Positions 1 through 64,000 of a stretch of 64,000 nucleotides of DNA are shown here, one piece after another. Source of the stretch: Caldanaerobius polysaccharolyticus DSM 13641. GTDB taxonomy: Bacteria; Bacillota; Thermoanaerobacteria; Thermoanaerobacterales; Caldanaerobiaceae. Positions within the stretch are counted from its first letter, which is position 1. Every line of letters starts with the position of its first letter. The position numbers and the translations under genes were made by a program. A model generated the notes under the pieces. The model did no database searches and was not told where the DNA came from. It was given only the letters and a program-made list of their open reading frames with translations. The stretch lies in NCBI RefSeq assembly GCF_000427425.1, contig NZ_KE386495.1, positions 981,072-1,045,071 of the forward strand. Reading direction: 5' to 3'.

Positions 1-3
1 GAT

Positions 4-1062
4 ATGAAGGTATTGATGAAAGGCAATGAAGCGATGGCAGAGGCAGCTGTTATGAGTGGCTGCAGGTATTATTTTGGATACCCTATTACCCCTCAAAACG
101 AGGTAACGGCTTATATGGCCAAAAGACTGCCAGAGGTCGGCGGCGTATTTTTGCAGGCAGAAAGCGAAGTTTCCGCTATAAACATGGTGTATGGGGCAGG
201 AGGAGCCGGTGGTCGTGTCATGATATCCTCCAGCAGTCCAGGGATAAGCTTGATGCAGGAAGGTATATCTTATATAGCGGGTGCGGAAATACCGTGTGTC
301 ATTGTCAATGTAATGCGAGGAGGACCCGGGCTGGGCAATATAACAGCAGCACAGTCTGATTACCTGCAGGCCACTAAAGGCGGAGGACATGGGGATTATC
401 ACTTAATTGTTCTGGCACCTGCTTCTATTCAGGAAATCGCTGATATGATGAGCAAGGCCTTTGATCAGGCTGATAAGTACAGAAATCCGGTAATGGTGCT
501 GATGGACGGTATTTTAGGGCAGATGATGGAACCTGTGGAGTTCAAGCAAAAGCCTTCTGACGATAACCTTTCAAGGTCCAAAGAATGGGCTACCACGGGA
601 ATGGGCAATAGAGATAAGCCTAATCTCATCACATCGCTTTACATAGAGCCTGAAGCGCTGGAACGGCATAATTATCACCTGAAAGAGAAATACGAGAAGA
701 TAAAGCAAAATGAGGTTATGTATGAAAGTTATAACACGGAAGGAGCAGACGTGGTTGTAGTAGCATATGGCATAACCTCCAGGATAGTGAAAACGGCTAT
801 ATCCATGGCCTCAGGTGAAGGTATAAGGCTAGGGCTTCTGCGGCCTATAACGTTGTGGCCTTTTCCTTATAAGGCTTTTGAAAAATTAAACGGCGTTAAA
901 GCATTGCTTACAGTAGAGATGAGCCTTGAACAGATGCACGAAGATGTTTTACTGGCAGCGACTGGTAGAATACCTGTTTACTTTCTAGGTAAACCTGGAG
1001 GAGTGGTGATTGAACCGGTGGAGATCGTAAATATGGCTAAATCAATTTTAGGGAGGTGTTAA
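4..1062 (+). CDS. 2-oxoacid:ferredoxin oxidoreductase, alpha subunit (VorB/KorA type)
   Basis: This 352-residue protein is the alpha chain of a pyruvate-ferredoxin-oxidoreductase-superfamily enzyme, which oxidatively decarboxylates a 2-oxoacid to its acyl-CoA and reduces ferredoxin in the cytosol. The N-terminal domain (about residues 1-190) has the family signature GYPITPQNEV, the EAESEV-like stretch QAESEVSAINMV and SSSSPGISLMQEG. The transketolase-C-like domain follows at about 245-350. Gene order alpha-beta-gamma with tight spacing matches four-subunit branched-chain or 2-oxoglutarate enzymes, so a small 4Fe-4S delta subunit gene is expected just upstream, outside the window. Substrate (branched-chain 2-oxoacids versus 2-oxoglutarate) cannot be decided from sequence reading alone. 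Confidence 0.9.
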   Translation: MKVLMKGNEAMAEAAVMSGCRYYFGYPITPQNEVTAYMAKRLPEVGGVFLQAESEVSAINMVYGAGGAGGRVMISSSSPGISLMQEGISYIAGAEIPCVIVNVMRGGPGLGNITAAQSDYLQATKGGGHGDYHLIVLAPASIQEIADMMSKAFDQADKYRNPVMVLMDGILGQMMEPVEFKQKPSDDNLSRSKEWATTGMGNRDKPNLITSLYIEPEALERHNYHLKEKYEKIKQNEVMYESYNTEGADVVVVAYGITSRIVKTAISMASGEGIRLGLLRPITLWPFPYKAFEKLNGVKALLTVEMSLEQMHEDVLLAATGRIPVYFLGKPGGVVIEPVEIVNMAKSILGRC

Positions 1063-1064
1063 AG

Positions 1065-1811
1065 TTGGCGGTTGTATTTCAAAAACCCAGGAGCATGACA
1101 GACAAACCAATGCACTATTGCCCAGGTTGTACCCACGGTATAGTGCATAGGCTTATTGGAGAAGTGATAGATGAATTGGGCATACAGAGAAAGGCCATTG
1201 GAGTAGCCTCCGTAGGATGTTCGGTTTTTATTTACGACTATATAAATTGCGACTTTCAGGAAGCTTCCCATGGAAGAGCTCCGGCTGTGGCTACGGGCAT
1301 AAAGAGAGTTATTCCCGATAGCGTGGTGTTCACTTATCAGGGGGATGGAGACCTGGCTGCCATCGGTACCGGTGAGATCGTCCATGCGGCGGCTAGAGGT
1401 GAGAGGATAACGGTCGTATACGTCAACAACGCGGTATACGGCATGACAGGTGGCCAGATGGCTCCGACCACTTTATTGGGCCAAAAAACCCTTACTACCC
1501 CTTATGGCAGAAATGCCGATGTAAACGGATACCCTATAAGGATATGCGAGATGCTTTCCACTCTTGACGGTGCAAAGTATATCGCCAGGGTTTCCGTCCA
1601 CGACATCAAACATATTAGGGTTGCGAAAAAAGCGATTAAAGAGGCCTTTGTAAACCAGATAAAAGGCATAGGATTTTCCCTTGTTGAGGTTTTGTCCACA
1701 TGCCCCACTAATTGGGGTTTGACGCCAATAGAATCCATTAAGTGGCTAGAACATAATCTTATACCTTATTATCCACTGAAGGTATTTAAATCGCCGGAGG
1801 TGGCGGATTAA
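1065..1811 (+). CDS. 2-oxoacid:ferredoxin oxidoreductase, beta (TPP-binding) subunit
   Basis: The 248-residue beta chain binds thiamine pyrophosphate and the catalytic 4Fe-4S centre. Visible signatures are HYCPGCTHG near the N-terminus (Cys pair of the cluster), the third cysteine in VGCSVF, and the TPP/Mg motif GDGDLAAIGTGEIVHAA followed by NNAVYGMTGGQ. I choose the TTG at 1065 because GGGAGGTG at 1051-1058 lies six bases upstream; an in-frame GTG at 1056 would overlap that Shine-Dalgarno sequence. It follows the alpha gene by two bases and overlaps the gamma gene by one, so the three are one translational unit. Confidence 0.9.
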   Translation: MAVVFQKPRSMTDKPMHYCPGCTHGIVHRLIGEVIDELGIQRKAIGVASVGCSVFIYDYINCDFQEASHGRAPAVATGIKRVIPDSVVFTYQGDGDLAAIGTGEIVHAAARGERITVVYVNNAVYGMTGGQMAPTTLLGQKTLTTPYGRNADVNGYPIRICEMLSTLDGAKYIARVSVHDIKHIRVAKKAIKEAFVNQIKGIGFSLVEVLSTCPTNWGLTPIESIKWLEHNLIPYYPLKVFKSPEVAD

Positions 1812-2353
1812 TGGAACAGAGGGTGATAATGGCAGGTTTTGGAGGGCAAGGCATAATGTCTATGGGGCAGCTTCTGGCCTATGCAGGAATGCTGGAAGGC
1901 AAAAAGGTCTCGTGGTTGCCTTCCTATGGTCCTGAGCAAAGAGGCGGCACAGCCAACTGCCACGTGGTTGTAACCGATGGCGATCCAGGCTCTCCTTTGG
2001 TCACTGAAGCTACGTCGGTAATAGCTATGAATCGACCGTCACTGGAAAAATTTCAAAGGAATTTGATAAAAGGAGGGCTTTTAATTGTAAATTCCAGCCT
2101 CGTAGATGTGAAACCAGATAGAACCGATGTAAACGTGGTGTATATTAAAGCTAACGATATAGCTAACGAATTAGGTGATCTGAGAGTGGCTAACATGGTG
2201 GCATTGGGTGCTTTTATTAAACAGACAGGTGTTGTTAAATTTGAAAGTGCGTTTAGCGCTTTGCGGAAGGTTATGGAAGGGAGAAAAGCCGTATACATAC
2301 CCCAAAACATCCAAGCTCTGAAGCAGGGCGCATTAAGCTTGAGTACAATATAA
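1811..2353 (+). CDS. 2-oxoacid:ferredoxin oxidoreductase, gamma subunit
   Basis: A 180-residue gamma chain (POR/KOR gamma family). The N-terminus has the typical MAGFGGQGIMSMGQLLAYAG motif, and SYGPEQRGGTANCHVVV is the second family landmark. It forms the core heterooligomer with the two preceding subunits and is normally catalytically silent but structurally required. Its ATG overlaps the beta stop codon (TAATG). It is the last gene of the operon, since a 15-bp hairpin follows directly. Confidence 0.92.
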   Translation: MEQRVIMAGFGGQGIMSMGQLLAYAGMLEGKKVSWLPSYGPEQRGGTANCHVVVTDGDPGSPLVTEATSVIAMNRPSLEKFQRNLIKGGLLIVNSSLVDVKPDRTDVNVVYIKANDIANELGDLRVANMVALGAFIKQTGVVKFESAFSALRKVMEGRKAVYIPQNIQALKQGALSLSTI

Positions 2354-2355
2354 GT

Positions 2356-2392
2356 ACAATAAAAGAGGAATGATTTCCTCTTTTATTGTCGT
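2356..2392. terminator. Bidirectional rho-independent terminator
   Basis: A perfect 15-bp stem pairs 2356-2370 (ACAATAAAAGAGGAA) with 2375-2389 around a TGAT loop. A- and T-rich flanks on both sides suit the convergent genes that end here (oxidoreductase gamma on plus, stress protein on minus). Confidence 0.85.
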
Positions 2393-2399
2393 TTTCGTT

Positions 2400-2870
2400 T
2401 TATTCTGCTTTTACGTCGTATGCGCCATTGGCTCTCATTATGTTGGCTGCATCGTTTACTTTATTGTCATCGGATTGAGCGATTACTAGAATGCCGCCTT
2501 TTTTTACCTCTTCTTCGTATCTTCGGCTCTCAGCAGCTGGTATACCCATGTCAATTAAGCCGCCTGCGATGCCTCCGCCTACTGCTCCTGTCAGGAGAGC
2601 AGCAATAGGTCCCATGGCCACTATAGGGCCAACCCCTGGTATGGCCATAGCGCCTGCACTGGCTAGTAGACCGGCAATGCCTCCTATTACTCCTCCTGTG
2701 GTTGTACCGTCTGCTATCGAGTCAAAACCAGCTTCTCCACCGTTGTCTTGGACATTTTCCCTTTTTGAAACGATAGAAATTTCATTGTCTTTAAATCCCT
2801 TTTCCCTCATGCTAGAAATAGCTTTTTCTGCTTGCTCTTTTGAGTTAAATACGCCTATAACTTTTGACAT
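2400..2870 (-). CDS. YflT-like general stress protein with glycine-rich membrane-inserting segment
   Basis: This 156-residue protein begins with MSKVIGVFNSKEQAEKAISS, the beta-alpha start of the YflT/general-stress (heat-induced stress protein) fold. A long Gly/Ala-rich, hydrophobic stretch follows at about residues 58-108 (TTTGGVIGGIAGLLASAGAMAIPG), like glycine-zipper domains, and then a second small alpha/beta half (MGIPAAESRRYEEEVKKGGILVI). Related proteins are often stress-induced but of unknown biochemical role. It is a single-gene unit facing the oxidoreductase operon, with GGAGG seen upstream on the minus strand at about 2880-2884. Confidence 0.75.
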   Translation of the reverse strand: MSKVIGVFNSKEQAEKAISSMREKGFKDNEISIVSKRENVQDNGGEAGFDSIADGTTTGGVIGGIAGLLASAGAMAIPGVGPIVAMGPIAALLTGAVGGGIAGGLIDMGIPAAESRRYEEEVKKGGILVIAQSDDNKVNDAANIMRANGAYDVKAE

Positions 2871-2955
2871 AGTACAAGCCTCCTTTTCACACTTTAATAT
2901 TAGCTTATTTGAGCGATAATATTCCTGTGTTATAATTTACTTTGAGGTGAAATCT

Positions 2956-3771
2956 ATGAGATATAAAATGGTCATTGCTGACATCGACGGAACGCTTGTA
3001 GACGATAACAGGATGATCACGCCTGTTACAAAAAAAGCAGTAATGGAATTTAGAGAAAAAGGTGGAATTTTTACCATAGCCACGGGACGAGGCATTGATT
3101 CAGCCAGTCCTTTTATACAAGAACTTCATATCGACGTACCTGTAATTCTTTTCAATGGATGTATGATATATCACCCGCAGACAGGTAAGATAATGTACAG
3201 TGAATTCTTGCCTCCTGATGTCTATAAAATAGCTGCTAAATTATGGAAAACAAAGGATTACCCTGTTGAGATGTTAGCTTTTTCAATCCATGGAATATAT
3301 GTGTATAAAATTACCGAACTCATAAGGCTTTTTATGGATATTGACCATGTTTATTGTAGGGAAGTTGAAAACATAGAAGATGTAAAGGACATCGTCAAAG
3401 TTTTATTTTTAGGCGATGCTGAGGTGTCTAAAGAATTAGTTAAGCGTTTAGGAAATTATACTGATAACTTTACATGTGTTCAGTCGGATAGGTTATTTAT
3501 AGAGTTGCTGCCGCAAGGGGTTACGAAGGGCAGTACCTTGATCAAGCTGTGCAGAATATTAGGGATTGATTTAAAAGAAGTGGTGGCGATAGGAGATCAA
3601 GACAATGATAGGGAGATGATCTGTAATGCGGGTTGTGGCGTAGCTATGGGCAATGCTGATGACGATTTAAAGGCTTGCGCCAAGTACGTAACCAGTACAA
3701 ATATGGAGAATGGCGTGGCTGAAGTGCTGCAAAGGGTAATAAGAGGTGATTTGTTTACAAATTGCCGATAA
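2956..3771 (+). CDS. Cof-type HAD-superfamily phosphatase
   Basis: A 271-residue HAD hydrolase of the Cof (IIB cap) group. Motif I is ADIDGTLVDDN (nucleophile Asp), motif II TIATGRG, motif III the Lys of GVTKGSTL, and motif IV AIGDQDNDREMI. Members dephosphorylate sugar phosphates, nucleotides or flavin precursors; the substrate here is unknown. The ATG at 2956 is chosen because GAGGTG at 2944-2949 is six bases upstream; an in-frame GTG at 2947 sits inside this site. It lies immediately before the glmM promoter and may supply no specific function to that pathway. Confidence 0.85.
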   Translation: MRYKMVIADIDGTLVDDNRMITPVTKKAVMEFREKGGIFTIATGRGIDSASPFIQELHIDVPVILFNGCMIYHPQTGKIMYSEFLPPDVYKIAAKLWKTKDYPVEMLAFSIHGIYVYKITELIRLFMDIDHVYCREVENIEDVKDIVKVLFLGDAEVSKELVKRLGNYTDNFTCVQSDRLFIELLPQGVTKGSTLIKLCRILGIDLKEVVAIGDQDNDREMICNAGCGVAMGNADDDLKACAKYVTSTNMENGVAEVLQRVIRGDLFTNCR

Positions 3772-3782
3772 AATAATATAAT
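3754..3782 (+). promoter_or_regulatory. Sigma-A-type promoter for glmM
   Basis: TTTACA at 3754-3759 and TATAAT at 3777-3782 are separated by 17 bases. They overlap the end of the HAD gene and lie 47 bases before the glmM start. Confidence 0.6.
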
Positions 3783-3828
3783 AGATAACAGATTGTTTTT
3801 TAATAAAGGAATGAGGTGTAGCGGAATA

Positions 3829-5172
3829 ATGGCTAGGATGTTTGGGACGGATGGCGTGAGAGGGATTGCAAATCAAGACCTTACGCCAGAATTAGCGTAC
3901 AAATTAGGCCGAGCAGGAGCTTTTGTGCTTACAGAAGGGGCGAGAAAACCCCGGATCGTTGTAGCAAAGGATACGAGGATTTCAGGAGATTTGCTGGAAA
4001 GTGCTTTGGTGGCAGGTATACTATCAGTAGGAGCACAGGCGTTATGCGTGGGTATTGTTTCTACGCCTTCTGTGGCCATTCTCACAAGGCATTATGAGGC
4101 AGATGCTGGTGTGATGATATCCGCCTCCCATAATCCGGTGGAGTACAATGGCATAAAATTCTTTAATAAAGAAGGGTATAAGCTGTCGGACGACCTGGAG
4201 GATCAGATTGAGGCAATCGTAAAAGGGGAGGATGAGTTGCCAAGACCTGTTGGACGCCACATTGGCCACAGGGTTTTCATGGATGATGCACAAGACGTTT
4301 ATATTGCTTATTTAAAGAGTATATTTGATATAAGATTAGATGGTTTGAAAATAGCAGTGGACTGTGCCAATGGATCTAACTACAAGATCGCACCCCGGTT
4401 GCTTAAAGACCTAGGGGCGGAGGTATTTGCCATTAACGACAAACCTGATGGGACGAATATAAATCGAGATTGCGGTTCCACCCATATAAAAGCTCTAAGA
4501 GATTATGTGCGTGAGGTAGGTGCAGACGTAGGTCTGGCTTTTGATGGAGATGCTGATAGGCTTATAGCGGTAGATGAAAAAGGAGAAGTCGTAGACGGCG
4601 ATAAAGTGATGGTGATTTGTGCACTGGCGATGAAAGAGAAAGGTAAATTAAGAAACAACGCGGTAGTAGTTACTGTAATGAGCAACATGGGATTGGATAT
4701 CGCTCTTAAAAGCCATGAAATTGATGTAGTAAAAACTAAAGTAGGAGACAGATATGTGCTGGAAGAGATGTTGCGAGGGGATTACGCCATAGGAGGAGAG
4801 CAATCAGGCCATGTGATATTTTTAGACCACAATACCACAGGCGATGGCCTTGTTACTGCATTAAATTTGTTGTCAGTGATGGTGGAAAAAAGACAACCTT
4901 TATCCTCTTTAGCCAGTGTGATGGAGGTATACCCCCAGGTGATTGTAAACGCTAGAGTAAGTGAAAGTAAAAAGCATGTTTTTGCTGAAGACGAGGAAAT
5001 ATCCGAAAAAATAAAAGATTTAGAGGAAATGCTCAAAGGAGAAGGGAGGGTGCTTATAAGGCCTTCGGGTACAGAGCCTCTTATAAGGGTTATGCTTGAG
5101 GGTAAAGATCTCGATGTTCTCAAAGCAGAGGCAAAAAGGTTGGCTCTTTTTATAGAGCAGCGATTGGGCTAA
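3829..5172 (+). CDS. glmM: Phosphoglucosamine mutase
   Basis: GlmM interconverts glucosamine-6-phosphate and glucosamine-1-phosphate on the way to UDP-GlcNAc. At 447 residues it has the normal family length. The N-terminal FGTDGVRG, the phosphoserine loop ISASHNPVEYNGIK (Ser about residue 100), the Mg loop FDGDADR and the C-terminal phosphate-binding RPSGTEPLIRVM are all present. ATG 3829 is preceded by GAGGTG at 3813-3818; an upstream TTG at 3793 has no binding site. glmS, which makes its substrate, is the next gene, separated by a glmS ribozyme. Confidence 0.96.
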   Translation: MARMFGTDGVRGIANQDLTPELAYKLGRAGAFVLTEGARKPRIVVAKDTRISGDLLESALVAGILSVGAQALCVGIVSTPSVAILTRHYEADAGVMISASHNPVEYNGIKFFNKEGYKLSDDLEDQIEAIVKGEDELPRPVGRHIGHRVFMDDAQDVYIAYLKSIFDIRLDGLKIAVDCANGSNYKIAPRLLKDLGAEVFAINDKPDGTNINRDCGSTHIKALRDYVREVGADVGLAFDGDADRLIAVDEKGEVVDGDKVMVICALAMKEKGKLRNNAVVVTVMSNMGLDIALKSHEIDVVKTKVGDRYVLEEMLRGDYAIGGEQSGHVIFLDHNTTGDGLVTALNLLSVMVEKRQPLSSLASVMEVYPQVIVNARVSESKKHVFAEDEEISEKIKDLEEMLKGEGRVLIRPSGTEPLIRVMLEGKDLDVLKAEAKRLALFIEQRLG

Positions 5173-5220
5173 ATTAGAAAGGGGTGATGCTAGGGAGAAA
5201 AGATATGTTAGTTTTAGGAT

Positions 5221-5371
5221 TTTATAAGCGCCTGGGCCTGGTGTAATGTGACATCAGGTTGACGAGGACAGGGTTTATCGAGCATTCGGCGGGTGCCCTG
5301 CGGTTTGACCACGGCCGTTAAAGACCTGACAAAACCGCAAGTAATTGCGGCCTAAACCAGGTCGAGTGGTG
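5221..5371 (+). ncRNA. glmS ribozyme: glmS ribozyme (self-cleaving riboswitch for glucosamine-6-phosphate)
   Basis: The RNA between glmM and glmS carries the conserved glmS ribozyme elements: AAGCGCC at the cleavage site (predicted between A5227 and G5228), GTTGACGAGGACAGGGTTTA, TCGAGCATTCGGCGGGTGCC, and the downstream pairing regions ending near ACCAGGTCGAGTGG. In this family glucosamine-6-phosphate acts as a cofactor for cleavage just 5' of the core, which leads to decay of the glmS message. The arrangement gives end-product control of glmS while glmM is transcribed upstream. Confidence 0.95.
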
Positions 5372-5395
5372 ATAAATTACAGGAGGAGATTGCAG

Positions 5396-7222
5396 ATGTG
5401 CGGAATAGTTGGGTATATCGGCGATGAACAGGCGACGCCGATATTGTTGGAAGGACTGAAGAGGCTGGAATATCGCGGATATGATTCGGCTGGAGTAGCC
5501 TTGTACGAGAACGGCAAGCTACAAATTCGCAAGACCAAAGGCAGGTTGACGGCTTTAGAAGATTTGATAAAAAGGGAATGCGTTGCAGGCTCTGTGGGCA
5601 TAGGCCATACCCGATGGGCGACCCATGGCGAGCCTTCTGATATAAATGCTCATCCTCACGTAAATTCAAAGGGTACTATTGCAGTGGTTCACAATGGAAT
5701 AATTGAAAATTATCTGTACTTAAAAGAGAGACTTCAGCAAGAAGGTTATAAATTTGTTTCAGATACGGATACAGAGGTCATCGCTCAGCTGATAGATTAT
5801 TTTTACAAAGGGGATATTTTGGACGCTGTTATAAATGCAGTAAGCAGATTAGAAGGGTCTTACGCTCTTGCTATCCTTTCTACTTATGAGCCTGATAAGG
5901 TCATTGCGGTAAGACGGGATAGCCCCCTTATAGTAGGTCTTGGAGAAGACGGCAATTACCTGGCTTCAGATATCCCTGCTATACTGAAGTACACAAGAAA
6001 TGTCTATATTCTGGAAGACGGAGAAATTGCGGTTTTGACTAAAGATAAAGTCACGGTGATGGACAGCTTTGGAAAAGAGATTAAAAAAGAGGTCTTTGAG
6101 GTAAAGTGGGATGTGGCAGCAGCTGAGAAAGGCGGATACCAGCATTTCATGATTAAAGAGATAAACGAGCAGCCCAAAGCCGTAAGGGACACACTTGCTG
6201 GCAGATTGCCTGAAGGCAGCGATGTAAAGCTGGACGATATAAAGCTGTCCAGGGAAGATATAAATAAAATCAATAAAATTTTTATTGTGGCATGTGGAAC
6301 TGCTTATCACGCGGGCTTGGTAGGGAAAAATCTCATAGAAAACCTGGCCAGGATCCCAGTAGAAGCCGATATAGCATCAGAATTCAGGTACAGGGATCCC
6401 CTAGTTGATGAAAACAGTTTGACGGTGGTGATAAGCCAGTCCGGAGAGACGGCTGACACCTTGGCAGCGATGAGAGAAGCAAAAAAGAAAGGCTCCAGGA
6501 TATTGGCTGTCACTAATGTTGTAGGCAGTTCGGTGGCCAGAGAGGCAGATGACGTGCTTTATACGTGGGCTGGTCCTGAGATAGCAGTGGCCTCTACTAA
6601 AGCGTATACTACTCAGCTTGTCTCGATGTACCTCCTGGCCATAAAGCTGGGATTGGAAAGAGGAACCATAACAGAAGATTATGCAGAGATGTTAAAATCA
6701 GAGTTGCGGCAATTATCCGAAAAAATTCAAAAGATACTGGATAGTCAAGATACTGTACAGAAATTGGCCGATAATAACTATACGGCAAAAGATGTGTTTT
6801 TCCTGGGAAGAGGTTTAGACTACTCTGTTTCGATGGAAGGATCGTTAAAGCTCAAGGAAATATCGTATATCCATTCAGAGGCTTACGCTGCCGGTGAATT
6901 GAAACACGGTACTCTGGCACTAATAGAAAATGGAACGCTGGTCATAGCATTGGTAACGCAGAAACACCTTTACGATAAGATGTTAAGCAATATAAAAGAA
7001 GTTACCACCAGAGGTGCTCATGTAATCGCTGTAGCGCCTGAGAGTATGAGAGAAGTAGAAAAAGCAGTTGATGATGTAATCTACATTCCGGATTGTGCAG
7101 AAGAGGTGGCTCCGGTCTTAGCGGTAATACCGCTGCAGCTTTTGGCATATTACATGGCTGTAGCCAGGGGTTGCGATGTGGATAAGCCTCGCAATCTGGC
7201 CAAGAGCGTCACGGTGGAATAA
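5396..7222 (+). CDS. glmS: Glutamine-fructose-6-phosphate aminotransferase (isomerizing)
   Basis: GlmS makes glucosamine-6-phosphate from fructose-6-phosphate and glutamine, the first step of amino-sugar synthesis. The 608-residue protein begins MCGIVGYIG with the catalytic Cys1 of the Ntn amidotransferase domain, has GHTRWATHG and HNGIIENY, and continues into two SIS isomerase domains (VACGTAYHAG, SQSGETADT and GRGLDYSVSMEG) with the C-terminal DKPRNLAKSVTVE. ATG 5396 follows AGGAGGAGA; earlier in-frame codons would include ribozyme sequence. Expression is controlled by the upstream ribozyme. Confidence 0.97.
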   Translation: MCGIVGYIGDEQATPILLEGLKRLEYRGYDSAGVALYENGKLQIRKTKGRLTALEDLIKRECVAGSVGIGHTRWATHGEPSDINAHPHVNSKGTIAVVHNGIIENYLYLKERLQQEGYKFVSDTDTEVIAQLIDYFYKGDILDAVINAVSRLEGSYALAILSTYEPDKVIAVRRDSPLIVGLGEDGNYLASDIPAILKYTRNVYILEDGEIAVLTKDKVTVMDSFGKEIKKEVFEVKWDVAAAEKGGYQHFMIKEINEQPKAVRDTLAGRLPEGSDVKLDDIKLSREDINKINKIFIVACGTAYHAGLVGKNLIENLARIPVEADIASEFRYRDPLVDENSLTVVISQSGETADTLAAMREAKKKGSRILAVTNVVGSSVAREADDVLYTWAGPEIAVASTKAYTTQLVSMYLLAIKLGLERGTITEDYAEMLKSELRQLSEKIQKILDSQDTVQKLADNNYTAKDVFFLGRGLDYSVSMEGSLKLKEISYIHSEAYAAGELKHGTLALIENGTLVIALVTQKHLYDKMLSNIKEVTTRGAHVIAVAPESMREVEKAVDDVIYIPDCAEEVAPVLAVIPLQLLAYYMAVARGCDVDKPRNLAKSVTVE

Positions 7223-7877
7223 TTGGTAATGACCAGGTGTTGATGTTGTATTTCTCATTTATACCTTTTCCCCATGCGAAAAAAGTGGTTCTGTTTGGGA
7301 AGGAATAATGGAAAAGGATTAAGGATTAAGTCCACACGGAGTAGTAAAGGGATAAGTGGTAAGGCCTCGAAAAATTTGAGATTTACGCCACTTATCCCTT
7401 TTTCCTTTTATCCTTGACCCTGCCCATTCGGAACAACTTTTTTCACACAAATTGGAAGGGTATTTGGGAATTTATAGGAGAAATAATACTGTTTCACAGA
7501 AAAACTTTATTACCTCCCATAAAACCCCATCCTTATTTTATGCGGGGTGGAGGGGATGGGAATGGAAAGAGTTTTTTTTAAGTTAACATAGTTAGGGTTA
7601 AGGGAAAAGGAGATAAGGATCAAGTTTGGAAACTGTTTTTAGTTAAAGTTTTTCTGTGAAAAATAAAGTCGTTCCAAAAGGGGAAAAAAGTCTTTCTGTT
7701 AATTAAGTGAAAAGGAGAATAATTGAGGGATATAAGCCATTTTATGAAGAATAACGGCTTGTTATATTTAAATTGAGAAGTAAGGGGAGATTAAAACTGG
7801 AGTGAAAAATAATTTTTACTAAAGATTGCATGGAGAATTCTATGTTACTGATAAAGAAAGGTTAATTGTAAAATTAA
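7223..7877. repeat. Gene-free spacer built of inverted and dispersed repeats
   Basis: I see no gene here. A 14-bp perfect inverted repeat, AAAGGGATAAGTGG at 7346-7359 with CCACTTATCCCTTT at 7388-7401, can act as a large hairpin after glmS. An 18-bp perfect inverted pair lies at 7492-7509 and 7644-7661 (TAAAGTTTTTCTGTGAAA). The segment 7645-7714 recurs at 11475-11544, and 7302-7385 resembles 9627-9703. A further partial copy of the latter is seen at about 7594-7630. The spacer looks like remains of small non-autonomous elements. Confidence 0.7.
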
Positions 7878-8976
<1,099 letters not shown>

Positions 8977-9010
8977 TTAATATTGCAATTTAAGATAATT
9001 TAATATTTTT

Positions 9011-9523
9011 TTATTTAAGACCGTTATATTTATCTGTATCATATTTTAATAATAGCTGTGTTAAATGCTCGGCATGCCCCTTTTCTTCATTAATTATTGA
9101 GTACAATGCATACCTGACATCATTATATGGGATACTAGCTAAATGCTGTTCATATAGGATAACAGCTTCAAATTCGCCTTTTATGTCTTCTCTTACATTA
9201 TTTAAGATTATCTGTTTATCGTAATTTGGTGTATATGTTTGCATAGGTGACTTAGGGCCTAATTTATCGCCAATATGATCTTTATATGCTTGATATTGTA
9301 CTGGGTCATATTTACGAAGCAATGAAAGAATCATACCATAGTGTTTTTTTTCATCTCCCATGATACTTTCCCAAACTGCATTGATGTCTTCCATGTTTGA
9401 ATTTGCAATATGGTTAGTATAACCGTTTATAGCATCAATTTCAGCTATTAATATCTCCCTTAATTTATTTGTAACAAGTATCGCAATTCCTTGTGGCTGG
9501 CCATATGGATTAGTGTAACTCAT
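9011..9523 (-). CDS. Ferritin-like di-iron protein (rubrerythrin-type four-helix bundle, no rubredoxin domain)
   Basis: A 170-residue protein of the ferritin-like superfamily. Two repeated metal-ligand sets are visible: EIDAINGY with DEKKHYG in the first half, and EFEAVILYEQH with NEEKGHAEH in the second, as expected for a di-iron four-helix bundle. There is no C-terminal CxxC rubredoxin domain. ATG 9523 is chosen since AGGAGG is seven bases upstream on the minus strand; a longer reading to 9589 lacks a binding site. A role in oxygen or peroxide defence or iron handling is likely by family only. It stands alone beside the IS relic. Confidence 0.75.
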   Translation of the reverse strand: MSYTNPYGQPQGIAILVTNKLREILIAEIDAINGYTNHIANSNMEDINAVWESIMGDEKKHYGMILSLLRKYDPVQYQAYKDHIGDKLGPKSPMQTYTPNYDKQIILNNVREDIKGEFEAVILYEQHLASIPYNDVRYALYSIINEEKGHAEHLTQLLLKYDTDKYNGLK

Positions 9524-9626
9524 TTTATACCTCCTAAATTTGGACTTACTTAAATGGGTAGACAGTTTTAATAATATGTTATTCATCAATGTTCAATTGC
9601 GTTCAAGTTATATATAAGGAGTGGAA

Positions 9627-9703
9627 AGAAATAAGGGAAAAAGATTAAGGCTCAAGTTCATAGTGAACAGCAAAGGGATAAGCGGAAGGTCTCAAAAACA
9701 TAG
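9627..9703. repeat. Second copy of an approximately 80-bp dispersed repeat
   Basis: This segment matches 7302-7385 over most of its length; both contain GGGAAAAAGATTAAGG-like and CAAAGGGATAAGCGGAAGG-like blocks with several substitutions and one gap. The two copies bracket the IS30 relic and the ferritin-like gene, so they could support recombination of the block between them. Confidence 0.6.
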
Positions 9704-9722
9704 ATAGTTTGATCTCATAATT

Positions 9723-9962
9723 TTGGATGAAAGGGCAAAAGAAATGGATTTAACAGAAGAGGAGGTTGCATTTTATGATATTGTTAGTCAGGGGAAAGAG
9801 GCGATTTTAAATGACGAAGCAAAAGAAATTGCCAGGGAGCTGGTGAGGATAATAAAGAATAAGACCGAAGGACAGTGCTTTTTTAAAGACCAGGAAGAAC
9901 TAGACAATATAGTAAAAATGGTTATTGAACAGGCTGTAGCCCTATTTGAAGATGCGGCATAG
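9723..9962 (+). pseudogene. C-terminal remnant of a type I restriction R subunit (DUF3387-like)
   Basis: The 79-residue reading frame begins RAKEMDLTEEEVAFYDIV, which is the start of the C-terminal region of HsdR-type helicase/nuclease subunits, and ends in a helical tail (IVKMVIEQAVALFEDAA). It starts at a TTG with no ribosome binding site, and no helicase or nuclease part lies upstream; repeat sequence lies directly before it. I read it as the decayed 3' end of hsdR. No hsdM or hsdS is nearby. Confidence 0.55.
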
Positions 9963-10055
9963 ATGGATTTATATCAATACGATAACAGCAAATTAATGTT
10001 CATTAAATGTATAAATTATTGTATTATATATATTTAGATAGGGGGTGTAAAATTT

Positions 10056-10613
10056 ATGAATGAAACAATCAAATCAATCTTGAGCAGAAGGAGCATAAAA
10101 GAGTATAAGCCCGAGCAAATAAAAGCTGAAGAATTGGAAATGATTCTTTTGGCGGGTAGGTATGCTCCGCCTGGTATGAACAAGCAGCCTTGGCTTTTTG
10201 TCGTAATACAAAGCAAAGATGTGCTATTGAAGATAATAAATGTAATTTTACAAAGAAATAGACCAAAAAATATGCCCGCTCCTCCACCAGGGCAAAGGAG
10301 GCCTAATCCTCTTGAAACAGCGCCAACACTTATTATCGTTTTCGGCCAGGATGATATGTTTACAACCATCTACGATTGTACGCTTGCTATGGGCAATATG
10401 ATGATTACGGCTGCATCTTTGGGGATAGGATCAAACTGGGTGCATGCGGTAGTTAAAGACTTGTTTACCTCTGAGGAGGGGAAGACCTTAAAAAAAGAGT
10501 GGGGAGTACCTGACGAATACATTCCATATGCTGCCGCTGTGTTTGGATACAAGGCGGCAGAACCGACAGAGCGTTCACCCAGAAAAGATGGGGTAGTAAA
10601 AATCATTAATTAA
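10056..10613 (+). CDS. Nitroreductase-family flavoprotein
   Basis: A 185-residue FMN-dependent oxidoreductase. Landmarks are ILSRRSIKEYKPEQI at the N-terminus, RYAPPGMNKQPWLFVVI (FMN phosphate and ring contacts) and the C-terminal ALAMGNMMITAASLGIGSNWVHA helix region. Such enzymes reduce nitroaromatics, quinones or flavins with NAD(P)H; the physiological substrate is unknown. GGGGGTG precedes the ATG. A distinct second nitroreductase is encoded at 39764-40285. Confidence 0.85.
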   Translation: MNETIKSILSRRSIKEYKPEQIKAEELEMILLAGRYAPPGMNKQPWLFVVIQSKDVLLKIINVILQRNRPKNMPAPPPGQRRPNPLETAPTLIIVFGQDDMFTTIYDCTLAMGNMMITAASLGIGSNWVHAVVKDLFTSEEGKTLKKEWGVPDEYIPYAAAVFGYKAAEPTERSPRKDGVVKIIN

Positions 10614-10659
10614 GATTAGGCAAGAAAACTCGTTACTCTTTTTAGGGAAGGAATAATGT

Positions 10660-11268
10660 ATGATTATTATACCGGGACTTATAGAACTTGCTTGTGGTTC
10701 GTTGATGTTTTCTTATTGGTTAGGACTTATTGTTGGCAAAAGATTGGAGAAAGTTAGGGATGGAAATCCTGGCGCTTTTAACCTTTGGTGTGCTGCGGGT
10801 TTTAAAGTTGGTATAATAGGTGCTGCTCTTGATTTTATGAAAGGCTATTTTCCTCTTGTATATTTTATTGAAAAAGGGCATTTTAGTGGAAATAATATTG
10901 CTGTTATCGCAATAATGCCTATTTTAGGTCATGCTTTTTCTCCTTTTTTGAGGTTTAAAGGCGGTAAAGCATTAGCTGCTACCTTTGGGATTTGGAGTGC
11001 AACTACTCGCTTTGAAGGGTCTTTTATGTATGCTGTTATTCTTGGTATTTTAAAACTTGCTGAGAGAATGTATAACAAAGGAAAACCTTCGCTGCCCGAA
11101 GTGGATGCAGTGTTGGATATTTTAGGGTTTGTTATTTTGGGGATTATACTGATTATGGGTAATTTTGAAAGTTATTTGCTTTTGCTGTGGTTGTTTAATT
11201 TTGTTGTGCTGTTATACAAGAGAAAAAACGATATAGCCTTTTTTTTAAGGGTAAAACTAGCCAAGTAG
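10660..11268 (+). CDS. PlsY-like glycerol-3-phosphate acyltransferase family membrane protein
   Basis: The 202-residue protein has several hydrophobic segments and both main PlsY motifs: RDGNPGAFNLW (family GSGNPGATN) and LGHAFSPFLRFKGGKALAATFG (family LGHxFPxFLxFKGGKGVA). PlsY transfers an acyl group from acyl phosphate to glycerol-3-phosphate in the membrane. Here the first motif has Asp for the usual Ser, and the region after about residue 120 is not typical, so this may be a divergent paralogue rather than the housekeeping enzyme. It follows the nitroreductase by 46 bases and may be co-transcribed. Confidence 0.72.
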   Translation: MIIIPGLIELACGSLMFSYWLGLIVGKRLEKVRDGNPGAFNLWCAAGFKVGIIGAALDFMKGYFPLVYFIEKGHFSGNNIAVIAIMPILGHAFSPFLRFKGGKALAATFGIWSATTRFEGSFMYAVILGILKLAERMYNKGKPSLPEVDAVLDILGFVILGIILIMGNFESYLLLLWLFNFVVLLYKRKNDIAFFLRVKLAK

Positions 11269-11367
11269 AATAAGGGATGATAAATTGGGGCTGCTATCTT
11301 GCGCATGTGGGGTATATTGTGGGGTATGTATTGTATATATAATATGGTTTCTAGTCATAATAAAGGA

Positions 11368-11475
11368 ATTTTGAGGTCGCTAGCGGCGAGAGTCAGGCAA
11401 ATTGCTGAACTTCCTAAAATGGAAGAAAGAAAACGCAGATAGTACAATCACAATGCCTTAAAACCAAGATGTCTG
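11368..11475 (+). pseudogene. N-terminal fragment of a URO-D-like (corrinoid) methyltransferase
   Basis: Reading from 11368 gives ILRSLAARVRQIAELPKMEE and then RKRR, a TAG codon at 11440-11442, and YNHNALKPR. This resembles the opening of uroporphyrinogen-decarboxylase-domain methyltransferases, where a Trp normally precedes xNHNALKP, so the TAG most simply replaces TGG. The match ends abruptly at the repeat beginning at 11475, and no further part of the gene is seen. The assignment rests on a short match. Confidence 0.45.
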
Positions 11476-11544
11476 AAGTTTTTCCGTGAAAATTAAAGTC
11501 GTTCCGTAAAGGGAAAAAAGTCTTTCTGTTTATTTAGTGAAAAG
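11475..11544 (+). repeat. 70-bp direct repeat of 7645-7714
   Basis: The segment shares about 60 of 70 positions with 7645-7714, including the identical block GGGAAAAAAGTCTTTCTGTT at 11511-11530 and 7681-7700, with no gaps (constant offset 3830). An 18-bp part also occurs inverted at 7492-7509. It cuts off the methyltransferase fragment, so it probably marks an insertion or rearrangement end. Confidence 0.8.
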
Positions 11545-12205
11545 CAGTTTTTTAGATAAGCAATCTTAGAAGAACAGGTAGTTAATGATATTATTAACAG
11601 ATCAGCAGATTATATAAATAGTATTGAGGAGGACGATTCTGGTAAGGCTGCTTACGGACATCACAAGACTTTTGAAAAAATAAATTTGAGGAACAGGTGT
11701 ATATGTGTTGATAATTAATAGGGCCTTTTCATATAAACCTTAAATCTGATGTTTATGTCATTTCTTTATTCTCACCTGTTCCTGCAGCTTTCTGTCACAG
11801 CCGATTCAACTGCTTAATAAAGATGATGAAAGATTAAAATTATGCAGAACAGGGTTAAGAAACCATATTTATTTGATAGCTAATGCTGATCTAGAGATTA
11901 TTGACAGGCCCATAGATGGAATAAAAGATTGGGGTATTCCATCAATTGAATTTTTAAGTATTGCTACTGTTGATTATTTTATTAAGAGAATGTATGATTT
12001 TGTCATCGGTATCAATATTGCAAGAGTTGGTTCTATAGAGATCGCTTGGTTTTCATAGATAGAAAGATATATAAAGAAACAGAAATGATGATTAGTTTGT
12101 TAAAAGAAGTATACAAATTTACTAAAAAAACGAATTGGCCAGTTCTTGAAGATCTCTTTATATTACACATACTTCTTATTTTGGTATACAAGGGAGAGTG
12201 ATAAT
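11545..12205. other. Decayed spacer with fragmentary reading frames
   Basis: No intact gene is recognised. A frame running about 11776-12058 gives QLLNKDDERLKLCRTGLRN followed by LIANADLEIIDRPIDGIKDW and ends WFS; it has coding-like composition but no start signal and I do not recognise it. AGGAACAGGTG at 11689-11699 is exactly inverted at 11773-11783, bounding a 95-bp segment that could be a small element. The GTG start of the next gene lies at 12206. Confidence 0.4.
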
Positions 12206-12685
12206 GTGGATATTAGAACTATATCACCCCAAAATCGTCAACAAATAAATGATTTCATAAAATCTCGTTGGTTTTCTACTGAGATGGTTGTTAGAGGAGA
12301 AATAGTTGATATGACAGTATTAGAGGGTTTTGTTGTATATGAAAATGAAACGATTATTGGATTAGTTACATATAGGATTAAGAATAATGAATGTGAAATC
12401 ATGTCTTTAGATAGTCTTAAGGAGAATCAAGGTATTGGAACTGCTCTTGTAAATAAAGTTATCGAGGTGGCAACTATAGAAAAATGCACGAAAATAAAAG
12501 TGATTACAACAAATGATAATATTAACGCCATGCGTTTTTATCAAAAACGTGGATTTGATATGGTACGCATATATCATAACGCTTTGGATATTTCGAGAAA
12601 ATTAAAGCCATCCATTCCGATACTAGGTAATTTTAACATACCTTTAAAGCATGAAATTGAATTTGAATTGAATCTTTTCAAATAA
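12206..12685 (+). CDS. GNAT-family N-acetyltransferase
   Basis: A 159-residue GNAT protein. The acetyl-CoA motif A is LDSLKENQGIGTALVNKVIEVA (Q/R-x-x-G-x-G/A form as QGIGTA), followed by NINAMRFYQKRGFDMV, the usual motif B. The acceptor is unknown. GTG 12206 is chosen because AGGGAGAG at 12191-12198 is seven bases upstream. Its neighbour downstream is a second, unrelated GNAT. Confidence 0.82.
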   Translation: MDIRTISPQNRQQINDFIKSRWFSTEMVVRGEIVDMTVLEGFVVYENETIIGLVTYRIKNNECEIMSLDSLKENQGIGTALVNKVIEVATIEKCTKIKVITTNDNINAMRFYQKRGFDMVRIYHNALDISRKLKPSIPILGNFNIPLKHEIEFELNLFK

Positions 12686-12722
12686 GCATTATTTTGGGGT
12701 CAGTACAATGAGGAGGGATTTT

Positions 12723-13202
12723 ATGAATTTGGTAATAAGAGAAGCGATTAGTGATGATTATTATGACATTAATAACCTTGCTAGGGAAGTACATAAATTG
12801 CATGTTAAAAATAGACCGGATGTTTTTATGGATATGGACAATCCATTATTAAAAGAGCATTTTGACGATTTATTGCATACTGATAATGCAAAATTATTTG
12901 TAGTCGAAAATACCAATAACAAAGAGTTGGTAGCATATAGCATGATAAAAATTATGGTTACGCAAAGCATACCAGTGCTAGTTCCGAAAAGATTTGCTTT
13001 TATAGATGAATTCTGTGTTAAGTCCAGTTATAGGAACAAGGGTATTGGAAGATTATTGTTTCAACATATTGTAAATTACGCAAAATCAGAAAGGGTCTCA
13101 TCATTACAATTAGCTGTATGGGAATTTAATAAAGATGCAATTAAATTTTATGAAACAATGGGGATGACAACGAGATATAGAAGAATGGAATTAAACTTAT
13201 AG
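12723..13202 (+). CDS. GNAT-family N-acetyltransferase
   Basis: A 159-residue GNAT protein. NLVIREAISDDYYDINNL opens the fold; motif A is IDEFCVKSSYRNKGIGRLLF, and motif B is LAVWEFNKDAIKFYETMGM. Proteins of this shape include small-molecule acetyltransferases; no substrate can be assigned. ATG 12723 follows GAGGAGGG at 12710-12717. It lies 37 bases after the previous GNAT gene and may share its transcript. Confidence 0.83.
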   Translation: MNLVIREAISDDYYDINNLAREVHKLHVKNRPDVFMDMDNPLLKEHFDDLLHTDNAKLFVVENTNNKELVAYSMIKIMVTQSIPVLVPKRFAFIDEFCVKSSYRNKGIGRLLFQHIVNYAKSERVSSLQLAVWEFNKDAIKFYETMGMTTRYRRMELNL

Positions 13203-13388
13203 TAGTTTTAATAGGCATATTTTATTATGTTGTAAAGGAAGTAATATATTTTTTAACATTAGGAGATAGCCCACCACATAACACTGTCAGTATTAGCGTC
13301 GCAATATAATTTGGGGGTAAATTTCGTTATGGTGATATTATATGAAGATAATATTTAGGTTTTGTATATTGTGTTAAAATTTTTTAAA

Positions 13389-13450
13389 TACTATTGTGCA
13401 TTGAATAGTAGTGTGTTATTATTGAAATAGCTACTATTTAATAAATAGTA
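13389..13450 (+). promoter_or_regulatory. Promoter with two TACTATT/AATAGTA operators
   Basis: TTGTGC at 13394-13399 and TATTAT at 13417-13422 (17-base gap) form a plausible promoter. An inverted repeat TACTATT-N8-AATAGTA (13389-13410) overlaps the -35 box. A perfect 9-bp palindrome TACTATTTA-A-TAAATAGTA (13432-13450) lies between the -10 box and the ribosome binding site. Both share the same half-site, so a dimeric repressor is expected; the PadR regulator at the end of this operon is the obvious candidate for autoregulation. Confidence 0.65.
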
Positions 13451-13467
13451 CTTTGGAGGATTGAAAT

Positions 13468-14220
13468 ATGAAGAAAGCCGAGTATTTACAATTGCTAAAG
13501 AAATATTTATCAGGCAAAATAAAGGATGATGAATTAAAAGATATTCTTTCTGATTATGAGGGCTTTTTTTTAACTGGAATAGAAGAGGGAAAAACTGAAG
13601 AAGAAATAAGTGCGGAACTGGGAGATCCTATAGAAATTGCTCACTCACTAATAGAAGAAGAAAATAAACAATTGTCTATATGCTATGCTCCTGTATACAA
13701 GCGTATTCTTGCACTAATAATAGATATAATTGTTGCTGGTTTACCTTTTATTTGGCTTATACCGCGTACTGCGATAGATTTATATTTTAGGCCACAAATG
13801 CTTTTTAATATGGTACCAACTTTTTTATCTACCGTAAATATTTCAAGCCATCAGTGGATTTCACGGATACAGCCTTTCTGGAGCATTGCAATAATTGCGT
13901 CAGTTTTTTGGTTTTTTCTGATTAATCCATTATGTATGTTTATCTTTAAGGGTTATACAATAGGTAAAAGAATCATGAAAATAAGAGTTGTTTCAGTTAA
14001 TGGGGAGAATGCAAATTTTGTTCAACTAATTGTACGTGAATGGATTGGTAAATATTTAATAAATACGTTAGGTTCTATGTTAGGCTCTATATTACCGTCT
14101 ATATTGGAAATACTACCTTCTATCATTTCATTGATATGGGCATCAGTATCAAAAAAACACTATACTATACATGATACAATTGCACATACTTGTGTTGTAG
14201 AATGTCCAGGAAAGAGGTAA
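13468..14220 (+). CDS. HAAS/DUF1700-RDD membrane protein
   Basis: The 250-residue protein starts with a HAAS-type domain (about residues 1-65: EYLQLLKKYLSGKIKDDELK, then a GDPIEIA helix region), which typically pairs with PadR regulators. A C-terminal RDD domain with at least three membrane segments follows (YAPVYKRILALIIDIIVAGL, FIFKGYTIGKRIMKIRVVSV, DTIAHTCVVE). The function of such fusions is unknown; a membrane sensor or antisigma-like partner is possible. The PadR gene follows by five bases. Confidence 0.75.
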   Translation: MKKAEYLQLLKKYLSGKIKDDELKDILSDYEGFFLTGIEEGKTEEEISAELGDPIEIAHSLIEEENKQLSICYAPVYKRILALIIDIIVAGLPFIWLIPRTAIDLYFRPQMLFNMVPTFLSTVNISSHQWISRIQPFWSIAIIASVFWFFLINPLCMFIFKGYTIGKRIMKIRVVSVNGENANFVQLIVREWIGKYLINTLGSMLGSILPSILEILPSIISLIWASVSKKHYTIHDTIAHTCVVECPGKR

Positions 14221-14225
14221 CCACT

Positions 14226-14543
14226 ATGGGTACGCAGATGAAAAAAGGAGTTCTTGAAATGTGTATCCTATTTCAGTTAAAAGGTAATGAGCTTTATGGG
14301 TATGAGTTAATGAAAGTAATTCGGCAGCATTTTCCTGATGTTTATGAGGGTTCAGTCTATACAATTCTTCGTCGACTTAATGCAGAAGGATATACAGAGA
14401 TAACCATGCGAGATTCACATAATGGCCCTCCCCGAAAATATTATAGAATTACAGAAAAAGGAAAAGAGTATCTTGCTCAAATGATTGATGAATGGCATTC
14501 TATTGTAAAAAGCGTAGTATCATTTGGAATTCCTTTAGAATAG
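14226..14543 (+). CDS. PadR-family transcriptional regulator
   Basis: A 105-residue winged-helix regulator. It has the PadR layout: MKKGVLEMCILFQLKGNELY, YELMKVIRQHFPDVYEGSVY, TILRRLNAEGYTEI and the wing RKYYRITEKGKEYL. ATG 14226 follows AGAGGTAA. PadR proteins are usually repressors that respond to stress or small ligands. The usual order (PadR first, HAAS protein second) is reversed here. Its likely target is the paired TACTATT operators at 13389-13450. Confidence 0.88.
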   Translation: MGTQMKKGVLEMCILFQLKGNELYGYELMKVIRQHFPDVYEGSVYTILRRLNAEGYTEITMRDSHNGPPRKYYRITEKGKEYLAQMIDEWHSIVKSVVSFGIPLE

Positions 14544-14603
14544 CATTCTTGCTACAATGAGTTATCATGAGAAAATGAAGGATAATAAAAGGAGAAGAAT
14601 ATA

Positions 14604-15059
14604 ATGAAAAGTGAAAAAGAAAAAATGTTAGCAGGTGAGTTTTAATGTGCAGGAGATGAAGAATTAGTAAAAGATAGAGAGTATGCAAGGGATTTGATCT
14701 TTGAGTTTAACCATACAAGGCCGAGTGAAAAAGAAAAAAGAAAGGAAATCTTAAAGCGATTAATTAATGCAAAAGGTTCATTCCATGTTGAAGCCCCCTT
14801 TTATTGTGATTACGGATATAACATTGAGGTTGGTGAGAACTTTTATGCCAACTTTGGGTGTACTATACTTGACGTTAATAAGGTGCAAATTGGAGATAAT
14901 GTACTATTAGGGCCAAATGTCCAAATATATACCGCTGCGCATCCTACGGACCCAAAGGAAAGATTATATGGCAAAGAATTTGCTAAGCCAATTGTTATAG
15001 GAAACAATGTCTGGATTGGTGGCGGAACAATAATATGTCCGGGAGTAATAAAAGGATAA
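14604..15059 (+). pseudogene. Maltose/galactoside O-acetyltransferase, broken
   Basis: The gene starts with a good binding site and MKSEKEKMLAGEF, then a TAA at 14643-14645 where the family has Tyr in GELYxAGD, and continues in the same frame as CAGDEELVKDREYARDLIFE and the left-handed beta-helix (NIEVGENFYANFGCTILD, with the catalytic His in YTAAHPTD). It ends prematurely after WIGGGTIICPGVIKG, losing about 60 residues including the last hexapeptide repeats. A 17-bp direct repeat (14579-14595 and 15053-15069) lies before the start and at the break. Confidence 0.85.
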
Positions 15060-15240
15060 TAAAAGGAGAGTGATAGTATGGATATTAACGACATTTGATA
15101 TGGTACAATGGGGGTAATCGAAAATACTAATGGCAAAAAATTAGTAGTAACCAATAATTGTTGAGTAAGTGTAAAGTGAAGAAACATGAGTAATAAATAT
15201 ATTTTGTATATAATATAATCCTCATTAGGAGATGATTGAA

Positions 15241-15699
15241 GTGGAGTCGACGATCATAATTCTGGCGATATTAATTGTCGCAGTATTAGGCAAAGCTAAT
15301 TCTGTAGCAATCGCTGCATGTACACTTTTGATTGTTAAGCTATTACAAATTGACCAATATATTTTTCCAGTTATTGAGAGAAACGGAGTATTTTGGGGAT
15401 TGGTTTTGCTTATTGCTGCTATCTTAATCCCCATTGCCAATGGAAGTATTACTCTTGCAAATATCAGGAATGTTTTTACTTCTTGGATTGGCGTAATCGC
15501 TTTACTTCTCTCGCTTTTTACTACATATTTAAGCGGTCTTGGTTTGAAATACCTTACAGTTCAAGGCCATAGCGAAATAATGCCTGCTATGATTTTAGGT
15601 GCAGTAGTTGCTGCTGCCTTCTTGGGTGGTGTCCCTGTAGGGCCTTTGATTACCGCTGGGATGCTGGCGCTGTGTTTGAAGCTGTTTCATATAACATAG
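15241..15699 (+). CDS. DUF441-family membrane protein
   Basis: A 152-residue hydrophobic protein of the YeaL/DUF441 type with about four membrane segments (STIIILAILIVAVLGK, VFWGLVLLIAAILIPIANG, WIGVIALLLSLFTTYLSG, and the C-terminal AVVAAAFLGGVPVGPLITAG signature). Function unknown in the family. GTG 15241 gives the family-like start MESTIIIL and good spacing from TAGGAG at 15225-15230; an ATG at 15232 is too close to that site. Confidence 0.75.
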   Translation: MESTIIILAILIVAVLGKANSVAIAACTLLIVKLLQIDQYIFPVIERNGVFWGLVLLIAAILIPIANGSITLANIRNVFTSWIGVIALLLSLFTTYLSGLGLKYLTVQGHSEIMPAMILGAVVAAAFLGGVPVGPLITAGMLALCLKLFHIT

Positions 15700-15707
15700 A
15701 TGCAGAT

Positions 15708-17483
15708 TTACATTTTAATTGCAGGAATTTTGACTTCGACAGTAGTTCCTTTGCCATATTCACTTTTAATAGATAGACCATATTTCTCGCCATAATATAA
15801 TTTTATTCTTTGGTTTATGTTTTTAAGGCCATACCCGTTTTCGTCTTCACTTTCGAAATCATTTGACAGAATTTTATCAATTTTGTCTTTTGGAATCCCT
15901 ATACCGTCGTCTTGTACCGATAATATTATTTCATCATTTTCTAATTTACCGTTTATTGATATCGTTCCATTTCCTTCTCCTTTTCCAAGGATTCCATGCA
16001 GTATAGAATTTTCAACTATAGGTTGTAATGTAATTTTTAAAATGCTATATTCGTATATGCGTTCGTCTGCCATTATCTTCAATAGAATTCTTCCAGAATA
16101 TCTCATATTTTGAATTTCAGTATAAAGAGCAGCATGAGTTAATTCGTCTTTTATAGAAATAATATCTTTTCCTTTATTTAGACTAAGCTTATAAAATTTA
16201 GCAAGGCTTTTAACAACCCTTCTTATTTCTTCATTCATATTTTTATATGACATCCAACTGATCATATCAAGAGTATTATATAAAAAATGAGGGTTTATTT
16301 GTGCCTGTAAAGCTTTAAGTTCTGCATTTTTTATTTCTTTACCTAATTTGTACTGTTCTTCAATAAGTACTGCCATCCTGCTAATCATAAAATTATAATT
16401 TTTAATAAGCTCACCAATTTCATCTTCACTTGAGTCATTAATAAACATATTTAAATTACCATCGTGGACATTTCTCATTCCAATTATTAATTTCGATATT
16501 CTTCTGTTTATTGAATTTGAAAAATAATATGCAAGCGAATACGCTATTGTACCAATGATTATCATTATTAAAAACAATTCGTTTCTTATTGCATTGCTTC
16601 CAGAAAGAACTTTGCTATAAGGTATAATTGTTATCATATACCAATCTGTATTTTTAATAAGAGAACTTGCTATAAGACATTGATTACCATTTATCGTTAA
16701 TAATTTTAATGTTCCACCTTGATAAGAAAGTTTGCTTGCTAGAGAGTTATCAATTTTGTATTTTTTTAAAAGAGAATTATCTGAAGATGCTACAATATCA
16801 CCTTTAGAATTTTGTATATATGTAAGGCTATCTTTAATTGTATTTGCCTTCTTAAGAATCTCATCAATTATTTTTTTTTGAAAATCTACACGGATGTACC
16901 CTATGTTCTCATGATAATTATTAGGGTTTTTTATAGTTGCGGCTACTGAAAGTAGTTGCGGGTTCATTATGTTGATATCTTCAAGATAGGAACTAGGGCA
17001 ATATAGATATTTTTCATTGTTTTTTTCTAAAATAGAAAACCATTTTGACTGTTTTGCTTGTTCAATGCTAAATAGATTGACGTTTTCGCTAGAGTAAATA
17101 AATTCGTTTAATGAATAAAGCCTTACTCGATAAATATCGACATTATCTTGTAAAGAGGAAAGAAATTGACGTAAATATGTCATATCTGCAATCTGCTCAT
17201 GGATATTGGATGAACTTGGATTTTTAGCAAGTATAGTAGTTAAATTACCATCATTACGTATTATATCTATTACTTGAGATATTTTATATAATTTATAGGC
17301 GAGAAAAGAATAAGTTTGATCAATAGCTTGGGCAGTTGAGAAAGTAATATAGTTTTTTACAATGTTGGATACTTGTTTGTACGTAAAAAGAGTTAAGATC
17401 ATAAGAGGTATTACTATAAGCATAAAGTAAGATAACAAAAATTTCTGCATTAATTTTAATCTTGAAAAAATCCTTTTATTCAC
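15708..17483 (-). CDS. YesM-type sensor histidine kinase
   Basis: A 591-residue membrane kinase. An N-terminal membrane helix (LLSYFMLIVIPLMILTLF) is followed by an extracellular sensor region of about 260 residues, a second helix (LFLIMIIIGTIAYSLAYYF, near residue 305), a HAMP linker, the His-kinase box ALQAQINPHFLYNTLDMISW (His near 397) and a C-terminal ATPase (NSILHG, DDGIGIP, GYGLKNINQRI). It is co-transcribed with the response regulator upstream on the same strand (28-base gap). YesM/YesN pairs control carbohydrate transporters, here very likely the divergent galactan operon. Confidence 0.92.
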   Translation of the reverse strand: MNKRIFSRLKLMQKFLLSYFMLIVIPLMILTLFTYKQVSNIVKNYITFSTAQAIDQTYSFLAYKLYKISQVIDIIRNDGNLTTILAKNPSSSNIHEQIADMTYLRQFLSSLQDNVDIYRVRLYSLNEFIYSSENVNLFSIEQAKQSKWFSILEKNNEKYLYCPSSYLEDINIMNPQLLSVAATIKNPNNYHENIGYIRVDFQKKIIDEILKKANTIKDSLTYIQNSKGDIVASSDNSLLKKYKIDNSLASKLSYQGGTLKLLTINGNQCLIASSLIKNTDWYMITIIPYSKVLSGSNAIRNELFLIMIIIGTIAYSLAYYFSNSINRRISKLIIGMRNVHDGNLNMFINDSSEDEIGELIKNYNFMISRMAVLIEEQYKLGKEIKNAELKALQAQINPHFLYNTLDMISWMSYKNMNEEIRRVVKSLAKFYKLSLNKGKDIISIKDELTHAALYTEIQNMRYSGRILLKIMADERIYEYSILKITLQPIVENSILHGILGKGEGNGTISINGKLENDEIILSVQDDGIGIPKDKIDKILSNDFESEDENGYGLKNINQRIKLYYGEKYGLSIKSEYGKGTTVEVKIPAIKM

Positions 17484-17511
17484 AGTGAAATTGCCTCCTC
17501 TTTGAATTTAT

Positions 17512-19044
17512 TTAATAAGTTGAAAGAATCTTTCTCCTATATTCTGAAGGTGTTAACCCTGTATCTTTCTTGAATAATTTTGTAAAATAATTTTCATCAG
17601 AGTATCCTACTTTAATGGCAATATCCTTTATTTTAATATTTTGATCTTTTAAAAGCTCTTTAGCCTTATACAATCTCAATTCTGTTATGTATTTATTTAT
17701 AGTTTTGCCAGTTTGCTTTTTAAATGTTTTACAGACATAGGCAGGAGAAAAATAAAAATTTTTGCTAATTGTTGTTAATGATAAATTTACATCTGTATAA
17801 TTATCATGAATATATTTTATTATTCGCGAAACTGTGTTATATTCACATTTTTGAGCTAGATAATTAAAAACAAATTCAATTTTTTTGATAAGGTATTCTT
17901 CCATTTCCATAATGTTGCAAAATGAAGAAAATATTTCAAATGTGCTTGTATTGTTTAAATCGTTTTGTATTAAATTTATATTTCTTTCGTTTGCATACTT
18001 CGTTAATTGCAAGAAAAGTCTATAGTATATGTCTTTTATATAGTTAACAGGAGTATTGGTGCATTTTTTTAATTCATAGGTAAGTCTTTTTATTAGAAAA
18101 ATGCTTTCGTATTTATTTTCTTGTGAAAGGTATTTGTAAAAATCTTCAATGACATTTTTATCAAGACTATAAATGTATCCTTCATTATTATTGCAGTTGA
18201 TTATAGAGCAATAATCATAAAAGAAAGTTTTGCATAAATTGTTTAATGCAACTTGATACGACTCAAAAATGTTAAGAATGCCACTGACTTTTTTACCAAC
18301 ACATATAAAAAAGTTGCTATATTGTTTTAAAAATTGAGAAATATTATAACATAACGCTTCTATTTGTTCTTTTATAAATTTTCTTTCGTCATTGTGATAC
18401 AGATGAAGGAGTATAATTTTTTCATCTTTAAAACATGAGATGCTTCCAAAATCATTTTTTGTAGCTATTTTTTCTATATTAGTAAGCACGGCTTTTTGAT
18501 CTATTTTATCTACATTTACAATATTAATTAAAATTGTAATAAAATAGCATTTACTCAGCTGGTTAAAATGATAGTTCCCTAAAAGCTCTTTAAGCTCATT
18601 AATATCAATATTTTGAGTGATTACTTGAAGTGCTATATGTTTCTTGATATTTTCATTTAATTTTAACATTTTTGATTTTACAGCGATTGCATTTTTAATC
18701 GCAGTTTGTAATTCTTCTATATCTATTGGTTTTTCAACATAACTTATAGCTTTAAGTTTTATAGCAGATTTAAGATATTCTTTGTCTGAATACCCACTCA
18801 TGAAAATGATTTCACAGGAAGGATAAATTTCCCTTAATTTGAAAGATAGTTCTATACCATCCATACGTGGCATTCTCACATCTGTTAATAGTATATCAGG
18901 TTTGAATCTAGAAGAGATTTCAAGTGCATTTACTCCATCGTAAGCTTGTTGAATCTCTGTGATACCTAATTTATTCCAGGGAATTTGTTCAATTATACTT
19001 TCTCGTGTGAAAACTTCGTCATCTACAATAAGTATGTTGAACAT
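17512..19044 (-). CDS. YesN-type AraC-family response regulator
   Basis: The 510-residue protein has an N-terminal receiver domain (FNILIVDDEVFTRES, phospho-acceptor Asp near residue 55 in LLTDVRMPRMDG, Lys in SYVEKPID) and a C-terminal AraC DNA-binding domain (about 405-505: NLSLTTISKNFYFSPAYVCK, DIAIKVGYSDENYFTKLFKK). A long middle region of about 250 residues is typical of YesN. It is the first gene of the minus-strand unit, and diverges from the permease genes across a 231-base region with a large palindrome. Confidence 0.92.
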   Translation of the reverse strand: MFNILIVDDEVFTRESIIEQIPWNKLGITEIQQAYDGVNALEISSRFKPDILLTDVRMPRMDGIELSFKLREIYPSCEIIFMSGYSDKEYLKSAIKLKAISYVEKPIDIEELQTAIKNAIAVKSKMLKLNENIKKHIALQVITQNIDINELKELLGNYHFNQLSKCYFITILINIVNVDKIDQKAVLTNIEKIATKNDFGSISCFKDEKIILLHLYHNDERKFIKEQIEALCYNISQFLKQYSNFFICVGKKVSGILNIFESYQVALNNLCKTFFYDYCSIINCNNNEGYIYSLDKNVIEDFYKYLSQENKYESIFLIKRLTYELKKCTNTPVNYIKDIYYRLFLQLTKYANERNINLIQNDLNNTSTFEIFSSFCNIMEMEEYLIKKIEFVFNYLAQKCEYNTVSRIIKYIHDNYTDVNLSLTTISKNFYFSPAYVCKTFKKQTGKTINKYITELRLYKAKELLKDQNIKIKDIAIKVGYSDENYFTKLFKKDTGLTPSEYRRKILSTY

Positions 19045-19127
19045 TGAAATCCCTCCCTTGACACCTTAATGAGGATAAGTGTATGCACAAATATTATATA
19101 ACCTTTCTAAGATTACATCAATTTGTT

Positions 19128-19178
19128 ATTAAAACCGTAAAATATTTTACTAATATTAAAATATTTTACGGTTTTAAT
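19128..19178. promoter_or_regulatory. 22-bp perfect palindrome in the divergent yesN/permease region
   Basis: The arms 19128-19149 and 19157-19178 are perfect reverse complements (core CCGTAAAATATTTTA), separated by seven bases, CTAATAT. No T-run follows, so it is not a normal terminator. A second, shorter inverted repeat TGCTAA-N7-TTAGCA lies at 19192-19210. Either could be the YesN binding site; the large one may also fold in the 5' leader RNA of the permease operon. Confidence 0.6.
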
Positions 19179-19275
19179 TAAAGTTTAAAAATGCTAAATT
19201 TAAATTAGCAAATGTGGTAAAACGTATACCAGAACATATAGCAACTAGCGCGACAAAGAGGAGGAGAGAAAATTG

Positions 19276-20235
19276 GTGGAAGAAAATTTTTTGTACAGAA
19301 TTAAAACACAAAATAGGTTGAAAAAAGGTTTTTTATACAAAGTTAAAAAATATAAAACTTTGCTGCTAATGCTTTTGCCTGCTGTGATATATTATTTTAT
19401 ATTTAGTTACATACCAATGACAGGTGTAGTATTAGCTTTTAAAAGGTTTAATTTTAGAGATGGTATTTGGGGTAGTCCTTGGGTAGGGTTTGATAATTTT
19501 AAGTTCTTTTTTATATCCGGGCAGGCCTTTAAAGTCACGAGAAATACAATTTTATACAATTTAGCGTTTATTGTAATAAATACTATTCTTCAGATTGCTA
19601 TGGCTATATTTATATCTGAAATGCGAGGAAAATATTTTAAAAAGGTGAGTCAATCGATAATGTTTTTTCCTTATTTTATATCGTGGGTTATAGTAAGTGT
19701 TATCGTTTATAATTTTTTTAATTATGAACACGGTATTTTTAATTCTTTATTAAAATTTGTAGGTTTTAAACCTGTTGATATATATTCTATGCCAGTTGCT
19801 TGGATTTTCATTATAATCTTATTTAATGCATGGAAAAATGTTGGATATGGAAGTGTACTGTATTTAGCTGCGATTATGGGTATAGATCAAGAAATATATG
19901 AAGCCGCAGCAATAGATGGAGCTAATATATTTCAGAGAATCATTTATGTAACTATTCCTGGTCTGGTGCCTACGATGATAATATTAATATTATTGGCTAT
20001 AGGTAATATATTTAGAGGCGATTTTCAAATGTTTTATCAACTTGTTGGCAATAATGGACCTCTTTTTGATGTTACAGATGTTATTGATACATTTACTTTT
20101 AGGTCACTTTTGCAGACTAACGAATTTGGTATGGCTGCTGCTTCGGGATTTTATCAATCTGTGTTTTGTTTTGTAACAATATTATTAGCAAATTTTTTAG
20201 TTAAAAAGTATGATAAAGATTATTCGCTGTTTTAG
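19276..20235 (+). CDS. ABC sugar transporter permease, LplB type
   Basis: A 319-residue inner-membrane permease with about six membrane helices. The cytoplasmic loop EAAAIDGANIFQRIIYVTIPG is the EAA motif that contacts the ATPase. It has LplB/YtcP-type features such as PAVIYYFIFSYIPMTGVVLAFKRF near the start. GTG 19276 is preferred over TTG 19273 on spacing from GAGGAGAG. With the next two genes it forms a CUT1-type importer lacking its own ATPase, which is usually provided by a shared MsmX-like protein. Galacto-oligosaccharides are the probable cargo. Confidence 0.92.
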   Translation: MEENFLYRIKTQNRLKKGFLYKVKKYKTLLLMLLPAVIYYFIFSYIPMTGVVLAFKRFNFRDGIWGSPWVGFDNFKFFFISGQAFKVTRNTILYNLAFIVINTILQIAMAIFISEMRGKYFKKVSQSIMFFPYFISWVIVSVIVYNFFNYEHGIFNSLLKFVGFKPVDIYSMPVAWIFIIILFNAWKNVGYGSVLYLAAIMGIDQEIYEAAAIDGANIFQRIIYVTIPGLVPTMIILILLAIGNIFRGDFQMFYQLVGNNGPLFDVTDVIDTFTFRSLLQTNEFGMAAASGFYQSVFCFVTILLANFLVKKYDKDYSLF

Positions 20236-20250
20236 AAAGTGGTGAGATAT

Positions 20251-21150
20251 ATGGCAAAAGGGAAAATACCATTGGATGTAAAGATATTCAATATTATTGC
20301 CTATATTGCCGTAGGTTTTGTGACTCTATGGTGTTTAATACCTTTTGTAATAGTCGTTTCAGGTTCATTTACTTCGGAAGAGTATATTTTAAAGTATGGT
20401 TTTAGCCTTTTTCCAAAAGATTTTTCTATAGAGGCATATAAAGTTGCATTACAAAACCCAATGGCGGTATTGAGAGCTTATGGGGTCACTATAAGTTTAA
20501 CTGTTATTGGAACATTTCTCGGATTATTTATTACATCTATGACTTCGTATGTGTTGACAAGAAAGGATTTTGAGTGGAGAAACAAATTTGCTTTTTACTT
20601 CTATTTTACTACTTTGTTTAATGGTGGACTGGTGCCTTGGTATATTTTAATGGTAAAGTATTTACATTTAAAAGACAGCTACTTAGCGCTTTTATTACCG
20701 CCCTTATTAAATGTTTTTAATATTTTAGTTATGAAAAGCTATATGAGTGGTATACCCGATGCTATAACCGAATCTGCAAAAATTGATGGCGCAGGAGATT
20801 TCACCATATTTATAAAATTAATATTGCCGTTGGCCAAACCAGCTCTAGCCACAGTAGGCCTTTTTATCGCTTTGGGTTATTGGAATGATTGGTATGATTC
20901 GATGTTGTTTATTCAAAATGAAAACTTATATAGTTTACAATATTTTCTATATAAGATAGTTAATAATATTGAAGCTTATAAAAATATAGTGTCTCAAACA
21001 GGAGGTAGTATCAGTGTGAATATAAGTTTACCGAGTGAATCTTTAAAGATGGCACTTACAGTTATAGTTACAGGACCTATAGTACTCCTATATCCCTTTA
21101 TTCAGAAATATTTCGTTAAAGGTATTACAATTGGAGCTGTCAAAGGATAA
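20251..21150 (+). CDS. ABC sugar transporter permease, LplC type
   Basis: A 299-residue permease with six predicted helices. The EAA loop is TESAKIDGAGDFTIFIKLILPLAKP, and the C-terminus IQKYFVKGITIGAVKG is highly typical of the LplC/YtcP group. It pairs with the preceding permease in the same transporter. ATG 20251 is chosen with AGTGGTGAG just upstream; GTG codons at 20239 and 20242 are alternatives. Confidence 0.92.
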   Translation: MAKGKIPLDVKIFNIIAYIAVGFVTLWCLIPFVIVVSGSFTSEEYILKYGFSLFPKDFSIEAYKVALQNPMAVLRAYGVTISLTVIGTFLGLFITSMTSYVLTRKDFEWRNKFAFYFYFTTLFNGGLVPWYILMVKYLHLKDSYLALLLPPLLNVFNILVMKSYMSGIPDAITESAKIDGAGDFTIFIKLILPLAKPALATVGLFIALGYWNDWYDSMLFIQNENLYSLQYFLYKIVNNIEAYKNIVSQTGGSISVNISLPSESLKMALTVIVTGPIVLLYPFIQKYFVKGITIGAVKG

Positions 21151-21205
21151 ATCCCGTTATGGGGTTTATTATATGAAAATATTAAAGAAGGGGAGGCATT
21201 TAAAA

Positions 21206-22738
21206 GTGAGAAAAATTTTAAAAAAAATAAGTCTTGTGCTTGCATTAGTTTTGGTTATAGCTTCACTATTTACTGGTTGTACAAAAACCAGGACAAGTGT
21301 AAGTACCAGTAATGGGAAAAATGGTTTAAGTCCTGTCACACTTAAAATGTATCTTTTAGGAGATAAACCAAAAGATTTCGAACGTGTTTATGCTGAAGTA
21401 AATAAGTTGATGAAGCAGAAAATTAATGCAACATTAGATGTCCAATTTATACCTTGGGGAGATTTAAATAGTAAATACCCATTGCTGTTTTCCTCTGGTG
21501 AAGATTTTGATTTAATTTTTACTGCAGCAGGATGGTGTTTTTACAATCAGATAGCTACTAGTGGTGGATTTTTAGAATTGACACCTGAAATGTTACAAAA
21601 ATATGCACCAAATACATGGAAATATGAGCCTAAGCTTGCGTGGGATCAAGCAAAAGTAAACGGGAAAATATATATGGTACCTAATGATCAAAAGGAATAT
21701 GGATATAATGTTATCGGCGTAAGAGGAGATCTCATGGAGAAATACGGCATATCTGATATAAAAAGCGAAGCAGATCTAGAAAAATATTATGATGCTATTT
21801 TGAAAAATGAAAAGGGCATTGTGCCTATAGTCAATGGCGGTGGACAAAATCTTGAATGGCCGTATTTGTTAGAAGGAAATGAGTTTGCTCAGGTACGTGG
21901 TACGGGATCAGAGCCATTGTTTGTATATAAAATAACTGATAGCTCGGGAAAAATACTTTCTATAGTTGACACTCCAGAATTTAAAGATTATGTGTTAAAA
22001 ATGAGAGAATTGGCAGTTAAAGGTGTATGGTCTAAAAATTCTATTTCCAGTAAAGAAACTAGAGATGATGCTTTTAAAGCGGGAAGGGCCGCATCCATGG
22101 TATGGAACCTTGGAACAGTTTCAGCTGATGTTACTACAATGAATAAAGAGCATCCAGAATGGAAAGCACGAGTTGTAGATATACACCCCGGGGTTAAGAA
22201 ATTAATTAATCCATATACAAATAATGGTATAGCTATAAATGCCAATTCAAAAAATCCCGAAAGAGCGTTAATGGCTATAGACCTTTTAAGATATGATCGT
22301 GACATACATGATTTAGCGACTTATGGAATTAAAGGAGTTCATTGGGAACCAGTGGGTGATACTCAATATAAACTTTTACCAGGTTCAGTTAATTTTTCAG
22401 AAATTAATAATTCTTCTTGGGGATGGCATACGCATATAAATCGTACAGATGCCAATCAGCCTGAAATAGTAAAACAATTAACTGATAAATGGACAAAAGA
22501 GGATCTTGTTCATCATCCATTAGAAGGCTTTACCTTTGACGATTCAAAAGTAAAAAATGAAATGGCAGCGATCAACAATGTCGTTACTCAATATGGGCTT
22601 CCGCTAAACCTTGGGATGATATCAGACCCAATTAAAGGAATCGAAACTTATAGGCAAAAGTTAAAAGCAGCTGGTTTATATAAAGTGCTAGAAGAAATTC
22701 AAAAACAAGCGGATCAATATATGAAAGAGCATAAGTAG
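21206..22738 (+). CDS. Extracellular sugar-binding lipoprotein (LplA type)
   Basis: A 510-residue solute-binding protein of family 1. The signal peptide MRKILKKISLVLALVLVIAS ends in the lipobox LFTGC, so Cys25 should be lipid-anchored outside the membrane. The mature part has binding-protein features including DLIFTAAGWCFYNQI and a C-terminal coiled region. GTG 21206 follows GGGAGG at 21191-21196; an ATG at 21131 would add residues before a proper signal. Ligand is probably an arabinogalactan- or galactan-derived oligosaccharide, judged from the two GH53 genes that follow. Confidence 0.9.
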   Translation: MRKILKKISLVLALVLVIASLFTGCTKTRTSVSTSNGKNGLSPVTLKMYLLGDKPKDFERVYAEVNKLMKQKINATLDVQFIPWGDLNSKYPLLFSSGEDFDLIFTAAGWCFYNQIATSGGFLELTPEMLQKYAPNTWKYEPKLAWDQAKVNGKIYMVPNDQKEYGYNVIGVRGDLMEKYGISDIKSEADLEKYYDAILKNEKGIVPIVNGGGQNLEWPYLLEGNEFAQVRGTGSEPLFVYKITDSSGKILSIVDTPEFKDYVLKMRELAVKGVWSKNSISSKETRDDAFKAGRAASMVWNLGTVSADVTTMNKEHPEWKARVVDIHPGVKKLINPYTNNGIAINANSKNPERALMAIDLLRYDRDIHDLATYGIKGVHWEPVGDTQYKLLPGSVNFSEINNSSWGWHTHINRTDANQPEIVKQLTDKWTKEDLVHHPLEGFTFDDSKVKNEMAAINNVVTQYGLPLNLGMISDPIKGIETYRQKLKAAGLYKVLEEIQKQADQYMKEHK

Positions 22739-22841
22739 AAAAGAAAAAGATTAGTTATTATACCAGAGGTGGCAGATATATAACATCTGTCACCTCGATA
22801 TGATTGGTTTTTGATAAACTAAGGATTAGGAGATGAGGCTT

Positions 22842-23894
22842 TTGGAAAACTTATTTATAAAAGGGGCAGATGTATCTTGGTTAAAACTTATGGAAGATTG
22901 TGGCGCTAGATATTACGAAAATGGGCAATTAAAAGACTGCTTAGAAATTTTAAAGAATAATGGAATCAATTATATAAGGCTTAGAATTTGGAATAATCCT
23001 CCTTTTGAGTATTGTAATAAGCAATCAACGCTTGAAATGGTAAAGCGTTTGAAAAAACTTGGATTCAAGTTTCTACTGGATTTTCACTATTCGGATTTTT
23101 GGGCCGATCCAGCAAAGCAAAATAAGCCTGCAGCATGGGAGAACTTGACTTTCAATGAACTTAAGGATGCTGTTTATAACTACACGAAAGAGGTAATATG
23201 CGCTTTAAAAGATCAAGGTACTTTGCCGGATATGGTTCAAATAGGTAATGAAATTACATGGGGAATGTTATGGCCTGACGCTAAACTCAGCCGCGAAAAT
23301 AACGGTGATGAACAGTGGGATAAGTTTACTGATTTAATTAAGGCTGGTGTAAATGGTGTGGAAGACAGTTTAGACTCAAAACAATGGATAAAGATTATGA
23401 TTCATATAGATAGAGGAGGAGACAATGAAACAAGTAGATGGTTTTTCGATAACCTGATTTCAAAAAGCGTTGAATTTGATGTAATCGGTTTGTCGTTTTA
23501 CCCTTTATGGCACGGGACCTTATCGATGCTTAAGGATAACATTAGCGATCTTGCTTTAAGGTATAATAAAGACATTGTGGTAGTGGAATGCGCATATCCT
23601 TTTGCAATAAACACAGTAGAAGGTTCTCAGAGTATTATTAATGATTCCAGTCAACTGCACGAAGGGTATGAAGCTACACCAGAAGGTCAAGCCAGGTATG
23701 TAAGAGACCTTATTGCAATTGTTAAAGGTATACCTCAAGGTAGAGGTAAGGGTGTGTTTTACTGGGAACCCGATTGGATAAAGGTACCAAATAATAAAGC
23801 AGATAAAATATCAATCAATAATTGGTATAACCAAGCGTTATTTGATTTTGAAGGTAATGCGCTAAAGGCTTTACAGGTGTTTAAGGAATTTTAG
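22842..23894 (+). CDS. GH53 endo-beta-1,4-galactanase without signal peptide (cytoplasmic)
   Basis: A 350-residue protein that is only the GH53 catalytic domain. Family hallmarks are FIKGADVSWL, YIRLRIWNNP, LLDFHYSDFWADPAKQNKPAAW, the acid/base Glu in VQIGNEITWGMLWPD and the nucleophile Glu in VVVECAYPF (most relatives have ETAYP). GH53 hydrolyses beta-1,4-linked galactan. There is no hydrophobic N-terminus, so the enzyme should stay inside and act on imported oligosaccharides. TTG 22842 has correct spacing from AGGAG (22828-22832); the ATG at 22833 directly abuts it. Confidence 0.92.
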   Translation: MENLFIKGADVSWLKLMEDCGARYYENGQLKDCLEILKNNGINYIRLRIWNNPPFEYCNKQSTLEMVKRLKKLGFKFLLDFHYSDFWADPAKQNKPAAWENLTFNELKDAVYNYTKEVICALKDQGTLPDMVQIGNEITWGMLWPDAKLSRENNGDEQWDKFTDLIKAGVNGVEDSLDSKQWIKIMIHIDRGGDNETSRWFFDNLISKSVEFDVIGLSFYPLWHGTLSMLKDNISDLALRYNKDIVVVECAYPFAINTVEGSQSIINDSSQLHEGYEATPEGQARYVRDLIAIVKGIPQGRGKGVFYWEPDWIKVPNNKADKISINNWYNQALFDFEGNALKALQVFKEF

Positions 23895-23924
23895 ATACTA
23901 GCTTATTAAGGGGGAGGAATGCTT

Positions 23925-26900
23925 ATGACAAATAAAACTAAAAGTTTTATAGTATTGGCTATAGTAATTGTAGTAATATTTTTTTCAGTAAATGTAGCAA
24001 ATGCAAATGTTCAATCAACCTCTTCAAAAATTTATGTAAATCCTATTAGAGGTCTTAGATCTGATTTTATAAAAGGCGCTGATGTATCGATGTTGGCGCA
24101 GATAGAACAAAATGGTGGAAAATTTTATGACAGTGGAGTACGAAAGGATTGTCTTAAAATTTTAAAAGACCATGGAGTAAATTGGATTAGGTTGAGGATC
24201 TGGAACAATCCTAAGGATGCTAATGGAATTTGGTTGGGTGGAGGAAATAATGACGAAGAGAGAACAATATACATGGCAAAAAGAGCAAAAGATTTAGGAT
24301 TAAAGATTCTTCTTGATTTCCATTATAGTGATTTCTGGGCTGATCCTGGTAAACAAAACAAACCGGCTGCTTGGGTAAATGACAGCGGAGAAAAACTTCA
24401 GCAAGATGTATATGATTTTACAGCTAAAGTTATAAGAGATCTTAAAAATAATGGTGTAATCCCAGATATGGTTCAGATAGGAAATGAAATAGATAATGGT
24501 ATATTGTGGCCTGATGGCAAGATTTCAGGAACAGGTTCTGGCGGTTATTCTGGCCTTGCAGCATTATTAGAGCAGGGAATTAAAGCTGTAAGGGATAATG
24601 ATCCAAACAAAAATGATCCTGAGAAAAAGATAAAAATTATGCTGCACCTATCAAGGGGTGGAGATAATGCACTTTATCGTTCTTTTTTTGATAACTTGAT
24701 ATATAAACAGGGACTTACGGATTTTGATGTAATAGGGCTTTCATATTATCCATATTGGAGCGGTACCCTTGAGGAATTGAAATACAATATAAATGATATA
24801 AGTCAACGCTATAATAAGTATGTGGTTATTGCTGAAACTGCATATGCGTTTACTTTAGATAATGCAGACACAACTGAAAACAATTTTGGTGTTAAAGAAG
24901 AAGCTATAGGTGGCTATAAAGCTTCTGTGCAAGGTCAAGCTACTGCAGTAAGGAATATAATGGAGGTTGTTTCACAGGTACCCGACAATAAGGGACTTGG
25001 CGTTTTTTACTGGGAACCAGATTGGATTCCAGTTGCTGGTGCAGGATGGAAGACTGACGAAGGTAATGCTTGGGAAAATCAGGCTATGTTCGATTTTCAG
25101 GGCAACGCGCTTCCTTCAATAGATGTTTTTAATCTTGTATCAGGTGCTCAAGGTAGCGTAGCTCCGAGGATTTTATCTATAGAGCCTGTAAACGTATCGA
25201 CAGAAGTTGGTCAAGCACCGACACTTCCGACTACAGTAAATCTGGTTTATGATGATGAATCGGTTAGGCAAGCTTCTGTAACATGGGAAAGTATTGATCC
25301 TGATAAATATGCACGTCCTGGTAGTTTTACCGTTACAGGTACAATTCCTGGCGTCAAGTTTAAGGCTATCGCTACTATTACTGTAACGAATATAATAAAC
25401 TATGTACAAAATTCGGGATTTGAAGAAGGATCATTATCACATTGGAATATCTCAGGGGATATCTCTTCTGTAAAGATAGATAAGAATGCTGCTAATGCGC
25501 ACTCAGGAAGCTATTCATTAAATTACTGGAATGATAGTGCATTTACAGTCACTATATCACAGACAATAACTGGATTAAAAAATGGTTATTATAAATTAAG
25601 TGCATATGTCGACGGTAGCGGAGGGGAGAACAGTTTACAGCTGTTTGCAAGTGATTATGGCGGTCCTCGATTAACTGCCGATATTCATAATTCTGGATGG
25701 CTTGTTTGGCAACATCCTGTTATTTCGTTAATTGAGGTTACAAATGGTCAAATTACGATAGGTTTAACCATTGACGGAAACAGTGGTAATTGGGGAAATC
25801 TTGATGATGTACAGCTAATTCAAGTCGATGCCTCTGGAAGTCCGATAGGAGGTTCTGTATCAACAGTGTTGACAACGCCCTCTTATGTTAACTCTGGAGA
25901 CTCGTTTGAAATAGGTTATGGTTTAAAAGACGTCTCGCAAGCTGTTTATGCTCAGGAAATTACGCTAAGTTATGATCCAATGATTTTTGATTTTGTAAAA
26001 GCTGTTAAGTCGGATGATGATACTGTAATCTCCAGGATATACAGTGATACGCCAGGAACTGTGATTATAGACACAGTAAACAGCAAAGGACTAACAGTAG
26101 GTAAAAATTTATTCAATCTTACATTCAGAGCAAATACAGTTGATCAACTAACATATAGTAATATAGCTGTAACAGAAGCTAAGCTCCAAATCACAACGAA
26201 AGGTGGTACTACAGTAGATGCGGCGTTAACCAGCAGGACCATTGCTGTAGGTGGAACAGCTTCTGTAACGTTGACATCTCCTACTTTGGTAGAGCCAGGA
26301 AATAATTTTACGTTAAAAATAGGCATAAGTGGTATTTTACAGCCTATATATGCTCAAGATATTACGTTGAATTATGATCCGAACTTATTTGAGCTTTTGA
26401 AGATAGATAGTGATGGCAAATCTATAGTAATAGACAATGTGTATGACAATATACAGGGGACTGCTCGTATTATAGGTATTAATATTGGAGGACTAACTGG
26501 TAATTCTAGTGTAATGAAGCTTACATTTCGTGCCAAGGAAGTTTCGCAACCTGCAAATGGAGTTATATTTGTCGCAGATGCACAATTAGGTGTTGCACCC
26601 CAGGGAAATGTAATATTTCCTAATTTATCAAGTGTAAATATAAAAGTAGAAAGCAAGGGGTGGATTGACAATGAAGGGGCAGCTACAAAAAGCCAAGGAA
26701 GTACAAGTAATTTTAATTCGATAGATTCATGGAAAATAATTGTAACACCTGTGATTGATCCTATTACGGGTATTCCAACGGTAAATATTAGCGTTAGTGA
26801 TTTGAATAATGCTTTAAAAAATGCCCCAATAGATAAATACAATGTGAAAACAGCTGTAATTGATGTACCGAAAATTGACGGACAAACACAGTATGATATT

Positions 26901-27893
26901 AAATTACCCGCCTCTGTTTTTTCTTCAAAGATAGAAAAACAAAAAGTTGAAATTGCAACGGATGTTGCTACAATTACTATACCTATTAATATGTTTAGTT
27001 CAGCTGAAGTTAAAGGAGCAAAGGATATAATATTGAGCATTAAAAATGTAGACAAGACAAAATTTGACGCATCTGTAATGACACAGATTGGCACCAGACC
27101 TGTGATAGACTTGAGTGTAAAAGTGGATAGCGCAAATATATTATGGAACAATCCTGATGCGCCCGTTGCCATATCCATTCCTTATAAGCCAACTGCAGAA
27201 GAGTTAAAAGATCAAGATCATATCGTTGCATTATACATAAATGATAATGAAAAAGCTATAGCTGTACCAAACTCTAAATATGACCCTGTATCAGGAAAGT
27301 TGATCTTTACAGCAACACATTTAGGAAAATATGCAGTCGCATTTATTCATAAAACATTTAATGATATAAGCAATTATGACTGGGCAAAAAATGCGATAGA
27401 AGTTCTTGCATCTAAAGGTATTACAAGCGGAACGTCACAAACAACATTTAGCCCGGCTAGGAAGGTGTCTAGAGCGGAATATTTGTCAATGCTTATATCA
27501 GCGCTTGGTTTAACTGCTAAAGTTGATGAAAATTTCGACGATGTTCATAAGACAGATTATTATTATGAGTCTGTAGGGATTGCGAAAAAACTTGGAATAG
27601 TTACGGGAGTGGGCAATAAGAAATTTGATCCAACTGAACCTATTACGCGAGAGGATATGATGGTATTAACGTTTAGAGCACTTAAGGCAATAGGAAAATT
27701 ACAGTCCACAGGAACAACTGATGATTTAGTCAATTTTACAGATAAAAATTATATATCTGAGTATGCGGAAGAAAGTATAGCTACGCTAGTTAAGGAAGGA
27801 ATTGTATGTGGTCGGGCCAATAGGATTGCACCTAAAGATAACGCCACTAGGGCTGAAGCTGCTACAATTATATACAGAGTAATTAAAAAATAG
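23925..27893 (+). CDS. Cell-surface GH53 galactanase with CBM61, two cohesin-like modules and SLH anchor
   Basis: A 1322-residue modular protein. In order: signal peptide (MTNKTKSFIVLAIVIVVIFF, residues 1-28); GH53 domain (24063-25125) with VQIGNEIDNGILWPD and VIAETAYAF carrying the two catalytic Glu; Ig-like domain (25163-25395); CBM61-like galactan-binding module (25399-25830); two cohesin-like modules (25850-26250 and 26257-26655) with YAQEITLSYDPMIFDF and YAQDITLNYDPNLFELL; a linker of unknown fold; three SLH domains (27354-27890). ATG 23925 is seven bases after GGGGAGG. It should sit on the wall polymer, hydrolyse galactan and offer docking sites for dockerin proteins. The next gene encodes one. 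Confidence 0.93.
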   Translation: MTNKTKSFIVLAIVIVVIFFSVNVANANVQSTSSKIYVNPIRGLRSDFIKGADVSMLAQIEQNGGKFYDSGVRKDCLKILKDHGVNWIRLRIWNNPKDANGIWLGGGNNDEERTIYMAKRAKDLGLKILLDFHYSDFWADPGKQNKPAAWVNDSGEKLQQDVYDFTAKVIRDLKNNGVIPDMVQIGNEIDNGILWPDGKISGTGSGGYSGLAALLEQGIKAVRDNDPNKNDPEKKIKIMLHLSRGGDNALYRSFFDNLIYKQGLTDFDVIGLSYYPYWSGTLEELKYNINDISQRYNKYVVIAETAYAFTLDNADTTENNFGVKEEAIGGYKASVQGQATAVRNIMEVVSQVPDNKGLGVFYWEPDWIPVAGAGWKTDEGNAWENQAMFDFQGNALPSIDVFNLVSGAQGSVAPRILSIEPVNVSTEVGQAPTLPTTVNLVYDDESVRQASVTWESIDPDKYARPGSFTVTGTIPGVKFKAIATITVTNIINYVQNSGFEEGSLSHWNISGDISSVKIDKNAANAHSGSYSLNYWNDSAFTVTISQTITGLKNGYYKLSAYVDGSGGENSLQLFASDYGGPRLTADIHNSGWLVWQHPVISLIEVTNGQITIGLTIDGNSGNWGNLDDVQLIQVDASGSPIGGSVSTVLTTPSYVNSGDSFEIGYGLKDVSQAVYAQEITLSYDPMIFDFVKAVKSDDDTVISRIYSDTPGTVIIDTVNSKGLTVGKNLFNLTFRANTVDQLTYSNIAVTEAKLQITTKGGTTVDAALTSRTIAVGGTASVTLTSPTLVEPGNNFTLKIGISGILQPIYAQDITLNYDPNLFELLKIDSDGKSIVIDNVYDNIQGTARIIGINIGGLTGNSSVMKLTFRAKEVSQPANGVIFVADAQLGVAPQGNVIFPNLSSVNIKVESKGWIDNEGAATKSQGSTSNFNSIDSWKIIVTPVIDPITGIPTVNISVSDLNNALKNAPIDKYNVKTAVIDVPKIDGQTQYDIKLPASVFSSKIEKQKVEIATDVATITIPINMFSSAEVKGAKDIILSIKNVDKTKFDASVMTQIGTRPVIDLSVKVDSANILWNNPDAPVAISIPYKPTAEELKDQDHIVALYINDNEKAIAVPNSKYDPVSGKLIFTATHLGKYAVAFIHKTFNDISNYDWAKNAIEVLASKGITSGTSQTTFSPARKVSRAEYLSMLISALGLTAKVDENFDDVHKTDYYYESVGIAKKLGIVTGVGNKKFDPTEPITREDMMVLTFRALKAIGKLQSTGTTDDLVNFTDKNYISEYAEESIATLVKEGIVCGRANRIAPKDNATRAEAATIIYRVIKK

Positions 27894-27934
27894 GACGGGT
27901 ATCATCAGTTCAATTGAATGAGAGAGGGAGTCAT

Positions 27935-28903
27935 ATGAAGAAACTTTTTAAATTTTTGTCGTTTATTTTAACGATGTTTTTGATGGTTGTAAACTCACCT
28001 ACGAATGTAGTGTGGGCTGATCCTGTAAATCTTGTACAAAATCCGGGGTTTGAATCAGGTTTAGATAGCTGGACTGTCGATCAAAGCCAAAGTAATATAG
28101 CTTCTATTAATTCTTCTGGAAAAGCTGAAGAAATAAAATCAGGTAATAACTCTCTTGCTATTTATTATGGGTCAAGCTATACATTGAAAGTAACACAAAC
28201 TATTACAAATATTCCACCTGGTAAATATTCTTTAACTGTTTATGCAGAGGGCGATCCATCGGAAAACAAGGCAAATATTCAGTTGTTTGCTAATAATTAC
28301 GGTGGACCACAACTAACGGCGAGTATTACTAACACGGGTTGGGGTAAATGGGTACAATATTCAATAAATAATATAGAAGTTACCACCGGAACATGTACAA
28401 TAGGAATTCAAGTAGATTCAAACGCGCCTTATTGGGGTACTTTTGATGACTTTGCATTTATAAGGGTAGGTGAGATTGGTGCTTCACCTACAATTAATTC
28501 TATAAAACCTATTACCGTAAATACAGTGATTAATAATCCGCCACAACTTCCTTCTGTCGTAACAGCCGTTTATAATGATGGTTCTACGAAACAGGTAGAT
28601 GTCACATGGGATGCGATAGATCCGCTGGATTATCAACAAATTCATTCTTTTAATGTTTATGGTACTGTAAGCGGGACAGTGTATCGAGCACAGGCTACTG
28701 TAATAGTCAATTACAAGTCTATGGATCTAAATAATAATGGTTTATTTGATGTTGGAGATTTAGCAGTTGCAATGTACTATTATCAAACAAAATCAGAAGA
28801 TGTCAATTGGAGTAGTGCAAAAGTTGCTGATATCAATAACGATGGAATAGTAGATTTGATTGATATGAAACTAATAGCTAGGCAAATCCTTGAAAAAAAC
28901 TAG
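27935..28903 (+). CDS. Secreted CBM61-Ig-dockerin protein (no catalytic domain)
   Basis: The 322-residue protein has a signal peptide (MKKLFKFLSFILTMFLMVV), a CBM61-like module (about 33-180: NLVQNPGFESGLDSW to GTFDDFAFI), an Ig-like module (about 187-263) and a C-terminal dockerin (28718-28900). The dockerin has two calcium loops, DLNNNGLFDVGDL and DINNDGIVDLIDM. CBM61 and Ig modules resemble those of the preceding galactanase but in swapped order. ATG 27935 follows GAGGGAG. It is a non-enzymatic galactan-binding subunit that may dock on the cohesin-like modules next door. Confidence 0.9.
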   Translation: MKKLFKFLSFILTMFLMVVNSPTNVVWADPVNLVQNPGFESGLDSWTVDQSQSNIASINSSGKAEEIKSGNNSLAIYYGSSYTLKVTQTITNIPPGKYSLTVYAEGDPSENKANIQLFANNYGGPQLTASITNTGWGKWVQYSINNIEVTTGTCTIGIQVDSNAPYWGTFDDFAFIRVGEIGASPTINSIKPITVNTVINNPPQLPSVVTAVYNDGSTKQVDVTWDAIDPLDYQQIHSFNVYGTVSGTVYRAQATVIVNYKSMDLNNNGLFDVGDLAVAMYYYQTKSEDVNWSSAKVADINNDGIVDLIDMKLIARQILEKN

Positions 28904-28938
28904 CTGTTGACAATTTGTGTCAACAGCTAGTTTTTTGT
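28898..28938 (+). terminator. Terminator of the galactan operon
   Basis: A perfect 15-bp stem (28898-28912, AACTAGCTGTTGACA, with 28918-28932), loop ATTTG, then a T-run. The dockerin gene's stop codon lies inside the left arm. Confidence 0.92.
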
Positions 28939-29056
28939 CGAAGATATGTGTAAAATAAAGTCGAAAAAAAATTCTGAAAAATAAGAAGGAATTTTTTAAA
29001 GTAAGTAGAATTATATACTGTGATTTAACTTATTGTTGATAAAGGGGGAAGTTATT

Positions 29057-29404
29057 TTGTACAAGCTTTATATCGGTGAAGGTTTAAGTTACGAATACGA
29101 GCTGGTTGAGAGCCGGGTTAGGGTACCTGCTGAGAACCGTGTGTTGATTGTTGTGGCGTATGGTATAAAGATTACAGCTATTGATAAGGATGGAGGGGAG
29201 TTTTCTCAGGTTTACGATAAGATCAGTCCGTACAGGGATAAAGTGGAACAACTTGTTGACCGATTTGCCGGTTTAGCCCTTTCGCCTTACCACTTATACG
29301 AAGTGTTGGATGATATTGTAGAGATGTACATAGATGACTTTGAGCTCTACGCCTTTGATAGCATTAGTGACCACTCTTATAGAAGTATAGATATGGCGAT
29401 ATAG
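29057..29404 (+). CDS. Small protein of unknown function
   Basis: A 115-residue soluble protein that I do not recognise. It starts YKLYIGEGLSYEYELVESRV and is acidic towards the C-terminus (DDIVEMYIDDFELYAFDSIS). No signal peptide, membrane helix or known motif is seen. TTG 29057 is chosen because AAAGGGGGA (29041-29049) has the right spacing. A weak hairpin with stem GTCCAC/GTGGAC at 29437-29453 closes the unit, so it is monocistronic. Confidence 0.6.
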   Translation: MYKLYIGEGLSYEYELVESRVRVPAENRVLIVVAYGIKITAIDKDGGEFSQVYDKISPYRDKVEQLVDRFAGLALSPYHLYEVLDDIVEMYIDDFELYAFDSISDHSYRSIDMAI

Positions 29405-29504
29405 AAATATAATTAATTATTTGATAAAAAATACTGGTCCACGTGATGTGGACTATTATTTTATGCTATAATAAAAAATATAGGAGTAAGCCTTGGAGGT
29501 TATT

Positions 29505-30182
29505 ATGAGAAAAGCAGTTTTTTCTGTTATGGCTATGTTATTTGTACTGTCGTTTGCGGTAACATTTATTTTGTCAAATTTGCAAGTAGTGGCTTTTAGC
29601 GATAGTTTTTATAAAGCGGAATTTAAGAAGTACAGGGTATCTGAGAGTACAGGTATATCCCAAGAGCAATTGATGGTGATTTCAAAAGATATAAGGGATT
29701 ATCTTTTAGGAAAAAGAGACGATATAGATGTAACGGTTAAAGTGGCAGGAGAGGTAAAGCCTCTATTTGATAGGCGTGAAATTGCTCATATGAAAGACGT
29801 AAAGGACTTGTTCGCAAAGGGTTTTTTAGTGAGAAATAGTTTTACAGTGCTGTTGATTATGTCTGTAGTGTATTTTGTTGTTGCGGCAAGAACTAAGTTG
29901 TATCAACTTATGAAGTGGGTAGCCGTTGTTTCCATTGGTATGATAGGCATCGTTTTTATATTGTTAAGCATGGATTTTGACAGGTACTTTACTTATTTTC
30001 ATTTAATATTTTTTAATAACGATTTGTGGCTTTTAGATCCTTCAAAGGAGATGCTGGTTAATCTGTTTCCTCAGGGTTTTTTTAGCGATGCGGCTTTTTA
30101 CGTGCTAGCGTATTACACTGCGGAACTGATAATAGCCGTAATGGCGTGTAGGATCTTGGGTGTTGAAAGGAGAAAGCGTTGA
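29505..30182 (+). CDS. TIGR01906/DUF1461-type integral membrane protein
   Basis: A 225-residue protein with an N-terminal helix (VFSVMAMLFVLSFAVTFILS), an external region with EQLMVISKDIRDYLLGKRDD and RREIAHMKDVKDLF, and three further helices. The HMxDV segment and the FHLIFFNNDLWLLDP segment are hallmarks of the DUF1461 family. Function is unknown. ATG 29505 follows TTGGAGGTT. The stop overlaps the next start (TGATG), so it is translationally coupled to the NAD(P)HX repair gene. A TATAAT at 29467-29472 may be its promoter. Confidence 0.78.
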   Translation: MRKAVFSVMAMLFVLSFAVTFILSNLQVVAFSDSFYKAEFKKYRVSESTGISQEQLMVISKDIRDYLLGKRDDIDVTVKVAGEVKPLFDRREIAHMKDVKDLFAKGFLVRNSFTVLLIMSVVYFVVAARTKLYQLMKWVAVVSIGMIGIVFILLSMDFDRYFTYFHLIFFNNDLWLLDPSKEMLVNLFPQGFFSDAAFYVLAYYTAELIIAVMACRILGVERRKR

Positions 30183-31699
30183 TGGTAAAGGTTGCAACTG
30201 GTGAACAGATGAGAGAAATAGATAAATACGCTATAGAGGTGCTGGGTATACCTGGTATAGTTTTAATGGAAAACGCAGCTCTTTCTGTGGTAGACTGCAT
30301 TATTTCTAGATGGAAATTTAAGTCTGCTGTTGTCTTCGCAGGTAGCGGAAATAATGGTGGCGATGGATTTGCTATTGCCAGACATTTATTTAATAAAGGG
30401 TACGATGTAAAAGTCTTTGTTTTAAGCGCTATTAACTCTATAAAAGGCGATGCGAGAACAAATTTTGACATTTTACTCAAAATGGGCGTATACGTTATGG
30501 AGGTATTACAAAAGGAAAATCTTAAATTTGCAGAAAAGTTTGTAAAGGATTGTGATGTCATCGTAGATGCTATTTTTGGCACTGGCTTTAAAGGCGAGAT
30601 TAAAGGTATTGTGAGGGAAGCCGTTGAGATCATAAACAACTCAGGAAAGCGCGTGGTTTCTGTAGACATCCCTTCAGGAGTGGAGGCCAGTACGGGGAAG
30701 ATACACGGTTCGTGCGTTAAAGCTGATTTGACAATAACATTTCAATTGCCTAAAATAGGACTTGTGGTACATCCAGGGACAGAAGTGGCAGGAGAAGTGG
30801 TTGTCAGCGATATAGGAATACCTCAGCAAGCTATAAACGTGCAGGATATTAAGGTGATGTTAAACGATGAGAGCATGGCTTTGAGGTGTTTTCCCCCTCG
30901 AATTGAGGATTCCCATAAAGGGAATTACGGGAAAGCATTAATAATTGCCGGTTCACGAGGTATGACAGGCGCTGCCGTTATGGCTGCTGTATCCTGCCTG
31001 AAATCGGGAGCTGGTCTGGTTTACCTTGCCGTTCCTGAAGAGGTCTTGGAAACTGTAGAAGGTATGGCCTTGGAAGTGATCAAGGTAGGTTACAGAAGGT
31101 TTGAGGATCTACATGAGCATATAGTAAATTGCGATGCAATAGCGATGGGCCCTGGTATGGGACAATCAGACTTAACAGCTGAGTTGGTATCAAAAGTTAT
31201 TGAAATCTGCGATAAGCCGATGGTACTAGATGCAGATGCTTTAAACTATCTGTCAAAAAATCAAGATCTCCTGAGGTCTATAAAAGCGCCTTTCATAATA
31301 ACACCGCACCCAGGAGAGATGGCGAGACTTGTTGGCACTACAGTGGATGAGATTCAAAGTGATAGGATAGGCGTTGCTTTTGAATTTTCCCAAAAGTATA
31401 AAGCCGTGACCGTGCTTAAAGGTTCAAAAACGGTTATCGCATCAGAAAAAGGAATTGTGTTAAATACTAATGGCAACCCTGGGATGGCTACAGCTGGTGC
31501 AGGTGATGTTCTTACAGGAATAATTGCTGGGCTCCTTGCTCAAAGGTGCGATGCCGTGTCGGCAGCGGCGGGAGGTGTTTTTTTGCATGGAATGGCTGGA
31601 GACATAGCGAAAGAAAAAGTTGGCGAATATGGAATGACAGCTGGTGATATAATAAGGTATATACCTGAAGCCATTAGAAAATTGCAAAAAATTAAATGA
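30182..31699 (+). CDS. nnr: Bifunctional NAD(P)H-hydrate epimerase / ADP-dependent dehydratase
   Basis: A 505-residue repair enzyme that restores damaged NAD(P)H hydrates. The N-terminal epimerase (YjeF_N, about 1-215) shows MREIDKYAIE, GSGNNGGDGFAIARHL and DAIFGTGFKGE. The C-terminal ribokinase-like dehydratase (about 220-505) shows KGNYGKALIIAGSRGMTGAA, MGPGMGQ, LDADALN, TPHPGEMARL and the catalytic GNPGMATAGAGDVLTGII. Length and order are typical of bacterial fusions. It stands just upstream of alr, as in many Firmicutes. Confidence 0.95.
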   Translation: MVKVATGEQMREIDKYAIEVLGIPGIVLMENAALSVVDCIISRWKFKSAVVFAGSGNNGGDGFAIARHLFNKGYDVKVFVLSAINSIKGDARTNFDILLKMGVYVMEVLQKENLKFAEKFVKDCDVIVDAIFGTGFKGEIKGIVREAVEIINNSGKRVVSVDIPSGVEASTGKIHGSCVKADLTITFQLPKIGLVVHPGTEVAGEVVVSDIGIPQQAINVQDIKVMLNDESMALRCFPPRIEDSHKGNYGKALIIAGSRGMTGAAVMAAVSCLKSGAGLVYLAVPEEVLETVEGMALEVIKVGYRRFEDLHEHIVNCDAIAMGPGMGQSDLTAELVSKVIEICDKPMVLDADALNYLSKNQDLLRSIKAPFIITPHPGEMARLVGTTVDEIQSDRIGVAFEFSQKYKAVTVLKGSKTVIASEKGIVLNTNGNPGMATAGAGDVLTGIIAGLLAQRCDAVSAAAGGVFLHGMAGDIAKEKVGEYGMTAGDIIRYIPEAIRKLQKIK

Positions 31700-31761
31700 T
31701 AGTAGGAATATACTCAAGTACATAGACATATATATTTATCGCGTAAGAGAGGAGAAAAAAA

Positions 31762-32889
31762 TTGAATGAATTTTTAAGACCGGTATGGGCTGAAATTAAT
31801 TTGAGCAATATCCGATACAATATAAGGAACATTAAAGCGCACTTAAAAGAAGGGGTAGAAGTAATTGCGGTGGTAAAGGCTGATGCTTATGGGCATGGCT
31901 CTAAGCGCGTGTCCCAGGTCCTCATACAAGAGGGCGTAAAATACCTGGCAGTAGCGATATTAGACGAAGCCATTGAGCTCAGGAAATGCGGTATACAGGT
32001 ACCTATACTGATATTAGGATATACCCCTGTAGAGCAACTTAAGTATGTAGTACAATACGATATTACGCAAACCGTATTTGACCTAAATTACGCGAAGATG
32101 TTATCAGAAGAAGCCGTTGCAAGACATAAAAGGGCAAAAATCCACGTAAAAATAGACACAGGCATGGGCAGAATAGGCTATACAGATTATGAAAGAGCAA
32201 GGCGAGAAATACTGCAGATGTCGTCATTGCCTGGTATACAAGTAGAAGGTATTTTTACTCATTTTGCTTCTGCCGATGAGAGAGATAAAGAATATACTTA
32301 CAGACAATACAGGATTTTTTGCCAGTTATTAAATAGCTTGAAAGGGCAGTTAGAAATCCCGTTAAAACACGTATCCAATAGTGCAGCAATATTAGATCTA
32401 CCTGATATGAGCTTAGACGCGATAAGGCCAGGTATAATCTTATACGGCCACTACCCTTCAGAAGATGTAACTAGATCAATTTCTGTTAAGCCTGCGATGT
32501 CTTTAAAAGCTAAAGTAGTCCACGTCAAAGAGGTGGAGCCAGGTACGTATATAAGTTATGGAAGGAGGTTTGAAACCAAGAGAAAAAGTGTAATAGCTAC
32601 AATCCCAATCGGCTATGCCGATGGCTATACCCGGATGCTGACAGGCAAGTCAAGGGTTTTGGTAAAGGGGCGATTTGCTCCTGTGGTAGGTACGATATGC
32701 ATGGATCAGATGATGGTAGACGTCACAGAAATAAATGACGTTAAAGTGGGAGATGAGGTGGTTCTGTTCGGCATGAGTGGTAGTAACGAGATAACAATTG
32801 AAGAAATCGCTGGCCAGTTGGGCACTATAAACTATGAGATACTGTGTATGGTAGGGAGAAGGGTTCCCAGGGTTTATATTGACAGTTGA
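31762..32889 (+). CDS. alr: Alanine racemase
   Basis: A 375-residue PLP enzyme converting L- to D-alanine for peptidoglycan. The PLP lysine is in VIAVVKADAYGHGS; also visible are HVKIDTGMGRIGY, the substrate-side tyrosine in the GTYISYGRRF region and GTICMDQMMVDVT. TTG 31762 is preceded by GAGGAGAAAAA. The neighbouring order nnr-alr-mazE-mazF is common in Firmicutes. The 3' end carries the mazEF promoter. Confidence 0.96.
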   Translation: MNEFLRPVWAEINLSNIRYNIRNIKAHLKEGVEVIAVVKADAYGHGSKRVSQVLIQEGVKYLAVAILDEAIELRKCGIQVPILILGYTPVEQLKYVVQYDITQTVFDLNYAKMLSEEAVARHKRAKIHVKIDTGMGRIGYTDYERARREILQMSSLPGIQVEGIFTHFASADERDKEYTYRQYRIFCQLLNSLKGQLEIPLKHVSNSAAILDLPDMSLDAIRPGIILYGHYPSEDVTRSISVKPAMSLKAKVVHVKEVEPGTYISYGRRFETKRKSVIATIPIGYADGYTRMLTGKSRVLVKGRFAPVVGTICMDQMMVDVTEINDVKVGDEVVLFGMSGSNEITIEEIAGQLGTINYEILCMVGRRVPRVYIDS

Positions 32890-32914
32890 CATAATATATA
32901 GTGTAGTATATAAT
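32886..32914 (+). promoter_or_regulatory. Consensus promoter for the mazEF pair
   Basis: TTGACA (32886-32891) and TATAAT (32909-32914) with a 17-base gap match the vegetative consensus exactly. The -35 box overlaps the alr stop codon, and the start of the antitoxin gene is 31 bases downstream. Confidence 0.85.
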
Positions 32915-32944
32915 GAAATATATCAGTATGAGGAGGTCAGTAGA

Positions 32945-33220
32945 GTGGGCGCCAATAAGAGGATTCTTGTCAGTCTTCCTGAGAGCTTGTTAGAGGAAGT
33001 CGATCATATTGCGTCTATAGAGAATTGCAATAGGTCTGAATTTATACGTGAGGCGATGAAGCTTTATATAAAAGAGAAAAAGAAAATGCGAATAAGGGAG
33101 AGCATGAAAAAAGGTTATCTGGAAATGGCTGCAATAAATATGGAACTGGCGGAGTTAGGGTTTACGGCTGAAAATGAATGTATTACCACTTACGAAATAA
33201 AATTGTCAAAGTGTGATTGA
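32945..33220 (+). CDS. Ribbon-helix-helix antitoxin (EndoAI/MazE-like)
   Basis: A 91-residue protein with an N-terminal RHH/CopG DNA-binding domain ([34 protein letters not shown]) and a C-terminal toxin-wrapping tail ([20 protein letters not shown]). It should neutralise the following toxin and repress the shared promoter. GTG 32945 follows AGGAGG at 32931-32936. Confidence 0.9.
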
Positions 33221-33221
33221 T

Positions 33222-33572
33222 ATGGTTATCAGGCGAGGAGACGTTTTTTATGCGGATTTAAGCCCTGTAATCGGTTCCGAGCAGGGAGGTGTAAGGCCAG
33301 TTCTGATAATACAAAATGATATAGGCAATAAGTACAGCCCTACTGTTATCGTTGCTGCGATAACATCTCAGATAAATAAGGCAAAACTGCCCACTCATGT
33401 CGAGATAACGGGTACAGATATAGGACTTTCCAAGGATTCTGTAATATTGTTAGAGCAGGTTAGAACTATTGACAAAAAGCGGTTGCGGGAAAAAATAGGG
33501 CATCTGGAAAGTGATGTAATGGAAAAGGTCAATGAAGCAATTCAGATAAGTATGGGATTGATAGATTTTTGA
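33222..33572 (+). CDS. MazF/EndoA-type mRNA interferase
   Basis: A 116-residue PemK-fold toxin starting [22 protein letters not shown], then [20 protein letters not shown] and [15 protein letters not shown], which are near-canonical for Bacillus EndoA. It cleaves single-stranded mRNA at short sequences; specificity cannot be read here. ATG 33222 lies one base after the antitoxin stop, so translation is probably coupled; a GTG at 33213 is possible. Confidence 0.93.
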
Positions 33573-33647
33573 GGATATTCTATATGAATGTCCTTTAATT
33601 TTTTGTGTTTTGCTGATATAATAGATGTAGTTAGGGGGGAATTTAAG

Positions 33648-34079
33648 TTGAAAATTAAAAAGTTTGTATATGTGGGATTAATTGTCGTATTAGTGGGATT
33701 TTTGTGGTTTTATAGAGATAGCTTTGCGGGGACAACAGAGCCGGGAAGCCAAGAAGATCCTCTGGTAACCAAGAGCTATGTGGACAGTAAAATTTCTCAG
33801 GTTCAAGGCGCACCTCAGAATCTTGATATTGTATATCTGAAAAAGTTTCAAAGCCTTATTTTAAATGCAGGGACTGAAGTTATTGTAAGGACGGGAAAAT
33901 CTTCGATAATAGCAGGTCCTGATGGGCTTTCCGACGTCACCAGTGGACAGGATTTAAAAAATGGGGTTACGGTGCCTTTAAATCATCTTTTAATAACCCC
34001 CAGATCTGACGGCAGAGGAATAAAAGCGATAAGCGATACAGTAATAGTGATGGTAAGGGGTAAATATACGATAAAGTGA
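33648..34079 (+). CDS. Membrane-anchored or secreted protein of unknown function
   Basis: A 143-residue protein with an N-terminal hydrophobic helix (FVYVGLIVVLVGFLWFYRD) and an extracellular part with the stretch DPLVTKSYVDSKISQVQG, like the trimeric/phage-tail 'VTKxYVD' pattern, and a beta-rich end (GTEVIVRTGKSSIIAGPDGL, VIVMVRGKYTIK). I do not recognise its function. TTG 33648 is supported by TTAGGGGGGA. It directly precedes csaB, so a cell-envelope role is possible. Confidence 0.65.
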   Translation: MKIKKFVYVGLIVVLVGFLWFYRDSFAGTTEPGSQEDPLVTKSYVDSKISQVQGAPQNLDIVYLKKFQSLILNAGTEVIVRTGKSSIIAGPDGLSDVTSGQDLKNGVTVPLNHLLITPRSDGRGIKAISDTVIVMVRGKYTIK

Positions 34080-34104
34080 AAATTTTTTGATGGAGAGGGT
34101 ATTG

Positions 34105-35205
34105 ATGAGGGTTTTGATATCGGGGTATTACGGATTTGGAAATACAGGAGATGAGGCGATTTTAAGGGCTATTGTAAATTCGATGAGGAGTGAGAAACCG
34201 GATTTAGATATCGTCGTATTATCCGACAATCCAAAAGAAACAGAAAAGATACATAACGTCAGGGCCATAAATCGCATGGATTTAGTAAGCATATGGACAA
34301 CCCTCTCCTGTTCAGATATGCTTATAAGCGGTGGTGGTGGATTATTACAGGATATTACGAGTACCAGAAACATTCTGTATTACATCACCATAATTTACAT
34401 GGCATGGCTTTTAAAAAAACCGGTGGTGTATTACGCTAACGGCGTAGGACCTATACGAAGCTATTTCAATAGGTTGCTGGTCAGAAATGTCAGCAATAAG
34501 GTGCAAGTGATAACAGTGAGGGATTTTTTGTCAAAATGCCAATTAGATGAGATAGGTGTAAAAAAGGATATATTTATAACTGCGGACCCAGCATTTCTTT
34601 TAAAAGTTCCCGATTACGTAAATGTGGAGAAAATCTACGAGAGAGAAGGTATACCGTTAGATAAAAAAATACTGGGTGTTTCTATACGCAAATGGAATAA
34701 TTTTAACAATGTGAAAAATGCTTTTAAAGATTTCGTAAGGAGAGCAAGGGGTGTAGAGGATTTTAACATAGTGTTTTTGCCCATGCAAAAGGGAGAGGAT
34801 TTGTGCGTATGCGAGGAGATAGCTAATTGCTTTGACAGGTCTTATGTGGTAAAAGGAAGTTATGATGTGTATGAAATATTAGGCATTGTGAGCAAATTTG
34901 ATTACATGATAGGGATGAGATTACATGCGATGATTTTCTCTGTATTAAATGGAGTACCTGTCATTGGAATATCTTATGATCCTAAAATAGATAATTTTTT
35001 CGGGATAATAGGCCAGCAATACCTTAATCACGTCGATGAAGTGAATGGCGAAAGGCTGTTTAACCAGTATCTAGATGTAGTTATGCACAGGAAAGAGATA
35101 TCTGATTATCTTAAGAGAAAGTCTGAGGAATTGAGGTTAAAAGCAATGGAAAACAACAAAATTGCTTTCAAAGTGCTGGAAAGGCAGAGATGGGTTAATG
35201 ATTGA
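34105..35205 (+). CDS. csaB: Polysaccharide pyruvyl transferase
   Basis: A 366-residue CsaB-family enzyme. It begins MRVLISGYYGFGNTGDEAIL and has LISGGGGLLQD, VVYYANGVGPI and the C-terminal MRLHAMIFSVLNGVPVIGISYDPK. CsaB adds ketal-linked pyruvate to secondary cell wall polymers, which is what SLH domains recognise. This ties in with the SLH-anchored galactanase at 23925-27893. ATG 34105 follows GGAGAGGGT; the in-frame ATGs at 34087 and 34090 are less well placed. The TagA-type gene follows with an 8-base overlap. Confidence 0.92.
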   Translation: MRVLISGYYGFGNTGDEAILRAIVNSMRSEKPDLDIVVLSDNPKETEKIHNVRAINRMDLVSIWTTLSCSDMLISGGGGLLQDITSTRNILYYITIIYMAWLLKKPVVYYANGVGPIRSYFNRLLVRNVSNKVQVITVRDFLSKCQLDEIGVKKDIFITADPAFLLKVPDYVNVEKIYEREGIPLDKKILGVSIRKWNNFNNVKNAFKDFVRRARGVEDFNIVFLPMQKGEDLCVCEEIANCFDRSYVVKGSYDVYEILGIVSKFDYMIGMRLHAMIFSVLNGVPVIGISYDPKIDNFFGIIGQQYLNHVDEVNGERLFNQYLDVVMHRKEISDYLKRKSEELRLKAMENNKIAFKVLERQRWVND

Positions 35206-35953
35206 GAGACAAAGAAAAGTCGTTAATATTTTAGGTGTTCCTGTAGACAATATAGATATAAAAGAGGCGGTGAATTTAATCGAGAAATTTATACTGGAAT
35301 TGGACGATATAAGATGCCGTGTTGTTTATACGCCAAATCCGGAAATGATTATGAAAGCCCAGGAAGATAGAGAATTAAAAGGAATTTTAAACGACGGTGA
35401 TCTTAATATACCTGATGGCATAGGAGTGGTTATTGCGTCTAAGCTGTTGGGGAAACCGTTGAAGTGCCGTGTGGCTGGGTATGATTTGATGATGGAAATA
35501 ATAAAGCTGTGCCACCAAAAGGATTATTCTATTTGCTTTTTAGGCGGACAACCTGGTGTAGCTGAGCAGGCAAAAAACAGAGTAGAGCAGATGTATAAAG
35601 GGATTAAGGTTACTGGTGCTTACCATGGGTATTTCTCTCCTGATTATGAAGACGTCATATTAGAGGAGATAAACATAAAAGCGCCAGACGTGTTATTTGT
35701 GGGTATGGGCGTGCCGAAGCAAGAGAAATGGATTCACAAGTATAAGGGAGAGCTGTATTCAGGTGTTTGTATGGCAGTTGGCGGGAGTTTGGATGTGCTA
35801 GCCGGTAAAGTGAAAAGAGCGCCTAGGGCGTTCCAGGTATTGGGATTAGAGTGGTTATATCGCTTAGTAACACAACCGTGGAGGTATAAAAGAATGTTGG
35901 CACTTCCGCGATTTATGGTACAAATTTTAAAAGAGCGCAAAAAGGTGATGTAA
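35198..35953 (+). CDS. WecG/TagA/CpsF-family glycosyltransferase
   Basis: A 251-residue GT26 enzyme, the type that transfers N-acetylmannosamine to undecaprenyl-linked GlcNAc for wall polymers. Signatures are VYTPNPEMIMKAQED, LNIPDGIGVVIASKLLGKPL, ICFLGGQPGVAEQAK, VGMGVPKQEKWI and AVGGSLDVLAGKVKRAP. Together with CsaB it fits synthesis and modification of a secondary cell wall polymer. The start overlaps the csaB end and the stop overlaps the next start (TAATG). Confidence 0.92.
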   Translation: MIERQRKVVNILGVPVDNIDIKEAVNLIEKFILELDDIRCRVVYTPNPEMIMKAQEDRELKGILNDGDLNIPDGIGVVIASKLLGKPLKCRVAGYDLMMEIIKLCHQKDYSICFLGGQPGVAEQAKNRVEQMYKGIKVTGAYHGYFSPDYEDVILEEINIKAPDVLFVGMGVPKQEKWIHKYKGELYSGVCMAVGGSLDVLAGKVKRAPRAFQVLGLEWLYRLVTQPWRYKRMLALPRFMVQILKERKKVM

Positions 35954-36798
35954 TGAAAGAAAACATCAGGCAAAAAATCTTTGATTTTATAGGTATCTCA
36001 TTGGGCACGTTGCTTACAGCCCTTGCTTTAAATCTTTTCCTGCAACCCAATCAGATAGCTCCCGGCGGTGTCAGTGGGTTGGCCATAGAGATCAATTATC
36101 TTACGGGATTGCCTACAGGTACCCTTACGATAATTATAAATGTGCCGTTATTTTTGATAGCTATAAAGGTATTAGGCGCCAGGTTTGGCGTGAAGACATT
36201 TTACGCTACTATTTTGTTGGGCGTGCTAATAGATTTGACGTCAGGTATCAGACCACTTACTAACGATTCTATCCTCGCTGCTGTTTATGGAGGATTAATT
36301 ATGGGTCTGGGCTTAGGGCTGGTGATAAAATACCATGCTACCACCGGAGGCACGGACTTGGCAGCTATGGTATTACATAAATACATAAAAACCCTAACTG
36401 TTGGCCGCTTATTGCTTATAATCGACTTTGTGATAATAGCTATAGCTGGTATCATATTTAACCCTGAAAAGGCCATGTATGCGCTAGCAGCAGAGTTTTT
36501 AGCGATAAAGCTTATAGACATCATTCAAGAAGGTATAACCACCAATAGGGTAGCGCTTATAATCTCAAAAAGGCATAAGGAGATAATCTCTAAAATAATG
36601 AAAGAATTGGATAGGGGTGCAACTTTACTGGAAGGTACAGGAGCATTTTCAGGCCACCACAGAGATGTTGTAATGTGCGTTGTGGACAAAAGCCAGGTAG
36701 CAAAACTGAGGGATATTGTAAGAGAGCTGGATGATAGAGCTTTTGTGGTTATACTTGATGCATATGATGTTATCGGAGAAGGGTTTAATAAAATATAG
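35953..36798 (+). CDS. YitT-family membrane protein (DUF161-DUF2179)
   Basis: A 281-residue protein with about five membrane helices, including the family-defining PNQIAPGGVSGLAIEINY and YHATTGGTDLAAMVLHKY, and a C-terminal cytosolic DUF2179 domain (TNRVALIISKRHKEI, GATLLEGTGAFSGHHRDVV). Function is unknown; it is common in Firmicutes in several copies. It is the last gene of the csaB unit. Confidence 0.88.
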   Translation: MKENIRQKIFDFIGISLGTLLTALALNLFLQPNQIAPGGVSGLAIEINYLTGLPTGTLTIIINVPLFLIAIKVLGARFGVKTFYATILLGVLIDLTSGIRPLTNDSILAAVYGGLIMGLGLGLVIKYHATTGGTDLAAMVLHKYIKTLTVGRLLLIIDFVIIAIAGIIFNPEKAMYALAAEFLAIKLIDIIQEGITTNRVALIISKRHKEIISKIMKELDRGATLLEGTGAFSGHHRDVVMCVVDKSQVAKLRDIVRELDDRAFVVILDAYDVIGEGFNKI

Positions 36799-36802
36799 GG
36801 AT

Positions 36803-36860
36803 AAAATCGCTGCGAAATATCTATAATTTTTAGGGAATAAGATAAAGCAGCGGTTTTTAT
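36803..36860 (+). terminator. Terminator after the csaB-yitT unit
   Basis: AAAATCGCTGC (36803-36813) pairs with GCAGCGGTTTT (36847-36857, one wobble), followed by T-rich sequence. The 33-base loop is long, so efficiency is uncertain. Confidence 0.55.
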
Positions 36861-36911
36861 TTTTGCCTAAAAGCGGTAAAATAAAATATAATGATTATTA
36901 AAGAAAAATAC

Positions 36912-36940
36912 TTTACAAATTGATAAATGTTTTATATAAT
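36912..36940 (+). promoter_or_regulatory. Promoter for the rubrerythrin-desulfoferrodoxin pair
   Basis: TTTACA (36912-36917) and TATAAT (36935-36940) are 17 bases apart. They lie 60 bases before the rubrerythrin ATG. No obvious PerR-type operator palindrome is seen. Confidence 0.65.
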
Positions 36941-36999
36941 AATAAATGAAAAATATAAAAATAATATTACATAAAGAATTATTTAGGGAGGTAATATTG

Positions 37000-37503
37000 A
37001 TGAGAGAAATGACAAAAGCAAATCTCACCAATGCTTTTGCAGGTGAAAGCCAAGCTCACATGAGGTATCTGATTTTTTCTGAAAAGGCTGAAAAAGAAGG
37101 GATGCCTAACATAGCGAGGCTGTTTAAAGCCATTGCCTATGCAGAGCAGGTACATGCGACAAATCACTTTAAGACCCTGGGAGAATTAGGGGATACCAAG
37201 GATAATTTGAGTAAAGCTATCGGTGGAGAGAATTTTGAAGTAAACGAGATGTATCCTGCCTATGATGCGGTGGCAAATTTACAGAGTGAAAAGGATGCTT
37301 TAAAGAGCATTCACTACGCTTTAGAGGCGGAAAAGATACATGAAAAACTGTATTCAGATGCTAGGGAAGCTGCTGCAAAAGGTCAGGATATAAACATAGG
37401 AAAGGTTTATATATGCCCTGTGTGCGGTTACACTGTGGTAGGCGAAGCGCCGGATAAATGCCCAGTTTGCGGTGCCAAGAGAGAGATGTTTAAAGAATTT
37501 TAA
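37000..37503 (+). CDS. Rubrerythrin
   Basis: A 167-residue peroxide-reducing protein. The di-iron bundle ligands are in AFAGESQAHMRY, AYAEQVHATNH and the second-half HYALEAEKIHEKLY, and a C-terminal rubredoxin domain has YICPVCGYTV with PDKCPVCGAKREMF. It reduces hydrogen peroxide in the cytosol of anaerobes using electrons from rubredoxin. ATG 37000 follows AGGGAGG. Desulfoferrodoxin follows by 18 bases, making a superoxide-to-water pathway. Confidence 0.95.
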   Translation: MREMTKANLTNAFAGESQAHMRYLIFSEKAEKEGMPNIARLFKAIAYAEQVHATNHFKTLGELGDTKDNLSKAIGGENFEVNEMYPAYDAVANLQSEKDALKSIHYALEAEKIHEKLYSDAREAAAKGQDINIGKVYICPVCGYTVVGEAPDKCPVCGAKREMFKEF

Positions 37504-37521
37504 AGGTAAGAGGGGATTATT

Positions 37522-37899
37522 ATGGTAGAGGCAGGTCAGATATACAAGTGTAGTAAATGCGGAAATATAGTTGAAGTACTGGTGGCAGGCGGAGGCTCTT
37601 TGGTGTGTTGCAACGCTTCTATGGAGCTGCTTCAGGAAAAATCAGGGGATACCGGCAAAGAAAAACATGTACCTGTTATAGAAAGAGATGGCGACGTGGT
37701 GACGGTTAAAGTGGGAAGTGTTTCACACCCCATGCAAGAGGACCACTATATCCAGTTTATTGAGCTTTACGTTGACGGCAAAATTTACAGGAAGAATTTA
37801 AAGCCTGGAGATTTACCTGAAGCGCGTTTTGAGGTAAAAGACGCCACTGATATAAGGGCAAGGTCGTATTGCAATCTTCACGGATTGTGGAAATCATAA
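37522..37899 (+). CDS. dfx: Desulfoferrodoxin (superoxide reductase)
   Basis: A 125-residue two-domain protein. The N-terminal desulforedoxin site is [10 protein letters not shown] with the adjacent Cys pair in LVCCNASM. The C-terminal catalytic Fe(His)4Cys site has [21 protein letters not shown] and the YCNLHGLW Cys-His. It reduces superoxide to peroxide, which rubrerythrin then removes. The unit ends at a terminator. Confidence 0.96.
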
Positions 37900-37930
37900 A
37901 AGGAAGCCCTGCTACAGGGTTTCCTTTTTT
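37898..37930. terminator. Bidirectional terminator
   Basis: The arms 37898-37911 (ending GAAGCCCTG) and 37915-37928 form a stem with a CTA loop and T/A runs on both sides. It separates dfx from the convergent phosphate-transport gene. Confidence 0.8.
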
Positions 37931-38543
37931 ATATCATCTTAATGAGTATATGGCCGAGGATATCACCGGCAAGGCTTATTTTGTCTGCGCAATTGCTCAA
38001 ATGCCTGTAAATTTCCCTCATTTTTAAAATGTACTTTATATCGTCGCCTTTGAGCAGTTCTGCGACGTATTTTCTGTAGAGGTTTTCAATTTCATTTTCG
38101 TATTTTTTTGCTCCAACGGCAAACCTCATAGCCTCTTTTTTATTTTTATCCATATTGTAAAGGGATTGGTTGATCAATTCTGTACCCTTTCTTATGGTTT
38201 CAACCATTGTCTTTAATTCACTAGTAGGGCTGATTTCATATACTTCCATTTCTTTTACAGTGGTATCACAGTAGTCCAGTATTTCATCTATAGCACCTGA
38301 AAGAGCAAAAATATCTTCTCTTTCAATAGGGGTTATAAATGTCTTATCCAACTCATCTATTACTTGTTGTCTTTTGCGGTCAGCTGCCTTTTCCAGCTTT
38401 GTTACCTTGTCTCCGTCTTCTTTAGCAGCTGTTTCAAGGTATTTTTGCAGTGATACTACACCTTCGAGTGTCAACTGGCTTTGTTCCTGAAGCAATTGGT
38501 AAAAGTCTGCCTTTTCGGAAAAAAGGTTTTTAAGGAAACGCAT
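37929..38543 (-). CDS. DUF47 (PhoU-like) phosphate transport regulator
   Basis: A 204-residue, all-helical protein of the DUF47/PhoU-divergent family, starting MRFLKNLFSEKADFYQLLQE and with DKTFITPIEREDIFALSGAID and the DLY-type C-terminal segment. Such proteins pair with PiT transporters and are thought to control them. ATG 38543 has GGAGGT eight bases upstream on the minus strand; the longer reading to 38657 overlaps the transporter gene and lacks a site. It follows the PiT gene by 14 bases. Confidence 0.88.
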   Translation of the reverse strand: MRFLKNLFSEKADFYQLLQEQSQLTLEGVVSLQKYLETAAKEDGDKVTKLEKAADRKRQQVIDELDKTFITPIEREDIFALSGAIDEILDYCDTTVKEMEVYEISPTSELKTMVETIRKGTELINQSLYNMDKNKKEAMRFAVGAKKYENEIENLYRKYVAELLKGDDIKYILKMREIYRHLSNCADKISLAGDILGHILIKMI

Positions 38544-38557
38544 ATTTATACCTCCGT

Positions 38558-39556
38558 TTATATGCTGCGCATTATTAAGTAGAGTATAACAGACATTATA
38601 AAGGAAAAGGGAATGGTGACAATCCAGGCTATCATCATGCTCTTCACAAAATACCACCTTACGCCATTAGGTCTTTCTTTTGCTCCTACGCCCATTATTG
38701 AGGTGTTGATTATCTGAGTTCCACTAATAGGAGCTCCTATCATATTGGAAGGGACTATCACGATAATTGATGCCAGTTGAGCATTGAAAGAGTGCAGAGG
38801 CTTGACTTTATATATCCTTGCGCCCACACTTTTGACCATTTTTAATCCTCCTAGCACAAGACCTGTGGATATCATCAATGCCGATATTAACTTGATCCAT
38901 AAAGGGATGCTAAAGTTTTTTACCGTATTTGCCTGTAATATGGCTATAGCAATGATTCCCATCCCTTTTTGGGCGTCATTGGTTCCTTGGCTGCTGTTAA
39001 GCAAAAAAATGGTTAAAAATTGTAACCTTTTAAGTAATTTGTTTACACCGGGTCCGTATCCGCGCAACACAGTTACACTTATACCCATTATCGTATAGCC
39101 TACAAAAAACCCTATAATAGGCGATAAAAACAGAGGGAGTATGACCTTTGTCATTACACCGGTGATATTGATGGCTTTAAGTCCATATTCTACAAAAAAA
39201 GGGCCCAGCAGTCCGCCTATTAAAGCGTGAGAAGAACTGGTAGGTATCTCTAAATACCAAGTAATGACGTTCCACGTGATGGTACTTAATATGACTGCTA
39301 AGAGCATAAGTTGTAATTTATTTGGATCTTTGAAGAGGAAATCTTGTTTAATTATGGATTTCCCTATGGTAGAAGCCACTGATGTACCCAGAAAAAAAGT
39401 ACCTAAAAACTGAGAAAATGCCGCCAGTGCAAAAGCTGTACGGGCTTTTATAGATCTTGATGAAATTATGGTAGCAATGAGATTCCCTTCATCGTGAAAT
39501 CCCGTGATAAAAATATGAACAAATACTGCTAAGGATAGTATATAAAACAATTCCAT
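38558..39556 (-). CDS. PiT-family inorganic phosphate transporter
   Basis: A 332-residue transporter with about nine hydrophobic segments. PiT repeats are visible as GFHDEGNLIATIISSR near the N-terminus (the usual GxNDxxN is altered to FHDEGN) and SSQGTNDAQKGMGIIAI in the second half, with PTSSSHALIGGLLG. It imports phosphate with protons or sodium. ATG 39556 is chosen over TTG 39559. It is the first gene of a two-gene unit with DUF47. Confidence 0.93.
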   Translation of the reverse strand: MELFYILSLAVFVHIFITGFHDEGNLIATIISSRSIKARTAFALAAFSQFLGTFFLGTSVASTIGKSIIKQDFLFKDPNKLQLMLLAVILSTITWNVITWYLEIPTSSSHALIGGLLGPFFVEYGLKAINITGVMTKVILPLFLSPIIGFFVGYTIMGISVTVLRGYGPGVNKLLKRLQFLTIFLLNSSQGTNDAQKGMGIIAIAILQANTVKNFSIPLWIKLISALMISTGLVLGGLKMVKSVGARIYKVKPLHSFNAQLASIIVIVPSNMIGAPISGTQIINTSIMGVGAKERPNGVRWYFVKSMMIAWIVTIPFSFIMSVILYLIMRSI

Positions 39557-39763
39557 CAATCCACCGTTTATTGAGTTTTCTCTATATAATAGAATATATA
39601 AAGCTACTTGTCAATATTCTGCAGGGTATTTATGATAAGTAGATGACAATCCTGAAAAAGACAGGTGGTGTTAAAAGATTGAAATACTCTGGTAAGATTG
39701 ATAAAATAATTATGAATAAACATGTTACAATGATATAACCGACTTATTTGAGAGGTGGTAAAA

Positions 39764-40285
39764 TTGGAACTTTTTGATGTCATTGAGAAGAGGAGAAGTG
39801 TTAGAAAATACGTTAATAAGCCTGTGCCTGAGGAGTCAATAAGAAAGGTATTAAATGCTGCACGGTTAGCCCCTTCTTGGGCAAACAAACAGTGCTGGCG
39901 ATTTATAGTGGTGACCGATCCTGAGTTAAGATTAAAATTAGGAGAAGCGATGAACAATAACCCCAATAAGTCATGCTATGTGGATGCTCCCGTAGACATC
40001 GTGGTATGTGCGAAGAGGCATGATTCCGGTATTCACGATGGAAAGGAATACTTTATGTTTGATCTGGGACTTGCTATGGAGAATCTGGTATTAGCTGCTG
40101 CGGATGAAGGATTGGGCACGTGCATAATAGGATGGTTTGAAGCAGGGCCTATAAAGCAATTGTTGCACATACCTGAAAATTACGAAGTTGTAGTGGTTAC
40201 TCCGTTAGGTTACCCTGCTGAGGTACCTAATACTCGATTGAGAAAAGAGTTAGATGACATCGCATCTTACAACGGATTTAATTGA
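39764..40285 (+). CDS. Nitroreductase-family flavoprotein
   Basis: A 173-residue FMN oxidoreductase with DVIEKRRSVRKYVNKPVPEE, ARLAPSWANKQCWRFIVV and the C-terminal LGLAMENLVLAAADEGLGTC IIGWF region. It is closer to the short, single-domain type with a Trp-Ala-Asn-Lys FMN segment than the protein at 10056-10613. TTG 39764 follows AGAGGTGG. Monocistronic; substrate unknown. Confidence 0.85.
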   Translation: MELFDVIEKRRSVRKYVNKPVPEESIRKVLNAARLAPSWANKQCWRFIVVTDPELRLKLGEAMNNNPNKSCYVDAPVDIVVCAKRHDSGIHDGKEYFMFDLGLAMENLVLAAADEGLGTCIIGWFEAGPIKQLLHIPENYEVVVVTPLGYPAEVPNTRLRKELDDIASYNGFN

Positions 40286-40311
40286 AAGTAGGTGGCCTCT
40301 GAGGGGTTGCA

Positions 40312-40824
40312 TTAAGGAGCGCTATCGGGTGGCTCGATATGCTTTTTTACTATATCCGATAGTTCCGAGGTGTACCTGTTGATTTTAGCTGTAAGGCTTC
40401 GGTAATTTAATATTTGCTGCCGATTTTTGTTTATACTGCGTATCAAAGTAGTTTTTACGCTGTCAAATAACGCATCAATGGATACATATTCTGTTAAGTT
40501 TTCTTCGTGCAAAGGTATTTCAACTAATTCCTCGTTTACCACCTTGTAGTAATAAAGTTTGCGGTCCAGTCTCAGTACTATTTTCTCTTCTATAGATTTA
40601 TCAAATACCACAATACCTTTGCCGATTTCAAATATTTTGCCCATATAGCTTCTTATGATAATATTGTCTGTTTTGATGTAATCAGATAATTCGAGGAAAA
40701 TATCTACGATTTCTTTTATACACGTTTTTATTACTTTTTTCATCTCTTCATTGGCTTTGTCTTTTTCTATTTCAGATTGTTTAAGATTTTCTATTAATTC
40801 TTTTATTTCATCAAAAACGCTCAT
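40312..40824 (-). CDS. Helical protein of unknown function
   Basis: A 170-residue soluble protein I do not recognise. The first 45 residues are strongly charged and predicted helical/coiled coil (FDEIKELIENLKQSEIEKDK), followed by a mixed region (DKSIEEKIVLRLDRKLYYYK) and another helical part (TLIRSINKNRQQILNYRSL). Upstream on the minus strand GAGGTGATA precedes the ATG. It stands alone between two plus-strand genes. Confidence 0.6.
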   Translation of the reverse strand: MSVFDEIKELIENLKQSEIEKDKANEEMKKVIKTCIKEIVDIFLELSDYIKTDNIIIRSYMGKIFEIGKGIVVFDKSIEEKIVLRLDRKLYYYKVVNEELVEIPLHEENLTEYVSIDALFDSVKTTLIRSINKNRQQILNYRSLTAKINRYTSELSDIVKKHIEPPDSAP

Positions 40825-41043
40825 ATTATCACCTCATTTGTATTATTTTTTAAGACTGACTTAAATATGCGAGTTCAGAAAAATGAAAGTTGAAAAATAA
40901 ATTTTTCAGATTGCGGAGTTAATTCCATACATTTTTATTAGTATTTTGGCTGAAAAACTGTATAAACAAGGATTTTTACAAAGTTAAATATTTATGGGAT
41001 AGTGCAAATTTGCAAGTTTGATAAAAAATTATTCATAGATGTA

Positions 41044-41072
41044 TTGACAAACTTAATTTGATAGCATAAAAT
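41044..41072 (+). promoter_or_regulatory. Promoter for the citrate-synthase-like/aconitase operon
   Basis: TTGACA (41044-41049) and TAAAAT (41067-41072) with 17 bases between. The remaining sequence from 40825 is AT-rich with no other feature seen. Confidence 0.75.
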
Positions 41073-41108
41073 TATTCTAAAATTATAAAAAGGGGGATAT
41101 GGAGAATT

Positions 41109-42263
41109 ATGCCGGATATTTCCAGGAACATTTACCTTGTGGACACTACCCTTAGAGACGGCGAACAAACGGCAGGTGTGGTTTTTGCCAATAACGAGAA
41201 GATAAGGATTGCAAAATTCTTAGATGAAATAGGCGTGGATCAATTGGAAGTGGGCATTCCGGCGATGGGTGGAGATGAAAAAGACGCTATAAAGTCTATT
41301 GTTAAAGCTGGACTGAAGGCGAGCATTATGGCGTGGAATAGAGCTGTTATAAAAGACATTCAAGAATCAGTTGACTGCGGCGTCGACGCTGTAGCAATAT
41401 CTATCTCTACTTCTGACATACATATAAAATATAAGCTTCAGAAAAGCAGAGAATGGGTAATAGAGAGTATGGTACAGGCTACTGAATACGCTAAAAAACA
41501 GGGAATGTATGTCTCTGTTAACGCTGAAGATGCTTCAAGGACAGATCCTGAGTTTTTACTCGAATTTGCAAAAGCAGCTAAAGAAGCTGGTGCTGATAGA
41601 TTGCGTTTCTGCGATACCGTAGGTATATTGGATCCTTTTAAAACATTTGACAAAATTAAGTTTTTAAAAGATAATGTTGATATAGATATTGAAATGCATA
41701 CCCACAATGATTTTGGAATGGCTACGGCGAATGCTATTGCAGGAATTATGGCTGGTGCTAATTACGTGGGTGTGACTGTAAATGGCTTGGGCGAGAGGGC
41801 AGGTAACGCTGCTTTGGAAGAAGTGGTAATGGCCCTAAAGTACGTAGAAGGGATTGATTTGAAGATAGACACCAGGAGGTTTAGGGAGATTTCCGAGTAC
41901 GTAGCCATGGCATCAGGTAGGCAGATACCTGCGTGGAAAGCCATAGTGGGTTCCAATATGTTTGCCCACGAGTCAGGCATTCACGCTGACGGTACCATAA
42001 AAGATCCTCGAACATATGAGGTGTTTGATCCCAGTGAGGTGGGCCTGGAAAGGCAGATTGTAATAGGGAAACATTCAGGTACTGCGGCGATCAGGAAAAA
42101 ATTTGCTGAGTACGGAATTGAAATCGATGAGACGACAGCTAGGGATTTACTTGCAAAGGTTAGAGCAGCGGCAGTCTCATTGAAGAGGTCGCTTTTTGAC
42201 AAAGAATTGGTCTACATTTATGAGGATTACATGAGTGAAAAGGAAGGTATGAAGGCACAATAA
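41109..42263 (+). CDS. Homocitrate-synthase-like enzyme, probable Re-citrate synthase
   Basis: A 384-residue DRE-TIM metallolyase. It shows VDTTLRDGEQTAGVVF, MHTHNDFGMATANA, NGLGERAGNAALEEV and GSNMFAHESGIHADG. By sequence it belongs to the NifV/homocitrate synthase group, which in anaerobic Clostridia includes the Re-face-stereospecific citrate synthase. No nif genes or lysine aminoadipate genes are visible, and aconitase follows by 18 bases, so condensation of acetyl-CoA with oxaloacetate to feed glutamate synthesis is the more likely role. Homocitrate or isopropylmalate-type synthesis cannot be excluded by reading alone. Confidence 0.82.
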   Translation: MPDISRNIYLVDTTLRDGEQTAGVVFANNEKIRIAKFLDEIGVDQLEVGIPAMGGDEKDAIKSIVKAGLKASIMAWNRAVIKDIQESVDCGVDAVAISISTSDIHIKYKLQKSREWVIESMVQATEYAKKQGMYVSVNAEDASRTDPEFLLEFAKAAKEAGADRLRFCDTVGILDPFKTFDKIKFLKDNVDIDIEMHTHNDFGMATANAIAGIMAGANYVGVTVNGLGERAGNAALEEVVMALKYVEGIDLKIDTRRFREISEYVAMASGRQIPAWKAIVGSNMFAHESGIHADGTIKDPRTYEVFDPSEVGLERQIVIGKHSGTAAIRKKFAEYGIEIDETTARDLLAKVRAAAVSLKRSLFDKELVYIYEDYMSEKEGMKAQ

Positions 42264-42281
42264 GCGTTAAGGAGGATTGTG

Positions 42282-44204
42282 GTGGGTTACAATATAGTTC
42301 AAAAAATACTTAAAGAACACTTGGTATCAGGAGTTATGGTTCCAGGTCATGAAATTGCTATTAAAATCGATCAGACTCTGACACAGGATTCCACAGGGAC
42401 CATGGCCTACCTTCAGTTTGAGGCGATGGGCATACCCCGCGTTAAGACAAAGCTTTCTGTAGCATATGTAGACCATAACATGTTACAGGAAGGTTTTGAA
42501 AACGCTGATGATCACAAGTACATTCAAACAGTAGCAGCCAAGCACGGTATCTACTTTTCCAGGCCCGGTAATGGTATATGCCATCAGGTGCACCTTGAAA
42601 GATTTGGGGTGCCTGGTGAAACCTTATTAGGATCTGATAGCCATACGCCTACCAATGGTGCGTTGGGAATGCTCGCTATAGGTGCAGGGGGATTGGATGT
42701 TGCCGTAGCGATGGGCGGTGGCCCGTATTATTTAACAATGCCGCGAGTAGTTAATGTAAGGTTACACGGTTCCCTGGGCCCGTGGGTATCTGCAAAAGAC
42801 GTTATTTTAGAACTGTTAAGAAGGCTTACGGTAAAAGGTGGCGTAGGCAAGGTAATTGAGTATTCCGGCGAAGGCGTAAAAAGCCTCACGGTACCGGAGA
42901 GGGCCACTATTGCCAATATGGGAGCTGAATTAGGAGCCACCACTTCTGTTTTCCCTAGCGATGAGGTTACAAGGGAATTTTTATCTGCTCAAGGTCGCAT
43001 AGAAGATTGGAAGCCTATAAGTGCAGATGAAGATGCTGAATACGACGAAGTAATAGATATATACCTTGATAGTTTAGAGCCTTTGATTGCACAGCCCCAT
43101 AGCCCTGATAATGTAGTTAAGGTAAAGGAAATAGAAGGGTTAAAAGTAGACCAGGTAGCAATAGGCAGTTGTACTAATTCATCTTATATGGACATGATGA
43201 AAGTTGCTGCGATATTAAAGGGAAAAACGGTGCATCCTGATGTTTCACTGGTCATTTCACCGGGGTCTAGGCAGGTATTCCAGATGCTGGCCAAGAATGG
43301 AGCGCTAGCAGACATGATATCGGCTGGGGCGAGGGTATTGGAGTGTGCGTGTGGCCCGTGTATTGGCATGGGTCAGGCTCCGGCTTCTAATGCGGTATCT
43401 GTCAGGACATTTAACAGAAACTTTGAAGGTAGAAGTGGCACTAAGAGCGCAAAGGTGTATCTTGCCAGTCCCGAAGTAGCAGCTGTTGCGGCGATATACG
43501 GTTGCATAAAAGACCCCAGGGTATTAGGCGAAGAGATTCATGTGAGTTTTCCTGAGAAATTTGATATTAACGATAACATGATAATACCACCAGCTGAAAA
43601 CCCTGATGATGTGACAGTAGTCCGCGGACCAAATATTAAGCCTTTCCCATCTCACCAGCCGTTACCGGATAGGTTAGAGGGTCAGGTGCTGTTAAAAGTA
43701 GGGGATAATATAACCACGGACCACATAATGCCGTCCAATGCCAGGCTTTTGCCGTTCAGATCAAATATCCCTAAACTGGCGGAACATTGCTTTGAAGGGG
43801 TAGACCCTGATTTCTCAAAAAGGGCAAAAGCTAACAATGGTGGTTTTATCGTAGGCGGTGCAAATTATGGGCAGGGTTCTAGCCGTGAACATGCGGCGCT
43901 GGTGCCGTTGTACCTGGGAATTAAATTCGTACTGGCGAAGTCTTTTGCCAGGATTCACAAGGCGAATTTAATAAATAATGGAATACTTCCTCTGACTTTT
44001 GTAAACGAAAGCGATTATGATGAAATATCTAAGGGAGATGTCCTGATATTGGAGAACGCTATTGAACAGGTGAAGTCTAAAGGAGATATAGTTATAAAAA
44101 ACGTGACAAGGGGAAAAGAAATATTGGTTAATTTAGATGTGTCGGATAGAAACAGAGAGGTCTTGATAGCAGGGGGGTTACTCAATTACACGTCTTTATC
44201 TTAG
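42282..44204 (+). CDS. Aconitate hydratase
   Basis: A 640-residue aconitase that interconverts citrate and isocitrate. The 4Fe-4S cysteines lie in AIGSCTNSSYMDMM and LECACGPCIGMGQAP; DSHTPTNGALGMLAIG precedes them, and the C-terminal swivel domain has DNITTDHIMPSNAR and NYGQGSSREHAALVP. Length and order match the short bacterial/mitochondrial-like aconitases rather than AcnA. GTG 42282 is spaced six bases from AGGAGG; GTG 42279 is an alternative. No isocitrate dehydrogenase gene follows. Confidence 0.93.
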   Translation: MGYNIVQKILKEHLVSGVMVPGHEIAIKIDQTLTQDSTGTMAYLQFEAMGIPRVKTKLSVAYVDHNMLQEGFENADDHKYIQTVAAKHGIYFSRPGNGICHQVHLERFGVPGETLLGSDSHTPTNGALGMLAIGAGGLDVAVAMGGGPYYLTMPRVVNVRLHGSLGPWVSAKDVILELLRRLTVKGGVGKVIEYSGEGVKSLTVPERATIANMGAELGATTSVFPSDEVTREFLSAQGRIEDWKPISADEDAEYDEVIDIYLDSLEPLIAQPHSPDNVVKVKEIEGLKVDQVAIGSCTNSSYMDMMKVAAILKGKTVHPDVSLVISPGSRQVFQMLAKNGALADMISAGARVLECACGPCIGMGQAPASNAVSVRTFNRNFEGRSGTKSAKVYLASPEVAAVAAIYGCIKDPRVLGEEIHVSFPEKFDINDNMIIPPAENPDDVTVVRGPNIKPFPSHQPLPDRLEGQVLLKVGDNITTDHIMPSNARLLPFRSNIPKLAEHCFEGVDPDFSKRAKANNGGFIVGGANYGQGSSREHAALVPLYLGIKFVLAKSFARIHKANLINNGILPLTFVNESDYDEISKGDVLILENAIEQVKSKGDIVIKNVTRGKEILVNLDVSDRNREVLIAGGLLNYTSLS

Positions 44205-44230
44205 GCATATGTTCATATGCCTTTTATTTT
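44203..44230 (+). terminator. Terminator after the aconitase gene
   Basis: AGGCATATG (44203-44211) and CATATGCCT (44214-44222) form a stem, followed by a T-rich tract. Confidence 0.75.
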
Positions 44231-44234
44231 TTTC

Positions 44235-44263
44235 TTGACAATGTCAGTTATTTTTTATATAAT
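44235..44263 (+). promoter_or_regulatory. Promoter for tRNA-Val
   Basis: TTGACA (44235-44240) and TATAAT (44258-44263) with a 17-base gap are a full consensus, 19 bases before the tRNA. Confidence 0.85.
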
Positions 44264-44281
44264 GATTTTGTCGTTAAGAAT

Positions 44282-44355
44282 GGGGTTATAGCCCAGCTGG
44301 TTAGAGCGCCACGTTGACATCGTGGAGGTCACAGGTTCGAGCCCTGTTAACCCCA
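44282..44355 (+). tRNA. tRNA-Val (anticodon GAC)
   Basis: A 74-nt cloverleaf: acceptor GGGGTTA/TAACCCC, D arm with GCCCAGCTGGTTAGAGC, anticodon stem CCACG/CGTGG with loop TTGACAT (anticodon GAC), and T arm ACAGG/CCTGT with loop TTCGAGC. CCA is not encoded. It is a single-gene unit between its own promoter and terminator. Confidence 0.96.
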
Positions 44356-44373
44356 CGCTTATTGATGAGAAGG

Positions 44374-44405
44374 TTCCGGCACTGCGTTAGGTGCCGGAAT
44401 TTTTG
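44374..44405 (+). terminator. Terminator after tRNA-Val
   Basis: TTCCGGCAC (44374-44382) pairs with GTGCCGGAA (44391-44399), followed by TTTTTG. Confidence 0.9.
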
Positions 44406-44471
44406 TTTTGGTGGTTTTTTTATTTATATTTTCATATAATAATAGAGTCCAGCGGTTAAGGAGGGATTTAG

Positions 44472-46124
44472 TTGAAGGATATAAAGGTGAAGTTTAACGG
44501 CAAAACGTACCAATGTCCAGAGAACACCTTGTTGTTAGATTTTTTTAAAGGGAAGGTTTATGATGAAAACATGATTATAGCAGGCCTTGTGGACAATAAA
44601 CTTGTGGATTTAAATTATAAGCTCCACCGCGATTGTTGTGTTGGTGCGGTTGACATAAAAAGTGAAGAGGGTATGAAAGTATACAGGAGGAGCATGAGCT
44701 TTGTATTTATCAGGGCTGTGCGCGAATTATTTCCAGAGGCAAGGGTTACAATAGAGCATTCATTGGGCAAAGGTTTGTACTGTGAAGTTCATAAGGATCA
44801 CTCGCTGAATAAAAGCGATGTGGCACTTATAAAGCGCAAGATGGATGAAATTGTCTCTAAAAATATGCCTTTTGAGAGAATAAAGGTGTCTATAAAGCAG
44901 GCCATAGATATCTTTAACCAGCAAGGCCAGCCAGAAAAGGTAAAGCTGCTAAAGTATAGCACTGACGAAAAAATGTACCTTTATAGACTTAACGGTTATT
45001 ACGATTATTTTTATGGCATTTTAGCACCTCATACAGGTTATTTGAAGGTGTTTGATCTTAAATTTTATTTGCCTGGTGTTATCATAATGTTTCCTGATAT
45101 GTCTGATCCTAAAAATGTAGCAGAGTTTGTGGATCAACATAAGCTGGCGGCCATATACCAGGAAACGGAAAAGTGGGGCAGGATAATGAGGGTTGATTAT
45201 GTGTCCTCATTAAACGAGCTCATAGAATCGGGTGACATCAAGGAAATTATAAGGATAGCTGAGGCATTGCACGAAAAGAAAATTGCGCAGATTGCCGATT
45301 TGGTAAGTAAAAACAGGGATAATGTAAGGCTTATACTGATAGCAGGGCCTTCATCTTCTGGTAAGACCACTTTTGCTCAGAGGCTTTACATTCAGTTAAG
45401 GGTCAATGGTTTAAGGCCTATATCTATTTCATTGGATGATTATTTTCTGCCATCTGGTATGATTCCTAAAGATGAGAACGGCAAGTATGATTTTGAAAAT
45501 ATCGAGGCCCTGGATTTGGAACTGTTTAACGAACAGCTAGCTCAACTGATACAGGGAGAAGAGGTGGTTTTACCAAAGTACGATTTCGCTACTGGAAGCA
45601 GAATACAATACGGTAGAAAAGTAAAGATTGACAAAGATCAGCCGATTATAATTGAAGGTATCCACGGATTAAATGAAAGGCTTACATCGGCGATACCTAA
45701 AGACCGCAAGTTTAAGATATATATAAGCGCGCTCACGCAATTAAATCTGGATGACCATAACAGGATACCAACTACCGATTCCAGACTTGTCAGGCGCATA
45801 GTAAGGGACTATATGTTCAGGGCCACTGATGCTGAGAAGACACTGGAGATGTGGAGCTCGGTGAGAAGAGGGGAAGAAAAAAACATATTTCCTTATCAGG
45901 AGGAAGCTGATGTCATGTTCAATTCAGCTCTCGTTTATGAATTAGGGGTATTGAAAAAGTACGCTGAGCCTCTGCTGCTTAAAGTTAAGAGGTCTTCTGG
46001 TGTTTTTTACATGGCCCAGTATCTGCTGGATATATTAAGTTATATAAGGCCTATACGTGATGAGCAGGATATACCTGCTAATTCTATATTGAGGGAATTC
46101 ATAGGTAATAGCTGCTTTTTTTGA
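44472..46124 (+). CDS. Nucleoside kinase with threonyl-tRNA-synthetase-like N-terminus
   Basis: A 550-residue fusion. Residues 1-60 resemble a TGS domain; about 65-230 resemble the ThrRS second additional domain (SFVFIRAVRELFPEARVTIE, HSLGKGLYCEV, with an extended middle). Residues about 285-490 are a uridine-kinase/PRK-like P-loop kinase: LIAGPSSSGKTTFAQRL, SISLDDYFLP, IIIEGIHGLNE. The aminoacylation core is absent. The family is annotated as nucleoside kinase; substrate has not been read. TTG 44472 follows AGGAGGGA. It may be a salvage enzyme, and lies two genes upstream of the pyr operon. Confidence 0.85.
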   Translation: MKDIKVKFNGKTYQCPENTLLLDFFKGKVYDENMIIAGLVDNKLVDLNYKLHRDCCVGAVDIKSEEGMKVYRRSMSFVFIRAVRELFPEARVTIEHSLGKGLYCEVHKDHSLNKSDVALIKRKMDEIVSKNMPFERIKVSIKQAIDIFNQQGQPEKVKLLKYSTDEKMYLYRLNGYYDYFYGILAPHTGYLKVFDLKFYLPGVIIMFPDMSDPKNVAEFVDQHKLAAIYQETEKWGRIMRVDYVSSLNELIESGDIKEIIRIAEALHEKKIAQIADLVSKNRDNVRLILIAGPSSSGKTTFAQRLYIQLRVNGLRPISISLDDYFLPSGMIPKDENGKYDFENIEALDLELFNEQLAQLIQGEEVVLPKYDFATGSRIQYGRKVKIDKDQPIIIEGIHGLNERLTSAIPKDRKFKIYISALTQLNLDDHNRIPTTDSRLVRRIVRDYMFRATDAEKTLEMWSSVRRGEEKNIFPYQEEADVMFNSALVYELGVLKKYAEPLLLKVKRSSGVFYMAQYLLDILSYIRPIRDEQDIPANSILREFIGNSCFF

Positions 46125-46206
46125 CGGCTGATTATTCTTTGTTGTAATATTCCCCTTGGCGTAGTATAATTAAGCTGTTTACTAATCGGGTCAGGGGGAA
46201 GAAGGT

Positions 46207-47127
46207 TTGAATCAACTGGCGATAGCGGAAAAGATATTTTCAAATTTGTCCGTTATATTTTTAGGTTATTTAATCAAGCGATTAAAGCTTTTACCTGAAG
46301 GTGCTGGCGATGTTTTGAGTAAATTTATATTGTATGTCACATTACCTGCCACCATTATAAATGTATTTTTAAATTCTAAATTGTATGCTCAGTTTTTTAT
46401 CTTGCCATTAATAAGTATTTTTCTTGGCATCTTTACTTTTGTTCTTGGCTATATCTTAGTTAGAAAAGTACATCTCGACTCTAAGACAAAATGGACGCTG
46501 ATAATTTCCATCTGCGGGTACAACGTGGGGCTGTTTGCTTTTCCTTTCATACAGCAGGTTTATGGCAATAAAGGCTTAATCACTATGGCTATGTTTGACA
46601 TGGGAAACTCATTTATCGTATTCGGTTTAGCATATGGTATTTCTTTTTTAGCTTCAGAGGGGGAAAAGATTAATTTTTCCGCGATAATAAAAAAAGTGTT
46701 GTGTTTTTTTCCATTGGATATATACGTTTTATCTATCTTTATCAATATAACGGGTATTCAATTTCCTGAATTATTGAAAGAAATGATATCCCAGCTGGCT
46801 GTGCCTAATGGCGTTTTAGCGCTGTTTACCATAGGCTATTTTTTGGATTTTAAGTTAAGCAGAGATGAGCTCAAAGCGCTGGCAATAGGGGTGTTTGTAA
46901 AATTTTTGCCGGGGTTGCTACTGCTTCTGTTTGTAATCCTGGCATTTAGCACCAAATCGCTTTTGGTTAAAATTCTCACCATAGGGGCTCTTTTGCCTAC
47001 TCCGATGGTGGCTGTAATATATTCCATAGATAGGGGGTTAAATGTAAAACTTTCGTCGGTGCTGGTGACAGTTACGATCATGTTTAGCATAATTTTCATG
47101 ATGGCGATAATGTTGTTGTGGCGATAA
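46207..47127 (+). CDS. AEC-family transporter (auxin efflux carrier type)
   Basis: A 306-residue membrane protein with about ten helices in two inverted halves. Typical features are FLGYLIKRLKLLPEGAGDVL, SKFILYVTLPATIINVF and ISICGYNVGLFAFPFIQQVYG. AEC transporters in Firmicutes export or import organic acids such as malate; the substrate is not determined. TTG 46207 follows GGGGGAAGAAGG. It precedes the pyr promoter and is separate from it. Confidence 0.85.
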   Translation: MNQLAIAEKIFSNLSVIFLGYLIKRLKLLPEGAGDVLSKFILYVTLPATIINVFLNSKLYAQFFILPLISIFLGIFTFVLGYILVRKVHLDSKTKWTLIISICGYNVGLFAFPFIQQVYGNKGLITMAMFDMGNSFIVFGLAYGISFLASEGEKINFSAIIKKVLCFFPLDIYVLSIFINITGIQFPELLKEMISQLAVPNGVLALFTIGYFLDFKLSRDELKALAIGVFVKFLPGLLLLLFVILAFSTKSLLVKILTIGALLPTPMVAVIYSIDRGLNVKLSSVLVTVTIMFSIIFMMAIMLLWR

Positions 47128-47145
47128 AAATATGTGCGATTTGTA

Positions 47146-47174
47146 TTGCAAAACCAACAATAATAGTATATAAT
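47146..47174 (+). promoter_or_regulatory. pyr operon promoter
   Basis: TTGCAA (47146-47151) and TATAAT (47169-47174) are 17 bases apart, about 20 bases before the first PyrR hairpin, so the PyrR site lies at the very start of the transcript. Confidence 0.75.
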
Positions 47175-47194
47175 ATTCACAGTAAATAAGAAGG

Positions 47195-47858
<664 letters not shown>

Positions 47859-47985
47859 CCTTTTAAATTAGTCCTGTGAGGCTAATAAAGGGAGCGAGAC
47901 TCCCTATATAGAAGGGAGGAATTTTATTATGGTGAAAGTAAGAAGAGAAATGGGATAGAATAGGTCGTTCTATCCCATTTTTTTG
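47859..47985 (+). promoter_or_regulatory. Second PyrR-responsive leader, upstream of pyrB
   Basis: A PyrR hairpin occupies 47859-47891: lower stem CCTTT/AAAGG, upper stem TTAGTC/GGCTAA, loop CTGTGA. It overlaps AGGGAG at 47889-47894. CTCCCT at 47900-47905 can pair with that copy (5-base loop) or with AGGGAG at 47913-47918, which contains the leader-peptide Shine-Dalgarno (7-base loop). The terminator ATGGGATAGAA (47950-47960) / TTCTATCCCAT (47968-47978) plus T-run contains the leader stop codon. No sequence complementary enough to be a classical antiterminator is seen. Confidence 0.8.
47929..47958 (+). CDS. Nine-residue leader peptide in the pyrR-pyrB spacer
   Basis: ATG 47929 follows GGGAGGA (47914-47920) with an ideal eight-base gap and encodes MVKVRREMG, stopping at TAG 47956-47958. 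The last three codons, ATG GGA TAG, lie in the left arm of the terminator, so a translating ribosome would block terminator folding. The peptide sequence itself has no obvious pyrimidine-codon bias; its value seems to be in the act of translation. Confidence 0.65.
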   Translation: MVKVRREMG

Positions 47986-48031
47986 TGCCCTTAGGTGAGT
48001 TTAAGGTAAATGGAAAAGGGAGGTAATTGCT

Positions 48032-48967
48032 GTGTTGAGAAAAGATCTTCTGGGTTTGAGGTTTTTGACATCAAGGGAGATAGAGGAAATTTTAGAGCTG
48101 GCTTTGGATATGAAAAAAGCTTTAAAGTACAGAAAAGACGTTGCGTCTACTTTAAAAGGTAAAACCATGGTTACTCTCTTTTACGAACCTAGCACGAGGA
48201 CGAGAACATCTTTTGAATTGGCAGGGAAATATCTAGGTGCCAATGTGGTGTGTATAGAAACAGCTACGAGCAGCGTAGCTAAAGGGGAATCGCTAATCGA
48301 CACGGCGAGGACTTTAGACAGCATGGGGGTTGACCTCATCGCCATAAGGCATTCTATGACAGGCGCTCCCGGCATTGTCGCAAGGGAAGTAAAGGCCAGC
48401 GTTATAAATGCCGGGGATGGTATAAATGAGCATCCCACTCAGGCCCTTTTAGATATGCTTACGATCATGGAGAAAAAGGGGCGGCTAAAAGGGCTTACGG
48501 TAGCTATTGTAGGCGATGTGCTCCACAGCAGGGTAGCACGTTCTAACATATTTGGAATGAAAAAAATGGGAATGAACGTAAGAGTTGCCGGGCCTTCTAC
48601 TCTTATACCACCTGGCTTAGATAAGCTGGGGGTGGAAGTTTATAGCGATGCCGATGAAGCTGTAAAAGGCGTTGACGTGGTTATGGCTTTGCGAATTCAG
48701 CTGGAAAGGCAAAAAAGCGGTTTGTTTCCGTCGTTGAGAGAGTTTTACAGGATGTACGGCATTGACGAGAAGAGAATGGCTTTAGCAGCTGATGGGGCTA
48801 TTTTGATGCATCCGGGCCCTATGAACAGGGGAATTGAGATATCGTATGAAATCGCCGATGAGAGGGTATGTACTGCTGAGGAGCAAGTAACCAATGGAGT
48901 GGCTGTGCGTATGGCATTGCTTACGTTGCTGTCTGAAAGGGGTATATCCTATGAAAATATTGTTTAA
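48032..48967 (+). CDS. pyrB: Aspartate carbamoyltransferase, catalytic chain
   Basis: A 311-residue ATCase that makes carbamoyl aspartate. The carbamoyl-phosphate signature FYEPSTRTRTSFELA, the SSVAKGESLIDTARTLDSMG loop, ASVINAGDGINEHPTQALLD and MHPGPMNRGIEI are all intact. GTG 48032 follows AAGGGAGGT (48017-48023). No pyrI regulatory subunit gene is present, as in Bacillus-type enzymes. Control is by the leader at 47859-47985. Confidence 0.96.
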   Translation: MLRKDLLGLRFLTSREIEEILELALDMKKALKYRKDVASTLKGKTMVTLFYEPSTRTRTSFELAGKYLGANVVCIETATSSVAKGESLIDTARTLDSMGVDLIAIRHSMTGAPGIVAREVKASVINAGDGINEHPTQALLDMLTIMEKKGRLKGLTVAIVGDVLHSRVARSNIFGMKKMGMNVRVAGPSTLIPPGLDKLGVEVYSDADEAVKGVDVVMALRIQLERQKSGLFPSLREFYRMYGIDEKRMALAADGAILMHPGPMNRGIEISYEIADERVCTAEEQVTNGVAVRMALLTLLSERGISYENIV

Positions 48968-50237
48968 AGCAGGCAGGATCGTAAATTGCGATGAAGAGAG
49001 GGTTTGCGATCTCCTGATAGAGGGAGACCGGATAACGGCTATAGGTGAAGGTATAGAGGATAAAGATGCGTTGACTTTTAACGCCATGGGATTATTGATT
49101 ATGCCAGGCTTTGTAGACATGCACTGCCACCTGAGGGATCCCGGTTATGAATACAAAGAAACTATCAGGACAGGTACTATGGCAGCAGCCCACGGCGGGT
49201 TTACCACAATAGCGTGCATGCCTAATACCAATCCGGTGGTGGACAATAAGGTGGTATTGGAATACATCCTGTCTAAGGCCCAAAAAGAGGGCGTGGTAAA
49301 TGTACTGCCTATTGGTTGCATAACAAAGGGATTGAAAGGAGAAGAGCTTTCAGAGGTTGGGGAACTGAAGGAAAATGGCGCTATTGCATTGTCTGACGAT
49401 GGCAAATCAGTGATGAACTCAGGGCTTATGAGAAGAGCGATGTCTTATGCTAATATGTGGAATATGCTGGTTATATCCCATTGTGAGGATTTGAACATAG
49501 CAGGAGATGGAGTCATGAACGCAGGTTATATGTCAACGCTGTTGGGCCTGAAAGGCATACCTGCTGAAGCGGAAGAGGTGATGGTATCGAGGGATGCTAT
49601 TCTGGCTTTGCATACGGGAGCAAGGCTTCACGTGGCTCACGTAAGTACGAGAGGTTCTGTAGATGTCATCAGATGGGCCAAGAAATTAGGTGCTAGAATA
49701 ACAGCAGAGGTTACGCCTCATCATATCTCGCTTACTGATGTGGAAGTCGATGGCTACAATACAGATACCAAAGTCAATCCGCCGCTGCGCACCGAGGATG
49801 ATATAGAAGCCTTGGTAGAAGGGCTTAAAGATGGAACCATTGACTGCATCGCTACAGATCATGCCCCTCATGGTATACAGGATAAAAGCGTGGAATACGC
49901 CAAAGCCGCATTTGGTATATCAGGATTGGAAACGGCGTTTTCAGTGGTGAATTCGTACCTGGTTAAGAAAGGATATATCGATTATAAGGATGTAGTCAGG
50001 CTTATGTCGACAAATCCTGCAAAGATTCTGGGATTAGACAGGGGTTATATAAAAGAAGGAGCTGTCGCCGATATAGTTGTTATTGATCCTGAAAAAGAGT
50101 ATGTGGTGGATAAAAATAAGTTTTATTCCAAAGGCAAAAATACTCCTTTTGATGGAAGGGCTTTAAAGGGCGTTATTAAAATGACCATGGTAAGTGGTAA
50201 AGTGGTTTACGACAGCGAAGGAGGAATTGTATGTTAA
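48951..50237 (+). CDS. pyrC: Dihydroorotase
   Basis: A 428-residue class I dihydroorotase. The metal motif is PGFVDMHCHLRDPG; the bridging-region TVACMPNTNP appears here as TIACMPNTNPV, with ISHCEDL, VAHVSTRGSVD, EVTPHHISLTD and the catalytic Asp in CIATDHAPH. It cyclises carbamoyl aspartate to dihydroorotate. ATG 48951 overlaps the last 17 bases of pyrB, and the pyrF start overlaps its end. Confidence 0.96.
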   Translation: MKILFKAGRIVNCDEERVCDLLIEGDRITAIGEGIEDKDALTFNAMGLLIMPGFVDMHCHLRDPGYEYKETIRTGTMAAAHGGFTTIACMPNTNPVVDNKVVLEYILSKAQKEGVVNVLPIGCITKGLKGEELSEVGELKENGAIALSDDGKSVMNSGLMRRAMSYANMWNMLVISHCEDLNIAGDGVMNAGYMSTLLGLKGIPAEAEEVMVSRDAILALHTGARLHVAHVSTRGSVDVIRWAKKLGARITAEVTPHHISLTDVEVDGYNTDTKVNPPLRTEDDIEALVEGLKDGTIDCIATDHAPHGIQDKSVEYAKAAFGISGLETAFSVVNSYLVKKGYIDYKDVVRLMSTNPAKILGLDRGYIKEGAVADIVVIDPEKEYVVDKNKFYSKGKNTPFDGRALKGVIKMTMVSGKVVYDSEGGIVC

Positions 50238-51091
50238 TGGACGATCTTATCCACGCTATAGAATCAAAAGGCAATTGTCTTGCGGTAGGGCTTGACACCC
50301 AGTACGAATACGTGCCTGATGGGATGAAAAATGGCGATCCTGTAGATTCGATGTGGCGGTTTAATAAAATGGTAATCGATGCGGTATGGGATATTGTGGC
50401 GGTGATCAAAATTCAAATAGCTATGTACGAACAGTATGGAGCAGCGGGTGTAGAGCTTTTTTATAAAACTTCTGAGTACGCCAAACAAAAAGGGCTGTAC
50501 GTCATTGCTGATGTAAAAAGAGGTGACATATCATCTACCGCAGCTGCTTATTCTAAGGCTTTTCTTACAAGGGCTTATATAGATTTTGTAACGGTAAATC
50601 CCTATATGGGTTACGACGCTGTAAGGCCTTTTATAGAAGATTGTTTGAAATACGATAAAGGAATATTTGTTTTGACGAAGACCTCCAACGCCTCTTCTGC
50701 TGATATTCAAGATCTTATTTCAGAAGGGCGGCCGGTATACGAACATGTGGCCTTAAAAGTAGATCAGTGGGGTAAGGATTATATAGGCAAAAGAGGTTAT
50801 TCCTTTGTGGGAGCAGTAGTTGGCGCCACATATCCTGACGAGGCGAAAAGGTTGAGAGAATTAATGCCCCATGCTTATATACTGGTACCTGGATACGGAG
50901 TCCAAGGCGCTACAGCTAATGATGCGGCAATGGCTTTTCACAAGGGTGGTTTGGGTGCCATAGTAAATTCGTCTAGAGCAGTGCTTTTGGCGTATAAAAA
51001 GCATCCCGAGATGGCTGCTGAAGAGGGTATAAGGTTTGAGGTTATAAAAATGAGAGATGATCTCAACAGAGCGACGGGAGGTGTTTTGTAG
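50231..51091 (+). CDS. pyrF: Orotidine-5'-phosphate decarboxylase (type 2)
   Basis: A 286-residue long-form OMP decarboxylase. GLDTQYEYVP near the N-terminus, KIQIAMYEQYGAAGVELF, the catalytic DVKRGDISSTAAAY (Asp-x-Lys-x-x-Asp) and LVPGYGVQGATANDAA are visible. It forms UMP from OMP. AAGGAGGA lies six bases before ATG 50231. Tight overlaps on both sides keep it in the operon. Confidence 0.95.
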   Translation: MLMDDLIHAIESKGNCLAVGLDTQYEYVPDGMKNGDPVDSMWRFNKMVIDAVWDIVAVIKIQIAMYEQYGAAGVELFYKTSEYAKQKGLYVIADVKRGDISSTAAAYSKAFLTRAYIDFVTVNPYMGYDAVRPFIEDCLKYDKGIFVLTKTSNASSADIQDLISEGRPVYEHVALKVDQWGKDYIGKRGYSFVGAVVGATYPDEAKRLRELMPHAYILVPGYGVQGATANDAAMAFHKGGLGAIVNSSRAVLLAYKKHPEMAAEEGIRFEVIKMRDDLNRATGGVL

Positions 51092-52173
51092 TGCGGGCGT
51101 ATCTTTTGCTGGAAAATGGCATGTATTTTGAGGGGGAGTACATTGGCTCCCGCGGTGAAGTTGCGGGTGAGGTGGTTTTTAACACGGGCATGACGGGTTA
51201 TCAGGAAGTGCTTACAGATCCGTCTTATTACGGCCAGATCGTCACCATGACATACCCCCTCATAGGCAATTACGGCATAAACGAGGAGGATTTTCAGTCT
51301 TATAGACCTCATGTGAGGGGTTTTGTAGTAAGAGAAGCCTGTGAGAAACCCAGTAATTTCAGGTGTAAGTACACCCTTGATGAATACCTTAAAGTCAATG
51401 ATATAGTGGGCATTCAAGGCGTTGATACCAGAGCGATTACCAAAGTTATAAGGGAAAAAGGCACTATGATGGCCATGATAACATCGGAAATCACCGATAT
51501 GGGGAAAAAGCTTAGCTTCCTGAAAGACTATATTGAAAAGGATCACGTGAAATATGTGACGGCAAAAGAGGTTTACCGCATACCAGGGAAGGGACCTAAA
51601 GTAGCGGTGGTAGATTATGGTTTAAAAGCTAATATAATTGAGAGCCTAAAACTGAAGGGAGCGGATATAACGGTATTTCCTGCTACCAGCAAAGCCTCTG
51701 ATATCATGAGCATAGCGCCGGAAGGAGTTTTATTGTCCAATGGTCCCGGTGACCCTAAAGATGCGAATTATGCGGTGACGGAGGTGAAAAAGATTATAGG
51801 CAAGGTACCTATTTTTGGCATATGCCTGGGTCACCAGATACTATCCTTGGCTCTTGGGTGTGATACCGCCAAGCTAAAGTACGGACACAGGGGATGTAAT
51901 CATCCTGTGAAGGATTTAAGAAATGGCAGGACTTATATAACGTCCCAAAACCATGGGTATGCCGTTGTGCCTGAGAGCTTGCCAGAAGAAGTAGAGATAA
52001 CGCACCTAAACGCAAATGATGGCACGATAGAAGGGATTAGGCATAAAAAATTACCAGTATACAGCGTACAATTTCATCCTGAGGCGTCGCCTGGTCCTTG
52101 CGATACATCATTCCTTTTTGATGAATTTATAAATATGGTGAAAGAGGAGGGCGGTATATGTACAGAAAAGTGA
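51091..52173 (+). CDS. carA: Carbamoyl-phosphate synthase, small (glutaminase) subunit
   Basis: A 360-residue glutaminase. The N-terminal domain shows [16 protein letters not shown]; the class I amidotransferase part has [11 protein letters not shown], the nucleophile Cys in [15 protein letters not shown], and His-Glu in [13 protein letters not shown]. It passes ammonia to CarB. GTG 51091 overlaps the pyrF stop. The carA-carB location inside the operon indicates a pyrimidine-dedicated enzyme. Confidence 0.96.
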
Positions 52174-55100
52174 TGGTAATAGGATCAGGTCCCATAGTAA
52201 TAGGGCAGGCGGCGGAATTTGACTATTCAGGAACTCAAGCCTGCCGCTCTCTCAAAGAAGAAGGTGTGGAAGTTGTGCTGGTAAACAGCAATCCAGCTAC
52301 TATAATGACTGATCCGGACATAGCCGATAGGGTGTATATAGAGCCTTTAAAGCTAGAAGTGATAAAGAACATTATAGCGAGAGAAAGGCCTGAGGGATTG
52401 TTGCCAACCTTAGGTGGTCAGACGGGGTTGAATTTGGCTGTAGAGTTGGCAGAATCAGGGTTTCTTCGCCAGTACAATGTGGAACTTATGGGGACAACGC
52501 TTGAATCCATTAAAAAAGCAGAGGATAGGGATGAATTTCGCAAAGCCATGATGGAAATCGGAGAACCTGTGCTTCCCAGTCATGTGGCCAATGATGTGGA
52601 TAGCGCTGTAAAAGTAGCCACAGAGATAGGTTACCCTGTTATAGTAAGGCCTGCCTATACCCTCGGCGGGACAGGAGGTGGAATTGCGTGGGATGAAAGA
52701 CAGCTGAGGGAAATAGCGTCTTCAGGTTTACAATACAGCAGAACCCATCAGGTGCTCATAGAAAAAAGCGTATACGGGTGGAAAGAAATCGAGTATGAGG
52801 TTATGAGGGATGGCAAAGGCAATTGTATAACGGTCTGCAATATGGAGAACATTGACCCTGTAGGTATTCATACCGGTGACAGCATAGTGGTGGCTCCTTC
52901 ACAGACGTTGTCGGATAAAGAGTACCAGATGCTAAGACGGGCAGCCCTTAAAATAATCGATGCTTTAAAGATAGAAGGGGGCTGCAATGTGCAATTTGCC
53001 CTCAATCCAGAAAGCTTTGAGTACTACGTCATAGAGGTGAATCCGCGGGTTAGCCGTTCCAGCGCCTTGGCTTCTAAGGCTACCGGTTATCCTATCGCGA
53101 AAGTGGCCGCGAAAATAGCTTTAGGGTACAGCCTTGATCAGATAAAAAATGGGGTTACCGGCAAGACTTACGCGTGTTTTGAGCCGTCCATAGACTACGT
53201 AGTAGTAAAAATACCTAGGTGGCCCTTTGACAAGTTCTGCAGCGCTGACAGGAAATTAGGCACGCAGATGAAAGCTACAGGCGAGGTGATGGCAATAGGT
53301 ACGTCTTTTGAGTCCGCTTTATTGAAAGGAATAAGGTCTCTGGAAATAGGAGTGGATCACCTGTGGCAAAAAGATATGGCTGAGCTTTCTAGAGATGAGA
53401 TTATCGCAAAAGTCAAAAAGAAAGACGATGAGAGGATATTTGCAGTGGCAGAGGCTATGAGAAAAGGGGTATCTATTGATGAAATACATCGCATAACCCA
53501 TATAGATATGTTTTTCCTCAGTAAGATATCTAATATTATAACGATGGAGAGGGAATTGGTTTCCTCGGACATAAGTAAGGATTTGCTTTTGAAGGCTAAG
53601 AAAAAGGGATTTTCAGATAAAGCTATTGCGAGGTTAAAAGGTATAACAGAGGATGAGGTAAGGAAAATGAGGATACGGTATGGTATCTTGCCTTCTTATA
53701 AAATGGTGGACACATGTGCGGCAGAGTTTGAAGCAACATCACCTTATTATTACTCTACTTACGATGGGGTTGACGAGGTATCTCATTCAGACAAGCCTAA
53801 AGTGGTAGCTATAGGTTCTGGACCCATAAGAATAGGACAGGGTATAGAATTTGATTACTGCCTTGTACATTCTATATGGGCATTGAAAAAGATGGGGTAT
53901 GAAGCGGTGGTCATAAACAATAACCCTGAAACCGTCAGCACGGATTTTGACACATCTGATAGGCTGTACTTTGAGCCGTTGACGGTAGAGGATGTATTGG
54001 CTGTCATTCAAAAGGAAAAACCTGAAGGGGTATTGGTACAGTTTGGAGGTCAGACGGCTATAAAATTGGCAAATGCCCTTGCTAAGCTAGGGATCAAGGT
54101 ATTGGGCACGAGTCCCGACAGCATAGACAGGGCTGAGGATAGGGATAAGTTTGACGACCTTTTGGAGTTATTGGACATGAAGCGCCCCAAGGGCAAAGGA
54201 GTCGTGGGGTTAAAAGAAGCTTTAAAGACAGCCGGCGAGCTGGGTTATCCTGTTTTGGTCAGGCCATCGTATGTGTTGGGTGGCCAAGGGATGCAGATAG
54301 TTTATTCAGATGAAGATTTGAGCAAATACGTAAAGGCCGCTCTTAACATCTCTGATGAATTCCCCATACTAATCGACAAATACCTTATGGGAAAAGAAGT
54401 GGAAGTAGACGCTATATCTGATGGAGAAGACGTATTGATACCCGGGATAATGGAGCACTTGGAGCGGGCAGGCATCCATTCAGGCGACAGTGTATCGATA
54501 TACCCTGCGATAACGATAAGTCAGGAAATGGTGGATAAAATCGCAGACCATACCCTTAAGCTGTCCAGGGTGTTAAACGTTAAAGGCCTTATAAACGTGC
54601 AGTACGTTATATATGAGGATGAACTGTATGTAATAGAGGTAAACCCCAGGTCCAGCAGGACAGTTCCGTATATAAGCAAGGTGACTGGCGTTCCTATGAT
54701 AGAACTTGCCACAAGAGCGGCTATGGGCAAAAAGATAGCAGATATGGGATATGGTACAGGGTTGTACAAAAAAAGCGGCAAATATGCTGTTAAGGTGCCG
54801 GTGTTTTCTTTTCAAAAATTGCCGCTAGTGGAGGTAGCCTTGGGTCCTGAAATGAAGTCTACTGGTGAAGTTTTAGGGGTATCGCCGGATTTTACACAAG
54901 CGTTGTACAAAGGCATGAGCGCAGCGGGCATAAATATTCCTCAAAGAGGGAACGTGCTTATAACGGTGGCGGATGTGGACAAAAGGGAGATAACAGAACT
55001 GGCCAAGGAGTTTGCTATGCTGGGATTTAACATAATGGCTACAAGAGGGACAGCTGAGTTTTTAAATAAAAATGGGATAAAAGCCCAGGTGGTATCAAAG

Positions 55101-55352
55101 CTGGAAGATGGACATCCTAATATAATTGACCTTATGGAGCAGGGGATGATACAGGTTGTCATAAATACGCCTACCAGGGGTAGGGAGCCTATGAGAGATG
55201 GATACCATATAAGAAGCAAGGCCATAAAGCTATCTATTCCGTGTATTACCTCTGTAGATACGGCGTTTGGGCTACTGAGGTGTATAAAGTCTAAGATGGA
55301 TTTGGGCATGCTAAGCGTATATGCCTTGGAGAGCGAAGGTGCTGTAAATTGA
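52158..55352 (+). CDS. carB: Carbamoyl-phosphate synthase, large subunit
   Basis: A 1064-residue synthase of full length. Two homologous halves are each an ATP-grasp module: [20 protein letters not shown] with [20 protein letters not shown], and [19 protein letters not shown] with [22 protein letters not shown]-terminal MGS-like allosteric domain (about 935-1064) has [20 protein letters not shown]. It forms carbamoyl phosphate from bicarbonate, ammonia and two ATP. It overlaps carA by 16 bases. Confidence 0.97.
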
Positions 55353-56098
55353 CGTGCAGAGTGCTCTTTAATAATTTGATTGCCAGGGATATATATAGGC
55401 TGGCTTTTAGCTGCGCTGATATTGCCAGGTCTGCAAGCCCCGGTCAATTTGTACACGTAAAAGTAAATGACACTTCCCATATATTGAGAAGGCCTTTCAG
55501 CGTAAGCGATGTGATAGGCGATGTGGTATACATCGTATACCAGATAAGAGGCGCTGGGACACGAGCACTTTCTCAGCTTAAACCCGGGGATGAGATCGAC
55601 GTAATAGGGCCTTTAGGAAGGGGATTTGATGTAGATAAGGTGAAAGACAAAGCATTGGTTGTAGGGGGAGGACTGGGTATAGCTCCAATGGTATATCTAG
55701 CTAAAACCCTGGGAGAGAAAGCCCGGATTTTTTTGGGGTATAAAAACCAGCTTTTTCTTTTGGACGAATTTAATAGCCCTATTGTGTCCATAGAATCAGG
55801 GGAATACGATTATAAAGGGCTTATCACTGAACTGGTAGAGGGTTATTTAAAACAGTGCGAATTTACACCTGACATCATATATGCTTGTGGACCTGTGGGA
55901 ATGTTAAAGAGCATAAGAGCTTTATCGCAGCGTTACCGTATACCCTGTGAGATTTCTCTGGAAGAGCGCATGGGTTGTGGAATAGGGGCATGCCTTGTCT
56001 GCTCCTGTAAGATAACATCAGGAGAGAGCTGGCATTACAAAAGGGTGTGTGCAGATGGACCTGTGTTTACAGCAGATGAGGTGATTTTTGATGATTAA
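55349..56098 (+). CDS. pyrK: Dihydroorotate dehydrogenase electron-transfer subunit
   Basis: A 249-residue FAD/2Fe-2S protein that links PyrD to NAD. The FAD-binding part has [11 protein letters not shown] and [14 protein letters not shown]; the NAD part shows [16 protein letters not shown] and [14 protein letters not shown]; the C-terminal cluster is [15 protein letters not shown] with a last Cys in [13 protein letters not shown] 55349 overlaps the carB stop. The pair pyrK-pyrD indicates a class 1B enzyme suited to anaerobes. Confidence 0.95.
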
Positions 56099-57002
56099 CA
56101 TGGAGGTAGAGGTAGCAGGGGTAAAGATGAAAAACCCTGTTACCACGGCGTCGGGGACCTTTGGACACGGTGTAGAGTACGCCAGGTATGTAGATTTAAA
56201 CCGTCTGGGAGCTATTACGGTAAAAGCTGTGACGTTGCAGCCGAGAGAGGGCAATCCCCCTCCGAGAATTGCCGAAACCCCTTCTGGAATACTGAACAGC
56301 GTGGGGTTGCAAAATCCGGGAGTTGAGGCGTTTATAAGAGAAGAACTGCCGGAACTGATAAAATACCGCATACCTATTATCGTAAACGTAGCTGGCAATA
56401 GCATCCAGGAATATTGTCAGGTAGTAGAAAAGCTAAACGACCTTCCGGTGTCAGCTTTTGAGATAAATATATCCTGCCCCAATGTGAAACAAGGCGGTAT
56501 GGCTTTTGGATTAGATCCCGCTGTAATAGAGGAAATTACCCGTGAGGTAAAAGAACGCAGTAAAAAAGCTGTGATTGTAAAGCTGTCACCTAATGTCACC
56601 AGTATCGTGGATTGTGCTTTAGCGGCGTGTTATGGTGGGGCCGATGGCCTCTCCCTTATAAATACCCTTTCGGGTATGGCCATTGATGCAGAATCCAGAA
56701 GGCCTGTATTAAGAAATGTGACGGGAGGCCTGTCAGGCCCTGCGATAAAACCCATAGCCCTCAGAATGGTGTATGAGGTCTATAGGGCTGTAAGGAATGT
56801 GCCTATAATCGGTATGGGTGGGATAATGACGGGAATTGACGCGGTGGAATTTATGCTGGCAGGTGCTACCGCTGTGGCAGTGGGCACCGCTAACCTTGTA
56901 AATCCCACTGCAGTTATTGACGTTATTGATGGTATATGGGATTACATGCAAAGGCATAATATCAAAGACGTAAGGGAGATCATAGGTGCATTAGAGATTT
57001 AA
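56091..57002 (+). CDS. pyrD: Dihydroorotate dehydrogenase, class 1B catalytic subunit
   Basis: A 303-residue FMN enzyme that oxidises dihydroorotate to orotate. It shows [19 protein letters not shown], the class 1 active-site Cys in [20 protein letters not shown] and the FMN-phosphate loop [24 protein letters not shown] 56091 follows GAGGTG and overlaps the pyrK end. Confidence 0.95.
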
Positions 57003-57022
57003 TATAAGAAAGGAGATAAAAA

Positions 57023-57598
57023 ATGGAAAAGGAAAAGGTATTAGAAATATTGAGGAAAACTGGTGCTATGTTAGAGGGACACTTTCTACTGACCTCTGGC
57101 AGGCATAGCGATAGGTATATCCAATGCGCCCGTGTTTTTCAGTATCCATTATACTGTGAGATGCTCTCAAGGCATCTGGCGGATTCTTTTAAAGGAGAGA
57201 AAATCGACGTGGTTGTCGGACCAGCTATAGGAGGTATTGTGTTTGCCTACGAGGTGGGAAAGGAGCTGGGCGTGAGGTCAATTTTTGCCGAAAGGGAAAA
57301 TGGCATCATGACGTTGAGGCGCGGATTTGAGATCAAAGAAGGCGAAAACGTCCTTGTGGTGGAGGATGTGACCACTACTGGTGGTTCGGTTAAAGAGGTT
57401 ATCCAAATCGTGAAAGATTACGGTGGCAATGTGATAGGCGTGGGTTCTCTTGTGGATAGGAGTAATGGAGAGGTGAACTTTGGAGTAAAGTTCGTACCTG
57501 TTATCGTGCTGGATGTTAAATCTTATGAGGCTCAGAACTGTCCTCTTTGCAAGCAGGGCTTACCTCTGGTCAAGCCGGGGAGCAGGAACCTCAGATGA
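57023..57598 (+). CDS. pyrE: Orotate phosphoribosyltransferase
   Basis: A 191-residue PRTase forming OMP from orotate and [44 protein letters not shown] and the PRPP loop [18 protein letters not shown] are visible, with a C-terminal Cys pair, [16 protein letters not shown]. It follows AAAGGAGAT and closes the pyr operon, giving a complete set for UMP. Confidence 0.96.
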
Positions 57599-57603
57599 GT
57601 GCC

Positions 57604-57632
57604 TTGGAGTAGAACAAGAGGAGTGATATAAT
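57604..57632 (+). promoter_or_regulatory. Putative promoter for the MocR-type gene
   Basis: TTGGAG (57604-57609) and TATAAT (57627-57632) with 17 bases between, just after pyrE. Confidence 0.5.
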
Positions 57633-57668
57633 TGTGGTGAGATTTTTACACGAAAGAGGGATACTGCT

Positions 57669-59111
57669 TTGGAGGTGTTTAAACAGCTCAATTTAGATAA
57701 AGAGAGTTCACAACCTCTTTATATGCAGCTTGTAGATCAGATAATTCGGCTAATAGAGGAAAGCAAAATACAAAAGGGATTTAAGCTTCCACCGGTGCGC
57801 AAGCTTGCGGAATTTTTGGATGTAAACACTGCTACAGTGGCCAGCGCTTACAGATTCTTAGAATCCAATGGATACGTCTATACTAGGGTGGGAAGCGGCA
57901 CGTATGTGGCAGATCAGAGCAAAAAAAGCAGGGAGATTATCGATAAACTAAAGCTTTTAGACCAGGGACAGCTGGTTGTGACACCAGGTATGATAAATTT
58001 TGCTAGTGCAACTCCTGCTCCTGACCTGTTTCCCGTAGAAGACTTTAAAAATATCATAAATGAAGTGTTAGATAGAGATGGAGGTTTAGCTTTTAGCTAT
58101 CAGGAAAGCAAAGGGTTCAGGCCTTTAAGGGAATCGATATCGGATTTTCTAAAACTGTACGGGATTAAAACATCTCCAGATGATATACAGGTTATATCAG
58201 GAGGCCAGCAGGGTATAGATATACTGTCCAAGGCCATGTTAAGGTATGGAGATTGTGTATTTGTAGAAAGTCCAACGTATAACGGAGCTATAGCTGCATT
58301 TAAGTCAAGGGGTGCCAATATAATAGGTATACCTTTGCGCAGAGACGGCATTGATCTGGATGTTTTGCAGGATAGGCTCAGAAGCAAAAGACCTGCGTTT
58401 ATATACGTGATGCCTGGATTTCAAAACCCCACAGGCTATTGTTATTCAGAAGAGAACAAAATAAAACTGTTGGAGCTGGCGAAAAAGTATGATACGTATA
58501 TTTTAGAAGATGATTACCTGAACGATTTAGATTATTCCGACCAAGGCATAAGACCCATAAAGTCATACGACGATGGGGGATATGTGATATATCTTAAAAG
58601 CTTTTCCAAAATATTTATGCCAGGTTTAAGACTGGCTTTTCTCTCTTTGCCTCAGAAATTAAGCGGTGAGGTAATTGCAGCCAAGCATATAACGGATATT
58701 TCTACGGCAGGTCTGACTCAAAGGGCTTTTGACCTGTTTTTGCGCAAAGGCCTTTGGAAAAAGAACCTCGAGTATATAAAAAAGATATACCGTTCTCAAA
58801 TGATGTACGTGTGTGAAAAGTTAAAACTTATAAAAGAAATTCAATTTGAGAAACCCCGTGGTGGTTTGTATTTGTGGCTGCAGTTGCCAGAAGGGTATTC
58901 GTCTGTAGTCTTTTACAGTATATGCCTCAGAAACAACCTGCTTATCGCCCCTGGAAGCCTTTTTTACCCTGATTACAATGATGATACTCATTTCAGGTTG
59001 AGCTTTGCATCCCTCTCCCGGGAGGAGATAAATAGAGGCATAGACATGCTTGGAGAGTCTATTAAAGAGCTGACCGGTGAATCTGAAAATAAAATTATGC
59101 CTCTTATATAG
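57669..59111 (+). CDS. MocR-type regulator / PLP-dependent aminotransferase (GntR-aminotransferase fusion)
   Basis: A 480-residue fusion. Residues 1-75 are a GntR winged helix (QPLYMQLVDQIIRLIEESKI, LPPVRKLAEFLDVNTATVAS, YVYTRVGSGTYVA). The rest is a fold-type I aminotransferase with VISGGQQGIDILSKAML, YVMPGFQNPTG, ILEDDYLNDLDY and the PLP lysine in YLKSFSKIFMPGLRLAF. It could be a MocR transcription factor or a dedicated aminotransferase; 2-aminoadipate-type transaminases share this layout. Its target genes are not evident. Confidence 0.88.
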   Translation: MEVFKQLNLDKESSQPLYMQLVDQIIRLIEESKIQKGFKLPPVRKLAEFLDVNTATVASAYRFLESNGYVYTRVGSGTYVADQSKKSREIIDKLKLLDQGQLVVTPGMINFASATPAPDLFPVEDFKNIINEVLDRDGGLAFSYQESKGFRPLRESISDFLKLYGIKTSPDDIQVISGGQQGIDILSKAMLRYGDCVFVESPTYNGAIAAFKSRGANIIGIPLRRDGIDLDVLQDRLRSKRPAFIYVMPGFQNPTGYCYSEENKIKLLELAKKYDTYILEDDYLNDLDYSDQGIRPIKSYDDGGYVIYLKSFSKIFMPGLRLAFLSLPQKLSGEVIAAKHITDISTAGLTQRAFDLFLRKGLWKKNLEYIKKIYRSQMMYVCEKLKLIKEIQFEKPRGGLYLWLQLPEGYSSVVFYSICLRNNLLIAPGSLFYPDYNDDTHFRLSFASLSREEINRGIDMLGESIKELTGESENKIMPLI

Positions 59112-59205
59112 ACCTGTTTTCAACACTTATTTAAATGATATTTTTCGAATAATATTCAGCTGACAGGAAAAAATAAAAACAAAATAAAAACGAGGAGGGA
59201 TGAAT

Positions 59206-59436
59206 GTGACAGAGAGGGAGCTGCTCGTTTTGCAGGATCAACTGGGTAACGAAGAGCTATTGATTAAAAAGTTTCGAGCATATGCCAGCCAATGCAGTGA
59301 TCCTGAGATCAGGGATGAGTGCAACAATATAGCGCAAAAGCATGTAAACCACTTCAATACGCTTATGAGACATATCAATAGCGCAGCTGCACAAGGCCAG
59401 TATGGTCAGGGTTATATGGCGCAAAAAATGTATTGA
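59206..59436 (+). CDS. Small CotF-like spore coat protein
   Basis: A 76-residue helical protein starting MTERELLVLQDQLGNEELLI and KKFRAYASQCSDPEIRDECN, a pattern shared with short CotF-family coat proteins. The C-terminal tail is Gln/Gly/Tyr-rich (AAAQGQYGQGYMAQKMY). GTG 59206 is spaced six bases from GAGGAGGG; the ATG at 59200 directly touches the site. It is followed by a larger relative 24 bases on. Confidence 0.7.
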   Translation: MTERELLVLQDQLGNEELLIKKFRAYASQCSDPEIRDECNNIAQKHVNHFNTLMRHINSAAAQGQYGQGYMAQKMY

Positions 59437-59460
59437 ATATTAAGAAAAGGAGGTAAGTAA

Positions 59461-60270
59461 ATGTTATCAGACAAAGATATAATAACTGATTGCGTTGTAT
59501 CGCAAAAATGGATTGAAAGTGCTTACAACTACGCTGCATCTGAATGCTCTGATGTCAATGTAAAGCAGGACATGATGAGCATATTAAACGATGAACATGA
59601 AAATCAAATGGTTTTCTGGAACACCATGAACCGAAAAGGCTGGTATAGGCCTTATATGGTGAACCCCAATGATTTAAGGTCGACCCAGGCGCAATTTACC
59701 AATGTCCAAAACCAGATAATGGGAGGTGGCTACCAGCAAACACCTCAGTACGCGCAGGCAGGAGGCTATAGCACAGCGGCACAGTATGGCGGACAACAAA
59801 CCGGTACATATGGTATGCCGATGACAAGTTCGAGTGGTTATACGCCTGCGGGTTCAGTGGAGCAGGTAATGAGGTCCAACATTCAGCAAACGGTCAATCG
59901 AATGACCGATATAAATACAGGTACGGGAGCACAGGGTGGCCCAATGGCTGGATACTGGACTGAAATGGAAGGGGAGTACGCGTCAGGTTACAAGACCGGT
60001 ACCACAGCCAATCAATCCAATACAACATACCAGGGAAGATCACCGATGGAGAGCAGCTATCAGAGGGCGATTCAAGGCGGGCAGGCTCTTGGAGCTGGAC
60101 AGCCTGGTTATATGACGTCGGGGAAAGGCAGTAGCTATAAACAATTTTCTCAAAATCAGCCCCAGCAGCAAGCTGGTATGACAGCACAGGCAGGTACAGC
60201 TGGCTATATGACCAATGTAGAAAAACAGATGCAGGATAACATTCAAAACATTGTGAGAAATTCAATATAG
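59461..60270 (+). CDS. CotF-like spore coat protein with Gln/Gly/Thr-rich tail
   Basis: A 269-residue protein. The first 75 residues are CotF-like (MLSDKDIITDCVVSQKWIES, NDEHENQMVFWNTMNRKGWY). From about residue 90 the sequence is low in complexity, rich in Gly, Gln, Thr, Ser and Tyr (QQTPQYAQAGGYSTAAQY), with two copies of a EQVMRSNIQQTVNRM / EKQMQDNIQNIVRN segment. The hydrophilic repeats look like an exposed coat region and a possible glycosylation substrate. Its unit ends in a bidirectional terminator. Confidence 0.72.
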   Translation: MLSDKDIITDCVVSQKWIESAYNYAASECSDVNVKQDMMSILNDEHENQMVFWNTMNRKGWYRPYMVNPNDLRSTQAQFTNVQNQIMGGGYQQTPQYAQAGGYSTAAQYGGQQTGTYGMPMTSSSGYTPAGSVEQVMRSNIQQTVNRMTDINTGTGAQGGPMAGYWTEMEGEYASGYKTGTTANQSNTTYQGRSPMESSYQRAIQGGQALGAGQPGYMTSGKGSSYKQFSQNQPQQQAGMTAQAGTAGYMTNVEKQMQDNIQNIVRNSI

Positions 60271-60281
60271 TCTAAAAAGCG

Positions 60282-60313
60282 ATAAGGCTCCAGGCTGATT
60301 GGAGCCTTATTCT
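60282..60313. terminator. Bidirectional terminator
   Basis: ATAAGGCTCCA (60282-60292) pairs with TGGAGCCTTAT (60300-60310). The stop of the minus-strand glycosyltransferase lies inside it. Confidence 0.85.
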
Positions 60314-61860
60314 ATCCATTCTTTTAGCGAAGGGTTTGCATCTAATATGGATGCGTATTGCTCTAATATACCGTATTTACCTCCTCTGTCTAATTCCATA
60401 TACCTTTGATACTTTTTAATTCTGTCCTCCGCCTTGGACCACCCCATGTGTTTTACCCTTATGTCGGCTATGGCGTGAGGTTGTTCAAATATGTTGGAAG
60501 GAAATCTGCCGCAGTGAAGAGGTGTTTCTTTCCAAACGTAATTAAATTGCGGCTGATATCTTAGGAGAAACGGCCAGTATTTTGTATGGGCATTCCAGTA
60601 CATGTCTTCTCGGTAGTGCTTTTCATCCCAGAAATCGTATATTCTGAAACACATTACATCGTAATAAGGCTGGTTAATTATGTTTTTAATGTGTTCCACG
60701 ATTTTATCTTCTATGATTTCATCGGCGTCAAGGCATAAAATCCAATCGGGGTTGGTGGCTATTACCGACTCCCACAGCTTTTTTCTGAGTTTTACTTCAT
60801 TATTGAACATGGATGTCTCATTTACGATGTAAATCAATTCCTTTCCTTCAAAAAATTTTTGAAAAACTTCCCTTGTGTTATCATTACTGGCGTCATCTAC
60901 GATTACGGCTTTGTCGGCGATTTTTGATGCTACTTTTAATACGTCGGTTAAATACCTGCTGGCTTCGTCTTTGACTGTCATTGCCAGTGTAAGGCTGTTT
61001 TGATTGACATTAATCCGCCTTTTGTTGGGGAGCACGATGTAGTTATATCTGCCATTTACCTTGTTTAAGGTGTCTTTATACCATTTTAATTCCTCAAGGT
61101 CGCTATCTCTGTACATGTGAAATGATGGCCAATGGGTGTCTACAAATAGCTCAAAACCAAGGGCAACTGCCCGTATGCAGAAGTGCCTGTCTTCTCCTTC
61201 AAAAGATATATTGTATATTTCATCAAAGGATATACCGGCATTGATTGCTTTTTTGCTTATAAGTGTACATGCTCCCAGCCCTCCTACTCTGTATACCCCT
61301 GGCTTTTGAAGTATGTTCAGAAAATCAAAAGTCCTTTTGTTTACCTCTTCTTGCGAAAGTATTTCTCCTTTCTTTCTGGCATACAATCTGTAATTGTCTT
61401 CAAGCCATACCTGAGGCAGTTCGATGGAATCGGGGGTCCATTTGGTCCAAAAAATTTCTGAGATTATGTCTTTTTTTGATAAAATAAGTTGTTTTAAAGT
61501 CATGGGATGTAGGTAGAGATCTGAATCCACTAAAAAAAGGTAGTCGTAGTGGTTTTCTTTTGCGTATGCTATAATGGCGTTTTTAAATGCCGCTACTTTG
61601 CGTATAAGTTGATGATTCCAATAGTGGGTTGTATCATCCTTGCTGTATGAGATGCTGTTCTCGGAAGGCTTTACGATGATACGACAGCCATTTTTCCTGT
61701 AATTCTTCAATAATCGCTTTGATTTTGTATCATCATTGTCGTCTATAAACATTATGTCTAATTCTATTTCCTCTGTCTCCAAGTTATTTATGGACTCCAG
61801 GAATTCTTTTAAAATGGCATAATCTTGCTTTACCGGGCTACCCAGTAATACCCTGTTCAT
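60307..61860 (-). CDS. Two-domain family-2 glycosyltransferase
   Basis: A 517-residue protein. The N-terminal domain (about 1-265) has IDDNDDTKSKRLLKNYRKNG and LVDSDLYLHPMTLKQLI, a DxD site, with a late GEDRHFCIRAVALGFELF like Anp1-type enzymes. The C-terminal domain (about 280-510) is a GT2 with LAMTVKDEASRYL, VDDASNDNTREVF and LCLDADEIIEDKI. No membrane helix is seen. Acceptors are unknown; convergent spore coat genes and the DUF6385 and GT genes beyond suggest surface glycosylation. Confidence 0.87.
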   Translation of the reverse strand: MNRVLLGSPVKQDYAILKEFLESINNLETEEIELDIMFIDDNDDTKSKRLLKNYRKNGCRIIVKPSENSISYSKDDTTHYWNHQLIRKVAAFKNAIIAYAKENHYDYLFLVDSDLYLHPMTLKQLILSKKDIISEIFWTKWTPDSIELPQVWLEDNYRLYARKKGEILSQEEVNKRTFDFLNILQKPGVYRVGGLGACTLISKKAINAGISFDEIYNISFEGEDRHFCIRAVALGFELFVDTHWPSFHMYRDSDLEELKWYKDTLNKVNGRYNYIVLPNKRRINVNQNSLTLAMTVKDEASRYLTDVLKVASKIADKAVIVDDASNDNTREVFQKFFEGKELIYIVNETSMFNNEVKLRKKLWESVIATNPDWILCLDADEIIEDKIVEHIKNIINQPYYDVMCFRIYDFWDEKHYREDMYWNAHTKYWPFLLRYQPQFNYVWKETPLHCGRFPSNIFEQPHAIADIRVKHMGWSKAEDRIKKYQRYMELDRGGKYGILEQYASILDANPSLKEWIE

Positions 61861-61997
61861 TTATTTCACTTCCTTTCTTTATCTAATATATGCGGATATA
61901 TCATTAAAATTACGTCACAATTATATGTTTAAAGAATATATATATATTAGTTAAAGTATTATATATTTTACAGCAATTCATGATTTGGGGGGATTGT

Positions 61998-62618
61998 ATG
62001 CCTAATAATATAGTTTTTAATCCTGTGGCTGATCAGTTAAAAACTCTTGTACACGGCCAGACGGCTGGTGGCACCGTCACGGCGCTTTTAACGGATGCCA
62101 ATGGCAGCCTTCAAACGATAGTCCAGAATGCCTCTGTAACCGTAACAGCTACCAGTTTTGATATAAGGCCTTTATCATATACCACTGATATGGTATCTGT
62201 ACAGAGTATTGTTGAAACAGTAAACGCCAACATTACAAATACCATTAATATAAGGTCGCTTTCTCCTGCCACAGATACGGTTTCAAATATCCTCTCAGGC
62301 AGGGTGTTTACTTCAGCAACTGCATCTATTAACAATGTTACGGGTACAGGGACGTTGCTCCTCGAAGATACTTCGCAAAAGAGGATGTACACCTACTACG
62401 TGTATAATACTGGCGCCGCTGCTCTGTCTGTAAAGCTTCAGATAAGTCCCACAACAGCTGAAGAATATTTTATCGATGATCCCAGCGGAGAAATAAGTGT
62501 TACTCCAGGGTCGGCTACGACACTGGTAGCGCAGAGGTTCTTAAATTACACCAGGCTTTACTATGATGCTGGTACAGCGACTGTAACGGCTGTTTTTTAC
62601 TACAACGCTCAGACTTAA
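61998..62618 (+). CDS. DUF6385-like surface protein
   Basis: A 206-residue protein rich in Thr, Val, Asn and Ala with no signal peptide (MPNNIVFNPVADQLKTLVHG). The first half has repeated short beta segments (VTVTATSFDIRPLSYTTDMV, INIRSLSPATDTVSNILSG) and the second half looks like a beta-sandwich (YTYYVYNTGAAALSVKLQIS to YYDAGTATVTAVFYY). I believe this is DUF6385, a family found beside glycosyltransferases in spore-forming anaerobes; function unknown. GGGGGGATT precedes ATG 61998. Confidence 0.62.
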   Translation: MPNNIVFNPVADQLKTLVHGQTAGGTVTALLTDANGSLQTIVQNASVTVTATSFDIRPLSYTTDMVSVQSIVETVNANITNTINIRSLSPATDTVSNILSGRVFTSATASINNVTGTGTLLLEDTSQKRMYTYYVYNTGAAALSVKLQISPTTAEEYFIDDPSGEISVTPGSATTLVAQRFLNYTRLYYDAGTATVTAVFYYNAQT

Positions 62619-62621
62619 ATT

Positions 62622-62647
62622 AAAGGGTGCACCTGGGTGCACCCTTT
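62622..62647 (+). terminator. Hairpin terminator after the DUF6385 gene
   Basis: AAAGGGTGCACC (62622-62633) is inverted at 62636-62647 with T-rich sequence after it. The short T-run may allow partial readthrough to the next gene, whose start is 31 bases away. Confidence 0.65.
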
Positions 62648-62677
62648 CTATAGCAGGGAAGAGTGGTGAGTGTATAT

Positions 62678-64000
62678 ATGAGTGAACGCCCTTTAATAAG
62701 CCTGTGCATGATTGTAAAAAATGAAGAGGCCAATTTACCAAGGTGTCTTGATAGCGTAAAGGATATCGTGGATGAGATAATAATAGTGGATACGGGTTCT
62801 ACGGACAATACCATTAAAGTGGCGCAAAGGTATGGGGCGCGGGTTTTTAGCGTACAATGGCACGATGATTTTAGCGAAGCGAGAAATGTGTCAATTGAAA
62901 AAGCCAGAGGCAAGTGGATACTTTTTATGGACGCTGATGATGAATTAGACTGTGAAGATAAAAGAAAAATAAAGGACCTTTTAATTGACGGTGTAGAAGG
63001 CTATTTTTTTAAGACGATAAATTACGTGGGAAAATCCCCGGGAGTAGAAGCGGCTTTGAACATGAATTTTAGGCTCATGAGGAACAGGCCTGAGTATAGA
63101 TTTGTGTATCCTATACACGAGCAGATAGCTGCGGTCATACAAAAGGTAAAACCTGATGCAAAGCTTATTAACGCTGATATAAAGGTTTATCATTATGGCT
63201 ATCTCGACGATGAGGTGGCTATAAAAGATAAGCGGGAGAGAAATATGCGAATTATAAGGAAAGTTTTGGAGAAAAATCCTTTTGATGCTTTTATGAGGTT
63301 TAACATGGGCAATGAATACTTCGCCCTGTGCGACTACGAAAAAGCCCTCAATGAATACGCGTTATCCCTTAAAAATACCCGTGAAAAAACCGGTTATTTA
63401 TCTAAGCTCTATGTTAGGATGGTATTGTGTTACAGCGAACTTAAGAGGTACGATGAGGCTTTAAATATTATCGATGTGGGTTTAAAAGACTATCCCAGTT
63501 TAACAGACCTAGTGTTTTTAGGAGGGTATATACATCATGTAAATAAAAGGTATACCATAGCGGAAAGGCTATTTAAAAGATGTATTGAAATGGGAGAAGC
63601 GCCTTTAGAAATAGGATTCATAATGGGGGTAGGTAGTTTTAGAGCACATCATGCTTTAGGTGAGCTGTATCTTGAATTAGAAGATTACGATGAAGCTTAC
63701 GCTCATTTTGAGCAAGCTTATAAACAAAATAATTCTTTCACAGAACCTCTTTATAAAATGTGCCATATTCTCGTAAAGACCAAAGGGATATCGGAAGCCA
63801 GGAATACCTTTGAGCGCATACTAAACTTGGAAGATTTCAAAGATTTATCACTTTTGATAAGCATCTTTTTGAGGCAAAAAAGGTACGATATATGTCTGGA
63901 ATATATTAATCGATTGATAAATAACAATATGGGCAACGACGAAATATACTATTTATGCGGCAAATGCCTCTTTAATCTTAAGCGCCTGGATGAAGCATAT
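62678..64000 (+). CDS. GT2 glycosyltransferase with TPR repeats (partial, runs off window)
   Basis: From ATG 62678 the frame stays open to the last base (441 codons). The N-terminal GT2 domain (about 1-190) shows LISLCMIVKNEEANLPRCLD, IIIVDTGSTDNTIKVAQRYG and LFMDADDELD, then VYPIHEQIAAV. From about residue 205 tetratricopeptide-like repeats follow (NPFDAFMRFNMGNEYFALCD, FRAHHALGELYLELEDYDEA). SunS-like and other peptide or protein glycosyltransferases share this layout. The 3' end lies outside, so its length is unknown. Confidence 0.88.
   Translation, partial: MSERPLISLCMIVKNEEANLPRCLDSVKDIVDEIIIVDTGSTDNTIKVAQRYGARVFSVQWHDDFSEARNVSIEKARGKWILFMDADDELDCEDKRKIKDLLIDGVEGYFFKTINYVGKSPGVEAALNMNFRLMRNRPEYRFVYPIHEQIAAVIQKVKPDAKLINADIKVYHYGYLDDEVAIKDKRERNMRIIRKVLEKNPFDAFMRFNMGNEYFALCDYEKALNEYALSLKNTREKTGYLSKLYVRMVLCYSELKRYDEALNIIDVGLKDYPSLTDLVFLGGYIHHVNKRYTIAERLFKRCIEMGEAPLEIGFIMGVGSFRAHHALGELYLELEDYDEAYAHFEQAYKQNNSFTEPLYKMCHILVKTKGISEARNTFERILNLEDFKDLSLLISIFLRQKRYDICLEYINRLINNNMGNDEIYYLCGKCLFNLKRLDEAY

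Follow-up and report, generated by a model that had tools for sequence, protein, structure and literature searches.

Glycoside hydrolases that carry a cohesin, with the dockerin placed on a separate protein, are known from Clostridium perfringens (NagJ, NanJ, NagH, and others; Adams et al., 2008, cited in PMC12997984); each such enzyme of this species has a single cohesin, the proteins with cohesins and those with dockerins number five each, and the clients are catalytic (PMC12997984). Catalysis and scaffolding are joined in CipV/ScaA of Acetivibrio cellulolyticus, which combines a GH9 domain and seven cohesins in one chain (PMC12997984) and serves a large cellulosome, with 41 cohesins in 16 scaffoldins, as its primary scaffoldin (PMC3413522). 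The minimal cellulosome of C. saccharoperbutylacetonicum comprises 2 cohesins and 8 dockerin enzymes (PMC7157769). For galactan recognition, the Thermotoga maritima module TmCBM61 was solved with galactotriose (2xom/2xon).

In the window (the whole stretch of DNA that was analyzed, 64,000 nucleotides long), two adjacent genes encode a galactanase with two cohesins and a protein ending in a dockerin (Table 1). This pair is closest to the C. perfringens kind: both have the cohesin inside a glycoside hydrolase and the dockerin on a separate secreted protein, with no classical scaffoldin, and the C. perfringens cohesins are the closest to those of the window by sequence and fold. The differences are that the galactanase has two cohesins and three SLH repeats, that its only client is non-catalytic (CBM61 and Big_4 in place of a glycoside hydrolase), and that the target would be plant galactan. 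CipV/ScaA likewise unites a catalytic domain with tandem cohesins in a single chain, but it reaches the cell via the SLH scaffoldins ScaC/ScaD, whereas the galactanase bears SLH repeats itself and serves one dockerin. The C. saccharoperbutylacetonicum system also has two cohesins in total; there, in contrast, a separate non-catalytic scaffoldin with a CBM3 serves eight enzymes, while here the scaffold is catalytic and the dockerin is single. Both CBM61 modules of the window are homologous to TmCBM61 and match its fold, although delivery in T. maritima proceeds without a dockerin.

With cellulosomes in general the pair shares the presence of cohesin and dockerin modules in one genome (here two and one, respectively), and it resembles a cellulosome in miniature whose scaffold would be the enzyme itself. 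We did not file it as one, since all the cohesins found are part of the GH53 enzyme and none belongs to a separate non-catalytic scaffoldin, and since in place of several dockerin enzymes there is one dockerin, on a non-catalytic protein. What is new is the whole-genome minimum, the union of catalyst, scaffold, and anchor in one chain, and the non-catalytic client. A literature search, with most subscription papers outside it, returned no description of this pair or of any cohesin or dockerin in Thermoanaerobacterales; the lack of any description found in the literature of a chain that unites GH53 with tandem cohesins and SLH, or of such a one-dockerin genome, is weak evidence. The preliminary description had named the linked dockerin as the new point, which was too strong: enzyme-borne cohesins with real dockerin partners are known (PMC12997984), and small linked cohesin/dockerin loci proved frequent in the phylum.

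Table 1. Features of the galactanase/dockerin locus and its surroundings, in window coordinates.
Feature	Position	Strand	Basis
Sensor histidine kinase (dCache, HAMP)	15708..17483	-	
AraC-type response regulator	17512..19044	-	
ABC importer permease 1	19273..20235	+	PF00528
ABC importer permease 2	20239..21150	+	PF00528 23.9 bits, slightly below cut-off; 54% identical to f4/g7-locus permease
Oligosaccharide-binding lipoprotein of ABC importer (SBP_bac_1 + DUF3502)	21131..22738	+	
Second GH53, without signal peptide	22833..23894	+	PF07745 1.4e-121
Wall galactanase-scaffold (putative), 1322 aa	23925..27893	+	ORF, Pfam, PDB sequence matches, two full-length orthologues
GH53 endo-beta-1,4-galactanase domain	24069..25130	+	PF07745 3.1e-135
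Big_4 Ig-like domain of galactanase	25179..25355	+	PF07532 61.6 bits
CBM61 galactan-binding module of galactanase	25395..25820	+	TmCBM61 2xom match, E 7.6e-30
Cohesin 1	25863..26249	+	PF00963 44.5 bits, exceeds cut-off (whole-genome scoring); resembles C. perfringens NagJ enzyme-borne cohesin
Cohesin 2	26265..26624	+	PF00963 50.2 bits, exceeds cut-off (whole-genome scoring); Foldseek matches
Linker domain ahead of SLH repeats	26655..27353	+	blastp; with SLH matches f4/g7 separate anchor protein
Three SLH repeats, wall anchor	27354-27482, 27531-27659, 27735-27863 (27354..27863)	+	PF00395
Dockerin protein, 322 aa (signal peptide, CBM61, Big_4, dockerin)	27935..28903	+	
CBM61 of dockerin protein	28022..28465	+	2xom match 5e-16; AF2 model best PDB match 2xon, TMt 0.75
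Big_4 of dockerin protein	28502..28675	+	PF07532 52.2 bits
Type-I dockerin	28721..28891	+	PF00404; calcium loops 28724-28759 and 28829-28864
Shared rho-independent terminator	28898..28936	+	15-bp hairpin then T run, -22.3 kcal/mol, z -6.5
CsaB-like polysaccharide pyruvyl transferase	34087..35205	+	PF04230 170.7 bits; genome's only one

The galactanase ORF spans 23919-27893, with the start at 23925 preferred for its better ribosome-site spacing. The product is composed of a signal peptide (recognized by eye in the translated ORF), GH53, Big_4, CBM61, cohesin 1, cohesin 2, the linker domain, and three SLH repeats. Pfam and 2xom homology thus bear out the module list of the preliminary description (GH53, Ig, CBM61, two cohesins, three SLH), and its placement of the cohesins at 25850-26250 and 26257-26655 agrees with the PF00963 matches. 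The GH53 domain is full-length and exceeds the Pfam cut-off (451 bits); its candidate catalytic glutamates, which we take to be E188 (in GNE) and E304 (in AET), are invariant in the orthologues. Scored on the whole ORF, Pfam gives 70.2 bits for Cohesin in two stretches and 115 bits for SLH in three. The two cohesins are 35% identical. The predicted model of cohesin 2, made from the two cohesin sequences of the window, is of low confidence (pLDDT 54.5), and its first 41 PDB matches in Foldseek are all cohesins, headed by the C. perfringens enzyme-borne cohesins 2jh2 and 2vo8; a generic Ig fold behind the cohesin matches was rejected on these grounds. Sequence comparison likewise gives cohesins of this type as the nearest relatives of solved structure, and one C. 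perfringens relative was solved in an entry that also contains the NagH dockerin (2ozn). The AlphaFold inputs were the window sequences plus one related locus, so that all models are single-chain models from shallow alignments.

The second gene begins 41 bases downstream. No terminator-like site was found between the two genes, and the hairpin follows only the second, as the preliminary description had it in placing both before the same terminator. The content given there for the second protein, CBM61, Ig, and a two-loop dockerin, likewise stands, and no catalytic domain was found in it by Pfam scan or PDB sequence matches. The Dockerin_1 profile (PF00404, cut-off 22.9 bits) scores 21.9 bits on the ORF and 25.4 bits in the genome search, compared with 29.2 and 28.0 bits for the two orthologues. 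The two calcium loops, DLNNNGLFDVGD and DINNDGIVDLID, are both canonical (pattern DxNxxGxxDxxD), intact in the window, and largely kept in the orthologues. A chance dockerin, as the weak ORF score might suggest, was rejected, given the conserved loops and the above-cut-off scores of the orthologues. The predicted model is confident over CBM61 and Big_4, the CBM61 matching TmCBM61 with galactotriose best, and places a helix after each calcium loop (273-286 and 309-321) in a tail with pLDDT <50. The usual recognition positions differ between the dockerin repeats (VG vs. LI), and the same pattern is present in other dockerins of the order; from this we would guess at a single binding mode.

We consider it likely that the wall-anchored galactanase serves as a two-socket scaffoldin, and that it and the dockerin protein make up a closed cohesin-dockerin complex acting on beta-1,4-galactan. 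After secretion the galactanase would be retained at the cell wall through its SLH repeats, with GH53 cutting galactan, the adjoining CBM61 gripping it, and the two cohesins providing the sockets. The co-transcribed CBM61-Big_4-dockerin protein would plug into one or both of these, probably with calcium, so that each enzyme, with one galactan-binding module of its own, would come to hold up to three. The cohesins may bind with unequal affinity, like those of C. saccharoperbutylacetonicum. Released galacto-oligosaccharides would pass to the neighboring ABC importer and be cut further by the second GH53, which is presumably cytoplasmic because it lacks a signal peptide; these upstream genes and those of the two-component system were absent from the preliminary description. 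SLH anchoring is credible, given the many other SLH proteins and the one CsaB-type pyruvyl transferase in the genome. The CsaB-like gene, whose product would make the SLH ligand, sits 5 kb downstream of the pair. The earlier proposal of a wall-bound enzyme as scaffold for the dockerin protein gains from the closure of the genome, the conserved pair, and the co-occurrence in the order; partner binding itself, with its stoichiometry, calcium dependence, and gain in substrate affinity, is what we infer. The pairing finds support in three lines of evidence: genome closure, co-occurrence in the order together with the conserved adjacent pair, and a comparison with relatives that hold the parts in cis.

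Genome-wide, one dockerin and two cohesins were detected, all of them in this adjacent gene pair. The search used family profiles at E up to 10 on a 2.5-Mb genome (3 contigs, 96% complete), and no further dockerins or cohesins were found, which answers the question of other dockerins raised in the preliminary description. Two sockets for a single plug leave room for other clients, and type-I cohesin-dockerin recognition crosses species in known cases. The dockerin might dock mainly on cohesins of foreign cells or species, or the cohesins might await foreign dockerin enzymes. A simpler client is the partner encoded next door, which is co-transcribed and has matching galactan modules, and we assign such community exchange a very small probability.

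Among 24 genomes of the order, dockerin and cohesin are both present in the same six and both missing from the other 18. By simple counting the chance of such an exact overlap is 7e-6, a figure that is overstated because some of the genomes are sisters. The same pair of neighboring genes occurs in two genomes, G013 (67% identical) and G016 (71%), each time with 2 cohesins and 1 dockerin. Unlike in the window, its neighbors are a GH2 gene and a transporter of unrelated type, which means that the pair was kept together while its surroundings changed. The genus of the g4 genomes is, we infer, Thermoanaerobacterium. No cohesin, dockerin, or galactanase was found in the sister species G001, and the whole system is thus dispensable.

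Between the window and G013/G016, omega is 0.07 for GH53, 0.15 for cohesin 1, 0.26 for cohesin 2, and 0.25 for the dockerin; on these values all modules are under purifying selection, with cohesins and dockerin at about 0.15-0.27. The cohesins are among the faster-evolving parts (51% identity for cohesin 2 vs. 84% for GH53), and between G013 and G016 their omega of 0.6-0.7, from few changes, is mild evidence against strong constraint. In the phylum (398 genomes), dockerins were found in 54 genomes, cohesins in 82, and both in 34 (Fisher 1.3e-13, kinship uncorrected), and in many of the 34 there are 1-3 dockerins that lie no more than a few kilobases from a cohesin. More than one-half of the cohesin-bearing genomes (48/82) have a cohesin match without any dockerin, so that cohesin folds can serve otherwise. 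The last figure and the faster change of the cohesins relative to GH53 would suit a reading in which the cohesins are Ig-like stalk spacers and the dockerin a vestigial or separate calcium-binding tail, the two proteins lying side by side unbound. We regard this as rather unlikely in view of the exact co-occurrence in the order, the placement of the genome's only plug and sockets in adjacent genes, the joint conservation of the pair in a swapped gene context, and the canonical calcium loops kept in the window dockerin and largely in its orthologues.

The f4/g7 genomes, which belong to another family of the same class and are probably Caldicellulosiruptor, have a locus (L066, L068) with related parts: sensor kinase, regulator, two permeases (54-62% identical), binding protein, GH53 enzyme, and SLH protein. 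In contrast to the window, CBM61 is there joined covalently, in a single 1105-aa chain of the order GH53-Big_4-CBM61-Big_4-CBM61, and the SLH anchor is a separate 547-aa protein; no cohesins were found in the f4/g7 genomes, and no dockerins in those sampled. The dockerin protein aligns with the CBM61-Big_4 part of the f4/g7 enzyme (37% over 234 aa), while galactanase residues 975-1322 match the separate SLH protein (34-36% over about 350 aa, blastp). A Paenibacillus MAG (L028) has CBM61, GH53, Big_4, and SLH in one 1435-aa chain. Parts that are covalently joined in relatives would thus be joined via cohesin and dockerin here: the fused CBM61 modules and the lack of cohesins and dockerins in f4/g7 suggest that the dockerin supplies non-covalently what relatives supply covalently. 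We do not claim a simple one-step split of the f4/g7 enzyme. The first CBM61 of that enzyme aligns with both proteins of the window, which indicates that the parts were re-assorted and not split at one point. A contig scan with the dockerin protein as query returned only two distant CBM61 relatives. In one f4/g7 genome (G034; L069 1556-8267) the fused GH53 gene is apparently broken by inserted ORFs resembling mobile elements.

The same comparison bears on what docking would be for. A pair that binds could act mainly in adhesion or substrate capture, with the dockerin protein tethering galactan and not raising hydrolysis by the galactanase, as the SLH anchoring and a non-catalytic client made up of CBM61 and Big_4 only would allow. 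Set against this, the pair lies in a complete locus for galactan sensing, import, and hydrolysis, and the same module is fused to the enzyme in the f4/g7 relatives, pointing to enzyme targeting; we hold a pure tether to be quite improbable, and enzyme targeting by the docked protein stays our preferred reading.

A broader proposal, on which our judgment is evenly divided, is that in this order cohesin and dockerin are locus-private snap fasteners replacing covalent domain fusion, that the CBM61 arm fused to the enzyme in relatives has here turned into a plug-in part, and that this is the smallest complete cohesin-dockerin system known (one plug, two sockets), with one enzyme as catalyst, scaffold, and wall anchor. 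Small linked pairs of like build that carry other cargo elsewhere in the phylum would turn this into a general, overlooked design apart from cellulosomes. As a natural two-gene system, the pair allows cohesin-dockerin assembly to be studied without dozens of cellulosome components. The host is a probable thermophile, and its relatives hold the same parts fused, so that the gain of non-covalent assembly over covalent fusion is testable with both designs on the same substrate. The pair would also be a compact orthogonal one for engineering.

Judged from profile matches, small linked cohesin/dockerin loci are recurrent across the phylum, which suggests that such pairs outside cellulosomes are common. 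A cohesin-SLH protein adjoins a dockerin protein in two loci (L071 and L081), and an amidase with a dockerin adjoins a gene with a cohesin match in a third (L082). In other families (L070, L073, L075, and L080), the two-gene layout recurs with an SH3 and/or cadherin-like protein ending in a dockerin and a partner (about 550-640 aa) that has a cohesin match at its N-terminus; three of these loci (L070, L073, and L075) have paired cadherin-like proteins. Adjacent Shr-like hemoglobin-interacting (heme-binding-like) proteins, one with a cohesin and one with a dockerin, are encoded in G343 (L078 3-4146). G325 (L084 1104-6581) encodes a GH2 beta-galactosidase of 1825 aa that also carries NPCBM, cohesin, and Big_4; no dockerin was detected in this genome.

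In G019 (L025 9433-18324 and L026 3495-7406), a cohesin-SLH anchor and a cohesin-dockerin protein cluster with phosphate-related enzymes, namely a 5'-nucleotidase/metallophosphatase that has both a cohesin and a dockerin, and a phosphodiester glycosidase/metallophosphatase with a dockerin. The products of this cluster may form a daisy chain, anchored to the wall and joined by cohesin-dockerin links, that scavenges phosphate. In a related locus of G017 (L024 2-3856), a DUF4855/Ig protein with dockerin and cohesin adjoins an SLH protein with a cohesin match, followed by a binding protein.
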